Origin: Mucor racemosus
Taxonomy: Eukaryota; Mucoromycota; Mucoromycetes; Mucorales; Mucoraceae
NCBI GenBank assembly: GCA_027405735.1
Contig: JAPEHQ010000007.1
Coordinates: 620,001 to 684,000, forward strand
Length of the DNA stretch: 64,000 nt
Reading direction: 5' to 3'
The stretch's first letter is position 1, and each line of letters starts with the position of its first letter. This document shows positions 1 to 64,000 of this stretch, in pieces. A model generated the notes under the pieces. That model did no database searches, was not told the DNA's origin, and saw only the letters and a list, made by a program, of their open reading frames with translations. The translations under genes were made by a program, and so were the position numbers.

Positions 1-2010
1 ACAAAATCTGAATATTCAGATCATACGCGGTTAAATATAAGAAAAGTAAAAAAAAACCCGCATTTTTATTCAAAACTTATATATATATACCATAGAATAA
101 GAGACTTAGCCGTTCAATCTTGCTATGCTATATTGCGGCGTTGCTCTATGGGCTCGCTTTTGCAATTATTTAATGAATGTATGATATGACAGACGGTTTT
201 TCTGATAGAAAAATGTATGTCTCTATGGTAATAGCCATGGCCTATTTTGTTTATTAGTTTATGGTCCATGCGTTGTAATGCTGCTTTTACATTGACGAAA
301 ATGAACAATTTAGCATGATTTTAATTGCGCTAAATAATGTAAAGCCTTGAAAATCCTTTTCGACTACGTGTGTTGTTTCTCTCTTTTTGTTTTGATATTC
401 CAAGGATATATTCACCGTTTGATAAGGCACATCAGACTATTATCAAGTTGGTATTCTTTTCTTTTATCTGAATATGCATGCTAACTTAAAGTACTAATAT
501 TTTTAATATAGGTAGCGGCATATATTAGAGACTGATATTTTTATTTAACCGTATTCAAAGATCAAATATCATTATTTGCTACTGTATTGTTGGACGTATT
601 TCTTGATTACCAGATCAAATCGAAGGCGATAATAATATTTATATCTACACAATCAAAAGCTAAAACTGGCTAAAAACTCACGAAATGTTCCAGAAAAGTG
701 ATAAAATTTCAAATGATATAGTAGAAACAAAAAAAAGAATAATCTAATGTCTTGTCTAATAACCATAGTTTTGATTGTAGTTATACTTGAAAACAAATCT
801 TTTTACAGCTGACAATTGTAAACTAATATAGTTGTTGTATTCCACCTACTAGTATCATACATTATCACCTTCTACAGTATCAATACATCTTACAATCTAT
901 TGACTACGACATGTATTGAAGTGCAAGTCTTGATATCGGATATAAGAAACTCCTAGCGTACCAAGTTTAATCCAGTAATTACCAAGAACGCTTGGACCTC
1001 AATTATGACACCACATTATTTCATCCCAGCAGTTAACCAATCAAGTAGCTATCAAATCAACATTCAAGCATATTTAGCGCAGCATTGAAATAAGACAACT
1101 CACAAGCTCTGCAAGAACGGTTAAATTATGATTGATCCATTTCAATCCATAGATTACTATCAAACAGATCCAATGGTTCAATAGTGCCTTAAATTACATC
1201 TCAGGATCTCAATGTCAAATCAATATAAAAGGCCATACTTTTATATCTAAATAAACGATATCTTGTTTTTATTATACAGCTGAAGAACTGATTAATTACT
1301 CATTCTTTTATAATTGTATTCTTTTTTAAGTACTATTTATCAATCCTGAAAATATACGACAATAGTGACTTTAAAGAAGAAGGTTAATATGTTTAAATTT
1401 TATGTGTGATAAAGTAACATATATAATCTTAGGTTTGGCCTGAATATAAATTTAAGCAGCAAGTGTTATTTAAGTTTATGCTCGAGCAAAAACTAACGTT
1501 ACTGCAAACATTATTATATCTATAAACATATTTATAAATGATTATAATCGTAAATATATTGGCTGTTGCATGTATTGCTCTACATCAACGATGTATTGAA
1601 TTGTATTTTCTATAATCTATATTAATAAAAGCAAACTTAATTTAAAACCCCATTCCAGTAAAAAATACAATGAAATTTTGAGAACGGTACGATGCTCATG
1701 TACAAACCAATTTGTGCCCATACAATCAGCTCATTATGCTTATGGTCAGATTTTATTATTATGCACAAATAGGGATAATGATGATATGCTTATGGGCAAT
1801 TCTATTATTATGCACACATGGGATTAATGTCACGCACAAGAACAAAATCTATATTTCTGCACATACAGGCTTTTAGTTGTGCTCGTGTGCAGTTTCTTTT
1901 GTTGTGCCCATGTGCATCATCTTGTAATTTTTTTAGCTATATTCAGTGGACACAGCAGCTCAGGCTATAGTGTGCACCCTATCTGGGCACAACGAAATCA
2001 TCTTGTGCAA
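1..2010. repeat. Left arm of a ~2 kb inverted repeat
   Basis: Read as reverse complement, this stretch matches 60440-62640 in collinear blocks: about 1-350 with 62640-62270, 360-832 with 61850-61385, and 1367-2010 with 61110-60440. The match is interrupted on the left by a solo LTR (833-1361), and on the right by a 389-bp MITE and a probable second solo LTR. The first ~335 bases also match the block starting at 57331. I see no convincing gene. Part of it (about 1690-2000) consists of degenerate tandem pieces rich in GCACA and GGGCA motifs. The window starts inside the repeat, so its outer edge is unknown. Confidence 0.8.
833..1361. mobile_element. Solo LTR (529 bp) with 5-bp target duplication
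   Basis: The segment starts TGTTGTATTCC and ends in ACGACA. It is flanked on both sides by the pentamer ATAGT (828-832 and 1362-1366), as expected for an LTR-element insertion. Related copies lie at 59720-60249 (opposite orientation, no clear duplication) and at 23328-30371, where the copy is split by a hAT element. No internal retrotransposon sequence is attached, so this looks like the product of LTR-LTR recombination. Confidence 0.75.
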
Positions 2011-2967
2011 CAGCCTTGGTGAAAGCTATATAAATTCGCCTTTAAACCCATTTATTGCGATCGGATTATTTTTCACTCATTGCAGTGGAATTACATACTA
2101 AAAACGCTTGATTATAATAAAATAACCAAAATTCCAAGTGTCGCTCATAAAATATGATATATGATGCCACTTGAAATGTGAACAACAATAATAAACAAAC
2201 GCTTCAATTGAACACAATAATAAACGCATGCTAAAAATATGAAATACCTTTTTGAACCATACATGTCGTGTAGATGATAGCACCCTTGATCACGGTGCAA
2301 TCAATTACACAAATGACATATACTGTATATCAAAACAGGGTTCTATTCAAATCAATAATAATAATAAACAAAGATATCAATTTAGTCAACTGCTCATCTA
2401 TATTGAAGTTGCACTATCAATATAAATAAGATTCAAGCATAAAAAAACTACCCCTTAAAATTAGGGTTACATAAAATAGATATAACAATAATAAACAAAA
2501 CAATCATTTCTCAAAAGGTCGATATTTTCACACTTGACATCAATCCCTTATGGTCAATGCTCTACATGATTTACCCCTTAAAATATTATATCTATAACAA
2601 TGTACTCAAAACTGGAAGATTACTAAATATACATCCATTCAAGGTCTCCAAATTACTATAAATACCCTCATACTTTTTCAATTATTTTAACTCTTGAGAA
2701 ATCTTTTGTAATAAAAACTTTAGCTGATTGTAATTGTATTTCTACTGCTTTGATTTTTATATTTTTTTATTTTAGTAAACAATTTCGTTATTTACTGCAC
2801 TCATCATGCTCTTTCTATCGTCAATTGTCTTTTTACTGATGGCCTAATAGTTCAATATTTATACACTTTAGCTATAATAACTAACGAGGAAGATCAGAAC
2901 AATAATATCTGGCCGCCCCTGCTTGAATCCCAAAATCGCAAATATGAGAGATTTTTGTCACTTGTGT
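2011..2967. other. AT-rich intergenic repeat-type DNA, no gene seen
   Basis: No supportable coding region. Several short direct repeats of an AATAATAAACAAA type occur between 2190 and 2500. It may include an unrecognised LTR (a T-rich, promoter-like end near 2700-2790), but I could not define its edges. Confidence 0.5.
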
Positions 2968-3356
2968 TATATCGAAAGATACTAATATAAAAATACTCTG
3001 CTAAAAGATACATTTTATTAATTCATTGATGCTTCGTATTTATATGTTTTCTAAATGGTTATATGATTATCAATATTATTAATGAATTGCCGGGTATTGA
3101 GGTACTTGATATGATTTGGGAACAAATCATATACAATGGAATTTGTGGAATTGGGAATCTGTGATTGTATCATTTGAATAAGATGTAGGATTGCTTATGT
3201 TTCATTGCTACGAATTGTTCCTGAATGTTCCTGATAGTCGCTGTTAATGCTAGTGGTTATGTATGACATTTAGTATGAGTTACTAAATGTCATACCATGT
3301 TGGATTTCAATAGTTGTTCCTGGATTTCTACATCTGGGTAAACTTCTGATATATTA
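2968..3356 (-). mobile_element. 389-bp MITE, copy 1
   Basis: Reverse complement of the element at 61856-62244, and the same length. Its ends carry the short inverted repeat TATATC(A/G)(A/G)AAG. The flanking octamers are ACTTGTGT and ACTTGCCA, an imperfect duplication (first five bases agree). It has no coding capacity. The 8-bp duplication at the sister copy suggests a hAT-type non-autonomous element. Confidence 0.65.
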
Positions 3357-4094
3357 ACTTGCCAATACAGTCGGAACACCTGATGTATTAATCTAAGCAA
3401 TTGAGGATGCGAAATCTCGAAACGACGAACTCAAAAGAAAAAGTGATTCAGACATAGCCGGTTCCTTGTGGAACAGAAAAACAACAGCAGCCAGTACTAA
3501 CGCCTCGTCCAGCTGCTGTAACAATAATGATCTATACACTATGAAGACAAATCTCTTAATTCTCTTAATTGTGCCCTAACGATCGCAATCGAGCTGTGCG
3601 AGCATAAGCAAGCGAGCGAGCCCTATGCTTGGGCTCGCTTGAATTGCACTTTTTTCAGGTTATTACTTGCTTTGGCTTGCTTGATTAAATTTTTTTAGCA
3701 ATTTCCTGCTTGGCGCTTGACGAAAACATTGAAAGCTTGCTTGTATGCTTGCTCGAATTGTTTCAAATTGAAATAGGCTTGATTGCGTGTAAACCTGCTT
3801 GCTTTCCTGCTTTCAAATAAAGTAAGTAAGCATATAATAACACAAGGAAAATGTATTCAATTTACGTAATTTTAACTTTAAGAATGTCAAAATTTATCAC
3901 ACTTTGAACCAATATCACACTGAAAATATATAGCATAATGCTTGCGCTTGCATTCGGATTTGCTCGCTTGCTTGTACGCTCGTGTTCGACTTGCTTGACT
4001 TTTTGAAAAATTAGATAATGCCTGATTTATGCTTGCTTGCTTGCTTTCAAAACTGAAAATGCTCAATATAAAACTGCTCGACGACGCGTTGCTT

Positions 4095-4318
4095 ATCGTT
4101 TTCCTATTGTGTAAAATTATATACCAAAAGAAAGATGAAAGTTTATTATTACAAAATATTATTAAATTATATAAAGCAAACGACGTCACTCAGATGATTC
4201 CTTTGATCTAATCTTTTTCCTGATTCTTTCCACAAACAACTTTGGTTTAAAAACCCGCTTTCTGTTTTGATTCCATCTTTTGATATACCATGGTACATCT
4301 ACATCTTGCTCCATGACA
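4095..4318 (-). repeat. 3' LTR of the Ty3/gypsy element
   Basis: 224 bp, matching the split right LTR. The Gag-Pol stop codon (4186-4188) lies inside this LTR, so about the last 44 codons are encoded by U3-side LTR sequence beyond the polypurine tract. Confidence 0.85.
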
Positions 4319-7300
4319 TTTTCCCCCCCTAAATTAGGTGTTACTCCTGAAACACCACTAGTTTGCGTAATATTGGATTCGATATCAAGTTCTTTTACTC
4401 TTTTAGAAGAAGATCCTATAATTTCTACTGAATTACTGCTCAAATTGCCGACGGAGTTTGAATATGCAGCTTCCATATTTGAAATTTGAGCTGATTTGGT
4501 TGTTCTGATACTGCTTGAAATTAAATCTTGGACATATAACTCTGTATCTTCTTCTGCTTGCTCATTCTCACTATAACTAATAATGCTAGAATTTTGATAA
4601 TCCTTGTTATTATCTACTGCCTCTTGATTATTTTCACTACAACTGAAAATGTTTGAATGTTGATCTTCCTCTTCGCTTTGAATAACAATAATAGGTTCCA
4701 CAATATTTTGAATTTCATCTGTCATTTCAGTTTCTATATCTTCCATATCCTCCTCTTTATTTTCAATAGTAATAACAGGTTCTACAATATCTTGAGTTTC
4801 GTTTGTCATTTCAACTTCTGTTTCTTGAATATCATCCTGTGTCTGAACTTCTTGGATATTATCTTCCATCTGAACTTCTTGGATATTATCTTCCATTTGA
4901 ACTTCTACATCTCGATCAACTTTTGTATCATTTGAAACTTTTTCTTCCATAAAAATATCACAAATTTCTGATTCTACTTTTCCACTAATAGAAGAATCCA
5001 TTGCTTCTTTGTCTTGTTGTTTTTCTTCTTCCTGAACAATAACAACCTGAACCTCTTTAGGTATCAATACAATATCCTCATCGATTAATTGTGATGATTC
5101 AATATCTTCTATTAAAGTCTGCACACCTGTTTCAATTAATCTTGGGTTTTCTTGTATATCTACAACATCTTTTACAAATTCCATATCTGACAAATCAACA
5201 GACTCTTTTAAACTATGATCACTGCTTGAAACTGATGTTGGTGCACTGATAATTACAGCAGGTTCTTGAGGTTTTATTGACGAATTAATATCAGCATTTA
5301 TAAATGGTTGAGGTACTGTAGACTTGTTATTAGAATGCTCCGTATTAATTCCTCCTCCCCCCATAATTCTTGGCTTATTCATAGGTCTAGCTGAATAATA
5401 TGCAGCAGGTTGAGGAAGGCGACGAAGACTACTACTGGGCTCATACCAAACTGATTTAGGTTTTTCTGACTCAATGTAATGTGCTAATTTCAAAGGATCC
5501 ACATGAACCAAAGAATCTAGAGATTTACCATTCAATGTTTCCAATTTATAAGTATCATACTCCGGATAACTTGCTATCACTATATATGGCCCTTTATACT
5601 GTGGTTCCAAACCATATCGACCTTCATTTGTCATTAATACCATATTACCAGGTTCAAAATTAAGAGGTTTGATAGCAGCATCCCATTTTTTTTTATCTTT
5701 CTCTGCCATAGCTTTAAGTCTAAATTCTGCAGCATTACGATGTTGACCTAATGATTCCAATTCTCGAGATGTATAATCTGCAATAGTTCTAGGGTCTTTA
5801 CTTGTTTCAAAATCAATATAAGGTCTCATAGGATCACCAGGAATCTTGGGATCTCTACCATAAGTTAAATAAAATGGGCTGAAACCAGTTGTTGAATGAG
5901 TTCTGATTCGACAAGCCCACAAAGCGGAATCAAGAAAATCATCCCATCGATGTATAGCACCATTTACGTACTTTCTTAGTATTGGTTTGATAATTCCATT
6001 GAATCTTTCAACTTTAGCATTTGTTCTTGGATGAAAAGCTGATGTAAGTTTATGTTTAACCCCTACACGAGTAGTATAAGCCTTTAACAAGTTACTCTTG
6101 AAGTTAGAACCTCGATCAGTAATAATCTCAACAGGGCAACCAAAGCGCATCATTATTTCCTCATAAATAAAATCAGCTGTAGCTTCAGCTGATGCAAAAG
6201 GAACAGCTCTAGCAATCGGCCAATTAGTCAAAGTATCAACAGCTGTAATGATCCATTTGTTGCCTTTTTCAGTAATAGGTAATTCTCCGATGAAGTCAAG
6301 GTGCCATCGTTCAAATGCCTTTGGTATTGAAAGAGGGTGCATTTCACCATGATGCTTTGATGATTTACTAGTATTAAGTTGACAAGAAGAACATGTACCA
6401 ATCCAAAAACTAATATCTCGCTTCATAGTTGGCCACCAATATCTATATTTCAACAATTCACCCAAATTACGAATAGATGCATGTCCAAAACCTTGATGAT
6501 ATTCATGTACTAAATCTAATCTCTGACTGAAAGGGACATATGGTACTTCTTTTACAGTTGCAATATTACCAGCATTACAGTCTTGCAAATGAAAAATTTG
6601 ATTACCCTTAACAACAATCTTGCTTTCTTCTTTTGCCAACAATTTTGAGATATTTGGATTAATCTTCAAATACTCTTCTCTGTCTTCTTTTGATTTGATA
6701 TATAACAAAGGCCAATCTTGTTCTAAATTGTCGTTACCATCTAAATCATACAAATGTGAATCCACAAAATTAACATAAGCTGGTGCAATTGATTTAGCTG
6801 CAGGTGTAACCAAAGGACCACCAATTCTTGATAAAGCATCAGGAACAACATGTTTAGCACCAGACTTATACTCTATTTGAGGTGAGAATTGAGCTAATTC
6901 AACCATCCATCTATATAATCTTGAAGCCGGCCTATCTTGTGTCATTAAATATTGTAATGACTGATGATCAGTAACTATAGTATAACCAGCAGGACAACCA
7001 TCGACAAAACAACGCCATGTTCTGAGAGCATGAATGATAGCTAACAATTCACGTTCTTGAGCCGGATATTTACGTTCTGCCGCAGACAACTTCTTTGATT
7101 CATAAGCAACTGGATGCCACAAATTTCGACTATCAGGTTGCAAAAGAACAGCACCGACTGCAAAATCACTAGAGTCAGTTTCAATACGATAAGGAGTATT
7201 CATGTCTGGTAACTGTAAAACTGGAGCTTCCGTCAAAAGTTTTTTAATTTGATTGAAACTGATTTCACATTCCCTATTCCATTGTACTAAACGACGCTTT

Positions 7301-10104
7301 AGACCATTTCCACGAGTAAGATCCGTTAAAGGTGAAGCAATTTTTGCAAAATTGGGTATAAAACGACGATAATGTTGAGCCAAACCCACAAATTGTCTAA
7401 CCTCTTGAACATTCTTTGGACGAGACCAAGATAAAACAGCTTCAACTTTACTAGGAGCAGGTAAAATACCTCTGTCGCTAATTTGGAATCCTAAAAACAC
7501 TAACTCTCTTTGTGCAAACTTGCATTTCTTCTTGTTCACCACAAACTGATGCTCTTGCAAACGCTTTAATACTTCTCTAACATGCTGCTGATGCTCTTCA
7601 AAAGTCTTGCTATAAATACACACATCATCAAGGTAACACAAAGCAAAATTGTCAATACAATCACCTAGAATTTCATTCATTTGAGTTTGGAAACTGGGTG
7701 GAGCATTAGTCAATCCTTGCGCAAGAACAAGCCATTCATATTTTCCATATCTAGAATTGAACGCAGTGTAAGGTATATCTGATTCTTGCAGACGTATCTG
7801 AAAATAGCCTGATTTTAAATCCAAACAAGTAAAATAAGAAGCACCTTGCAAACGGTCCAAACATTCATCGATTCTTGGTAAAAATGTACGATTTTTCACT
7901 GTCAATTTGTTTAAAGCTCTATAATCGATACACATTCTCAATGATTTTCCATCTTTCTTTCTTACAAACAAAACAGGAGCACCCCATGGTGAAGTAGATG
8001 GTCGAATAAGACCCAAATCCAACAATTCTTTGAGTTGCTTTTGTAATTCATCCAATTCAATAGGACTCATTCTAAATGGAGCACGATTTACTGGCTTACA
8101 AGAATCATTTTCCAGTTGAATTACATGTTGAAATTTTCGTTCTGGTGGTAATCCTGCTAATTGATCTTGAAAAACACTTGAGAATTCATCCACAAGACCA
8201 TTAATCCATTGCTGCTGAGTAACACCATTAACTTGAGAAGAAGTTTCTTCATAAATATCTTTAATATAAAGTAAACATCCCAAACCACCTTTCTTTAATT
8301 CTCTATTGGCTTGCTTATGTGTAATCAAATAATTCAATTGAGAACCTTTTGAATCAGCATCATATACAGGTTTGATTTCTACTACATGAGGTTGTTTGCC
8401 TAAAAAATAGCTGTCTGATTCCCATACTGGTACAGGATTATGTTCTTTTAACCAAGTGCGTCCTAGGATCAAATCAAATTTTGTAGGAAACACATAAGCA
8501 GTTACTTGACAATGATACTGTCCATTAAATGAAAGAGAAAATGTTACTTTATCCTTAATAGGAGTAATTGTACCATCAGCTGTTTCAACTTCGCGATAAG
8601 GGTAAACACGTTCTCTTTTGTCTATCTGTAATGAAGGAATCACATCAACTGACACATAATTATCAGTAGCACCACTATCTATTAGAGCATGTATCTTGAA
8701 TTTAAGTTCACCCACCAAACCAGCATAGGTAGGTAAAGTTGAGACTTGATTTAATTGCAAAAGATGTTGTACTTCTTGTGTCTCATGCACCATTTCAGGT
8801 TTACACTCATTATCATAAACTACTGGAATCATTTCAACAGGAGCTACTAAATTAACTTCATATAAAGGTGCTGGTATATCTGAATTCTCATAAGGTAATG
8901 CAGAATTCAAATTATTAGTAAGTTCGTTATGTAAAACAGTTTGAAAATAAGCATGACCAGATTGATTATCTTTATTGAAAGAGGATTGAGGTGATGGTAC
9001 TTGTTCATTAACATGGTTGTAATCTTGAATCATATTTATCTGTTCACTACTATCTCCACGACCACGACCATACGTCATATAATTACGAGCACCATTACGA
9101 TTCCCAAAGTTAGAACTTCCACGACTGAAACCACCACGGTTAAGACTACCACGATTATAACCACCACGGTAACCACGACCTCTATTATTGTAACCACCAC
9201 GAGTATTACCGTAACCATAATATCTTACAGGTTGATAACAATATCTAGCATAATGTCCAGGCTTCCCACAGTTCCAACAATTAAATGATTTATATCCCAT
9301 ATTTGAACAATCTTGAATTGCATCCAAATCCATAGGATCATCAATAACAGGACCAGAATGGTGTTGTTGTTGAACAGAAGGATAATAAGTAGCAGATGGT
9401 AGTTGATTAGCTGTTACAGAAGTAGTACCAACACGATTAACTGGTTGAGGAGCAATAATACGAGGCCTACGAGCAGCTTCATAACCCAAAGAGTGAGTGA
9501 ATGCCATGCTTAAAGTTAATTCTTCTTCGTCAATATCATAAAGTTGAGCCACCAATTGATCATCTGCAAGCCCAGAAATGAACTTATCACAAACCTCCTC
9601 ATCAGTAACACTAGGTAAAGATAATCTTATGTTTTGAAAATCATTTACATATTGTTGAATTGTATTAGTTTGAACACAAAGGCGAAGACGCTCACGAGCT
9701 AAAGTTTTTGTGTTTGGCGGTCGAAAAGCTTGATTTAATAACCTCTTGAAAGACAACCAGTCATTAGGAATTTCACCTTTTTCACCACCTTCAATTGCAC
9801 GAAACCACATGTCAGCATCCCCGGATAATAGAGTAATGGCAAATTGAAATGTTTTTTGAGAATTCCAATTGTGAAAATCACGATGACGCTCCACAGCATG
9901 AATCCATGAGTCAATAATATTAGCATCACGAGCTCCATTATAAGTATCAGGAAGCTTCAACCTAATATTAGAATCACTATTTCTGTTGTTTTGATTTGTT
10001 GTCTGAACCAATTCTGTTAATTGACCCATAAAAACTTCCATTGTTTGCATAAGATTACTATCACCACCTTGAGATAATTCACCACTTCTATTTGTACTTG
10101 ACAT
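4186..10104 (-). CDS. Ty3/gypsy Gag-Pol polyprotein (1972 aa)
   Basis: One uninterrupted ORF. Domains in order: retrotransposon Gag (~50-220); CCHC knuckle CWNCGKPGHYARYC (~276) followed by an arginine/glycine-rich stretch; aspartic protease with ALIDSGATDN (~475); reverse transcriptase with YLDD (~825); RNase H with ETDSSDF (~976); integrase with HHCC zinc finger (~1200-1240) and D-D-E core (WHLDF, TDRGSNF, KVERFNG at ~1268, 1330, 1365). After the integrase there is no chromodomain. Instead a ~350-residue acidic tail carries near-identical repeats of EVQMEDNIQ. Gag and Pol are in one frame, with no frameshift or stop between them. The ORF reads through the polypurine tract into the 3' LTR. 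The intact frame and matching LTRs suggest recent activity. This copy's own promoter LTR is now split. Confidence 0.95.
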   Translation of the reverse strand: MSSTNRSGELSQGGDSNLMQTMEVFMGQLTELVQTTNQNNRNSDSNIRLKLPDTYNGARDANIIDSWIHAVERHRDFHNWNSQKTFQFAITLLSGDADMWFRAIEGGEKGEIPNDWLSFKRLLNQAFRPPNTKTLARERLRLCVQTNTIQQYVNDFQNIRLSLPSVTDEEVCDKFISGLADDQLVAQLYDIDEEELTLSMAFTHSLGYEAARRPRIIAPQPVNRVGTTSVTANQLPSATYYPSVQQQHHSGPVIDDPMDLDAIQDCSNMGYKSFNCWNCGKPGHYARYCYQPVRYYGYGNTRGGYNNRGRGYRGGYNRGSLNRGGFSRGSSNFGNRNGARNYMTYGRGRGDSSEQINMIQDYNHVNEQVPSPQSSFNKDNQSGHAYFQTVLHNELTNNLNSALPYENSDIPAPLYEVNLVAPVEMIPVVYDNECKPEMVHETQEVQHLLQLNQVSTLPTYAGLVGELKFKIHALIDSGATDNYVSVDVIPSLQIDKRERVYPYREVETADGTITPIKDKVTFSLSFNGQYHCQVTAYVFPTKFDLILGRTWLKEHNPVPVWESDSYFLGKQPHVVEIKPVYDADSKGSQLNYLITHKQANRELKKGGLGCLLYIKDIYEETSSQVNGVTQQQWINGLVDEFSSVFQDQLAGLPPERKFQHVIQLENDSCKPVNRAPFRMSPIELDELQKQLKELLDLGLIRPSTSPWGAPVLFVRKKDGKSLRMCIDYRALNKLTVKNRTFLPRIDECLDRLQGASYFTCLDLKSGYFQIRLQESDIPYTAFNSRYGKYEWLVLAQGLTNAPPSFQTQMNEILGDCIDNFALCYLDDVCIYSKTFEEHQQHVREVLKRLQEHQFVVNKKKCKFAQRELVFLGFQISDRGILPAPSKVEAVLSWSRPKNVQEVRQFVGLAQHYRRFIPNFAKIASPLTDLTRGNGLKRRLVQWNRECEISFNQIKKLLTEAPVLQLPDMNTPYRIETDSSDFAVGAVLLQPDSRNLWHPVAYESKKLSAAERKYPAQERELLAIIHALRTWRCFVDGCPAGYTIVTDHQSLQYLMTQDRPASRLYRWMVELAQFSPQIEYKSGAKHVVPDALSRIGGPLVTPAAKSIAPAYVNFVDSHLYDLDGNDNLEQDWPLLYIKSKEDREEYLKINPNISKLLAKEESKIVVKGNQIFHLQDCNAGNIATVKEVPYVPFSQRLDLVHEYHQGFGHASIRNLGELLKYRYWWPTMKRDISFWIGTCSSCQLNTSKSSKHHGEMHPLSIPKAFERWHLDFIGELPITEKGNKWIITAVDTLTNWPIARAVPFASAEATADFIYEEIMMRFGCPVEIITDRGSNFKSNLLKAYTTRVGVKHKLTSAFHPRTNAKVERFNGIIKPILRKYVNGAIHRWDDFLDSALWACRIRTHSTTGFSPFYLTYGRDPKIPGDPMRPYIDFETSKDPRTIADYTSRELESLGQHRNAAEFRLKAMAEKDKKKWDAAIKPLNFEPGNMVLMTNEGRYGLEPQYKGPYIVIASYPEYDTYKLETLNGKSLDSLVHVDPLKLAHYIESEKPKSVWYEPSSSLRRLPQPAAYYSARPMNKPRIMGGGGINTEHSNNKSTVPQPFINADINSSIKPQEPAVIISAPTSVSSSDHSLKESVDLSDMEFVKDVVDIQENPRLIETGVQTLIEDIESSQLIDEDIVLIPKEVQVVIVQEEEKQQDKEAMDSSISGKVESEICDIFMEEKVSNDTKVDRDVEVQMEDNIQEVQMEDNIQEVQTQDDIQETEVEMTNETQDIVEPVITIENKEEDMEDIETEMTDEIQNIVEPIIVIQSEEEDQHSNIFSCSENNQEAVDNNKDYQNSSIISYSENEQAEEDTELYVQDLISSSIRTTKSAQISNMEAAYSNSVGNLSSNSVEIIGSSSKRVKELDIESNITQTSGVSGVTPNLGGENVMEQDVDVPWYIKRWNQNRKRVFKPKLFVERIRKKIRSKESSE

Positions 10105-10463
10105 TGTTCTAATAATTGCTTTAATAAATTTTTCTTGATAAAATTTTTATATTGATTTTGATATATATTTTATATTGATTCTTGATAAATTCTCCAAATT
10201 GGTTCTTGATAAATTCTTTAATTACTTATTAATTGCTGATAAATTTTATATTGATTCTTACCTTTATCTTCAATCCAACAATTTTCTTGATACTATATTC
10301 CAATTTCCAAATATACTATTATTCTGATAATCCAATAAAATTTTTGTTCTTCAATAAATACGCGTCTTTTCTTTTCTTTTCTTTTATTCTTCAAATTAAT
10401 ATATGCTGTAGCGTGCTTTCCAATCACTGTTTAATATAAAAAGCCTAAGCTGCTGCTACCAAT

Positions 10464-12734
10464 ATCGTTTTCCTATTGTGTAAAATTATATACCAAAAGA
10501 AAGATGAAAGTTTATTATTACAAAATATTATTAAATTATATAAAGCAAACGACGTCACTCATGTCATGATGGAATATATCTAGTTGGATGTTTATGAAAT
10601 GTAGTGTGAGTAGTAGATGTTGTTCACCTGCTATTGCTATGGCAATAGATTGGTTAGCAGTATATAGTTATGGTGATAGATTAGTAGTGACGTGGTCGAA
10701 TTATGATGATATATATTTCACATCCCTTGAATCCTTTTAATAAATAAGCTTTCTTTCATCTATTATATATTTAGCATCTTTATATATAGTTTGGGAAGCT
10801 TCACTGAAGCAAACCACATTTCTCCTAGTAGTAGTATAAGAAGTGAGAAATGACATTGGTAGCATCAGCACAAGGTCGTCTCTTTTGTCGCGTTTTTCCT
10901 TTGGTATTTCTGGTACAAGAAAGTGGTTCAAGTTCATGCCGTAGATGAATGAGATCCGGTGGAGTAGATGGTATCTTTGGCTTTAAAAGGTAGCCTTAAC
11001 ATCGTAATGTCCCTGTAAAACCCGGAATTGTATATAGTATGGTTAGCGTTATCGTTTGGGTTGGTGAGAACCTCTCTCTGTTCTTGTTCTCTGTCTTGTC
11101 GTATCTCGTTTATTGGTGATATAGTCTGGATACCCTCTTGTTGTATTAGTTGGTGTTGTGAAAGTGACAATTCTATATCCCATGGTCCTTTTGGTTCTGG
11201 TATAATCTGGTTTAGCAAATTCTCTGGGTGTCTCAGTTGATTTGGTGGAAGTGGCAATCCCTGCTATACTTTGAATTCCTGGTCTTGTGTTTGCTATTTG
11301 GTGTGAACCCCTCTATTGTATTGAGTGTGGTATCTTTTGGTCCCTGCTTCTTTTATTAGAATGGCATGTCTTTCATTTTGTCATGCACTTGAATCGCGCT
11401 CAATTTCGTTTGGAATCTAGTGGAATCTGGTGGAAAGATAATTTGATCGGTACAGGAGGCGTGTCTAAAGGTGTTCTTTTACGTGATTTTTCGTGTCTTT
11501 TACGTGATTTCTCGTGGTCTCAAGTTTTACGTGTCCAATTGGTGTCTGTGGTTCAAAGTGAAATCAAGCGTTATAGACTTTGACCATGCATGGAAGCCTT
11601 ATTGCTATATTAAATGATTGAATTACCCTTGGTATTGTGTTTCTGGAGATAATATAGCCCTGGTATCGTATGTCTTGGTTATGTGCATTGTGGTATGGCT
11701 CTCGTGGTGTCTCTCTTCGTATGTCTACCCATGTTGGTTGCGTGGTGTGGTACCCTCTGTTTGAAGCTGGCTGATCTCCTTGTCAAGAATGAATATAAAA
11801 ACAACATAATTGGAAATTGAAATACAAGAATACAAGAAACAAGAATATAAAATACAAGAATACAAGAATACAAGAACAAAGAATACAATAAGAATATATT
11901 AAGGAGAAAGTTAATCAGCATATATCATGGTACCCTCTTTCTGTTTCGTGTGGTTTACGAATCTTTCGTGCTTGCGCCAACATTTGATGCGTTGTTTATT
12001 GTTGTGTGTGATATGGGTCTTTATCAATACAAGCGGTAATTTCGTCTGATTTATTTCTGGTTTTTTACTTCCTGGCCTGTGGTATGGTTTTATCTTTTAT
12101 TATTTTATCTGTTTCGTTTAAGATGCTCTGATTTAATCGGGTTGATGATCACTTACTACCTTGCTAGTCATGATCTGCTACTATGTACCTGTGTTTTCAC
12201 GTATCTCAAGATTCAAGCATTATTTTTTTCCCTGGAATTCTAGTCTCTCCATTGGTGCACTATTTGGTTCATCTTGTTCGAGGACGAACAAGGGTTTGAA
12301 GGAGGGATAATGTCATGATGGAATATATCTAGTTGGATGTTTATGAAATGTAGTGTGAGTAGTAGATGTTGTTCACCTGCTATTGCTATGGCAATAGATT
12401 GGTTAGCAGTATATAGTTATGGTGATAGATTAGTAATGACGTGGTCGAATTATGATGATATATATTTCACATCCCTTGAATCCTTTTAATAAATAAGCTT
12501 TCTTTCATCTATTATATATTTAGCATCTTTATATATAGTTTGGGAAGCTTCACTGAAGCAAACCACATTTCTCCTAGTAGTAGTATAAGAAGTGAGAAAT
12601 GACACTCAGATGATTCCTTTGATCTAATCTTTTTCCTGATTCTTTCCACAAACAACTTTGGTTTAAAAACCCGCTTTCTGTTTTGATTCCATCTTTTGAT
12701 ATACCATGGTACATCTACATCTTGCTCCATGACA
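10464..12734 (-). repeat. 5' LTR of the Ty3/gypsy element, split by a nested LTR element
   Basis: The two parts (10464-10561 and 12609-12734) together give the same 224 bp as 4095-4318. They are separated by the element at 10562-12604 plus one copy of its CTCA duplication. The apparent ORF ending the gypsy protein at 12604-12730 is only LTR sequence. Confidence 0.85.
10562..12604 (+). mobile_element. Non-autonomous LTR retrotransposon (2043 bp)
   Basis: 294-bp LTRs at 10562-10855 and 12311-12604 start TGTCATGATGG and end AAATGACA. I noticed only one difference between them. The 4-bp duplication CTCA lies at 10558-10561 and 12605-12608. A primer site TGGTAGCATCAGC begins one base after the left LTR (10857), and a purine tract GAAGGAGGGATAA precedes the right LTR. 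The ~1.45 kb interior has no Gag, protease, RT or integrase, only short unrecognised ORFs (for example 107 codons on the minus strand, 10934-11257). It must rely on proteins from elsewhere. Confidence 0.85.
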
Positions 12735-12960
12735 TGCTTAGGCTCGGACTTGCTTGAGTAATTTTCAAATATTTTAGATTCGGCAAATGCTTGCTGGAAT
12801 TGCTTGCGCTCGCTTGGGCCCGGTCATTTTGTGAACGCTAATTGTGCCACATTAAGGAAAATAAGAAACTTTTCACTGCTTATTTTCTTTAAATTTTGTA
12901 TTATTTTCCTTAATACGGCATAATTAAGAGAATTAACGGATTTTTCCTTCATAGTGATAT

Positions 12961-13534
12961 GAACAAGGGATGAACTTTGTTGAGCATTTCAAGCAAGCAA
13001 GAATCCAAAAAGGCCTCAAAAAATGGATTAGATAGCATGCTTAAAAGAAGATAAACAATTGGGATTGCTCAATTACAAAAATGCCGCCGCTCTTCCCAAT
13101 CGATTTTCGAAGTTCACAAAATGAAAAAGCAGAAATCATGAATATACATACAACTACAAGTAAAACCAAATATATCTCAGACTTGGATAATCACTGAAAT
13201 TAAAAGTGTTTATACTCCTGCTATACCTAACTCATTATAAATAAAGTAACTTTTTTATATCAATAAAGTCAATCAATTCACAATCTGGTCCTTTCTATAA
13301 AGTTGTCTGTTTGATTTTTTTATGTTATTTTTTTATCTGAACAATTACGCTCGAATTCTTCGATACATTCTTTTTAACGAATCCGGTTACATAAATACTG
13401 CTTTTAATGCAAACCATATATAAGCGGCATCGTGGGATCGCCAATATTCTGTTCTTCATCATCAGAAAAATACAAAGCAAGTATCACTAGAGGGTCAAGG
13501 TACTGATTAGATTCGTCTTTGCTAAAGTTAATTC
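12961..13534. other. Intergenic, no gene seen
   Basis: AT-rich sequence right of the CACTA-like MITE. No coding region or recognisable repeat edge. Confidence 0.5.
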
Positions 13535-13683
13535 TAGCGTTCGCAAAATGCCCGAGCCCAAGCGAGCGCAAGCAGTTTCAGCAAGCATTTGCTGAATCTA
13601 AAATATTTGAAAATTACTCAAGCAAGCCCGAGCCTAAGCAAAGCTTCGTCGAGCAGTTTTATATCGAGCATTTTCAGTTTTGA

Positions 13684-13732
<49 letters not shown>
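13684..13732. repeat. (CAAG)n microsatellite
   Basis: About twelve tetranucleotide units, an expansion of the AAGCAAGC motif that is dispersed through hAT-1 ends. Confidence 0.9.
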
Positions 13733-13733
<1 letters not shown>

Positions 13734-14534
13734 TCTCTAATTTTTCAAAAAGTCAAGCAAGTCGAACACGAGCGTACAAGCAAGCGAGCAAATTCGAGTG
13801 CAAGTGCAAGCATTGCACTATATATTTTCAGCCTGATATTGGTTCAAGATGCGATGCGTTTTGTCATTTTTAAAGCTAAAATTACGTAAATTGAATAAAT
13901 TTTCCATGTGCCACCACATGCTTGCTTACTTGATTTGAAAGCTGGCAAGCACGTAGGTTTCCATAACACTGGCAACAATCAGAATTCACGAACCAATTAA
14001 ATGGGAATGTTTAACGGCAGCCGAGCATTCGATCATACGATCTAAAAGTTTGTTTGTAAATCGATCAATCGCAGGAGCTCTAGTTATTTATTCGACTTTG
14101 TATTTAGATTGCGAATTTCAATTCAATTACGGATTATCAAATATTTGTAGCAAAAACGCAATCTCAAATGTTCAAGCTTGTGGTTGGATACGCGATCAGA
14201 TATTCGATATATATATTTGAATATCAGTCGACCCCTGCATATTTGCATTAATTTTAACATAATGAATTAGGTCCATCATCTACCTCCAAGTAAACGCATA
14301 AAAGATGTTTGGTATGTCATGAAGTAATAACATTTAATATGCCTAATGAGTATATATTCACATGTAAAATTAAAAAAACTAAAATCCATATAGCTCATCA
14401 AACCATCAATGTAAAAAAACCGTTTTTATATTAATAGTTTAGATACTGCCAACTGATTATTGTGTCTTGGGGGTATTCATTTGGCCCCCTTTTGTGAGCT
14501 ATAATTACGCTATCATACTAAAGACCTGAAATAT

Positions 14535-14900
14535 TACTTCATTTTATTTTACTACAGATCAGAAAGCTGCAATATCCCATTTTTATCACATATAATGGAG
14601 TTGTTTCGCCTCAATTTATTACATAATAAACCAGAGAAACAGCTTTATCACATTCCATCGCAGATGAAATAGTTGAGTTATTCTATTTTACCATTATAGT
14701 TTACCAGAGAATTAGCTTCTTTGCATTTTGCTATTATAAACCAGAAAACAGCCTCATTTCATTTTGCTACAGATAGGAACGTTGCTTTAGTTCATTTTTG
14801 CATAATAGACCAAGAAAATTGCTACATTTCATTTTATCATAGATCAGAAAGTTGATTTATTCCATTTTATCACAACAGACAAGAAAACTACTTTGCGCAT
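14535..14900. repeat. Degenerate ~50-bp tandem repeat in the hAT-2 leader
   Basis: Roughly seven degenerate copies of a unit with TTCATTTT, ACAGAT or ATAGACC, then AGAAA and GCT. No coding potential. It could be a subterminal transposase-binding array (inference only). Confidence 0.5.
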
Positions 14901-15978
14901 CGTGATATGATCTTTCATATATGTTTTAATTTATAGTCACTAGTAGATACTGAAAGATTAGAGTTCTCATTGTATTTTTCAAACCATGTAATTACCATGT
15001 TCATGAAAATCAAAGAGTTTTGTCTGGCTTTTTTTGGAGGGTTTTAACGTACGAAAGTACAAGCTACAAGAAGACGATGTGATAAACATGGTAACTATAA
15101 TTTTAGAACTATATAACATATTTCCAACAACAAATAAATATCTGCTATCTAAATTACTATGGTATAAATTTATGAGTGAAGTGTCGACTTACCGAGACGC
15201 CAATAACGATAGAACAAAACATTGAAGTTATTAAAAAAAGAGTTTATAATTATTGGTATATCATTAACTTACTAAGATGCAGAATCATAGATTTGCAAGA
15301 GACTGTGAACAAATAGTTGTATTTAAGTTTACAAACAACTAAAGAAAAAAGTCTATATATTGATAGAGCATATTCTAATTGATTTGGCACAAGGGACTCA
15401 ATAGAAATTTTAGCATGCCTCATATTTACACCTAATTGTAGTATGAAAATAAACAAGATCAAGAGTGACCCAGTGGTGTATTGTCCACAATGTGCATTCA
15501 GCAAATCAACACTACTATATAAAGACTAGTAATATTATTCAAAAATGTGCATCTTCTGCAATGGAAGGTGAGCAGATGATTAAGAAAACAACTTGATTAA
15601 TAATAATAAATGAATTTTTGATCTTGATTAATAATGTTAGTTGCACAATTAATATATGACTCAAATAATAATCGAAAGTTACGAGTAATTGCTCGCAAAC
15701 AGCAAACGATTACTCGACATCTTCAACTTTATTCGAGCTCTTCTGGCCACAAACAGCTATATTAGGATCACAAAATCGAAAATATTCGTAAAAAGTCGAT
15801 ATTATCGAACGATTAATTGTTTGAATCAATTATGCTTTATAAATTGGTAGCACAACATAAAAGATTATGCAGGGTAACAGCATCAAGTCAAAATTAACTT
15901 ATTTTTATTTTTGACATATTTACTATATAAGCTTTCTTTTTTCCTCAAAATATTATATTACACTATTAGTTTTTTTTA

Positions 15979-18900
15979 ATGAATTTTACTGATACAAATA
16001 GCACAGGCAATGCGTCGCATACTACATACAGTACCAACAGTATGGATATCTATCCGGATAATATGTCTTTATCAACAACGGGTAGTCTTAATAGGCAAAT
16101 GGATGGGACAAATGTTTCTTTTATGCGTCGTGTTGCTTCCGAGCACAACAAGTCAAGTTGCTTAAGTATTCAGTGCGAGTTTACCGGTGACTATCACCCT
16201 ATTCCATTTTGTGGAATTGATAGGAATGCAGTTGTGACCAATTGCCGACGAAAAACTTACAAAGCCTGGTGGAGTCGGTATGGGTATGGCCTAAGGGTTG
16301 GAAATCATATATATTGTACTGTAAATAGACGAGATCCAAATGGTTGCCGAGCCATTTTTCAAAGTAAAGGTGGCGTTTCATCTAGTTTTTTATTACATTT
16401 AAGCTCACAATCAAATCATGGACACAAGGTAGATGAATTGAAACGTAAGTAATTGATCATAAATTACGGCACTTGATCACGATACTAATAATACTCCAAC
16501 ACATTTAAACCTATAAAGATAATGCAATAGTCCGGATGCTGGAAGATGAAGGATCAATTGCCGAAGTTCGTGCAAGAGAGCTGGCACAAATTTCGCCCTC
16601 ATCTATAATCAATACAACTGTTCTAACTCAAGAGCAACGCCATCGAATTTTTCTTAATAAGCTCCTAACATCAAATCAATCTACATTGGATAATTTTGTT
16701 TTACGTATCAATCAAGAGGAATCAGCGAGTTATAGGAAGCCATTTACAAAAGAAAACTTTAAAAACCTTTTTCTAAACTTTCATATTGCCAATAATTTAC
16801 CATTCAACTTTGTGGAAAACAATAAAACATTCCAAGATCTGCTATATTTCTGTGTTCTTGCAAATCAAAATTCTGATTTAAAAATTGTCAAGTTACCATC
16901 TCGTCAAACATTAACAACATTCACTATTGATGAATATAATCGTATAAAAAAAGAAGTTAAATCAAAGTTACTTCAACAAGATTCATTAAATTTTACAACA
17001 GATATTTGGACTAGCGAATTAGGTAATTTATCATTCTATTGTTTATTAAAAAAGCGTAATAATACTCACACCAAATTACTTACTAGGGACAAGCTTCATG
17101 GCAATTACGTGCCATTTTATTGATAAATCTACTTGGGAACCAGTTCAAGTTACCCTCGCGTTAAGAAACGTTGATCATATTGACCATACTGGTATGTAAC
17201 ATATTTTACTGCATGTATATAAGAATATAATTAATGGTTAACAATTTAAAACTTTATTGATATAGGTGATAATATGGCAAGTATTTTTGTTCAAGTTCTT
17301 GATGAGTATGGTTGTACACATTTGCTCAATTGTATCACTGCTGATAATGCCTCCAATAATAAAAAAATGGGAAAGCGTTTGGAAGAAATGTCATCGACAG
17401 AAAAGAGATTTGTATTTGTTGCTAAAGAAAACCTTATACCCTGTTTTGCCCACATTTTGAATCTGGTATCAAGAGAAATTATCGACAATGGTGTTTCCAA
17501 AAAATCAAGTGAAGAATTAGATATTGGTGATACTAGATGTGATATAATTGATGAAGCTGAATCAAGTGAAAACGAAAATGAAAATGAAAATAAATCTGAA
17601 TCAGATGATAGTGATGATGATGAAGACAAATATATTGTAAATACTGATACCCCTATCTAAAAACTAAGACTTGGATGTAAATTGATCAAAAGACGATCTA
17701 AATTAAAAGCACAATTCAAAGAAATTAGAGAACGACTGCAACTTCCTAGGTTGAACTTAAGAAAAGATTGCCCTACCAGATGGAATACTTGTAAGGACAT
17801 GGTAGAAAGATTTATTATTTTAAAAGACGCGTACAACCATGTGGTAGCTGGTGATGAAGAATTAAGGAAATTATGTTATATCAATGAAGAAGAGTTTAAA
17901 TATTTGGAGATACTCAATGATTATTTGGAAATTTTTCATGTTACAACTCTGTTTTTATGCTCCCAAAGGTAAAGCAAATCAATAGTAAATAAGGGTAGAA
18001 GACTAAAACTGACACTCAATCTTTCATAATAGGTACACAACAATCAACAAAACCATTGTGTTGATCAATGGAATATTTGACTATCTGGAAGAGTTTATTG
18101 CCGAGAATGAAGAAACAAACGATGTAAATGTTCGTTCCTTGGTGTTTGCATCAAAGCTTGGTCTAAAGAAATTGTCGTTATACTATCAAAAAACTGATCA
18201 AACTTATATTTTTGCATGCTCAACAATGTTGGATTGCTCATTAAAGTTTAACTATTGGCGTGATGAAGACTGGGAAGCAAGAGTAATTTTAGATCAAGAA
18301 AATACGTGTGTAAAGTCGTTCAAATCATTTTTATATTATTATTTCAGCAAACAACAATCTTTTTCGGCAGTTGATGAGTCAGCAGCAACAGAATCATTAC
18401 CAACAGCAGCAACCTCATCTACTACAGCAGTAACTTCATCTACAGCAACAACGTCAACTACAGCAACAACTTTATCTGCAACACCATTATCTGCAGCAAT
18501 AGCCTCGTCTGCAGTAAAATGTAAAATAAAAGCTTTGAAAAAGATACAGTTTAAATCCTTCTTTATTCAAAAAATGGATAGTGTGCAATAGATCTATATT
18601 TCTACTCTATTTATATTAGTTGTGATTTTGTTATATCTGGGAGTTGCACCGTAACTGTCAGTGATCTATCAGAATTAGGAATAACCGAATTACCAACTTA
18701 GGACTTCTGTCAAACCGTGATGTTTAACATGCGAATCAGACAATGCTGCATTCCATACATATATCATCATGCTACTTATTAAATGATTGAAGCATGATTC
18801 CATTGTCTTCATGCAATATCCATATGTTTATTCTTTTTGGTAAATCAATTAGTTTGTTTGTGATTTTAAAGTTTATATTGAGCTTCTTGATTTACATAAT

Positions 18901-19772
18901 CAAGGCGGTCTTTTAATGCCCGTTTTTGGCATATTTGTTAATAATCCGCATAGAGCAATCCTTACTTTGGTCTATGTGTTTCTTCAGTTTATTTTATGAA
19001 TCAATTTGCTTTGTTTATGATTCAGTCTATTTTATTATATGTTAAATTACTAATACTTTCTGTATTTACTGTTAAATTCATGTTATCTCTATTTGAATAT
19101 TAGAGCATGGTTTTATGTGAGATAACATTTAATTTCTTATGTGGGGAAATAGTATCCTAGTTCAGCACATCGTCAACAGCAACAAGGTCATTTGGTGTTT
19201 CGTACAAAAGAAAAATAAAGCTCAAAAACAAAACGTTGAGTGAAATGAACAAGAAGCAAAGGTCAGCTGATGCAACAATCCAAGAGCTAGTAGATGTACA
19301 TCTTTCAGAATTGAATACCTACGTCAGTAATGACGATACTAGTCTTTTTCCAGTAGAGGAACTTATATTTGAGTCATATGCTGTTAATGACAACATCTTG
19401 GTGCCTGATGAAAATGAATATTTAAACGAAAACGGCTTTGGGAACGAACAGGCAAGCTCCACATCTGAAATATTATCGCTCAATTCCAAGTACTTCAAAA
19501 ACCAGAAAGTTTTAAAATCACAACTACAAAATGGTTTGGCTTTTGCACAACAAAGCTTAAACTTCTGGAAACATTTCCAGCTAAAATACCCAACATTTTC
19601 CCTCTTTGCTCTAAAATTACTCTCAATACCTGCAACTAGTGTCGCCTCAGAAAGATTGTTTTCCACGGCTAAGAGAATTATTAACAATAATCGTGCCAAT
19701 TTGTCTGTGGCAACTGCTGAATCAGCTGTCCTTCTGTCTTGTTGGAAAAAGGAAATGAACGAGTTGCATTAA
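15979..19772 (+). pseudogene. hAT-2 transposase, one nonsense codon
   Basis: Six-exon model: 15979-16444, 16519-17022, 17087-17191, 17266-17968, 18033-18513, 19161-19772. All junctions are GT-AG and phases agree, giving 957 codons. N-terminal BED-like zinc finger (Cys and His residues around AWWSRYGYGL). Catalytic RNase H fold with WTSELGTSFMAITCHFID, the TADNAS block and the PTRWN block. C-terminal hAT dimerisation region with TSVASERLFSTAKRI. An in-frame TAA at 17658-17660 (codon 490) lies between an acidic Glu/Asp/Ser stretch and PTRWN, so the product would lack its C-terminal half. The last intron is long (about 650 nt) and may be an insertion. Nearest relative in the window is the intact hAT-1 transposase. 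Confidence 0.82.
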
Positions 19773-19984
19773 TTTTAAGTTTTTTTTTTTTTTTTTTATA
19801 TATATATATATATCTATTGTTATCGTTATACCATTATCGTTGTTTATTTTACTTTTATATATATTTTGTATTTGTTTTCTTTGGAAATAAATTGAAAGTT
19901 ATTTTAGTTTGATTGAGTATTATCTACATGCCATCATAAATTAGTATAATTACATGGCATTACAGAAAAAAAGATTGCTCTTGA

Positions 19985-20130
19985 AATACGACTATTTGTT
20001 CGTAAAATACGATTATTAGTTCGTAAAAGGCGATTATTTGTTCGCTAATTGCGATTATTTGTTCGCTAATTGCGATTATTTGTTCGCTAATTGCGATTAT
20101 TTGTTCGTTAATTGCGATTATTTGTTTGGT
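19985..20130. repeat. 21-bp minisatellite near the hAT-2 right end
   Basis: About six units of the type GCGATTATTTGTTCGCTAAT, most regular between 20030 and 20110. It lies just inside the hAT-2 terminus. Confidence 0.8.
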
Positions 20131-20689
20131 TGGTTCCTTACAGAATGTGATCAAAAGTTTTTCTACTCTATTTTGAATAATCGAATAGTTGTCAAATGTG
20201 ATTGAAAATTTGATCGTACCAATCTTCGAACTAAAAAGGCGAGCCAAATATTAACGAATACTTGATATACAATTGCCGCACAAGAAATCGTTCGTATTTT
20301 TGAATAGATATTATACAAATTCTATAATTATATTTTTCAAGTCGACGATTATATTCGAAATATTAATTAATCGTTGCCATTGTTAGGTTTCCATGCAAGC
20401 AAGCCTATTTTAATTTGAAGCATTTTGAGCAAGCATACAAGCAAGCGTTCAATATTTTTATCGGGCACCAACCAGGACATTGCTAAAAATAATTAATCAA
20501 GCAAGCCAAAGCAAGTAATACCCTGAAAAAAGCGTAAGTCAAGCGAGCCCAGGCATAGGGCTTGCTCGCTTGCTTATACTCGCACTGCTCGCTTGCGATC
20601 ACTAGCTACCGATGCCGATACTATTACGTCATCACTTCGAAGAAAATAATGCGAACCGATACCGCTACCGATACCGATAGTTATAACCT

Positions 20690-20770
20690 TTCTCAGAATG
20701 ATGTTGTACTAAAAAAAATAAAGTATCGCATTTTGTTTGAAAAAAGATTTCGCATAAAATTTATTAAATT
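20690..20770 (+). repeat. Decayed Tc1-type terminal repeat fragment
   Basis: Resembles the terminal sequence of the palindromic element at 36514: AATGATGT(T/C)G(T/C)ACTAAAAA, then repeated TCGCA motifs separated by T/A-rich spacers with GAAAAAA. No transposase is attached. Suggests an older family member. Confidence 0.45.
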
Positions 20771-20885
20771 GGAACCGTGAGATATAGGCTTCGTTAGTTG
20801 CTCATAATCGATCCCTAAAGTGTACGATTTTTTTTTGTAGAGGTGTGCGAAATTTTTTTAATAAAATGTCCCAAAATTTATTCCA

Positions 20886-22830
20886 TCACCGAACGGTTTT
20901 TTTTCTGTCGAGTGTACAAAATTTTTTCTCTACGGCGCAGGAAATTTTTTCCAAAAATGTATGTCTAAATTCAAATTGGAATTTGTCCGAAAAAAAAGAG
21001 AAGATCCGAAAACCAAGTATAAATACTATATTGTTGGTCGTACCTAAAACAATCTCAGTTGCCTCCACTTCAGCTTCCAATGTGGTAAAGTTTTCCGCTG
21101 AAAAAATTGAATATGTAATCTGGGAACCCAAGGAAGTCTTAGTTGTTGGTTTATAATAAAATTTTTGAAATGTCTGAGTATTACGGCTCCAATTTGCATG
21201 TTCTTCCACTTCTTCAATTATATGACCACTTTCAATTACTTTTGTGCTTGAGGCAGACCTTATAGAATGTGGGCCATATTTCTTGGTATCCATATCAGCG
21301 TTATTCATTAATTTGTTTACGCAGTTTGCAACTGTAGTGCTTCTTGCCGAGCAGACCTTGTTTTCATCTTCAATCTATCCCAAAAACAGTTTGTAATTCA
21401 TAGGTAATATCTTACGAAATTCAAGAGTTCGTTGTATGAATATGTTGAGTGTTCTGATGGGACAAGCAGTTTCGTTCTTTGCAATGCCCATTGTGCATGG
21501 CTTCAATTGTTTTTTTTTAGGTTGCCTAAAGTGGATTATTGCACTAGAAATTATTTCTTGACTCTCACAATGTATAATGACATCTCGATATTGAATGTTT
21601 TCCACGTCTGATCTTGGTCTCGCCATAGTTGCTGCTACAAAAAATAGTAATTAAACAAAAAAAGCGTTGCGAATACAATTATAACTCTTTGATATTTATT
21701 TCAGATATAAAGTAAAAGCCCGGGTTTATGGATTACCATAGCCTTTGTGATATATATACTATTTTCTAATTCTATTAATAATACAGTAATAAGATCTTGA
21801 AGCAAGATCTTCATGGTTTAGTTCCTAGTTTGGAAGTACCAGTGGTACAATTTGACATTTTAAAGTTTTGTGTGATTTAAAGTTATTAGATCTTAGATGT
21901 TGACTAAGATCAATTTGATTACTAAACAAACTTGGTATATGTAGTTTACTACAGTTGCTATACAAATTAAGGCGATTGTATTTTATTGAAGATCGTTTAA
22001 TAAAATTGTTTCATTGTTTGGATAAAGATTTTGTAAATGCTGAACTACTACATCAATATCCCATGTTTTTAATTGGTGTTCTTCTGGTACTTTCACTGGT
22101 TGGTTTCTTTTTGAACTGAAAAAAAGAGGTTGTTGTAAAGCTATAGGTTCTTCCTGTGCATGAATATATTTAAAGACGGATGCAATTGCTGACCGGATAG
22201 TATTTAAATATTGATGACTAAAGTGTTGGTGGTCAATTAGAAATGTCAAAATGTGCTGTATATTGTATTCTTCAAAATCAATTCCATGTTGTTTACACCA
22301 GTTTACCCAAACATTCCACCCATCATCATACGTTTTGTTTGTTCCTGATCTATGTGCTCCATTCAGAAATTCCATTGTGTCTTGTGATAATCCCTTTTGT
22401 TGGTGTATTCGCCTGATAATAGCCATGTGACTAATGTTGTCTTTTGGTTTGTCCAATTTCTTCATTCCCAACAGCATTGGAAACCTGTATTGTGTTGGCC
22501 ACCAGGGTGTCACCAGAAATATTTTTCGGATCTTTTTTCTCTTTATCTGTTGTAGTACTGGTGGAATCAGTTTCCACGGTGTATAAACAACCAAGCATAC
22601 AGGCCCGTCTTCGGCCAATGTTGTGAAAAGGCGTCGGTTACTGCTGATTGCGGGCCTGGTCTCAAACTCGAATGTGTATGAAGTTGTGTATTTTGTCGCG
22701 ATGCAAACATGTTGATCTTCAATGGGCCCCATTTTTATTGAATTTTTTGGAAGGATTTTCTTGGAATCGTACTCTCGTACAATGGTTTCTTCGTTCTCAA
22801 CAGTTGGTCCGCCGTAATATTGTTTATGCC
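20886..22830 (-). pseudogene. DIRS-type retroelement remnant (RNase H end and tyrosine recombinase)
   Basis: Read on the minus strand, fragments line up as in DIRS/Ngaro elements. The end of an RNase H region (22830-22400: KWGP, PPVLQQIKRKK, VTPWWPTQYRFPML) leads into a tyrosine-recombinase N-terminal domain (THR-like GAHRSGTNKTYDDGW). The catalytic part follows at 21626-21375 (ARPRSDVENIQYRD) and 21340-21155 (GPHSIRSAS, EEHANWS, FYYKP with the candidate tyrosine). It is broken by stops near 21375 and 22732 and by ~350 bp of unrelated sequence at 21627-21982. No reverse transcriptase remains. The far end abuts a hAT-1 MITE. Confidence 0.72.
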
Positions 22831-22833
22831 TGG

Positions 22834-23327
22834 TAGCGATCGAAATCGAGCAGTGCGAGTATAAGCAGGCGAACGAGCCCTATACTTGGGCTCTCTTGAA
22901 TTACGCTTTTTCAGAGTATTACTTGCTTGGTTAATTATTTTTTAGGAACTTCCTGCTTGGCGCTCGATAAAAACATTGAAAGCTTGCTTGTATGCTTGCT
23001 CAAAATGCTTCAAATTGAAATAGGCTTGCTTGCCAACTTTCAAATCAAGTAAGCAAGCATGTGGTGGCGCAGGGAAAATTTATTCAGTTTACGTAATTTT
23101 AGCTTTAAAAATGACAAAACGCATCACATCTTGAACCAATATCAGGCTAAAAATATATAGTACAATGCTTGCTTGCCTTCAAAACTGAAAATGCTCAATA
23201 TAAAACTGCTCGACGAAGCGTTGCTTAGGCTCTGGCTTGCTTGAATAATTTTCAGATATTTTAGACTCAGCAAATGCTTGCTGAAACTGCTTGCGCTCGC
23301 TTGGGCTCGGTCATTTTGCGAACGCTA
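22834..23327 (+). mobile_element. hAT-1 MITE (494 bp)
   Basis: Starts TAGCGATCGAAATCGAGC and ends TTTGCGAACGCTA, like the autonomous element 136 bp downstream and in the same orientation. No coding capacity. The flanks ATGCCTGG and ATTGAAGA are not a duplication. It may have truncated both the DIRS remnant on its left and the solo LTR on its right. Confidence 0.75.
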
Positions 23328-24084
23328 ATTGAAGAACTGTATAATAAAAACAAGATATTGTTTATTTAGATATAAAAGTATGTTCTTTTATATTGATTTG
23401 ACATTGAGGTTCTGAGATGTAATTTAAGGCACTATTGAACCATTAGATCTGTTTGATAGTAATAGTGATCGCAATCGAGCAGTGCGAGCATAAGCGAGCG
23501 AGCGAGCCCTATGCTTGGGCTCGCTTGAATTATAATTTTTTCAGGAAATTACTTGCTTGGGCTCGCTTGATTAACTTTTTTTAAAACATTTCTGCTTGGT
23601 GCTCGGTAAAAACATAGGAAGCTCGCTTGCATACCTGCTCGATATGCTCTAATTCAATGCAGGCTCGCTTACCTAAAAACTTGACTCACTCGCTTGCTTG
23701 ATTAAAAAGTTAATTCAAGCATGTTACACAAGTAAATACAGTTTATTCCAGCTATTTATAGTAATATTTATAATTTCAAATCTGTTGACATATTTTATTA
23801 TGATGTATAGATAAAATTTATTGTCATTGAGGAGTGAAACATGATATAACATGTTGGTATTAAAAATAAGAGGAAATTGAGCTATATATAAATTAGAATA
23901 AAAAAATAAGAATGAATGGTTTCAAACCACCAAAAGTATTAATGATAGCAAAGTAAAAATATTCGAATATGCATTCAATAAAAGTACAAAAAGGTTGAAA
24001 GAGTAAAAAATATAAAGTAAGAGTGATGCATATTTGTAAAATATTATGCACAAACAAAGAAAAAAGTAAATCGCACATCAAAGT

Positions 24085-24530
24085 ATATCCAGAAAAGTAC
24101 CAAACAAAGAAACAATAAGACTACATGAAACCAGAAAATATCAAGCAAAGAAACAATAAGGCGACATGAATCTAGAAAAGTATCCAGCAAAGAAAAGACA
24201 AGGCGACATGAATCTAGAAAAACACCAAGCAAAGAAAAAACAAGGCGACATGAATCTAGAAAAGCACCAAGCAAAGAAACAATAAAACAACATGAATCCA
24301 GAAAAGTTTCAAGCAAAGAAACAATAAGGCTATATGAATCTAGAAAAGTGTCCAGCAAAAAAAACAAGGCGACATGAAACCAGAAAAGTATCCAGCAAAG
24401 AAAAGACAAGGCGACATGAATCTAGAAAAACGCCAAGCAAAGAAAAAACAAAGCGACATAAATCTAGAAAAGCACCAAGCAAAGAAACAGTAAAATAGCA
24501 TGAATCCAGAAAAGTACCAAGCAAAGAAAT
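24085..24530. repeat. ~42-bp minisatellite in hAT-1
   Basis: About ten units containing GACATGAATCTAGAAAAG and CAGCAAAGAAA. It lies downstream of the transposase stop. Leu/Phe-rich ORFs crossing it on the minus strand are repeat artefacts. Confidence 0.85.
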
Positions 24531-24573
24531 ACCAAGATATTTGGGGAAGCAGGATAGAAAGGGAGAGAAAGAT

Positions 24574-24576
<3 letters not shown>

Positions 24577-24656
<80 letters not shown>

Positions 24657-24657
24657 A
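24577..24657. repeat. (GA)n microsatellite
   Basis: About 80 bp of GA with one or two AAA interruptions, 3' of the hAT-1 transposase. It yields artificial Leu-Ser ORFs. Confidence 0.95.
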
Positions 24658-24766
24658 AAGACACCAATAGAAGAAACAACCAATATACAAAAGTGAGATT
24701 ACCAGAGAAAGAAAAAATAATACAATGATTAAGAAAGAGAAATATATACACCAAAAAACGACACAA

Positions 24767-27700
24767 TTAAATTGACTCGAGGTTGTCAATCTCATCAACC
24801 CAGTAGGACAAAAGCATCATGTTTTTTATATTTTCACTTGTCAAGCGATTCCTCTCATTGGTTATAAATCTTTTCGATCTGCTGAATACTCTTTCACAAC
24901 TTGTTGAGGACGCTACTACACTCAAATAATCTGATGCCATATTTGCAAGATTGGAAGATCCAGAAACGCTTGCAGTTTTCCAGAACATCAACTCCCTTGA
25001 AATTGGATTAAGTCCATGCGACTCTTCCAGGCCCTTTTCCCACCAAAGGATGTCATCCTCAGAAGCTTGTTCTACTGATTGCGATTGCTGAAATACCTGA
25101 TGTTGTTGCAGTTGAAGTGGTGCTGCTTTGATATACATATCTAGCTGATCCACAAAATTTTCAGTGTAATTCTGAGATTGTTCATGTACTATCTTTCGTC
25201 TTACATAGCGCACTTGCTGTTCGTAATCAAATTCTTCTTCGCTATCATCCTGCTCATCAAATTCATCAGGAACTGAAATATTGTACTGATTAGATGCTTC
25301 ATTGGCGGCATTTGGATTGTACTTTTTCCAAGCATTTTTCACTGCTTCTTCCGCCTGTGTTTCGTAAGGTTCACCCCAATTTTCGGACTTCCAATAACTG
25401 AACCTGTATGATGGGTCCAGTGCTGTAGCAACTGGATAAATGTCACTTGTGCCTGTTTTTGAGTAGTAGCTTGTCAATTTCAAGTACGCAAAAAAGCATC
25501 CTTTCACCATGTTGTCATGAATACTTGTGGTGTTCATTCTTTTGATAGATTCTCCATACATTGATTTGAACTCATCAAAACTGATTTGCATTAAATCTTG
25601 AGCACCACTACGAGTACGACCAGAAGCAGAAGGTACACGACATGGATCGATGCCAGGAGTGGGGTTGAGAGAACAATGTTTAAATGACTTCCTTATCTTG
25701 CGCTCTAGCAATGTAAATAGTATGTTATATTTAAAAATAACCTCGTTGATTGTGGGATATCTAACATAAAAATTGTAAAGTCAATGTCTATTCACTTAAC
25801 TAATTCAAAATATAAAAAAAAAACTTACTTTTGGCCAGACATCCAACGTGATACAATTTCAAATGGTTCTAAAACTTTCACAATTTCCTTCAAGTATGCT
25901 ACATCTTGATCGTCTAAATAATATTTCCCAAGTTTTTCAGTAAAGCTACGGTGCATACATGTAGCATTAAATGCTTCGACTTGTTGAAGGCCCCTTTTGA
26001 TCATGTAAAAGCTAGAGTTCCAACGTGTTTTATTATCGAGTATCATTCGCAACGCAGGGATGTCGACATATTTACATTCTAAAATGTATTGGCGAGTGAT
26101 TGTTGATGAGGCCCTAAAAGGTTTGTATTTAATTTCAATATTCAAAGCACAAAATACATGTAAATATTACCTGATTCTAACAATTCCTGCTCTTAATCTG
26201 TTTAATGGATTACTATCTCTAGTTACATGACCAATGGCAGATTCAACATCTTCGTTATCTTCATGGTCTTCACGAGCTCTGAGTAAATATACAGACTCTT
26301 CATTGGTCGGTGCTTGATTAGTAAAACCGGCATTTAACATTGCTGTAACTGCTAGATTCAAGGTGTGTGCAAAGCACCTTATCCAATGCTGATTAGGATC
26401 AAAACTTGGTATCAGAAGAGCCAGTTCTTCTACCATTGCCTTCATATTTGATGCGGAATCCGAAGTGATTGTGAATAATTTTGATTGTATTTCATAATCA
26501 ATAAGTAATTTATGCACAACTTCAGCAATGTTTTTACCTTTATTGTTAATATGGTAAAGAAAAAAAAATTGTATCAGTTAATCACAATCTATCAAGATTT
26601 AAAATGACAACTTACCAGTATGTGTATTCATTAATACCTCAAACCCCAAAAGAACTTGCTTTGATCTAAAATCTTTATCAATGAAGTGACAAACAACCCC
26701 CAAATAATCAGATGAGCCATTTGTTCCAGATGAGCTTGTCCAGACATCCATAGTTAAATTTACTTTTGTTTGTCTTTTCAAAACAGAAATGATCCTTGTT
26801 TTGTAATCAATGGCTTTTGATCGGATTTTAGAGGCAAGGGTATTAGCCGAGTAAACTTGTACAATGTTTGGTGATGCAGCTCTTCTAACTAAGTTTAATA
26901 AATGACGAAATTCATAGTTATTGACAAATGTATGGGGAAGAGAATTCTTCAAGATTAATTTTATCAGAGCATCATTGAACATTTCTTTTGTTACAGAATA
27001 AGATTCAGGTGTTGTATTATCTGATGATCCAACAACCAAATGACGATCAAGAGAGCCTACAGCTGCTGCTCTCGGTTTTCCATTTTGTTCCCAAAGATTA
27101 AGAGCTATGGATAGATATAAAGGTATATATTAGCCTTAGTAAATTACAAAACATCAAATATTAACAACTAACCTATTGAGCCATCCATATTATGCTTTCT
27201 TTTTGCATGTCGAAGAATTGACGTAGTAGCAGATCTTGAATATGATTCCTTACAGTTAACTCTATCCACGTTACAATGATATAAGTCACCAATCACTTTG
27301 GCATAGCCATACCTAAGGATCCAAGAAATTGATTGACCTCTACGAGAATTACCACCACCAAAAAAGGTATTATCAAGATATTCTCCTGGGATTGGGAAAC
27401 TTACTTCACCACCTTGTTGATTTGATAAAGAAGCTTGAGATTGATTCAATAATGAGGCTGCAACATTTACTTGATTAGATGAGGAAGCTACAGCAAATGA
27501 ATGGGATTGATCTGATGATGAAGGAAGAAGAGGATCAAGAGGTGGTGGTACTAAAGTACCAGCATTACCAATTGAAAAATCAACATTCTCAGTAAAGGTG
27601 GATTCTCCTGCAAAATCAAAAGGATTATGGTTGGACTGGCCAGGAGCATAGAGTATATCATCTAATACTGATGTTGCTTGGAAGGATTGATCATCAGAAG

Positions 27701-27782
27701 AGAATTGGAGACCAGACATCATGGTTCGAAAGCTTTGGTTTTGATCTTGGGATTCTTGATTTTGGGAGTTTTCATAGTTCAT
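24767..27782 (-). CDS. hAT-1 transposase, apparently intact (914 aa)
   Basis: Five-exon model on the minus strand: 27782-27173, 27104-26616, 26537-26171, 26113-25829, 25760-24767. All introns are GT-AG, 68-80 nt or slightly shorter, and phases agree through 915 codons. N-terminus is Ser/Gln-rich, then a BED-type zinc finger (YHCNVDRVNC ... LRHAKRKH, ~170-200). Catalytic core blocks include MDVWTSSSGTNGSSDYLGVVCHFID-type sequence (first Asp), TSDSASNM (second Asp), CFAHTLNL and TRWNSSFYM. C-terminal hAT dimerisation block: SSTSCERVFSRSKRF. The splice at 25829/25760 restores the family motif SGQKYPTINE. No stop or frameshift was seen. The start is the first ATG before the Ser/Gln-rich region. 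Confidence 0.9.
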
Positions 27783-29740
27783 TTTCAGTAATATTAATAA
27801 TATGGTTGAAAAATATAATAATGTGGAGATAATTAAGGCCTTTTTGACGCTGGGTATTTATATCAATTTACATATTTTAAAATGTAGTTGATGTTGATCT
27901 AACAAGGCTTGATGTTAATGCTATTTTTTGGCCTACCTATAAATGAAGTAGCTTGTCCACTTACTATATACGGTCAAGCTTGGAATTCATTCAAGCTACA
28001 TGATTTTGCACAATACATTACATAATAAATAACGTTTTTTTGTTGGCATATACCAAATAAAAAAAATGGGTGTACACACTATTGAGTTTTCTACATCGTG
28101 TAGTATTTTTTTCTATATCGCATCCAAACGTTGCTCTATAAAAAAAATAATGATTTAGTGTGACCCACTAGTTGTTTGAGGAACTTCAATGTTATAATTT
28201 ACATCAATTGAACAATTACTTACTAAAGTTTTTAGTAAATGGGTATTTAAATAAAAAGGCTCTCTTTTTCTTCTTCTTCGTCTTCTGGTGAACAGACTAT
28301 AAAAGGATCATTGACCTCATTTCATATTTTAGCAAAGCATGATGATATCTAGCGTTTGATATAGCACACAAATTAGTGCCAAATTACGTGAGAAATTCAA
28401 AATCCGTTCAAAATGCTGTACTAATTCCAAATGTAATTGTATGAAATATTGCAATTAAATGCTCATTGCGAAGTATTTTCTATAATTTATATTAGCAAGG
28501 TGTTTGTGTAGTGCCCTACAAGCATTTCTAATTACCTTTATTACAGTGGTATGATACCTCATTTTACAAAGAGAAAGCTAGTGTTAATAAGCGGGATTTG
28601 AATCTAAAAGACTATAGGTTGTCAAATGTGTTAATTTAGATCATTTCTTTACCTTTCAGCCTTGAGTAGTGTTCTTCAAGAATACGAATTACCTTATTAT
28701 TAAAGTAGTTGCATTTCTCTTGAGCTATTTTAAAGCATATTGAAAATAGTGGTCTGGTTTGCTGAAACATTTTGAGTTGCAATATTTTTCAAAAATAACG
28801 AGGAGGCAGGTCGCTCATAATATAATCCTTGATTACAATGAAGATAATGATGGCTATAATGAGAAAGATATTAACAATCGATTGTATGGTATAATAATGT
28901 AAGCAATCTTTGTGAGGGCATTACTTCAAGAGTTACCTACTTGTGATGTTGCAATAAAAGGCTTGAACTACTTTAACATAACTTTATAGTGATATTTTAA
29001 CCTTTCTTATACAGTATATACATTGCATTGTATAATATAATATATCCGTCTATTCTTAAAGTATTAATTACATCTGGTTTTTTATGCAATGAGTCTCTAA
29101 TTACTTTATGTCTGATATTCTTCCCAATGGGTAATTTGTTGAATTGTAATAAACCAGGTATTTACACTGAAACTGTAATATTTGATTGAGGTATACTAGC
29201 ATATTTGAATTGTTGTAATAAAACTTTGCTTGAGGTGAATTAAAATTCTTTATCAGTATATGAAAGGAAACTTTAGATGTTGCCTTTCTTGAAATGTATG
29301 ATTTTTTTTAATATTGGAAATGTTATGATAGTGTGAACGTGTCTCGCTATTATTTAAATATTCAAATCAGTTGCTAAAAGTCTATAGACCTATTGGCTGT
29401 TGCTGATTTCTAGGCTTTATTACATAGTAATTTTAACTCCAAATGGGAAACAATGTGTTGTCAATAACAACCTAAAATAAATCCAATGCTTCAATTGACG
29501 TAAATGAAATCAATTAATTCGAGCAATGATCATTTGATGCTGCTGCTTATATTGAATGTTTAATCGTTGCTGTTACTATTTCTGTAGGTTTTGTTTTGTC
29601 GAAAGCTTTGATAAAATATTTTAGAATAATACGAATACGGTTAAAACATGTTTAGTATCAGAAAATTGTATAGTGGTGTTATAGCTTGTGTTCATATACA
29701 TATGGGGGGGTTTTTTTTTTGAAAATTTGTTAATTTTCAA
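27783..29740. other. Non-coding interior of hAT-1 upstream of the transposase
   Basis: About 2 kb of AT-rich DNA between the transposase start and the right terminal repeat-rich end. No supportable second gene. It would contain the transposase promoter. Confidence 0.6.
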
Positions 29741-30486
29741 AGTTTATCTTTTATTTATATACAAAACGGAATTGAAAATATAATGCAATGCTTGAGCTCT
29801 GCTTGGACTTGCTTGGTTACTCATATGCTCGTGCTCGACTTGCTTGACTTTTTGCAAAATTGGACAATGCTTGACTTGTGCTTGGTTGCTTGGTTTCAAA
29901 ATTGAAAATGCTCGATATGCATCTGCTCGATGAGCCATTGCTTGGGCTCGGGCTTGCTTGAGTAACTTTCAAATATTTTAAACTCGGCAAATGCTTGATG
30001 AAACTGCTTGCGCTCGCTTGGGCTCGGCCATTTTGCGAACGCTAGATAGTAATCTGTGGATTAAAATGGATCAATCATAGCTTAACTGTTCTTGCAGAGC
30101 TTATGATTTGTCTTGTTTCAATGCTGCGCTAAATATGCTTGAATGTTGATTTGATAGCTACTTGATTGGTTAACCTCTGGGATGAAATAATATGGTGTCA
30201 TAATTGAGGTCCAAGCGTTCTTGGTAATTACTGGATTAAACTTGGTACGCTTGGAGTTTCTTATACCCGATATCAAGACTTTCACTTCAATATATGTCGT
30301 CAGTCAATAGATTGTAAGATGTATTGATACTGTAGAAGGTGATAACGTATGATGCTAGGTGGCATACAACAATAAAATATATCCATAGCAAAAATATATA
30401 AATAGGAACATACCTGTCAAAGTAGAGTTCTTTAGTTTTATACACTTTGGTTAACTTGATATATAATAAAAACGTATATTTATCTA

Positions 30487-30980
30487 CAGTCGTGATTCGA
30501 TTTAGTGGACTCATAAATAACGGATTTTCGATTTAATTGACAGTTTAAAATCTCCCGTTTTTTTTTAATAATTTTACTGCCTAAATCCACTGAATCGATT
30601 CAGCGGATAGTGGACAATTTTGTTTCTACCAGTCCACTATATTAGTGAAATATAAATACTATTGGATAAAACTGTATTTAGCCGGCAATAGCTTGATCTG
30701 GTAGCCATGAAATTAGAAGAAATATGGAGAGTAACTAAATCACGTGCCTAATTTACCTCAGTCTTTTATTAAATTTCTTGTTATCCACTGTTCAATTCAG
30801 TTGCTCGAATATGAAAAGTTTTTATTAAAAATATTATTTAATACTATAAACTAGTAACGCCTTTTTATTCTCATTTTTTGATCCAATATTACGGAAAATG
30901 ATTTATTCGATTAGTGGAAAATTCGATTTAGTAGACACTTTTCTCCCTCCCAACGATTCCACTAAATCGAATCACGACTG
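30487..30980. mobile_element. Tc1/mariner-type MITE (494 bp)
   Basis: A perfect ~23-bp terminal inverted repeat starting CAGTCGTGATTCGATTTAGT is flanked by TA on both sides (30485-30486 and 30981-30982). The interior has further TCGATTTA and CCACT motifs, including GAATCGATTC, and no transposase. Its termini are unlike those of the palindromic element at 36514, so it belongs to another family. Confidence 0.88.
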
Positions 30981-30982
30981 TA

Positions 30983-32682
30983 GTTGACTTTTACTACTGT
31001 TTTTATATTTTTTCCGTAAGTATCCTAATATACAGTATTCCACAGTTTCAACAAAAAATATTGGTTTTTCATTGATACAATCAAAATAATAGTCCGTATT
31101 ACAGCTTAAACCTATAATATCTGAGTTACAAAATCGATCTCCCAAATTGTTTTAGAAAATGATCAAAAAAACGAAATGATTTAATAGCTCAAGAACTGCA
31201 AAGTAGATCTAGCGTTTTAAATGGTCTTTATACAGGTCAGAATCCTGCATCCATCTAAACAGAATTTAGACATATGTTTCACATTAAATTTTGTGTAAAT
31301 TGTGGTTTAAATATTGGAAATCCTTCGAAGATACACATCACTTTTTTATTAGTAGGTTTCAAATGTAATTAATTGAAATGATGGGAGTAAAATTATCTAT
31401 CGATCTAGCCAGTAATACATCTTCTAGCTACAATTTTCGTAGAGAAAACAAGGCTCTTGTTGGAATTTGTTTCAAATTCGGAATTTGGGATGGGGGTATA
31501 CAGGAGAAAATTAAATCTACAAACGAGAATATCTCTTTGTACACATTTTTAAGGATATCTTCACGAAAAATCAATACTTTAAAAAAAAAACTAAATTAGA
31601 TCCGAGAGAGCTCAATGAGGTCAATGACATGAATATAAAAAAGCTGCTCGATTTAACGAATATTTTGAAATCTACTAAAAAATGTCAAAAAATGAAAAAA
31701 AAATAAAAGTGCTCATAATTTTTTTGGACTGAAATATGTTATAGAACACGTCAAAACAAGTAGGTTTTATTATTAGAAGCTGTTAGTATTAGGGATGTTG
31801 TCGAGCCGAGCTTGTACTAGTAAATTTTGCTGGCAAAACCCGGCTCGACACCAATACTAGTTAGTATAGCTTAATTTTCCGTAGTGATATAAAGCCTCAA
31901 AGTTTTTAATTTTTAGCAGTGAAATACCTGTAAAAATCCGAAACACTAACACTGAAAAATGTATACCAACTGCAAAAGATGGGGGTATTTACGGAAACGC
32001 GTTTTTGAATTAAAGGTGAACATCTCAGGTACATTTGCATATAATTTTCTCTTAGTATTATATGGTTAAAAAAAAAAATAAGCGATGAAAAGTGGGACAT
32101 AGTTTTTAGGAAAAACGTAGTGAAAAAGACATGTTTTTGAAACTTTCGTGAAATATAAAACAAATATAGGAATACATAGCATAATGTAACTAGTCCATAT
32201 ATACTTTTCAGTATCTAGAGTATATCCTAAAAATTGTTGGGTATGGGTTTAGCTGCTATAGAAGAAGAGGCACTCCCCGATTTGCAGACTACCAGAACTT
32301 CTAAAATCCAGCCTTTATCAAGTTGCTGCAAATACAGAGCGAATAATTAAAAAGCATTTGGAAGAGCTTTACTTATAATATATCCGTACTTAAAACAATA
32401 ATATAAAAGTTAAAAAATTTAAACATATAGGCTTTGCCTTGCAACGAGTGTTTTGCTTTTATACCATCTTGGAAAAAGTGAATTTTGACTATAATTAAAA
32501 TTAATTCAACAGATTTCTAAGCATCAATGCTGCATCTTCTATGCATGTGGTTAGCGTACGAATATTAATCCGAAAAGCTCTTCTACTCTAACCTTCCACA
32601 TAATATGATTATGATATGAATCTGGTACAAGGAACAGTACTTTTTATTGAATATAGCTTTATCAAAAATTATTATACACATT
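30983..32682. other. Intergenic, no gene seen
   Basis: AT-rich. A 73-codon plus-strand ORF (31378-31599) has no recognisable feature. The only clear structure is the foldback repeat at 31784-31859. Confidence 0.5.
31784..31859. repeat. 76-bp foldback repeat with a TGTCGAGCCGG core
   Basis: Arms TAGTATT...TGTCGAGCCG and CGGCTCGACA..AATACTA pair imperfectly. The right half, with GCTGGCAAAACCCGG, recurs at 59492-59536. A miniature foldback element is the simplest reading. Confidence 0.6.
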
Positions 32683-34087
32683 TTACCAAGATAATTTGGC
32701 CAAAACAGGACGATGATCACTAATATAAAGCCCATCATCAAATCTATTGCAAAGAGTAGCAGCTTGAAGTACTTTTACATTCACATTATTGCTTTCAAGA
32801 GGCATAATGAAATCAATGCGAATAGGAGCTCTCTTGAAATCATCAGTGCCTTTTCCAAAACTAGTGAGGGTATCTCTGTAACCATAAGGGCCACTCAATG
32901 TACCAGGCTTTCCTTTAGATTGAAGTCTACTGATTAATTCGTAATGTGCATCTAAAAAGTATTTCTCTCTATTTTGATCTTGTTCTTGCTGTTCTTTTTG
33001 TTTCTTCATATTGGCAAGGATTTGTCCTGGTCGAATAACACGATGTGTGGGTAACGTAATATGATTTTCTTGTGTTCTTAAAGGTTCGCCTGACTTCTCA
33101 GAGTAAGCGGATGCACAGACCTTGTTTAATTCTTGCAAATTGGAAAGAGTATCATTACTTCCTTTGGAATTTTTATATTTGCCGTTAGTCAAGCAAAGAT
33201 AGGCAGGATCGTCTTCGGTGGAATTGAGATCGCCCAACAAAATGACAGCTCCCTTATCGCTGGCTTCACGAGCCTTCTCTAAAATCAACTTGGATCCTTC
33301 TTCTCTAGCTTGAATACCAACGTGATCTAAATGAGTATTAAATACAGTGAATATAGTGTCATTCTTCTTGAATCTTTGTGTATTTTTAAATTAGCTTTTT
33401 TGATATGTTTTTCCTTTTATAACAATATACATACGTTACTTCTGTTGCTGTACGAGGGTGTCTAGCATCCCAACTAATACTTCCTGCAACATCTGGTTGC
33501 TAATAAAACACAAGGGCACTTTAGCATGTGTTTATGACAAATTAATAAATTTAAGATATTTTTTATTTACCTCTGATAACCAGATTGTTTTCCAATCTTC
33601 GACTGTCAAAATCTCTCTAATAAAGGTGAGAATCATGGTTATTTTGATCTATTATATAGACATGCCCACAAAGTATAAACTTAAATGTTACCTTTTGTAG
33701 AATACTGCAGAGAATTCTCCATCTTTGTCACCGTCCTTACGGCCTGCACCAACCCATTTATATTCATCATCTAAAAGTGCTTCTATATCCTGCAACTGAT
33801 GGTATACAGGTTCCTTTTTTATTAAATATATAGATGAGTAATTAATTCTTTTGTTCTTAAGAAAAACAATTGTTACTTCTTACCTGTAACGCCAAAACAT
33901 CAGGAGAGTAGAGCAAAATGGTATCAACAATCTTCCATTTTCTAATCGACCAAGGTTGTTCCCCGTCAAATTCTTCTTTCTCTAAAGGATTTTCTCTTGA
34001 TGGAGGTGCAGCAAAAGGTGTTGTTTGAGAATGATTATGATGATCATGTCTAACATTGAATGTCATGAAATTGATTGTTCCTGCCAT
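32683..34087 (-). CDS. Endonuclease/exonuclease/phosphatase-family protein (375 aa)
   Basis: Five exons: 34087-33884, 33813-33692, 33616-33571, 33499-33435, 33373-32683. All are GT-AG and phases sum to 376 codons. Family motifs in order: FMTFNVRHD at the N-terminus, LALQE with metal-binding Glu69, NTHLDH (Asn158, His160, Asp162), GDLNS (Asp194, Asn196), RIDFI (Asp333) and SDHRP with catalytic His366. This is the Mg-dependent hydrolase fold shared by DNase I, phosphodiesterases and inositol phosphatases. The exact substrate cannot be read from sequence, and the protein resembles the uncharacterised fungal/bacterial group of small secreted-type or cytosolic EEP enzymes. No signal peptide. A Lys/Gln/Glu-rich insert near residue 270 precedes the last conserved blocks. 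Confidence 0.9.
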
Positions 34088-34439
34088 AGTGTATTATAGT
34101 AAAATGTATAACAGAAATAAAAATAGAAAGAAGAAAGAAATAAGAAGAAAGACGCAATCATATTCTTAAAATACGTACTGAATGAACTGTGAGAAACTCG
34201 GGATCTAAAAAGTCATAGATGATTTTTAGCGTTGCCTTGCAGTTGTAAAAACATGCATTGCAAAAAATCAAATTAACACTCTAATCCAATGATTTACTAG
34301 CTTCAAAATTCTTGTTTATAATATGATAAAAACCCTCGTCAATATGATACAATTTTTATAAATAATGAGTCTTTATTTTGGATTTATTGATATATGTACG
34401 TATAAATGAGTCTTGAAAAAAAAAATGCTGCAGTGAAAA

Positions 34440-34832
34440 TTAAGCTGACTTTTCCAAAGCCTTTTGAGCTTCAACGGCATTACCGTAAATCAATTCATAT
34501 CTCTTCTTGGTTTCCTCATCTAAAGTATGTGCTCTACCTCTACGTTCAAAATTAACCATATATCTATCTGATTTGTATGCACCTCCACCTAAACCGAAAC
34601 ACATGACAATATAAAACTAATCATAACATGGTTAATTTCTTGTACTTGAAGTTTCTTCTGGCTAATATCTTACCTTGTTAACGGTTTGAGTCTTACGATA
34701 CCAAGGCATGAAAGAATAAAGCAAACCTGAGACAAACAAACCAACACCAGCCCATTGAGCAGTACCAATAGCAAAACCCTTCATGGCATAACGACCAGCG
34801 TTTTCTTGTTCAGTATTAGTTACAACTCTCAT
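34440..34832 (-). CDS. Small membrane protein, possibly mitochondrial (Rcf2/HIG1-like?)
   Basis: Two exons, 34832-34674 and 34616-34440, with a 57-nt GT-AG intron ending GATTAG; 111 residues. It starts MRVVTNTEQENAG. A glycine-rich hydrophobic segment (~20-42) is followed by MPWYRK and a second hydrophobic stretch (~54-65), then a basic, charged tail (NFERRGRAH, ALEKSA). Size and layout recall the N-terminal part of Rcf2 and related hypoxia-type inner mitochondrial membrane proteins, but I recognise no diagnostic motif, so no symbol is given. Codon use is normal for the neighbourhood. It lies 350 bp upstream of, and on the same strand as, the EEP-family gene. Confidence 0.7.
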
Positions 34833-36511
34833 ACTTCAAATATTTGTTATTTTTTTTTAAATTAAATTTGAAAAAGGAAAAAGAATCAATGAAATACTGA
34901 AACTTTTTTATACCTATACCAAGGATTGCATCCAAACATCGGAGTTGTCCAAATTTTGATTGGTTGGTTTACAGAATATCGTATCATAATTTCAAACAAT
35001 TTGCCGGGGCTCTTTTCGGTGTCCTTGAGGTTGATTAAATTTTATCCATGCGGAAGCTCTTCCCTGAGGTAGTACACATCCCGATAAAAAATATGCTGCG
35101 CAGGAATGATGAAATTGAGAGTAGCGTAATGGTTGCTCCTTTTTATTTGGTGTTGAAAAATCCGTAAAATTAAATACCCATCATTTTAAATTTATAAAAA
35201 TAGTGAGTAAAACCAATTATTTGACCTTTTCATTTTTATACGGACCAAAAAAATTATAAGATGGAGAAATCATTTGACTCATAATGTTTGATACTCCGTT
35301 TATTAATACATGTTGGAACAATGTTATTACCTAGTAAAATATTATAATGTTAGATCAAAACATGTGTGAAAATGTTCAGGAAAAACATCCAAATGAACAT
35401 ATTTGAGCTCATGAATATTGTGCCCGATATTTTTCGCCGTTAGTCTTGGTCAAAAATTCTAGCCTTCGTTGAATATTTTTTGATTTTTTGATCTCTCAGT
35501 TTCGATCTTATCAAGAAATGATGACAAACCAAAGTAGCGACAGTATCCAATCGTCATTGTTTGCTATCTTGATGAAGAATTATTCGATACAAATCATAGC
35601 GTATTTTTCACTTTTGAAGGCTTCAAATTAGCTTAACTAGTATTCAAGCCATGCCAAGGTCATGCATTACGAAAATACTATAGCATTCAGTAACACTGAT
35701 CCAGATAGAAAAAGCAACAGCAGATAATTTTTTCTGAGATTTCAAATTTGAAGCCCTTTAGTTACTTAGATATTACACTTGTTATGAATAACCTTTTTTT
35801 TAAAAAAAAATACAAACATATTTTCAACATGTTCTCGATTGTACAAAAGACATTATCATACGTTATTTGTCTTCAAATCTCAAAAAAAAATCTTATAAAA
35901 GCAAAACAAATGCAGGCAACAGCAAAAACAATTAAATGTCCGCTTTCCATGGTTTTCGATTTTGAAAATTTCGACACCTTTTTATGAATTACTCAACAAA
36001 TCGTATATTAAGCACATATAGCTCTATAACTGTTATATAAGCAGCTGATAATTGCGGTCCTACTGACGCTATGTATGAACGAAGTTATCACTAAAAAATT
36101 CCTAAAAAATGCGAATATAGAAATATCATATTTCCGTAAAAAACTCAAATTTATAAATAATTGATATCAAAATAAATAATTTGATATAAAAATTTGAGAA
36201 ATTCTGCTTATTTTTGACTTATATATGCCATATTAAAAATCGTCATTTTGTGGGCCAAGATTGGAGTTTAGCGATTTTGAGCGATCTGGCCTTACAGATG
36301 CAAGGGTTTCGAGGCATGATCTTCGTATGTTTTTATGAAAAAAATATAGCATAAAGCTATGTGGTCTAGGAAACATTTTGAACTAAATATGTAACTCAGA
36401 AAGTGACTAAAAGTGCTTAAAACAATCCCTTAACGTTACCGATGTGAATGTGGTTTAGTCCTGTTTTACTAGATAAAAATGACTTAACAGCAAAACTAGA
36501 TATTAAATCTT
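34833..36511. other. Intergenic, no gene seen
   Basis: AT-rich. A 79-codon ORF at 35748-35987 is low-complexity and not convincing. The first ~200 bp should contain the promoter of the small membrane-protein gene. Confidence 0.5.
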
Positions 36512-36513
36512 TA

Positions 36514-36664
36514 CAGCTTTTGCCAAAATGATGTCGCACTAAAAAAATTTAAGTTGTCGCACAATTTGAAAAAAAGATGACGCATAAAAAAAATAAAGAG
36601 TGTCGCACATTTTAAAAAAAAAGTGTCGCACTTATAAAATTTAAAGTGTCGCATCGATGAAATC
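36514..36664 (+). repeat. Left terminal region with GTCGCA repeats
   Basis: About six copies of GTCGCA(C/T) or GACGCAT spaced roughly 25-30 bp apart by T/A-rich DNA. The mirror copy is 42523-42673. Regular spacing suggests transposase-binding sites (inference). Confidence 0.6.
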
Positions 36665-36696
36665 AAAGTCTTTACTTAAGAAATTCTTATTTTGTT

Positions 36697-38016
36697 ATGG
36701 ACTATTCATTCTATTTCGAAGACGGTCAAGGGAATATAGTAAATGAGAATGGAGAAGATCCGATGGAGATTGCGGAAGATGAAGATCCTTTCAAACTGGA
36801 GGAGTTGACTTCATATACTGAGTATATAGCTCTCAGGAACACGCTGCGTGATTCCGCAATGGAACAAGAGCTACCCAAAGAAAAAAAGAAAAGAGGGGAA
36901 AAGAAAATATGCGACGACGAAACAAGCAAAAAAGTCAAAGGAGTTCGAGTTGACAACGACATTAAAGCTCGCGCTGTACATTTAGTTGATATACACCCGT
37001 AAAATAGTGCTAGAGCAGTTGCCCTAAGTCTTAAACTGGAGCCAAGAACTGTTCAACGGTGGTATAAAACTTGGAAAGAAGATCCAGACTCACTTTTTAA
37101 GACTATTGGTCGACCGAGAATCATCGAACCTGAGGGAGAGTTAGCAGAGGCAACGAGAAATGTTGTGGCAGATTTGTATTTCAAACAGCCTACCTCCACA
37201 ATTGATCAGCTTATGGACAAATTAAATAGCAGTTTCAGTGAGCTAACTATTTCCAAAAGAACACTGTATCGATATATGGCTGATCTTTGGATTTTCTCTT
37301 TGAAAAGAGTTCAATTGGAGCCAGAGGAGAGAAATGCCCCTGAAAGAATACAAGCGAGAAAAGTGTGGGTAGAGGAAGCTTTAGCAATGGGTGTGGATTA
37401 CATGAACAACTGTGTTTTTATTGATGAGGCTGGCTTCAATGCTAACTTGAGGAGAACCCAAGGTTGGGTGCCTGTTGGAGAGACCCCTATAGTAAAAGTG
37501 CTCACGGCTAGAGCCAATTCAATTTCAATTTTGGGTGCTACCTACCCGAAAGGTCTTATCAAAATTTGCTTGAGAAAGCCAATACCCCCAGAAAGTTCCA
37601 AGAAAAGAAAGCTAGCAGGAGGTGTGAAGAAATCGTCAAAGGGAACAACTACCAATCATTATGTCAATTTTGTCAAAGATATTTTGAATGAGATGGACAG
37701 ATTTCCTGAGATGAAGGGATTTTTCTTGATCATGGATAATGCGCCTATACACACGAATAAGCTACTTAGAAGTATTATTGAAGATCGAGGTTACAGGTGC
37801 CTTTATTTACCACCTTATTCGCCCGAACTAAATCCTATCGAGCAATTCTGGTCGGTTGTTAAGAGTGGTGTAAAGAGAGAGTTCGTCCTTAAAAAAGATA
37901 CTCTTCCTCAGATCATAGCGGATGCTAGTAACAAAGTCCTCGAGAGCTCCTTCGAAGGTTTTGCTCGCCATTCTGTTAAACGCTTTGCTGATTGTCTTCA
38001 ATGCCTTCCAATTTAA
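36697..38016 (+). pseudogene. DDE transposase (IS630/Tc1/mariner superfamily), left arm
   Basis: One reading frame of 440 codons with an in-frame TAA at 37000-37002 (codon 102). Acidic N-terminus, Lys-rich stretch, then helix-turn-helix (SARAVALSLKLEP, TVQRWYKTW), GRPRI linker, and DDE core: VFIDEAGFN (first Asp), FLIMDNAPIH (second Asp), PYSPELNPIEQFW (third acidic residue). The stop falls just before the DNA-binding helices. One base change from GAA would explain it. Translation from a downstream start would keep the catalytic domain but lose DNA binding. Confidence 0.88.
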
Positions 38017-38171
38017 TAAATAGCTAACAACTTTCCTTATGTAAAATTATGCGGCAATATAAATTTCATACTGTGCTTCCAGTCTCAATTTACCGAATGT
38101 CTGAAAAATCCGCCCACTTTTTTGAAAAAAATTGGCCAATTGTGTGAAGTTGAATTTCCCAGTAATAAAAA

Positions 38172-38441
38172 TTAGTTTGCCCAAAATTTTGAATTAATTT
38201 GCCAAAGTTCTTCAAAATAATTTGCCCAGCTTTTACAAATAATTTGGCCAAACTTGTGGTTAAAAAAATGATATAAATATTCTTTATTCAAGCACTTGGG
38301 AAAAACATTGATAGAATGCTGGATAAAATTCTGTAAATGTTCAACGGGAACATCTTCACTGCCTTCTATAACTCTTATAGTAAGAGATTTAAGTGCGTTG
38401 ATATGATAAGTTGACAGCATAAGATGGTAATAAATGCACAA
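38172..38441 (-). CDS. 89-aa ORF in left arm, unknown
   Basis: Convergent with the transposase, 155 bp beyond its stop. Sequence includes ALKSLTIRVIEGSEDVP and a Trp/Phe-rich end. The copy in the other arm (40746-41015) encodes the same protein despite a synonymous C/T change. I do not recognise it. It may be a remnant C-terminus of another gene, or chance conservation through arm identity. Confidence 0.35.
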   Translation of the reverse strand: MCIYYHLMLSTYHINALKSLTIRVIEGSEDVPVEHLQNFIQHSINVFPKCLNKEYLYHFFNHKFGQIICKSWANYFEELWQINSKFWAN

Positions 38442-38529
38442 AAGGGCATAGAGATTTTTTTTTGGGGGGGCATAGAGATACGGTATTAAAATTTCTTTAA
38501 GAAGAGTGACTACGAATTACAAATTTTTT

Positions 38530-38980
38530 TTCATCCATCTTCCATCCATCTTCCATCCATCTTTCATTCATCTTTTCATCCATCTTCCATCCATCTTCCA
38601 TCCATCTTTTCATCCATCTTCCATCCATCTTCCATCCATCTTTTCATCCATCTTCCATCCATCTTCCATCCATCTTTCATTCATCTTTTCATCCATCTTC
38701 CATCCATCTTCCATCCATCTTTTCATCCATCTTCCATCCATCTTCCATCCATCTTTTCATCCATCTTCCATCCATCTTCCATCCATCTTTCATTCATCTT
38801 TTCATCCATCTTCCATCCATCTTCCATCCATCTTTTCATCCATCTTCCATCCATCTTCCATCCATCTTCCATCCATCTTTTCATCCATCTTCCATCCATC
38901 TTCCATCCATCTTCCATCCATCTTCCATCCATCTTCCATCCATCTTCCATCCATCTTCCATCCATCTTCCATCCATCTTT
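38530..38980. repeat. 11-bp minisatellite, left copy
   Basis: CATCCATCTTC-type units with periodic TTTCATTCATCTTTT variants, about 450 bp. The counterpart in the right arm (40434-40662) is the reverse complement and only about half as long. ORFs on both strands across it are artefacts. Confidence 0.93.
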
Positions 38981-38992
38981 GCCTTTACAAAA

Positions 38993-40104
38993 ATGCTCAC
39001 AAAAAACCAAGCCATTTGTATGTTTTTCTATGTAGACTATACTGAGGAAAACGTTAGAATTTATAAAAAAAAAATCGAGGAGTTTGAAGACTCTGAATTA
39101 TGTTGGAACATCAGAGAAGGAGAACCGGTTATGGTCATGAAAAATAGAATTAGAGGTGATCCATTGAATTATCGGAAGTATCCTGATGAAAGCCCCAAAG
39201 AAAAAAAAGTTGATAAGAGAGGAAGAGTCGAGTTAGTCACTTTAGCACAAGTTAAACAATTCATCAACGAAGTTTATTGTCCATGTCCACCAAAAAACGC
39301 TGAAGTTTATTTGAAAAGAAGGATTTCAACACAAGAGATTTATAATTTAGTCAAGACTTATACCACTGTTTTCCGTGAAAAAACATCACAGTCATTTGCA
39401 GCCTGGTGTCGCAGTAATAAGCTGAATTTTTTACTTGCAAAGGAAAAAAAATCCCAAAATGTCACCAGAGAATTATATATTCTGGAAGACGTTTATTACG
39501 GTAAACCAAGATGTGCATGACAGAATTGAAATGATCTCTAACGTATTTAATTATAGACGACCTTATCAATTCCATTTGCACTTACTTACCAAGGTACCAA
39601 GAATCACTAAAAACCCTCAAGAAAAATGGATATGAAATCATAGGTTATGCTCGAAAATCACCAACAGGTGAAGACGTTACTGGTAGAACAAGACTTTTAA
39701 AATCCATGATATCGAATTTGAAAGAGCGATCTTTTGCAACCAAAATATTCGTTTCACCTTGTAGCTGGGCCTCCACGCCACTTGAATCGCGTGACTTACA
39801 ACCTAATTCACAAGCTATTATGGACGATTTAGACGTTGATGGTAACACCCAAGATTTGCTTACCTACCTCAAATCTGTTAGTCATGATGTTTGCTTGGTT
39901 GCCATTGACTTTGCCGGTATAACAACAAGAAGCGAAGATATTATCAAGTTGGTTGAGACAAATCCCTCTTTAAAAAAGATTGCAATTGAAACCTTTGCCC
40001 AATGCAATGAGGTGTTTATTTTTAACACTGAGAAATTAGTTGAGGATAATGATTTATTACAAAAGTTTGAGGATAGAAATTATTTCATTCAAAGATCAAA
40101 ATAA
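38993..40104 (+). CDS. Serine-recombinase-like protein, spliced (351 aa)
   Basis: Exons 38993-39500 and 39557-40104 with a 56-nt intron (GTAAAC...TCTAAC...ATAG); 352 codons in phase. The C-terminal half holds GYARKSP at 199-205, with the Y-x-R-x-S spacing of the serine-recombinase active site (Ser204 as candidate nucleophile, Arg202), Arg213/Arg215, and [12 protein letters not shown] (283-294) where resolvases have the DRLxR region. The N-terminal ~170 residues ([12 protein letters not shown] onward, with CPCP and a Lys-rich helix) match no domain I know and include no MerR or zinc-ribbon DNA-binding module. ATG 38993 lies just after the minisatellite, so an upstream exon may have been lost. 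It is not the element's TA-targeting transposase, so it is cargo or a second mobility function. An alternative is an unrelated fold with a chance motif. Confidence 0.6.
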
Positions 40105-40153
40105 TTTAACAATTGCTAGAATATAAATTATTTTATTTAAAGATCAAAATAAA

Positions 40154-40360
40154 TTAACAATTGTCAGAATATAAATGATACCTTTCAGGATCATTACGGA
40201 TTCGCTCCATTGAGACCAAGATGGGTTGGTTTGGTTCGGTGTTGTAGCAAATTTCAACGTTACCAAAATCTTTAAGTCGATTGTTATATTTTTTAACGTT
40301 TTCTTCAGTATAGTCTACATAAAAAAACATGCATATTGCTAAATTTCTTGAGATTTTCAT
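40154..40360 (-). pseudogene. Truncated paralogue of the recombinase-like N-terminus
   Basis: 68 codons starting [20 protein letters not shown], clearly related to residues 1-65 of the 38993 gene (shared [20 protein letters not shown]) but diverged, and stopping before the rest. It lies in mirror orientation, where a palindrome would place the second copy. The contrast with the nearly identical arms is notable. Confidence 0.7.
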
Positions 40361-40433
40361 GACTAGGTAAACGCAGTATATTGTTTTTTTTTTCTTTTCC
40401 CGGTGCTTTTACTTCAGTTTGATCAAAATTGAA

Positions 40434-40662
40434 AGATGGATGAAAGATAGATGGAAGATGAATGAAAGATGGATGGAAGATGGATGGAAGATGGATGAAA
40501 AGATGGATGGAAGATGGATGGAAGATGGATGGAAGATGGATGAAAAGATGGATGGAAGATGGATGGAAGATGGATGAAAAGATGGATGGAAGATGGATGG
40601 AAGATGGATGAAAAGATGAATGAAAGATGGATGGAAGATGGATGGAAGATGGATGAAAAAAA
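40434..40662. repeat. 11-bp minisatellite, right copy
   Basis: GATGGATGGAA-type units, reverse complement of 38530-38980, about 230 bp. Confidence 0.93.
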
Positions 40663-40745
40663 ATTTGTAATTCGTAGTCACTCTTCTTAAAGAAATTTTA
40701 ATACCGTATCTCTATGCCCCCCCAAAAAAAAATCTCTATGCCCTT

Positions 40746-41015
40746 TTGTGCATTTATTACCATCTTATGCTGTCAACTTATCATATTAACGCACTTAAAT
40801 CTCTTACTATAAGAGTTATAGAAGGCAGTGAAGATGTTCCCGTTGAACATTTACAGAATTTTATCCAGCATTCTATCAATGTTTTTCCCAAGTGCTTGAA
40901 TAAAGAATATTTATATCATTTTTTTAACCACAAGTTTGGCCAAATTATTTGTAAAAGCTGGGCAAATTATTTTGAAGAACTTTGGCAAATTAATTCAAAA
41001 TTTTGGGCAAACTAA
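40746..41015 (+). CDS. 89-aa ORF in right arm, unknown
   Basis: Same protein as 38172-38441, one synonymous difference seen. See that entry for what can be said. Confidence 0.35.
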   Translation: MCIYYHLMLSTYHINALKSLTIRVIEGSEDVPVEHLQNFIQHSINVFPKCLNKEYLYHFFNHKFGQIICKSWANYFEELWQINSKFWAN

Positions 41016-41170
41016 TTTTTATTACTGGGAAATTCAACTTCACACAATTGGCCAATTTTTTTCAAAAAAGTGGGCGGATTTTTCAGACATTCGGTAAATT
41101 GAGACTGGAAGCACAGTATGAAATTTATATTGCCGCATAATTTTACATAAGGAAAGTTGTTAGCTATTTA

Positions 41171-42490
41171 TTAAATTGGAAGGCATTGAAGACAATCAGC
41201 AAAGCGTTTAACAGAATGGCGAGCAAAACCTTCGAAGGAGCTCTCGAGGACTTTGTTACTAGCATCCGCTATGATCTGAGGAAGAGTATCTTTTTTAAGG
41301 ACGAACTCTCTCTTTACACCACTCTTAACAACCGACCAGAATTGCTCGATAGGATTTAGTTCGGGCGAATAAGGTGGTAAATAAAGGCACCTGTAACCTC
41401 GATCTTCAATAATACTTCTAAGTAGCTTATTCGTGTGTATAGGCGCATTATCCATGATCAAGAAAAATCCCTTCATCTCAGGAAATCTGTCCATCTCATT
41501 CAAAATATCTTTGACAAAATTGACATAATGATTGGTAGTTGTTCCCTTTGACGATTTCTTCACACCTCCTGCTAGCTTTCTTTTCTTGGAACTTTCTGGG
41601 GGTATTGGCTTTCTCAAGCAAATTTTGATAAGACCTTTCGGGTAGGTAGCACCCAAAATTGAAATTGAATTGGCTCTAGCCGTGAGCACTTTTACTATAG
41701 GGGTCTCTCCAACAGGCACCCAACCTTGGGTTCTCCTCAAGTTAGCATTGAAGCCAGCCTCATCAATAAAAACACAGTTGTTCATGTAATCCACACCCAT
41801 TGCTAAAGCTTCCTCTACCCACACTTTTCTCGCTTGTATTCTTTCAGGGGCATTTCTCTCCTCTGGCTCCAATTGAACTCTTTTCAAAGAGAAAATCCAA
41901 AGATCAGCCATATATCGATACAGTGTTCTTTTGGAAATAGTTAGCTCACTGAAACTGCTATTTAATTTGTCCATAAGCTGATCAATTGTGGAGGTAGGCT
42001 GTTTGAAATACAAATCTGCCACAACATTTCTCGTTGCCTCTGCTAACTCTCCCTCAGGTTCGATGATTCTCGGTCGACCAATAGTCTTAAAAAGTGAGTC
42101 TGGATCTTCTTTCCAAGTTTTATACCACCGTTGAACAGTTCTTGGCTCCAGTTTAAGACTTAGGGCAACTGCTCTAGCACTATTTTACGGGTGTATATCA
42201 ACTAAATGTACAGCGCGAGCTTTAATGTCGTTGTCAACTCGAACTCCTTTGACTTTTTTGCTTGTTTCGTCGTCGCATATTTTCTTTTCCCCTCTTTTCT
42301 TTTTTTCTTTGGGTAGCTCTTGTTCCATTGCGGAATCACGCAGCGTGTTCCTGAGAGCTATATACTCAGTATATGAAGTCAACTCCTCCAGTTTGAAAGG
42401 ATCTTCATCTTCCGCAATCTCCATCGGATCTTCTCCATTCTCATTTACTATATTCCCTTGACCGTCTTCGAAATAGAATGAATAGTCCAT
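41171..42490 (-). pseudogene. DDE transposase, right arm
   Basis: Mirror copy of 36697-38016, with both open segments (42490-42185 and 42022-41171) encoding the same residues. The same in-frame stop lies at 42185-42187. Both copies therefore descend from one already mutated gene, or were homogenised afterwards. Confidence 0.88.
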
Positions 42491-42708
42491 AACAAAATAA
42501 GAATTTCTTAAGTAAAGACTTTGATTTCATCGATGCGACACTTTAAATTTTATAAGTGCGACACTTTTTTTTTAAAATGTGCGACACTCTTTATTTTTTT
42601 TATGCGTCATCTTTTTTTCAAATTGTGCGGCAACTTAAATTTTTTTAGTGCGACATCATTTTGGCAAAAGCTGTATATAAAGAACATTTTTATTGATACA
42701 TGATATTA

Positions 42709-45212
42709 TTAGTTGTTATAAAATGGATATTGGGGTTGAGCTTGATACGTTTGATGAGATGGCATGCCCATGAATCCACCGGAAAATGGCTGAGGTTGAG
42801 GTTGAGGTTGAGGAAATCCGTTAGGATCGTATTGTGGATAAGATGGTTGAGGTTGGGGATGATATGAATTAGCGTTTGGGTATTGATAAGTATCATTTAT
42901 ATAAGGAGGAAACTGATGATGATGAGGAGGAGGCTGATGATGATGTTGTGGTTGTGGTTGTGGTTGTTGTTGTGGCATTGGCATCGAATTATTATTATGG
43001 TTGTAAAACTGATGTTGAGTATGTTGAGGAGGGGAAGTACCGTAATTATGTGTATGACCTTGCTGATAATGGTTGTGATGATAGGGCGGTGAGTTTGTAG
43101 CAGTGTTGATAGAGGTTGATTCACTGAAACTAGGTGTAGGCATCACAAAACCACCATGACTACTCATAGTAGGTGATGGTCGAGGTGGTATTTGAGGAGA
43201 AACCAAAGCTGGTGTAGGAGCCTCTTGATTTCTTACAATCCAACGAACAGATTCTTGTCTTCCAATGCCACTATTTCCAGTGCTACTACCTCCTCCATTA
43301 GATTGAACAGTAGTTGTACTATGAGAAGGATGTAATGAAGCTACACTATCATGTCTTAAAACTTGTGGAGATGTAGGAGAAATATTACCGATAGGAGATA
43401 CCATTGGTTGATAATCATTGTATATTTCAGAGGGACTAATCTTAAGTTTAGCTTTAAAAGAAGGAGACGTTGGTGGTTGTACCAATGTTGAATGTTCAAG
43501 AGGAGGAGTATTGGTGGTTAAATTTTGTTTATAATACAAAGAAGGTGATTTGGTGGGCTGATGATTGTCTAGATGACATGGTCTTGTTGGCGAGGAAGAA
43601 GAATCTCCCTCTCCTGATTTTGAGGTGTTTTCTAATTTGGGCATTGGAAGGTGATTGCTATTTGTACTTAGGATTCTGTCTAATGGCGGTGAAAGTATTT
43701 CAGCATGAGATGAAACTTCGTCTGGTTTGTTTACAGCAGGTTCAGGAACAGGTTCTTGGATTGAATCAAAAGATGGTTGAGGTGATGACAAAGTAGGGTG
43801 AATATGTGTAATTGAATTTGAGTGCTTTATAGATGGAGATTGTTCTAATAATGTAGGTGAGTTGATCTCTGAACCTAGATCTAAATCCTTCATTTTTTCA
43901 GCTACTTGATCGTATTCAAATGAATTACTACTGTCATCTTTTAGTGGTGAATACTCTTCCTCTACTACGTTATCCTCTTCATCATCATCATCATCATCAA
44001 TGTTGAATGCAACTTTAGGATAAGTTCCAATGACAAATGGAACATTGAAAATGACAATATCGCCAGCTGTTTCAGGGCGATGTGGATTTTGCTCATTTAG
44101 GTTGATGGACACGCGCAAGCTGTAGTCAATTTTAAACGTTAAACCAGATTTATCAACAGTAGGGCAAATATTCGGTGGAATTGGTAATTGCATATCAAAT
44201 GTTTTTGTAAAACTTATTGGACCTGATATTTCAATATTTGAAGTAATTTGACGAATGACTTTTGGACCAAATAATTCGGATCTATTAATGTTGTACCAAT
44301 TGTTACTATTTATACACACAAACTGTGCCTTTGGAAAAATACTTACTTGTTTTTGCCGTAATATACTGATCTTAATAATTGAACTGAAAGAGCCTTATCT
44401 CTTACCATTACACCAATATGTTCTATAGTTACTGAAATTGGGATAACATCGCCTAGAAATGTTTTTGTTAGCTCCTCAGGCTACCACATTACATTGAGAT
44501 TTTATAGATATTTTACCCTTCACAGCTGCTCGTTTTCCGACTACGGTGGCTACTTTTACTTTTCTAGTAGTTTCTCCACTCAATAACAATTCTTTTTCAA
44601 TTCTTTGTTCTCCAGCAAATTCAGATTTGTCCACATTAATATCCTCTAAAATATTGACTGATACACTTGTTGTAGGACAAAACTTCTCCAACATTGAAAA
44701 TGATTTATTGTAAATCGCCACCAATCGATAACTTACTTTTAACAGTTTAGTAATCTAAACCTCACGTGTTAGATCTGGAGATACAATTACATGTACTAAC
44801 AAGCATTCAAATGATGTCTTACTTCTAATGTGCTTGGTACTTTATAATCCTTTGAACTAGGAATTGTCATTCGAAATGGAAATCGATGTGTATGTGGTTC
44901 AAGATAATATGATTTTTGATCCCCTTCTGGTGATTCAGCGACAAGCGCCGATTTTGCGAATAATGAAATGCTTCTACCTCCAATCTCAACAGTGCCTTCC
45001 AGTGTTATTTTGATATTGTTTGTTTTAGTAGCCTTTTTTAAATCGAGAATTACATCGCCTGTATGATGTTTACAGTTTAGTGTTTGTTTATAATATTATA
45101 GTATATATCCTTAATGCCATTTACCCGATATATCTTCTCCAGGAAAATAATATCTTTCTTGAGAAATCTCAATATAGAATTCATTTTCTTTACTTTTAAA
45201 CAAATCTGTCAT
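42709..45212 (-). CDS. Alpha-arrestin-like protein (754 aa)
   Basis: Exons 45212-45125, 45058-44823, 44754-44493, 44452-44347, 44281-42709; introns 47-68 nt, GT-AG, several with CTAAC; 755 codons in phase. Residues 1-~150 form an arrestin N-terminal-like domain (FYIEISQERYYFPGEDISG, then HRFPFRMTIPSS). ~160-330 is the C-terminal arrestin domain (KVSYRLVA, FGPKVIRQ, FDMQLPIPPN, DYSLRVSINL). The remainder is disordered, rich in Ser/Pro then His/Gln/Pro. In fungi such proteins recruit a ubiquitin ligase to membrane transporters. I see only PPY tripeptides, not canonical PPxY. Transcribed divergently from COQ10. The 3' end abuts the palindromic transposon. Confidence 0.88.
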
Positions 45213-45462
45213 AATATAATTATAATTTCAAGAAAAAAAAGAAGAAAAGAAGAATAGAAAACCTGAATGAGAAACCTGATTAAAATATCTGTAAGGGATT
45301 CTATATTTGGATTTGAACAGGTTGCACTAGCAAAGGGCCATGTTTATTCAACAAAAGTGGTGACTCGTGGTGAATTGGCTGAGTCAAACATAACCACTAT
45401 AATCCCGGAAATTATGGATTTCGCCACCTTCCCTTGACATTTTTAAATTTCTGTAACTAAAC
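45213..45462. promoter_or_regulatory. Divergent intergenic region, arrestin / COQ10
   Basis: 250 bp between the two start codons, so both promoters must lie here. No recognised factor site. Confidence 0.5.
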
Positions 45463-46134
45463 ATGGCAACTTTACTTCGACCACAACGTCGTCATTTCTT
45501 CACTATTCCAAATATATTAAGCTCAAGAAAGCAATATTCAGAAAGAAAATTACTGAGGTAAGTTTTCTGCATCGTTTTCCGCCATCATATTAATCAACAA
45601 CAAACAAGTTTCTCGCAAAATCAATTGTATGCTGTTGTGTCTAATGTAGATGATTATTATCAATTTATACCTTTTTGTAATCATTCTCATGTATATACCA
45701 ATACTCCCAAGAACAATGGAACGAATGTAATGGAAGCAGAGCTTGGTGTGGGATTTAAATTGTTTCAAGAGAAATACATGTCAAAAGTAACATGTCAAAA
45801 GCCATCCATAGTTCAGGTATGTATTATTTGATCGTTGCCATGGCAACTGTTGTTAATCTTTTTTATGTTGATATCAAACATAAAGGCCGTCGCAGCAGAT
45901 GCAAAACTGTTTAATGACATGACAACCACATGGAAATTTACTCCCAATGTACCTAGATCAAAGCTAAGCGATCCCTCTGCTGCTGATCATCCTACATGTT
46001 GGGTTGATTTTGATATCTCTTTTGATTTTGCTTCTCCATTGCATGCTCAAGCTTCTTCTGTATTTTTTGATCAGGTATCAAAAATGATGTTGCAAGCATT
46101 TATTGATAGATGTCATACAGTTTACAAGAAATAG
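45463..46134 (+). CDS. COQ10: Coenzyme Q-binding protein COQ10 (183 aa)
   Basis: Exons 45463-45557, 45609-45816, 45886-46134 (GT-AG introns of 51 and 69 nt); phases sum to 184 codons. The Arg-rich, acid-free N-terminus (MATLLRPQRRHFFTIP) looks like a mitochondrial presequence. The START/polyketide-cyclase-like domain follows: LYAVVSNVDDYYQFIPFC, AELGVGFKLFQEKY, TTTWKFTP, CWVDFDISFDF, and a C-terminal helix ending MMLQAFIDRCHTVYKK. COQ10 binds ubiquinone and supports its biosynthesis and use in respiration at the inner mitochondrial membrane. Length fits the family. Confidence 0.93.
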
Positions 46135-46467
46135 AATCAACTGTTTTGACCTTAGAAATGTATAGATCTAAATAAAAATTTGTTGCTAAGCAATGCATTA
46201 ATTGTCCAATTTGCCCAATTTAGTTTTGCTACACATCTCTAAAAGCAATTCCTGCAAAAACCTTTATTAAATCTACCATCATTGGTTATTCAATTCATAT
46301 TCTCTACATTGGTTTATCGTGACTTACTTGATGCCGTCATTGTCGAGCAGTGCAGGTACGCGTCGCCTTCTATTTGAGAAAGCCAATATAACAACTTCGA
46401 AAGGGATTGCAGTTACGTTTTTTCTCTCTCCTTCCATATTACATATTCTTTTTCTCTCTCGATATAA

Positions 46468-47477
<1,010 letters not shown>

Positions 47478-47727
47478 AATATGTGTGTATTACAATCATT
47501 TTGAAATAATAAAAAAATGTTAAAAATTTGATATTTTGTTTTTGAGAGAATTTTTGTGCAATGAAGAGAATAGATGAAATCTAGTTGTTGTAATGAAAAT
47601 GGTAGTAAAAATAATGGAGAATTTGATGGTATTTTTGTTTTATAATTTGATTAAAGGAAAAAGCATTTGACACATACTTTTTTTACAGTGTATTTTTATT
47701 ATAAATAGGAATTTGTATTAAATATTA

Positions 47728-48603
47728 TTATGAAGTACGAGTATAAAGGACTACAAATATAAATGTCAATAGAACCGCGAATGAATCCATACGATGATTT
47801 GAGTGAGAAAGGCCACCATCACTAGAGAATACTCCAATTTGACCTAACCCCCCTAGATCTTGAGAATATCCTGACGCTGGATTATTCGATGACATGTCTA
47901 GTGTTGGTACTCGAGAAGCAATTGGTAATGCAATTGGTGCTCCAGGTTGATCAGCATGAGGTTGTCTTACAGCACTAACTGTGGGCATGGAGGTTGAACC
48001 TGTAGCAGTTGATAAAGCTGTTTGAACAGATGCTGGTGCTGGTTGTTTTTGAGATGGTTTTGCTGGAGGAGGTGGTGGTGGTTGCTTTTGCTCATCTGGA
48101 AGTTTCTGTTGACTTTGGGCTTCAGGGGGAGGTGGAGCAGAAGATGCAGGAGCTGGAGGGACATTTATTGTAGAAGGGTCAGGTTTTGCATTGATTTTCT
48201 TGTCTTTTTCATCATCTTCTTTTTTTTTCTTTTTTTTTGCTGCTTGTAGATCAGGTGGAGACCATTGTCCCTCATTTTGTTTAGGAGGATTCAAATGCTC
48301 ATCTACAATCTTTTTGGCATCATCTACTCTTTTTTGATCTTCTTCTTCATGTTCCCAGGAAGGCTCTTCCAAATCATCGTATGGTAATGGTGCTTCACGA
48401 GGTTCTGTGTCTAAACCTTCTTCAGTTTCTACTATTTCCAACCATTCATCACTTGGTTCCTGTTCGTTTTCATACTCTTCTTGGCGGCCCATCATTGGCT
48501 CTTCATCAAATTCAACTTCCCAAGGAGGTGAATTAGGTCCTTCTTCTACTTGTTCTTCCTCTCCAAATTCGCCCCATGGCTCGTCCATAAATTCGTCGTC
48601 CAT
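47728..48603 (-). CDS. Acidic/proline-rich protein with hydrophobic C-terminus (291 aa)
   Basis: Not recognised. The first ATG gives MDDEFMDEPWGEFGEEE. ~1-110 is very acidic, with WE/PW motifs. ~125-145 is a lysine/glutamate run. ~150-200 is Pro/Gln-rich. ~200-265 is Ser/Gly-rich. The last ~17 residues (SFAVLLTFIFVVLY) are a hydrophobic segment followed by TRTS. With no N-terminal signal in this exon, a tail-anchored protein is the simplest reading. A TTTTTTACAG acceptor-like site just upstream (about 48640 on the minus strand) leaves open an extra 5' exon. If that exon encoded a signal peptide, the C-terminus could instead be a GPI-attachment signal. Confidence 0.65.
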   Translation of the reverse strand: MDDEFMDEPWGEFGEEEQVEEGPNSPPWEVEFDEEPMMGRQEEYENEQEPSDEWLEIVETEEGLDTEPREAPLPYDDLEEPSWEHEEEDQKRVDDAKKIVDEHLNPPKQNEGQWSPPDLQAAKKKKKKEDDEKDKKINAKPDPSTINVPPAPASSAPPPPEAQSQQKLPDEQKQPPPPPPAKPSQKQPAPASVQTALSTATGSTSMPTVSAVRQPHADQPGAPIALPIASRVPTLDMSSNNPASGYSQDLGGLGQIGVFSSDGGLSHSNHRMDSFAVLLTFIFVVLYTRTS

Positions 48604-48682
48604 ATTAAATGACAAAAATGTAGGCTCAAGATGTTCCAACGCTGTAAAAAACTAGACTTTTTTATATAATTAATAGCGTTGT

Positions 48683-49195
48683 TTGTTTAATAGCAATGTT
48701 TACTTTTCAACCGATGCTAATGATTACTTTTCCGAGCCAAATTTATTATCGTTCCATTCCCGGAATTTTGTCATTGTCGATACTATTGTAGGTATAAATC
48801 ATAGCATATATGTTTCCCCATACCAAACAAATATACATATACATTTCTCCTCTCCGTATTTTTCAAGTATTTCGCTATTTGTTTGTACCTCAAATATATT
48901 GCCAGTAACTCGGAATCCTTATAATATTAGATTGATTATTGCCTCAAAGCGTTATTCCTATCAAACTCTTGTAATAAAATACGATTTTTATATGCTTGAA
49001 TGTTCGAATAAAAAGCATTTAAAAAACGCTACACGCAATATGCAAAATTCTGCATATATTTGGATCAATAACTACAGTATAGTCTCTCTCAATTGGCTAT
49101 ACTTTTTCAAGGCAAAATTATGCTATTTGATGAAGCACATCTCACAAATCATGGCAATACTTGAAAAGATCGTATCAATATTTGGAAGGAATTAA
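48683..49195 (+). other. 170-codon open frame of uncertain status
   Basis: An unusually long stop-free frame for such AT-rich DNA. It has no ATG near its start (the first in-frame ATG is about 100 codons in) and no recognisable domain. The protein is rich in Asn, Ile, Ser and Tyr. It could be an exon of an unannotated gene or a decayed element. Confidence 0.2.
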
Positions 49196-49704
49196 AGTTT
49201 AAACTAAATTTATTATACTACATATATGAAAAATAAAGCGTGGCTCTGAGAGCATTTACCACATTTTCAGCCTTCGCTTCGGCAACATTTTGATTTTGTA
49301 ATGCAAAAATTAGTATACCGGAGCTTAAAATCATAAAATCATAAGTCGCAATTTTTTGATTTTCTTCTGGATTTGATATTTTTGAGAAAAAATTATTCTT
49401 TAAAGAATATTTACAAAAAAAGCTCCTAAAAATAGTCTAAAACTTTACTAATAACAAAGATTTTCTTTTAATTACTCTATTTTATAGTATTTTTAAATTT
49501 TACATTTTTTTTTACAAAACTCATACTTATCTTGCTAAAAGTAAGATTTTGATTTTTCGAGAAAAATCAAAAAATTCAATAGCAAATATAAAATTAAACA
49601 TTTTCAAATAAAGTAGTTGACTTTTACGGTCACTTAGTGCCAATATATACCATAGTAAAAAGTTTCATTTTCGAGGTGAAAAACCCAGATTTGTCGAAAT
49701 CACG

Positions 49705-49734
49705 ATTTTCCATGAGGTATACCTCATGGAAAAT
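49705..49734. repeat. Perfect 30-bp palindrome
   Basis: Half-site ATTTTCCATGAGGTA is followed directly by its complement, with no spacer. Confidence 0.9.
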
Positions 49735-50559
49735 TGGGGTAAAATGAAATGTCTGAAAAAAATACAAAGGTGTTATAGAAAATATCTCTTGGACGAGAGA
49801 AATCGTTTGATATGGTTTTGGGCATCAGGGGTTGCTTACATCTAAAGATATGCGTTCTTTCAAGTGTTGATTTATGCTAATTTTCGTAACACAACCACAT
49901 AAAACCGCATTATTTCTTATTAAATCAAGACTAATTAGCAAAATAAAAAATACATTCTGTGCCATTATGCTTTTAAAAAGATAATTATTTTAGTTTAAAG
50001 GTTTTTGTAGCTTTTTCTGTGGTATGAAAATCCTTTAAAGCCATATCTTATATCGGAGCAGTGTTTCACAAAGACGTTGAAAAAAGAGCTAAATCAGGAA
50101 CAAAATGATAGGTAACACATTCGCACATACACAAATTATTTTTGATGGAACCATTCATCGAGAAAGTATTATAACAAGTAGCACTGGATCATTTCAAATG
50201 ATTAGTTTATCATTTTACGCATTTTCTATTATGGTTTCTCTGCAGTACTGTGGTTTTTCTTGATGGTTACACCGCTGACGCAAACCACTTCTATGCTTCG
50301 CAGTAAGATAAACGCGAAAAATGTTTTGCAAAAAGCTTTTCTTCTTCTTCTTCTTCCTCTTTAGCATACTTTTGATTCTTTCTGGTCAGGTTCAAGATAG
50401 TTGTGAACGTCCTTGCAGGGTTCTTCTTGGTTTCATATGCTTATTTCATTCATTTCTGACTTGGGTTCGTAGCCCTAGTTCCAGGGGTCTACTCCAACAC
50501 TAGCATTCTTTTATTGACCTCTTTCGAGAGTAATATGAAAGGTTAAAGGTGACACTGAC

Positions 50560-50960
50560 CAAGGGTATCTCTGTCGCACCATTGATACTTTTGAGACTGC
50601 TCAAACCAGCTCCTGTATTGCCTAAAACTTGAGGAGTAGGGCTAGAATGAGATCACAGCTGGGCTGGTCCGTTAGATCGTCTTACTGCTAGGAGGCGGCG
50701 CCGACATCTTAAGGTCTTGTAAGTCTGTGGCATTTTCCAATGTAAACATAGCCTTGTCGCATAACTTATCGCCGGTAATCTGGATGCTCACATGTCACTC
50801 TGCCCAATGGCGGTACGGTGCGTCTCTCCGCCGGGCTTCTGATCCCAACATCAGGGTATAGGGTGGTTGAAGGTCTATCTCTTTTGGTAGGTCTAGGAGT
50901 CCCTTTCACAGAAGCTTTTTCCATAGTTGGTTTGGGAAAAAGTGGAGTGTAAGGACTGGA
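50560..50960 (-). pseudogene. Decayed retroelement-like coding fragment
   Basis: Clearly less AT-rich than its surroundings. The minus strand shows open stretches such as MEKASVKGTPRPTKRD and, shifted in frame, DKLCDKAMFTLENATDLQD then SAPPPSSKT, which look like translated sequence of a LINE or gag type. Stops and frame changes break it. The family is not identified. Confidence 0.3.
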
Positions 50961-51997
50961 AATTCAAGAATATGTCTTTTATTACAAAAAAGAGTAACAT
51001 ATGTATTGCTCCCCATGAGTATAGCATTAACAGCAGGCTATACAATGATTGGGTTACATAATCAAGGTGGGTTTCCTTTTGGGATCAGTTGTATTTTCAC
51101 CTTCCCGTGGTTGATCCTGTTAGTATCAAAGTATTTTCACTTTGAGAACCAAGAAGAATACATTTTTATCTACATTTTATTTCAATAAAAAGCTTGAATA
51201 ATTTGATACATTTACTTTTATAGTTCATTGGAATCATGCAATTTTTTTAATTTAACATTATGCACTAGTACATTATGTCCCTTGTTTTACTGAAAGCTTT
51301 GAATAAAGTAAATACATGCAGAAATCTTTCTGGATTCTGAAACTAGTTGTGCATATCTCTTTTTCTCTTGACCAAAAGACATGGACGGCAACTGGTCATT
51401 TTGACCCATTTATCACATATTTCTCAAATTAGATGAAAAGAAGTGTTACAAAACTTTTTTACTTTTGCTTCTGATTACTATTACGCTAATGTTTCGATAC
51501 AATCCAATGGATTTCGGTTAGCCGCCTTTTTTAGAAACAAAGCAATATTCCCACATCATAATGTGCATCAGATTTTCTCAATCTAAACTTTTAGAAAGTA
51601 GCTTATTTTCGGCTCCTGATCATTTGAAACCTACATTGTGTTTATTAGATGATCTACTGCATAGTGTATATCAAAGAGATGCCATGTACCAACAAACAAA
51701 ACATTATCATGTACGTAATCCCGTTATATAGATTTATAATATATATCGGCTTTATATTAATCTATTGAAATTAAATATTTGATTTTGCATTAACCTCCTA
51801 TTTTATTATATCATTCTAATGAATGAACCTGGATTTCTTGGCTTACGGTATTGCATATGTGGTATACCAGTACATAATATAGTTTGACATTTCGGCTAGA
51901 ATTTGCAGGGCGAATAATTTCAAAACCAGCTTTTTTACCAAAAATTTAAGAATGGCAGATGCCCGTGTTTGTCCATATTTTTCTCCTTGATACACAA

Positions 51998-53025
51998 ATG
52001 TCTACTAGTAAGGAAAAAGCACAGCAAATTGAACAACAATTGAGCCAGGTAATGTTGCAGCTTTCTAATAACAAGTAGCCTGATTAATGATTAATCAGTT
52101 TATATAGGCCAAGAAAGAGAACATCATTCGATTCAGAAATGAGCTTTTATTTAAAGAGATAAAGAAAATCGAGGTAAAATAAAATAGAAACCACAGAAGA
52201 AGTGATGGGCATACGATAAGATTAACTCGAATTTCCATAGAATCAAGTAAGTTGATATTAATAATTATATTAACTAGAAATGAGTCATTAAATGATGATC
52301 TGCCACAGCAACAATCATTATCACGCAACTTGGACGAAGCCATCAAATTAAAATATGACCAGGTTTCCGATTATATTACCATATCATCATTTTCTATTTC
52401 GACTATTCATCAGACTATGATTCATATGAACGAAAAGAGGTCCGAATTAAGGGATAAGCAATTGAACCTTGGAAAAAAAGTAGCCGAATATGTGAAAACT
52501 ATATTAGAAATACTAGATGTTACTTGGACAGTTATTGAGCAATTCAAGTACAAGGCACAAAAGGATAAAAATGTTGCATTTGATGAACACTATGCCGCTC
52601 TTGTTGATACCATGCTACTAAAAGCCAAGTAAGTTTATTTGTAGATGATGAATATTGCATCTAAATAGCGTTTGGTAGAATCCTTCGATTATCGGTGTTT
52701 ATTGGCACATATGATGATCCAGAATTTATTACAGCATTGGAAACATTAAGGTATTGATTTATAACAAATTTTTTATTTATTTTTTTTATAAAAAATGTAT
52801 GACTAAAAATAATAATAATGATGATAATAATAATAATAATAAAATAGAAACCTTTTGGATAAAAGATATAATGATGCAGAAACAATGTTAAAGTATACCA
52901 CACAAAAAATAGAAGAATACAATGAAGTTGGACCAGAATTTAAAACGCTATCATTGGCATATCAAGGATTGCTTGGTAAAATCCAGTCGACAAAAGATGA
53001 TATAAACAGGATAAGAAACAATTAA
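51998..53025 (+). CDS. Coiled-coil protein, possibly augmin subunit HAUS4-like (236 aa)
   Basis: Model: 51998-52048, 52108-52173, 52285-52628, 52679-52750, 52848-53025, giving 237 codons in phase. The second intron is uncertain (acceptor AAATGAG; a 6-nt micro-exon at 52241-52246 would also keep frame). The protein is mostly helical and charged: IRFRNELLFKEIKKIE, NLDEAIKLKYDQ, then LLKAKILRLSVFIGTYDDPE, and EEYNEVGPEFKTLSLAYQGL near the C-terminus. The latter resembles the last conserved block of HAUS4/AUG4, which acts in branching microtubule nucleation, but at 236 aa it is shorter than the animal protein. An (AAT)n tract lies in the last intron. The stop overlaps that of the convergent SNX3 gene. 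Confidence 0.55.
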
Positions 53026-53506
53026 TATTTTCCTTGAATGAATTTGACGATTAAATTTGCTTTTGATTCTTCATATTCTTGTATTAAAGTAATGTTACTA
53101 CAAAGAATTTGTAAAAATCTTTCTAATTTTTGTCTTCTTTCTTCAATCACTTTATCAGAAAATCTACTTGTAAAGACCTTTCCTGGTAAATTTGGGACCT
53201 TGATTTCATAATCATTTTCTTCCAATTTGAACTTTAGTGATTCAAATTTACTATATCTTCTTCTCACTGTGGATTGTTTAAAGTTGAATAAGGGCATATT
53301 TGTTCTACAAACAATTTCATAATCCGTATACATCATAAATCCGGTACCTGAATTTGCATTTATTAGTACATCTTGATTTGACTACCGTGAGCATTTTTAA
53401 ACTTACCATGAGTTTGAGGTGCTCTTACTTCAATTTCCAAGAATGAATCGGGAATACCTTTGACTTCTTCAATAGTAGTTTCTTGTCTAAGAGTGGATAC
53501 TTTCAT
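53022..53506 (-). CDS. SNX3: Sorting nexin SNX3/Grd19 (141 aa)
   Basis: Exons 53506-53407 and 53347-53022; the 59-nt GT-AG intron interrupts the codon after QTH, giving QTHGTG. Short N-terminus, then a PX domain filling the protein: SFLEIEVRAPQTHG, YTDYEIVCRTNMPLF, the phosphoinositide-binding STVRRRYSKFE (basic Arg/Lys and Tyr), PNLPGK, and FSDKVIEERRQKLERFLQ. No BAR domain, so it belongs to the small SNX3/Grd19 class that binds PI3P on early endosomes and works with retromer in cargo recycling. Slightly shorter than yeast Grd19 (N-terminus and a loop). Confidence 0.93.
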
Positions 53507-53627
53507 TTTTATGTATAGAGAATTAATGATATTATATAAAAAAAAAGAAAATAAAATATAATAATGAAAAAGAACGCTTTATATTTATAATCAAAATCTC
53601 TCAAATATTTATTTATTTATATTTTGT

Positions 53628-55085
53628 TTAGTGTTTCATAAATTGATCATAACTTGCACCGATTTCTTCCAACATGTGAGTGGTTAAAACGGATCTACCA
53701 TACTTTTTGAAGGCTAAATTTGAACTTGTTCGAGAAATCTGACAAGCGCCCCAGGTAGCATACATGGCAATATCCTTGGCAGGGATTTCATTTGAATGGC
53801 TAGATACTATCATGTTAGTTTAAATGAAAATCATTGTAATGCTACATGGGTTATACCTCCAAACACCATCTTGGTAAGCTTTTCCCCAAGCTAAAAAGGC
53901 CGCAATAGCGCCCGAAAGAACATCCCCCTGACCACCCATACGTTTTAAACCGCCCTCAGCATCACATTGCAAAACTATAATTATTATTATTATTATTATT
54001 CATCCAAACAAACAAATAAACGAATAGTTATAATTTACCTTGTTCACCGTTAGTGATAATATCAACAGAGCCCTTCTGAACAACCGTAACTCCGCCAAGA
54101 GATTGACTAAGGTCCTTTGCAGCTTGATCTATTTGCTCCTTGTTTGTTTGGACATTCTAAAAGTAAAACGGGATTAGATATTAAAATCCTTTTTCAATTT
54201 AAACATTTACCATCTTTTCACATAATCGTTTAAATTCAACAACATTGGGAGTTAATACAGCTTTCTTATAGCCGTGAACAGTTTCAGGATGTTGTTGAAC
54301 AAGAAACAAGCCATCTGCATCAATTACGATCGCCATATCATTTTCACGAGCTTTCTTAATAAGCTCTTTGGCGGTATCTTGCATGATTTTATCTCTAGAT
54401 AAGCCAGGGCCAACTACTAATACATGCAATCTTGAAAAAAGACTTGAAACATTATCAACAATTTCTTTGATAGATGTTGATTGAACATTGTCTTGTGTTC
54501 TGAGATATGGATGTACAATCAAATCTATTTGTATATATTTGTATATATTCTCCTTTTTCTAATATAATTGTTTGTTTATTACCTGGTGAATAACTCTATT
54601 AGAAAAATTTAGTATTTCTGATTTGGTAGATTATACATGTGTAAGTATATCTTCTTACTTTGATGGCTGTGCTTGCTCCAGGAGAGCAGAAGATATGGCA
54701 TAAATCAACACCCTTCACATTCTTGTTAATGCTATATATTATTTATGCAGACTAATCTATACTTGCCACTTTTAATGAAGTAATTCCACTATAATATGGT
54801 GCACCTGTATACCTAAATTCGGATGAGAATGTTTGGAAAGAAAATCAATATATATGCAGGTTCTAAAAAGAAAAAAAAAGCGATTCTTACTCTTCTGAGC
54901 CACCAACTACACCTACTCTTCCTTGAATTTTTTTTTTTTTTTCGTGTTTCATTATGTTAAAAAACCTGTGTCCTCAATCTCAATGTCTATTTAGTGTATT
55001 TACCTGCTTGACCTTTATGTAATTCGTGAGATAAAGGTGGAATAAGTTGTCTAACTAATTTGATATCAGGAATTCTTGCTGGCAT
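53628..55085 (-). CDS. NAXD: ADP/ATP-dependent (S)-NAD(P)H-hydrate dehydratase (315 aa)
   Basis: Nine exons: 55085-55004, 54921-54891, 54812-54767, 54712-54659, 54595-54583, 54524-54211, 54156-54039, 53974-53857, 53799-53628. Phases agree over 316 codons. Intron 3 uses a GC donor (GCAAGT) and exon 5 is only 13 nt. Ribokinase-like fold: [69 protein letters not shown], and the nucleotide-binding [17 protein letters not shown]. The enzyme converts damaged hydrated NADH/NADPH back to the cofactor using a nucleoside triphosphate. No clear targeting peptide. Divergent from SEN34. Confidence 0.94.
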
Positions 55086-55457
55086 AATGAAATATTGTAT
55101 ATTGAATATAAAGGAAAAAGTATTTGTATAATTATGATGTTATGCTGGTTATGCCAGAACTTTGCTTGAAATCCCGCAAATGTTTTAGTTTAGCAACATT
55201 TTTCATCATTTTTGAAGGAATCCATAGAAAATGTTTCAATCGATACGCCACAAAAAAAAATAGAGAGAGAAAAAAAAAAGAACCCTACTATAACCTTTAT
55301 GTATGTACATGCAATGTAACCTCACGTGGAATTTCAGTTTGTTGTTGTTTTTTGCTGTTTGGAAATGGCCATCACTCGGAAGTTGATTAAACAACTTTTT
55401 TAGGATATTTTTCCCTTTTATTTTTTGTTCGTTCGTTGAAGGTTTTTCTTACTATCA
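55086..55457. promoter_or_regulatory. Divergent intergenic region, NAXD / SEN34
   Basis: 372 bp between the two start codons must hold both promoters. It contains a purine-rich (GAAAA/GAGAGA) stretch near 55250-55280. An 88-codon ORF across it is not convincing. Confidence 0.5.
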
Positions 55458-56175
55458 ATGACAGACAAGGTAGAAATAAAGAAACTGGGTGACAAGTTCT
55501 TTGTTTTTAATTCAAAAGGTAAAATTTATCACAAGATTATGTTAGATTACAATCTAAATACGATTCTAAGAAAGACGTTGAACTATTAAGAACAAAATAT
55601 CGTATTGTGGGAGCTTTGAGCGGTACCCTTCCACAGTTTCCTCTGCAGAATACTTTTTATGGATTACCGCTCATTTTATTACCAGAAGAAGTTGAATTAT
55701 TAATAAATAGAGGTATTATTAAAGTTCTAGACTACAGTTAGCGATAAACAAACAAGACAGAAACTTAAATTCCGTGATAGGTTGGGCCAACATTATTCAA
55801 AAACCATCCAAAACTACTACTATAACAACATCAACAACAGTTATGCAGAAGCCACACGTTACCACGGCAACAAATATAATTGCACAGGAACGGAGAAAAC
55901 TAAATGCAACTGTATTTGATCACTTTTGGTCGCAAGGATATTACATAACCAGTGGAATTAAATTTGGTGGTCAGTTTTTATTATACCCGGATGATCCCAT
56001 GTGCGTTCATAGTGAATATATCGTCTCTACCAAAGACAAGAATCAAGAAATATTACCACTGGAATTGATCGGTATGGGAAGAGCTGCAACTAATGTAAAA
56101 AAGACGTTTGTACTAGTTGCAAAAGAAGAACAAGAACCAGTGGTTTGCTACTCGATAGAATGGGCTGGCTTTTGA
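55458..56175 (+). CDS. SEN34: tRNA-splicing endonuclease subunit Sen34 (205 aa)
   Basis: Model 55458-55518, 55575-55736, 55781-56175 (introns 56 and 44 nt), 206 codons in phase. N-terminal domain: FFVFNSKDVELLRTKYRIVGALSGTLP, QNTFYGLPLILLPEEVELL. A short Thr-rich linker replaces the long variable region of the human protein. Catalytic nuclease domain: YYITSGIKFGGQFLLYPDDP (Tyr), CVHSEYIV (His) and NVKKTFVLVA (Lys), the tyrosine-histidine-lysine triad of archaeal-type splicing endonucleases, ending YSIEWAGF. In the heterotetramer Sen34 cuts the 3' splice site of pre-tRNAs. The second intron is short and its edges are the least certain part. Confidence 0.9.
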
Positions 56176-57330
56176 AACATTTGTACATATAACTTCGGAA
56201 TTTCAGCAAGAAACGACCACATGAATAAACTAGACTTGATTGCTTCCGAGAAGTTACCATATATTAAAATATATTATAATTCATTGTATCACATATGCTT
56301 TCCACGTTTCAAATATGTATGTAATACAAAAGCACTTCTTATTTAATTTTGAAACAAAACATGGAATAAAATTTGCTACTGCTATTGCTGCATCAATTAC
56401 ATATACATGCAGTTTTTCTTTTGCCGTGATACCATACATTCAATGATGCACGCTGCATACATACACAAGATTCATTTTGTAACTCGCTTGCAGTATTCAA
56501 CCCTGCATTGTATCATGATTTATAAAAAAAAAAACTAATTTTAAGACCACCATTCTCAGTGATGTGTAGTATGATGTACATTTTGTTCAGCGGATTTGTG
56601 CTCATAATCTCAATCAAATACTTCGAATCAAAATGCATTATTTCATAGCGGCTTAATTATATTACAAATTTATAGCAGATAATACTTATATATCACTCTT
56701 CAGGTTCAGATTTGAAATACAACACGATCAAATTTCCCAAGCTTCTGTGTTAATTTACGATTAATTTGATGCAAGACTCACTGAACAGCAGCCATAAAGT
56801 GTTGTTGGCTTTTCCTTTTCATTTGAGATGTGTTCAGAAAAATTACAACGAACCAATTGAACTAGTGCCATGGATGATTACTATAAAGCTTCTACTTCTG
56901 CATTAAAACGATAGGGTTTCGATATACTTTTACAAGTAAATCCAATGCAAGTTAGATTGGGAAAAGTTACGGTTTTTAGCTTAAGAGTAGTCAATTTTTA
57001 AAGTTTTATAAATTTAAAAGTGTCTGAGATAATTATATACAGATCAATTTGCTGTTTGCAACTGCAATTATCTTTTTCATAAAGAAAATCAGATTTTCGA
57101 TCGAGAACTTGGTACGTAAATTGAAATTCGGAGAACGATCAATTATGCAATTTAAGTTAATATGCGTACTTGTGCAAATAGAATATGTCAAAATATGCAA
57201 CTTAAGTTTTTGATATATAAGGTACTAACTTTGAGAAATGTTGGATATCAAAAAGTAATATTTTAAATTCATATATATACATAACTCTTTCACTTGATTT
57301 TATTAGCATCATTCTCAGTGAATTAGCAAC
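56176..57330. other. Intergenic, no gene seen
   Basis: AT-rich, no convincing ORF. Marks the transition from gene island to repeat DNA. Confidence 0.5.
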
Positions 57331-58479
57331 CTGCTAAATTGCACATTTCAGCCAATGTAAAAGCAGCATTACCGTGCATGGATCATAAACTAACCCAAAT
57401 CATAGGCAGTAACTGTTATCATAGAGACATACCTTTTTCTATCTAAAAAACCGTCTGTCATATCATATATTCATTACAAATTGCAAACGCGAGCACATAG
57501 AGCGACGCCGTAATTGAGCATAGCAAGATTAAACTACTAACTCTATTATACTATGATATATCCAAGTTTTAAATAAAAAGTATTTGTTTTTTCTGTATTT
57601 AACCACGTGCAATCTGAAAATTCAGATTTTGTAGCGGACATTTTCGGGGCTCATTTAATCCTTACCATCACTCATGATTTTGATCAAAAATCAGAAAAAT
57701 CGAATTTTGATATCAAAATCAACGTTTAAATGTACTACATTGTGAGAGAAAATTGTAGCCATGGATAATACACATCTTATAAAAGCTTAATATTAAATGT
57801 TAAGTAATAAAGATCTGTACTTTTGGCCCAAAAACGGATTTTTGGTTAAAGGATTTTCATGTAATATTTTGCAACAAAAATGTTTGTTGTTTTTTATTGA
57901 GCAAATAGAGCATTAAATTCTGTATATGTGTATATTTTTTGTTTTTATAATTAGTAGTATAATTAACTCTAGATTTGCAAAACCAGAAAAAAAAATTAAA
58001 AAATGTCAAAATTGATGATCTGGACAAAAACAATTTTTTAAATTAATATTCCGCATATAAGCCTTGTAAGTCTTAAAAATAAGAGATTTTATAATACTTG
58101 AGAACTTTTTCAAGAATTTACGATGCTGTACCCACTTGATTTGAGCTTATTACTGTAATTCTTTATACATGTTAATATTGTGTGGTAGTTTATTTGATGG
58201 TAATATAGTCTTACTTTATAATTATTGCGCTAGAGGTAATTTACATTTAAGTTTTAATCTTACGTTTCCAATATCATAAACATAAACATAAACATGGCCA
58301 TCATCACTGAAACCTATTGCCATCTTTTTATCCTCTTTGTCCCAAGCCAATTTATTCAATGCTTTACTAGAATTAACTTAAGTACTTCTAAATGGTTCCT
58401 TGGTATTTTCATTCAAATTCCATAAACTTAATTGACTGGATCCATCTACAGTAATATCAAACGTATCATCAGTCCGCCT
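57331..58479 (+). repeat. 1.15-kb dispersed repeat, copy A
   Basis: Directly repeated at 62302-63465 with high similarity. The first ~300 bp are also found inverted at 1-335. It carries the dynein gene fragment at its right end and stops matching abruptly after 58479. Confidence 0.9.
58264..58479 (-). pseudogene. Dynein intermediate chain fragment, copy A
   Basis: Minus-strand translation gives TVDGSSQLSLWNLNENTKEPF, a stop (TAA), then ALNKLAWDKEDKKMAIG and a repeated VYVY before DIGN, followed by a GT donor-like site. This matches the last WD40 repeats of cytoplasmic dynein intermediate chain (TVDGsG..LWNLN..TE.P, NKL.WD..G.R.A.G). Only ~70 codons are present. An in-frame stop and an extra Val-Tyr pair mark it as non-functional. 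Confidence 0.75.
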
Positions 58480-59719
58480 GATGTATCATTCTTAACCGGA
58501 TGTCAAATCCAAAAGTAAAACAATAGTTCAGGAACCAGAATTCAAGTCAGTTAAACATCAATGGAACCATGATTCCAGCATGATATTACAGCATGATATT
58601 ACAGCATGACATTAAAGCATAATGTTCCACCATCATGCCACATCAGAATAATAGATAACACCTATAAATCCTTATCGCATCATTATTTTCCTCAACTCAA
58701 TTAGTATATACTGTAATTGTTAAACTGATTGATTCATACAGTATATCATATCAGTATTTCGCATTGATAGAGACTATACAATTGATATTATCTGCATAGA
58801 ACACTTTTGGATTGGAAAGTTGGTGCCTATCTTTAGTTTAATGAATAATGCGTCGTACTTTGGTTTTCCAGTATAATATTAGATGTTTCGACTCCTAAAA
58901 GCTGAATTTCTTAATGCAACTGCATCTGTTTAATATCACTTGAGTTTCTATGCGTTGTAGATGACGTTATGCTGATCTCATTTTGGCAAAGATTGTTTTA
59001 CATTTATCCATATTCAATTTTCATGTTATACAGCTTAATATTAATGTACTAATTACATTGAGTTTTGTTTATATCCCCATCAAAAACTGGCATTTTTTCC
59101 AAAAGATTTCTACTACCAATTTCTGGAAAGCTCTATTATCATTTTCAAAAAAGAAAAAATACACCTTTATTTGCTGCATTTCCCAAAATAGTGAAAAACT
59201 GACAAATACATGTTCACGTGTATGGGGGGGGGGATTAAAATTGTAGACCAAAGGATCGGAGAGTGACAAACTTAACGGGTAGCGCATGCGCTCCAAATTG
59301 AGTGAGACGCACATATTTGTAAATTCAAACCCGCCAAAGGGGAAGCCCTTTGGTATTAGGATATGAATTTCGAAAGAGAATCTTTGATGACCCTTGCTTT
59401 TCATCGAATATGATCCTCTTTTTTTTTTCTTAGTCAGTTTTGCATATGTCTAGCAAATTTTTTCCTTTTTCATTAATGAATATGATATGCATACTAGTAA
59501 ATTTGGCTGGCAAAACCCGGCTCGACACTAATGCTACTAGCATCCATGGGTCATTGTACGTTCAGCCAGTTTGATCAACAAGTTGTTTACCTGCTACTTA
59601 CATCTACTAAGATCAGCAAGCCCATCAGTTCTTCTCAACGAATATGAACCCAAATAACCTTCCGTTGCAATGGCAGGTACTTTTAGCGCTGATCCGCAGA
59701 ATTGCAAAAGGTTTAGCCT
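58480..59719. other. Intergenic repeat-type DNA, no gene seen
   Basis: Contains short tandem GCATGATATTACA units near 58585-58620, a G-run at 59225-59233 and the foldback-related repeat at 59492-59536. No supportable coding sequence. Confidence 0.5.
59492..59536. repeat. Half copy of the GTCGAGCCGG foldback repeat
   Basis: Shares ACTAGTAAATTT(T/G)GCTGG and AAAACCCGGCTCGACAC with 31816-31852. The left arm is missing. Confidence 0.6.
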
Positions 59720-60249
59720 TGTCGTGTTTTTCAGGTTTGATGAATAATACTTAAGAAAGAATACAATTAAAAGAGAATGAGTAATGAATCAGTTCTTCAA
59801 CTGTATAATAAAAACAAGATCTCGTTTATTTAGATATAAAAGTATGGTCTTTTATATTGATTTGACATTGAGATCCTGAGATATAATTTAAGGCACTATT
59901 GAACTATCAGATCTGCTTGATAGTAATCGATGGATTGAAACGAATCAATCATAATTTAACCGTTCTTGCAGAGCTTGTAATTTGCTTTGTTTCAATGCTG
60001 CGCTAATTGCGTTTGGATGTTGATTTGATAATAGCTAACTTGATTAATTAACCGCTGGGATGAAATAATATGGTATTATAATTCAGGTCCAAGAGTTCTT
60101 GGTAATTACTGGATTAAACTTAGTACTCTAGGAGTTTTTTATATCCGATATCAAGACTTTGCACTTCAATACATGTCGTAGTCAACAGATTGTAAGATGT
60201 ATTGATACTGTAGAAGGTGATAACATATGGTACTTGGTGGCATACAAGA
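59720..60249. mobile_element. Solo LTR, copy in opposite orientation
   Basis: Homologous to 833-1361 in reverse, starting TGTCGTGTTTTTC and ending GGCATACAAGA. Flanking pentamers AGCCT and TAATA do not match, so the ends have mutated or the copy moved with surrounding DNA. Confidence 0.65.
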
Positions 60250-61095
60250 TAATATATGATTCATATTTTTGACAATGGTCACTCTTCCAAAAAAAATCCA
60301 ACAATCTCCAGAAGCGGCCATCTAATAATACTTCCAAGCTTTAAATCTCTAGAAAAAATTACCGGACAGCCCGGACGCGGTTGTTTAAATATTCCAAGCA
60401 GCTATAAGATGCAGGTATCGAAATTTCACACTACGGCCGACCTGTGCTGCACAAGATGATTTCGTTATGCCCAGGTGGGCTGCACACTATAGCCTAAACT
60501 GTTGTACCCACTGAATATGGCCAAAAAGATAACAAGATGCACATGGGCACAACAAAAAAAACTGCACACGAGCACAATGCTAAGCCTGATATGTCTAGGG
60601 TCTAGAACTATAGATTCTGTCCGTGTGCATGACATTAATTCCATGTGTGTATAACAGTAGAATTGCTCATAAGCATATCATTATTCCTATTTGTGTATAA
60701 TAATAAAATCTGACCATAAGCATAATAATGAACCGATCGTATGGGCACAAATTGGTTTGTACATGAGCATCGTGCCGTTCTCAAAATCCCATTGCATTTT
60801 TTACTGGAATAATGGGTTTTTAAATTACATTTGCTTTTATTAATATAGATTATCGATAATAATACAATTCAATACGTTGTTAATGTAGAGCAATACATGC
60901 AAGAACCAATATATTTACGATTATTATCATTTATAAATATATTCATAGCTATAATGTTTACAGCAAGAATGGTTTTTGCTTGGGCATAAATTTAAACAAC
61001 ACTACTTACTGCTTCAATTCATATGCAAGCCAAATCTAAGATTATAGATGTTAGATTATCACTCATAGAATTTAAACAAGTTAACTTTCTTTAAA

Positions 61096-61387
61096 CTTAT
61101 GTTTTGTGGCATAGCACATTGAGCTTAAATATAGACATCTAAATTTATGTTACATTACACACCTGAAAGAATATATAAACCCCAATCCCCACTCTTACTA
61201 CTATCAATTAACCCTTTTATTATTACTTATAACATTACCAACTATTGCTAGAAGCCCAATTGGAAACAATTCATTACACTTACATCATCGATACAAAACT
61301 CATAAATGAATAAAGTTGGTTCTTATTTTAATTTAGTAAAGATACTGTCTACATTTGCTTAAAACTTAGTCCCAAAAATTACTTACT
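61096..61387. mobile_element. Probable solo LTR or similar insertion
   Basis: ~290 bp present here but absent from the corresponding point of the left arm. It starts TGTTTTGTGGCATAGCAC, contains a TATATAAACC promoter-like motif, and is bracketed by ACTTA. Its far end lacks the usual CA, so the identification is tentative. Confidence 0.4.
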
Positions 61388-61855
61388 ATTTTAGCTTACA
61401 ATTGTCAGCTGTGAAAATATTTGTTTTCAAGTATAGCTACAATCAAAACTATGGTTATTAAGCAAGACATCAGATTATTCTTTCTTTGTATTTCTATATC
61501 ATTTGAAATTTTATCATTTTTCTGGAACATTTCGTGGGTTTGTAGCCAGTTCTAGCTTTTCATTGAGTAGACTATAAATATCATTGCCTTCGATTTGATC
61601 TGGTAATCAAGAACTACGCCCAATGATATAGTAATAAATATTGATATTTGATCTTAGAATGCGGTTAAATGAAAATATCAGACTCTAATATAGACTGATA
61701 TTTATATGAAAAATATTAGTCCCTTACATTCATTAGCACACGTATTCAGATAAAAGAAAAGTATACCAGCTTAATAGTCTGATATCTCTTATCAAACGGT
61801 GGATATATCCTTGGACCTTGGAATATGAAAACAAAAAGAGAGAAAAAACAACACA

Positions 61856-62244
61856 TGATATATCAGAAGTTTACCCAGATGTAGAAATCCAGGAACAACT
61901 ATTGAAATCCAACATGGCATGACATTTAGTAACTCATACTAAATGTCATACATAACCACTTGCATTAACAGCGACTATCAGGAACATTCAGGAACAATTC
62001 GTAGCAATGAAACATAAGCAATCCTACATCTTATTCAAATGATACAATCACAGATTCCCAATTCCACAAATTCCATTGTATATGATTTGTTCCCAAATCA
62101 TATCAAGTACCTCAATACCCGGCAATTCATTAATAATATTAATAATCATATAACTAACTAGAAAACATATAAATACGAAGCATCAATGAATTAATAAAAT
62201 ATATCTTTTAGCAGAGTATTTCTATATTAGTATCTTTTGATATA
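61856..62244 (+). mobile_element. 389-bp MITE, copy 2, with clean target duplication
   Basis: Ends TGATATATCAGAAG and CTTTTGATATA. The octamer ACAACACA lies on both sides (61848-61855, 62245-62252), while the matching site in the left arm (about 362-373) is uninterrupted with a single copy. That gives direct empty-site evidence and points to a hAT-type 8-bp duplication. Confidence 0.85.
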
Positions 62245-62301
62245 ACAACACACGCGGAAAAGAATTTTCAAGGCTTTACATTATTTAACGCAATTAAAAC
62301 C

Positions 62302-63465
62302 CTGCTAAATTGAGCATTATTTCAGCCAATGTAAAAGCAGCATTACAGTGCATGAACCATAAACTAACCCAAATCATAGGCAGTAACTGTTATCATAGAG
62401 ACATACCTTTTTCTACCTGAAAAACCGTCTTTCATATCATACATTCATCAAAAAATTGCAAAAGCGAGCCCCTAGAACGACTCCGTAATTGAGCATAATA
62501 ATGAGATAATGAGATTAAACTACTAAACTCTATTATACTATGATATATCAAAGTTTTAAATAAAAAGTATTTGTTTTTTCTGTATTTAACCACGTGCAAT
62601 CTGAAAATTCAGATTTTGTAGCGGACATTTTCGGGGTTCATTTAATCCTTACCATCACTCATGATTTTGATCAAAAATCAGAAAAATCGAATTTTGATAT
62701 CAAAATCAACGTTTAAATGTACTACATTGTGAGAGAAAATTGTAGCCATAGATAATACACATCTTATAAAAGCTTAATATTAAAAGTTAAGTAATGAAAC
62801 GTTGTACTTTTGGTCCAAAAACGGTTTTTTGATTAAAGAATTTTCATGTAATATTTTGCAATAAAAATGTTTGTTGTTTTTTATTGAGCAAATAGAGCGC
62901 TGAATTCTGTATATGTGTATATTTTTTGTTTTTATAATTGGTAGTATAATTAACTCTAGATTTGCAAAACCAGAAAAAAAAATTAAAAAATGTCAAAATT
63001 GATGATCTGGACAAAAACAATTTTTTAAATTAATATTCCGCATATAAGCCTTGTAAGTCTTAAAAATAAGAGATTTTATAATACTTGAGAACTTTTTCAA
63101 GAATTTACGATGCTGTACCCACTTGATTTGAGCTTATTACTGTAATTCTTTATACATGTTAATATTGTGTGGTAGTTTATTTGATGGTAATATAGTCTTA
63201 CTTTATAATTATTGCGCTAGAGGTAATTTACATTTAAGTTTTAATCTTACGTTTCCAATATCATAAACATAAACATAAACATGGCCATCACCACTGGAAT
63301 CTATTGCCACCTTTTTATCCTCTTTGTCCCAAGCCAGTCTATTGAATGCTTTACCAGAACCAAATTAAGTATTTACAATGGTTCCTCAGTATTTGCATTC
63401 AAATTCCATAAATTAAATTGACTGGATCCATCTACAGTAGTATCAAACGTATCATCAGCCCGCCT
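62302..63465 (+). repeat. 1.15-kb dispersed repeat, copy B
   Basis: Direct repeat of 57331-58479. Similarity ends just beyond the dynein fragment. Confidence 0.9.
63251..63465 (-). pseudogene. Dynein intermediate chain fragment, copy B
   Basis: Same region as copy A: TVDGSSQFNLWNLNANTEEPL then a stop, with a one-base length difference from copy A that also shifts the frame before the WDKEDKKVAI-like part. Independent decay is visible in the two copies. Confidence 0.72.
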
Positions 63466-63467
63466 TA

Positions 63468-64000
63468 CTAAGTTCCAGCTCTCTGAAAATTTTCAGTTTT
63501 TTTGTTGAGATATTGTATTCTCGTAAATATACACGCAGATCATGCCTATTTTTCAAAAACAAGAGGAGATGCCATGTTATCTCCTATTGGCTTTTACTTC
63601 GTGGATTAGCAAAATCATTTCAAACATTTTTTTTTTTTTTTTTTTTTGGTATTCTGTGGTAGACAATAGCTTGAACCTTGAACATAGTATTTTAAAGGGA
63701 TCCACTTAATGTATTTATAAATAACAGGGTACATAGTATATTGAGCTATTCCCCAAAGCTCAGAGCTCCAATTCACAATTTGGGTGGTTAAAAGTGTATA
63801 TATAGGCTATAAATATCAAAAGTAAATGATATAAACATGTACTTGTGATATTTAAGTTTGTACATAAGAGCGCTCATAAATACCCATAAACATAATTCAA
63901 TATATAAATAAATATATATATATATATATATATGTATATTATAGTCGATGATTGTTTGTACAATGTCGACAATCAGGTATTCTAATATAGGAAAAAAACG
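63468..64000. other. Intergenic, no gene seen
   Basis: Contains a poly-T run (about 63628-63647) and a (TA)n tract (about 63905-63932). No coding sequence. Confidence 0.6.

Follow-up and report, generated by a model that had tools for sequence, protein, structure and literature searches.

In the IS607 family, the N-terminal winged helix of TnpA binds helically phased direct repeats and assembles the ends of the element, according to excerpts of two reports (PMC6188088; PMC4058570). Transposons that use serine recombinases are described, in the portions of the sources that treat them, as having neither inverted repeats nor target duplications (PMC3627910; PMC6188088). Mariner elements can house a second protein, Fanzor1, with the transposase present or absent, and the elements bearing it include some from fungi of the same order as the species considered here, as stated in part of one report (PMC3627910).

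The locus described here belongs to Mucor racemosus (assembly of 54 contigs, 53.2 Mb in total) and was analysed within a stretch of 64,000 nucleotides, hereafter the window. An outer element (36514-42673) starts and ends with CAGCTTTTGCC and is bordered on the left (36512-36513) and on the right (42674-42675) by the same TA, of two bases only; beyond the two TAs the sequences are unrelated (31/100 positions match). The Tc1/mariner-type outer ends proposed in a sequence-only reading of this DNA are borne out. Terminal inverted repeats, a Tc1/mariner feature, are present: the left one (type A, plus strand, 36514-36655) carries TGTCGCA repeats spaced by 23 bp and has related ends at 15 other loci, and the right one (minus strand, 42532-42673) was delimited by inverted-repeat comparison. 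The arms (36512-38722 and 40465-42675) form a 2.2-kb near-perfect palindrome with 4 mismatches (left-arm positions 36557, 38400, 38677 and 38681). The near-identity of the arms noticed earlier holds, but each measures 2211 nt rather than 1992 bp; once the tandem arrays are left out, 1994 nt with 2 mismatches remain, which is the originally recognized arm plus the TA. The four other inverted pairs of at least 100 nt found within 10 kb of each other in the window outside the element are at most 240 nt long and at most 95% complementary. Because nothing comparable occurs elsewhere in the window, the arms are not a chance product, and chance or a simple repeat is ruled out as the source of the palindrome. 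Inverted repeats of 106-240 nt (86-95%), dispersed at window positions 3788-4027, 13535-13964 and 23014-23327, may form a family of short elements, and at 24087-24656 a 42-bp unit is repeated in tandem 10.8 times before a run of 47 GA copies.

Each arm carries a DDE_3 transposase (profile search, E 3.6e-27 for the longer piece) with a DD34E signature, 34 residues separating the second D from the E. The left frame (36697-38016, plus strand) is broken by a stop codon at 37000-37002, and its mirror (41171-42490, minus strand) by the same stop at 42185-42187, so that the transposase predicted for each arm is there but in an interrupted form. The N-terminus matches HTH_32 at E 5e-4, weaker than the family cut-off. 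Like Tc1/mariner (IS630-Tc1-mariner) elements, the outer element thus combines TA, inverted repeats and a DDE_3 transposase with DD34E; unlike them, it is a palindrome that contains two transposases in mirror image and has another element nested in it. The Drosophila Foldback elements, too, have a coding loop enclosed by long inverted repeats that contain short tandem repeats, but these elements encode other proteins and their target duplications are longer than TA. The exact 6.2-kb architecture, sought across the assembly, occurs at this locus only, and a multicopy palindromic family is thereby ruled out.

Nested inside the outer ends is a second TA-flanked element (38071-41116) with different inverted ends, CTGTGCTTCCAG, one per arm and each preceded by TA (38069-38070 and 41117-41118). 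Its left terminal inverted repeat (type B, plus strand, 38071-38505) has related ends at 18 other loci, and the right one (minus strand, 40682-41116) emerges from inverted-repeat comparison. Between them lie an 11-bp array, a spliced gene for a 351-aa protein, a convergent 68-aa gene and a second 11-bp array. Neither these inner ends, nor the arrays, nor the convergent frame had been recognized in the sequence-only reading. It had been suggested that a foldback derivative of the outer element captured the central gene; capture by the outer element alone is ruled out, since the gene is enclosed by TA-flanked ends of its own, those of the inner element. The DDE_3 matches listed (150/369 candidates scored) include none within 2 kb of any of the 18 type B loci, and elements of the inner type occur at other places in the genome with no transposase among those matches.

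The central gene (38993-40104, plus strand), delimited from frames, homologues and a fold match, agrees with the spliced gene described previously: two exons (38993-39500 and 39557-40104) encode 351 aa including the GYARKSP motif, and the intron (39501-39556, GT...AG) is deduced from the frames and homologues. The protein comprises an N domain, a middle part that weakly resembles a winged helix, and a C-terminal domain for which the serine-recombinase catalytic fold was matched using a homologue's structure model. The C-terminal half is accordingly predicted to adopt that fold. The residues of the Y-x-R-x-S motif are kept in 31/31, 30/30 and 28/30 sequences of the family alignment, where Arg 250 and Asp 289 are likewise conserved. 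The designation as serine-recombinase-like is supported to this extent, but two active-site arginines expected in such enzymes are absent throughout the family: no Arg equivalent to R68 or R71 is found at 290 and 293 (31 sequences), nor at 264 and 267 in the alternative register (32 sequences). Homologues numbered 38 proteins in one search and 65 in another, with metagenome entries lacking an organism name; the closest is from Benjaminiella poitrasii (97%), and those with names presumably all belong to Mucorales or Umbelopsis. A predicted Rhizopus arrhizus protein joins the C-terminal half of the family to a DDE_3-like sequence (26.1 bits, under the Pfam cut-off) and may be a gene-model fusion.

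The convergent 68-aa gene (40154-40360, minus strand), identified from frames and N-domain comparison, repeats the N domain alone. Such a solo N domain follows the gene at 7 of 10 loci readable past the gene end: the window, L058, L067, L068, L047, L045 (weak) and L048 (with a stop). Among these ten, it is absent from L044, the subtelomeric L050-L053 group and L069; the group was counted once, and fragments and the interrupted L060 were excluded. The solo versions of the window and L058 share 72% of amino acids (dN 0.20, dS 1.19), and the full genes 71%, with synonymous sites saturated, whereas solo and gene within one element share 48% (window) or 55% (L058). Since identity between elements exceeds that within them, the solo and gene versions split before the window and L058 elements did. 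Both have kept their frame, and a solo domain that is a mere by-product of long repeats is not favoured. In L067 the first halves of the gene and the solo N domain are identical, and in L068 nearly so, having been homogenised.

The left array (38532-38979, plus strand; 448 bp, 39.9 copies of an 11-bp unit) ends 14 bp upstream of the gene start, and the right one (40433-40655, minus strand; 223 bp) holds 19.9 copies; both come from a repeat search. Eight independent gene starts were examined (window, L044, L047, the L050 group, L058, L060, L067 and L068), and at seven a tandem array of score at least 60 has its near end within 130 bp, L047 being the one without. The threshold was chosen after the scores were seen, and L044 and L060 just reach it; at a score of at least 85 the count is 5/8. 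Of 1500 overlapping 600-nt samples drawn at random from the window outside the element, 58 have such an array within 200 bp (33 at a score of at least 85), and only 2/7 solo-gene starts have one. Unit lengths are 11 bp (window, L044 and L058), 12 bp (L060 and L067), 20 bp (L050 group) and 23 bp (L068). In a Rhizopus stolonifer gene model, the 12 residues before the conserved start resemble the window array translated in the same frame, and the unit thus seems conserved at 74% protein identity. Near-identical gene copies lie close to contig ends at L050-L053 (contigs C4, C23, C29 and C42) and at the start of C1; in the L050-L053 copies about 29 or more copies of the 20-bp unit precede the gene.

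A homologue query against the genome returned 83 matching stretches, or 39 loci once those of the window were removed, many of them fragments or stop-carrying and many known as positions only. The association of the gene with TA-flanked elements recurs at several of these loci, as had been expected. The cleanest relative, L068 (contig C7, 2.72 Mb), consists of TA, repeats of 557-562 nt at 99%, the gene and a convergent solo gene, with no DDE_3 transposase within 2 kb among the matches listed (150/369 candidates scored). Gene fragments are surrounded by type B ends at L061 and by type A-like ends at L059, and a type A end stands beside the gene start at L058 and L060, where right ends were not found. 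L062 lacks the gene but has a transposase, to the right of which lies a type A end and to the left type A subterminal repeats. At 3/15 other loci the type A end is within 2 kb of the gene family, as is the type B end at 1/18, the genome share within that distance being 0.34%. Among the DDE_3 matches listed (150/369 scored), those within 3 kb of the family are at C16:639k and C2:2.94 Mb. Further Tc1-like elements flanked by TA, which differ in their ends and have DDE-like matches, are inserted in copies of the gene's element or next to them at L060:4431-6077, L067:5829-7510 and L058:5587-6914.

A diverged gene copy at L044 is centred in another palindrome (C3:1066900-1072717, covering L071, L044, L070 and L072), of which 680 nt have 1 mismatch and a further 1000 nt match at 100%; the arms are at least 1680 nt and their outer ends were not reached. 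Both carry a piece of a Thi4-like gene, for which a fuller match exists on C23. A 130-nt stretch adjoining the inner part of this palindrome (L071:870-1000) has dozens of genome copies at 82-88%. Repeats of at least 290 nt at 92% identity or more flank the gene at 5/17 loci (window, L044, L061, L067 and L068), 8 of the other 12 being covered over about 3.2 kb only, and five comparison loci without the gene (L062-L066) contain no inverted pair of at least 100 nt; as loci were selected because they have the gene or type A ends, these counts give no genome-wide rate.

The reading we prefer, to which we assign about an even chance, is that of nested TA-flanked transposons in which a TnpA-like central protein likely binds the arrays and pairs the ends, the palindrome having formed by arm copying. 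The inner element would first have entered an outer element, at a TA close to the right end of the latter, and a break to the right of the insertion would then have been mended with the left arm as template, the inverted ends serving as guides. Repair from the left arm is favoured because each side of the gap had its inverted counterpart to the left, and because the inner border is a TA beside the apparent start of the right type A repeat. The winged-helix-like part would bind helically phased repeats, as in IS607 TnpA, and the recombinase-fold domain would gather both ends into one complex. The cutting would fall to a DDE transposase of the Tc1 type acting in cis or in trans, and the solo N domain would modulate assembly of the end complex. 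By analogy, the 351-aa protein is likely an end-binding, end-pairing accessory resident in Tc1-like elements. The present elements resemble the IS607 system in the phased direct repeats near the ends (here at the seven gene starts mentioned), but differ in their inverted ends and TA flanks, the other N-terminal domain of the protein, the solo copy of that domain and the absence of two catalytic arginines. With Fanzor1-bearing Mariner elements, as partly described, they share a non-DDE second protein in TA-flanked elements of several types with an optional transposase (PMC3627910); the serine-recombinase fold, however, is unrelated to the TnpB-like nuclease. The present family unites features of IS607 TnpA and of Fanzor1-type residents.

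Other origins for the palindrome carry less weight. Two outer elements could have been joined around the inner one by aberrant transposition, as an inverted dimer without gap repair, and the intact TA-flanked outer ends and the single transposase per arm fit this; it is nevertheless distinctly unlikely, since neither arm has an outer-type end of its own on the inner side, and a border at TA by the apparent start of the right type A repeat is expected for insertion into a single element. Chimeric long reads can yield near-identical arms, but an assembly artefact is very improbable here, given a 1.7-kb unique centre, 4 mismatches, arrays of unequal length (448 vs 223 bp), unrelated flanks and a palindrome that stops exactly at TA-flanked transposon ends.

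With regard to the protein, it is rather unlikely that the gene is a passenger that takes no part in transposition and persists because it is copied along with Tc1-like elements mobilised in trans. Its conservation across many Mucorales (up to 81% identity), the constraint on both solo and full gene and the arrays retained at gene starts argue against this, even though many copies are fragments or stop-carrying and the gene is found with different end types. Alternatively, the recombinase-fold protein itself could be the enzyme that transposes or inverts the inner element, acting at inverted ends to create and maintain palindromes. The conserved Y-x-R-x-S, Arg 250 and Asp 289 would suit such an enzyme, as would the long near-identical repeats around the gene at 5/17 loci and the matching first halves of gene and solo domain in L067 and L068. 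The DDE_3 matches listed also include none within 2 kb of L068 or of the type B ends, although with 150/369 candidates scored a DDE partner may have escaped. This proposal is unlikely: Arg is missing at the R68/R71 positions in either register, TA flanks and CAGT-like ends are typical of DDE Tc1/mariner elements, and serine-recombinase transposons, in the parts of the sources cited, have no inverted repeats or target duplications (PMC3627910; PMC6188088).

It is similarly improbable that a new class of TA-flanked elements is driven by a eukaryotic enzyme of serine-recombinase fold whose active site has been rebuilt, and which binds phased repeats at both ends, recombines the inverted ends, flips or exchanges its own centre and in this way builds near-perfect palindromes that spread. 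If so, palindromes would extend over adjacent DNA, including other transposons and pieces of host genes, and an altered active site that works would mean new recombination chemistry. Under the preferred reading, the additional proteins that eukaryotic cut-and-paste transposons carry, Fanzor among them, would include one with a serine-recombinase fold, and the two-gene cassette with its cognate repeat arrays makes binding and end pairing directly testable. Should the protein drive palindrome formation, it would offer a handle on the origin of large inverted duplications in fungal genomes.
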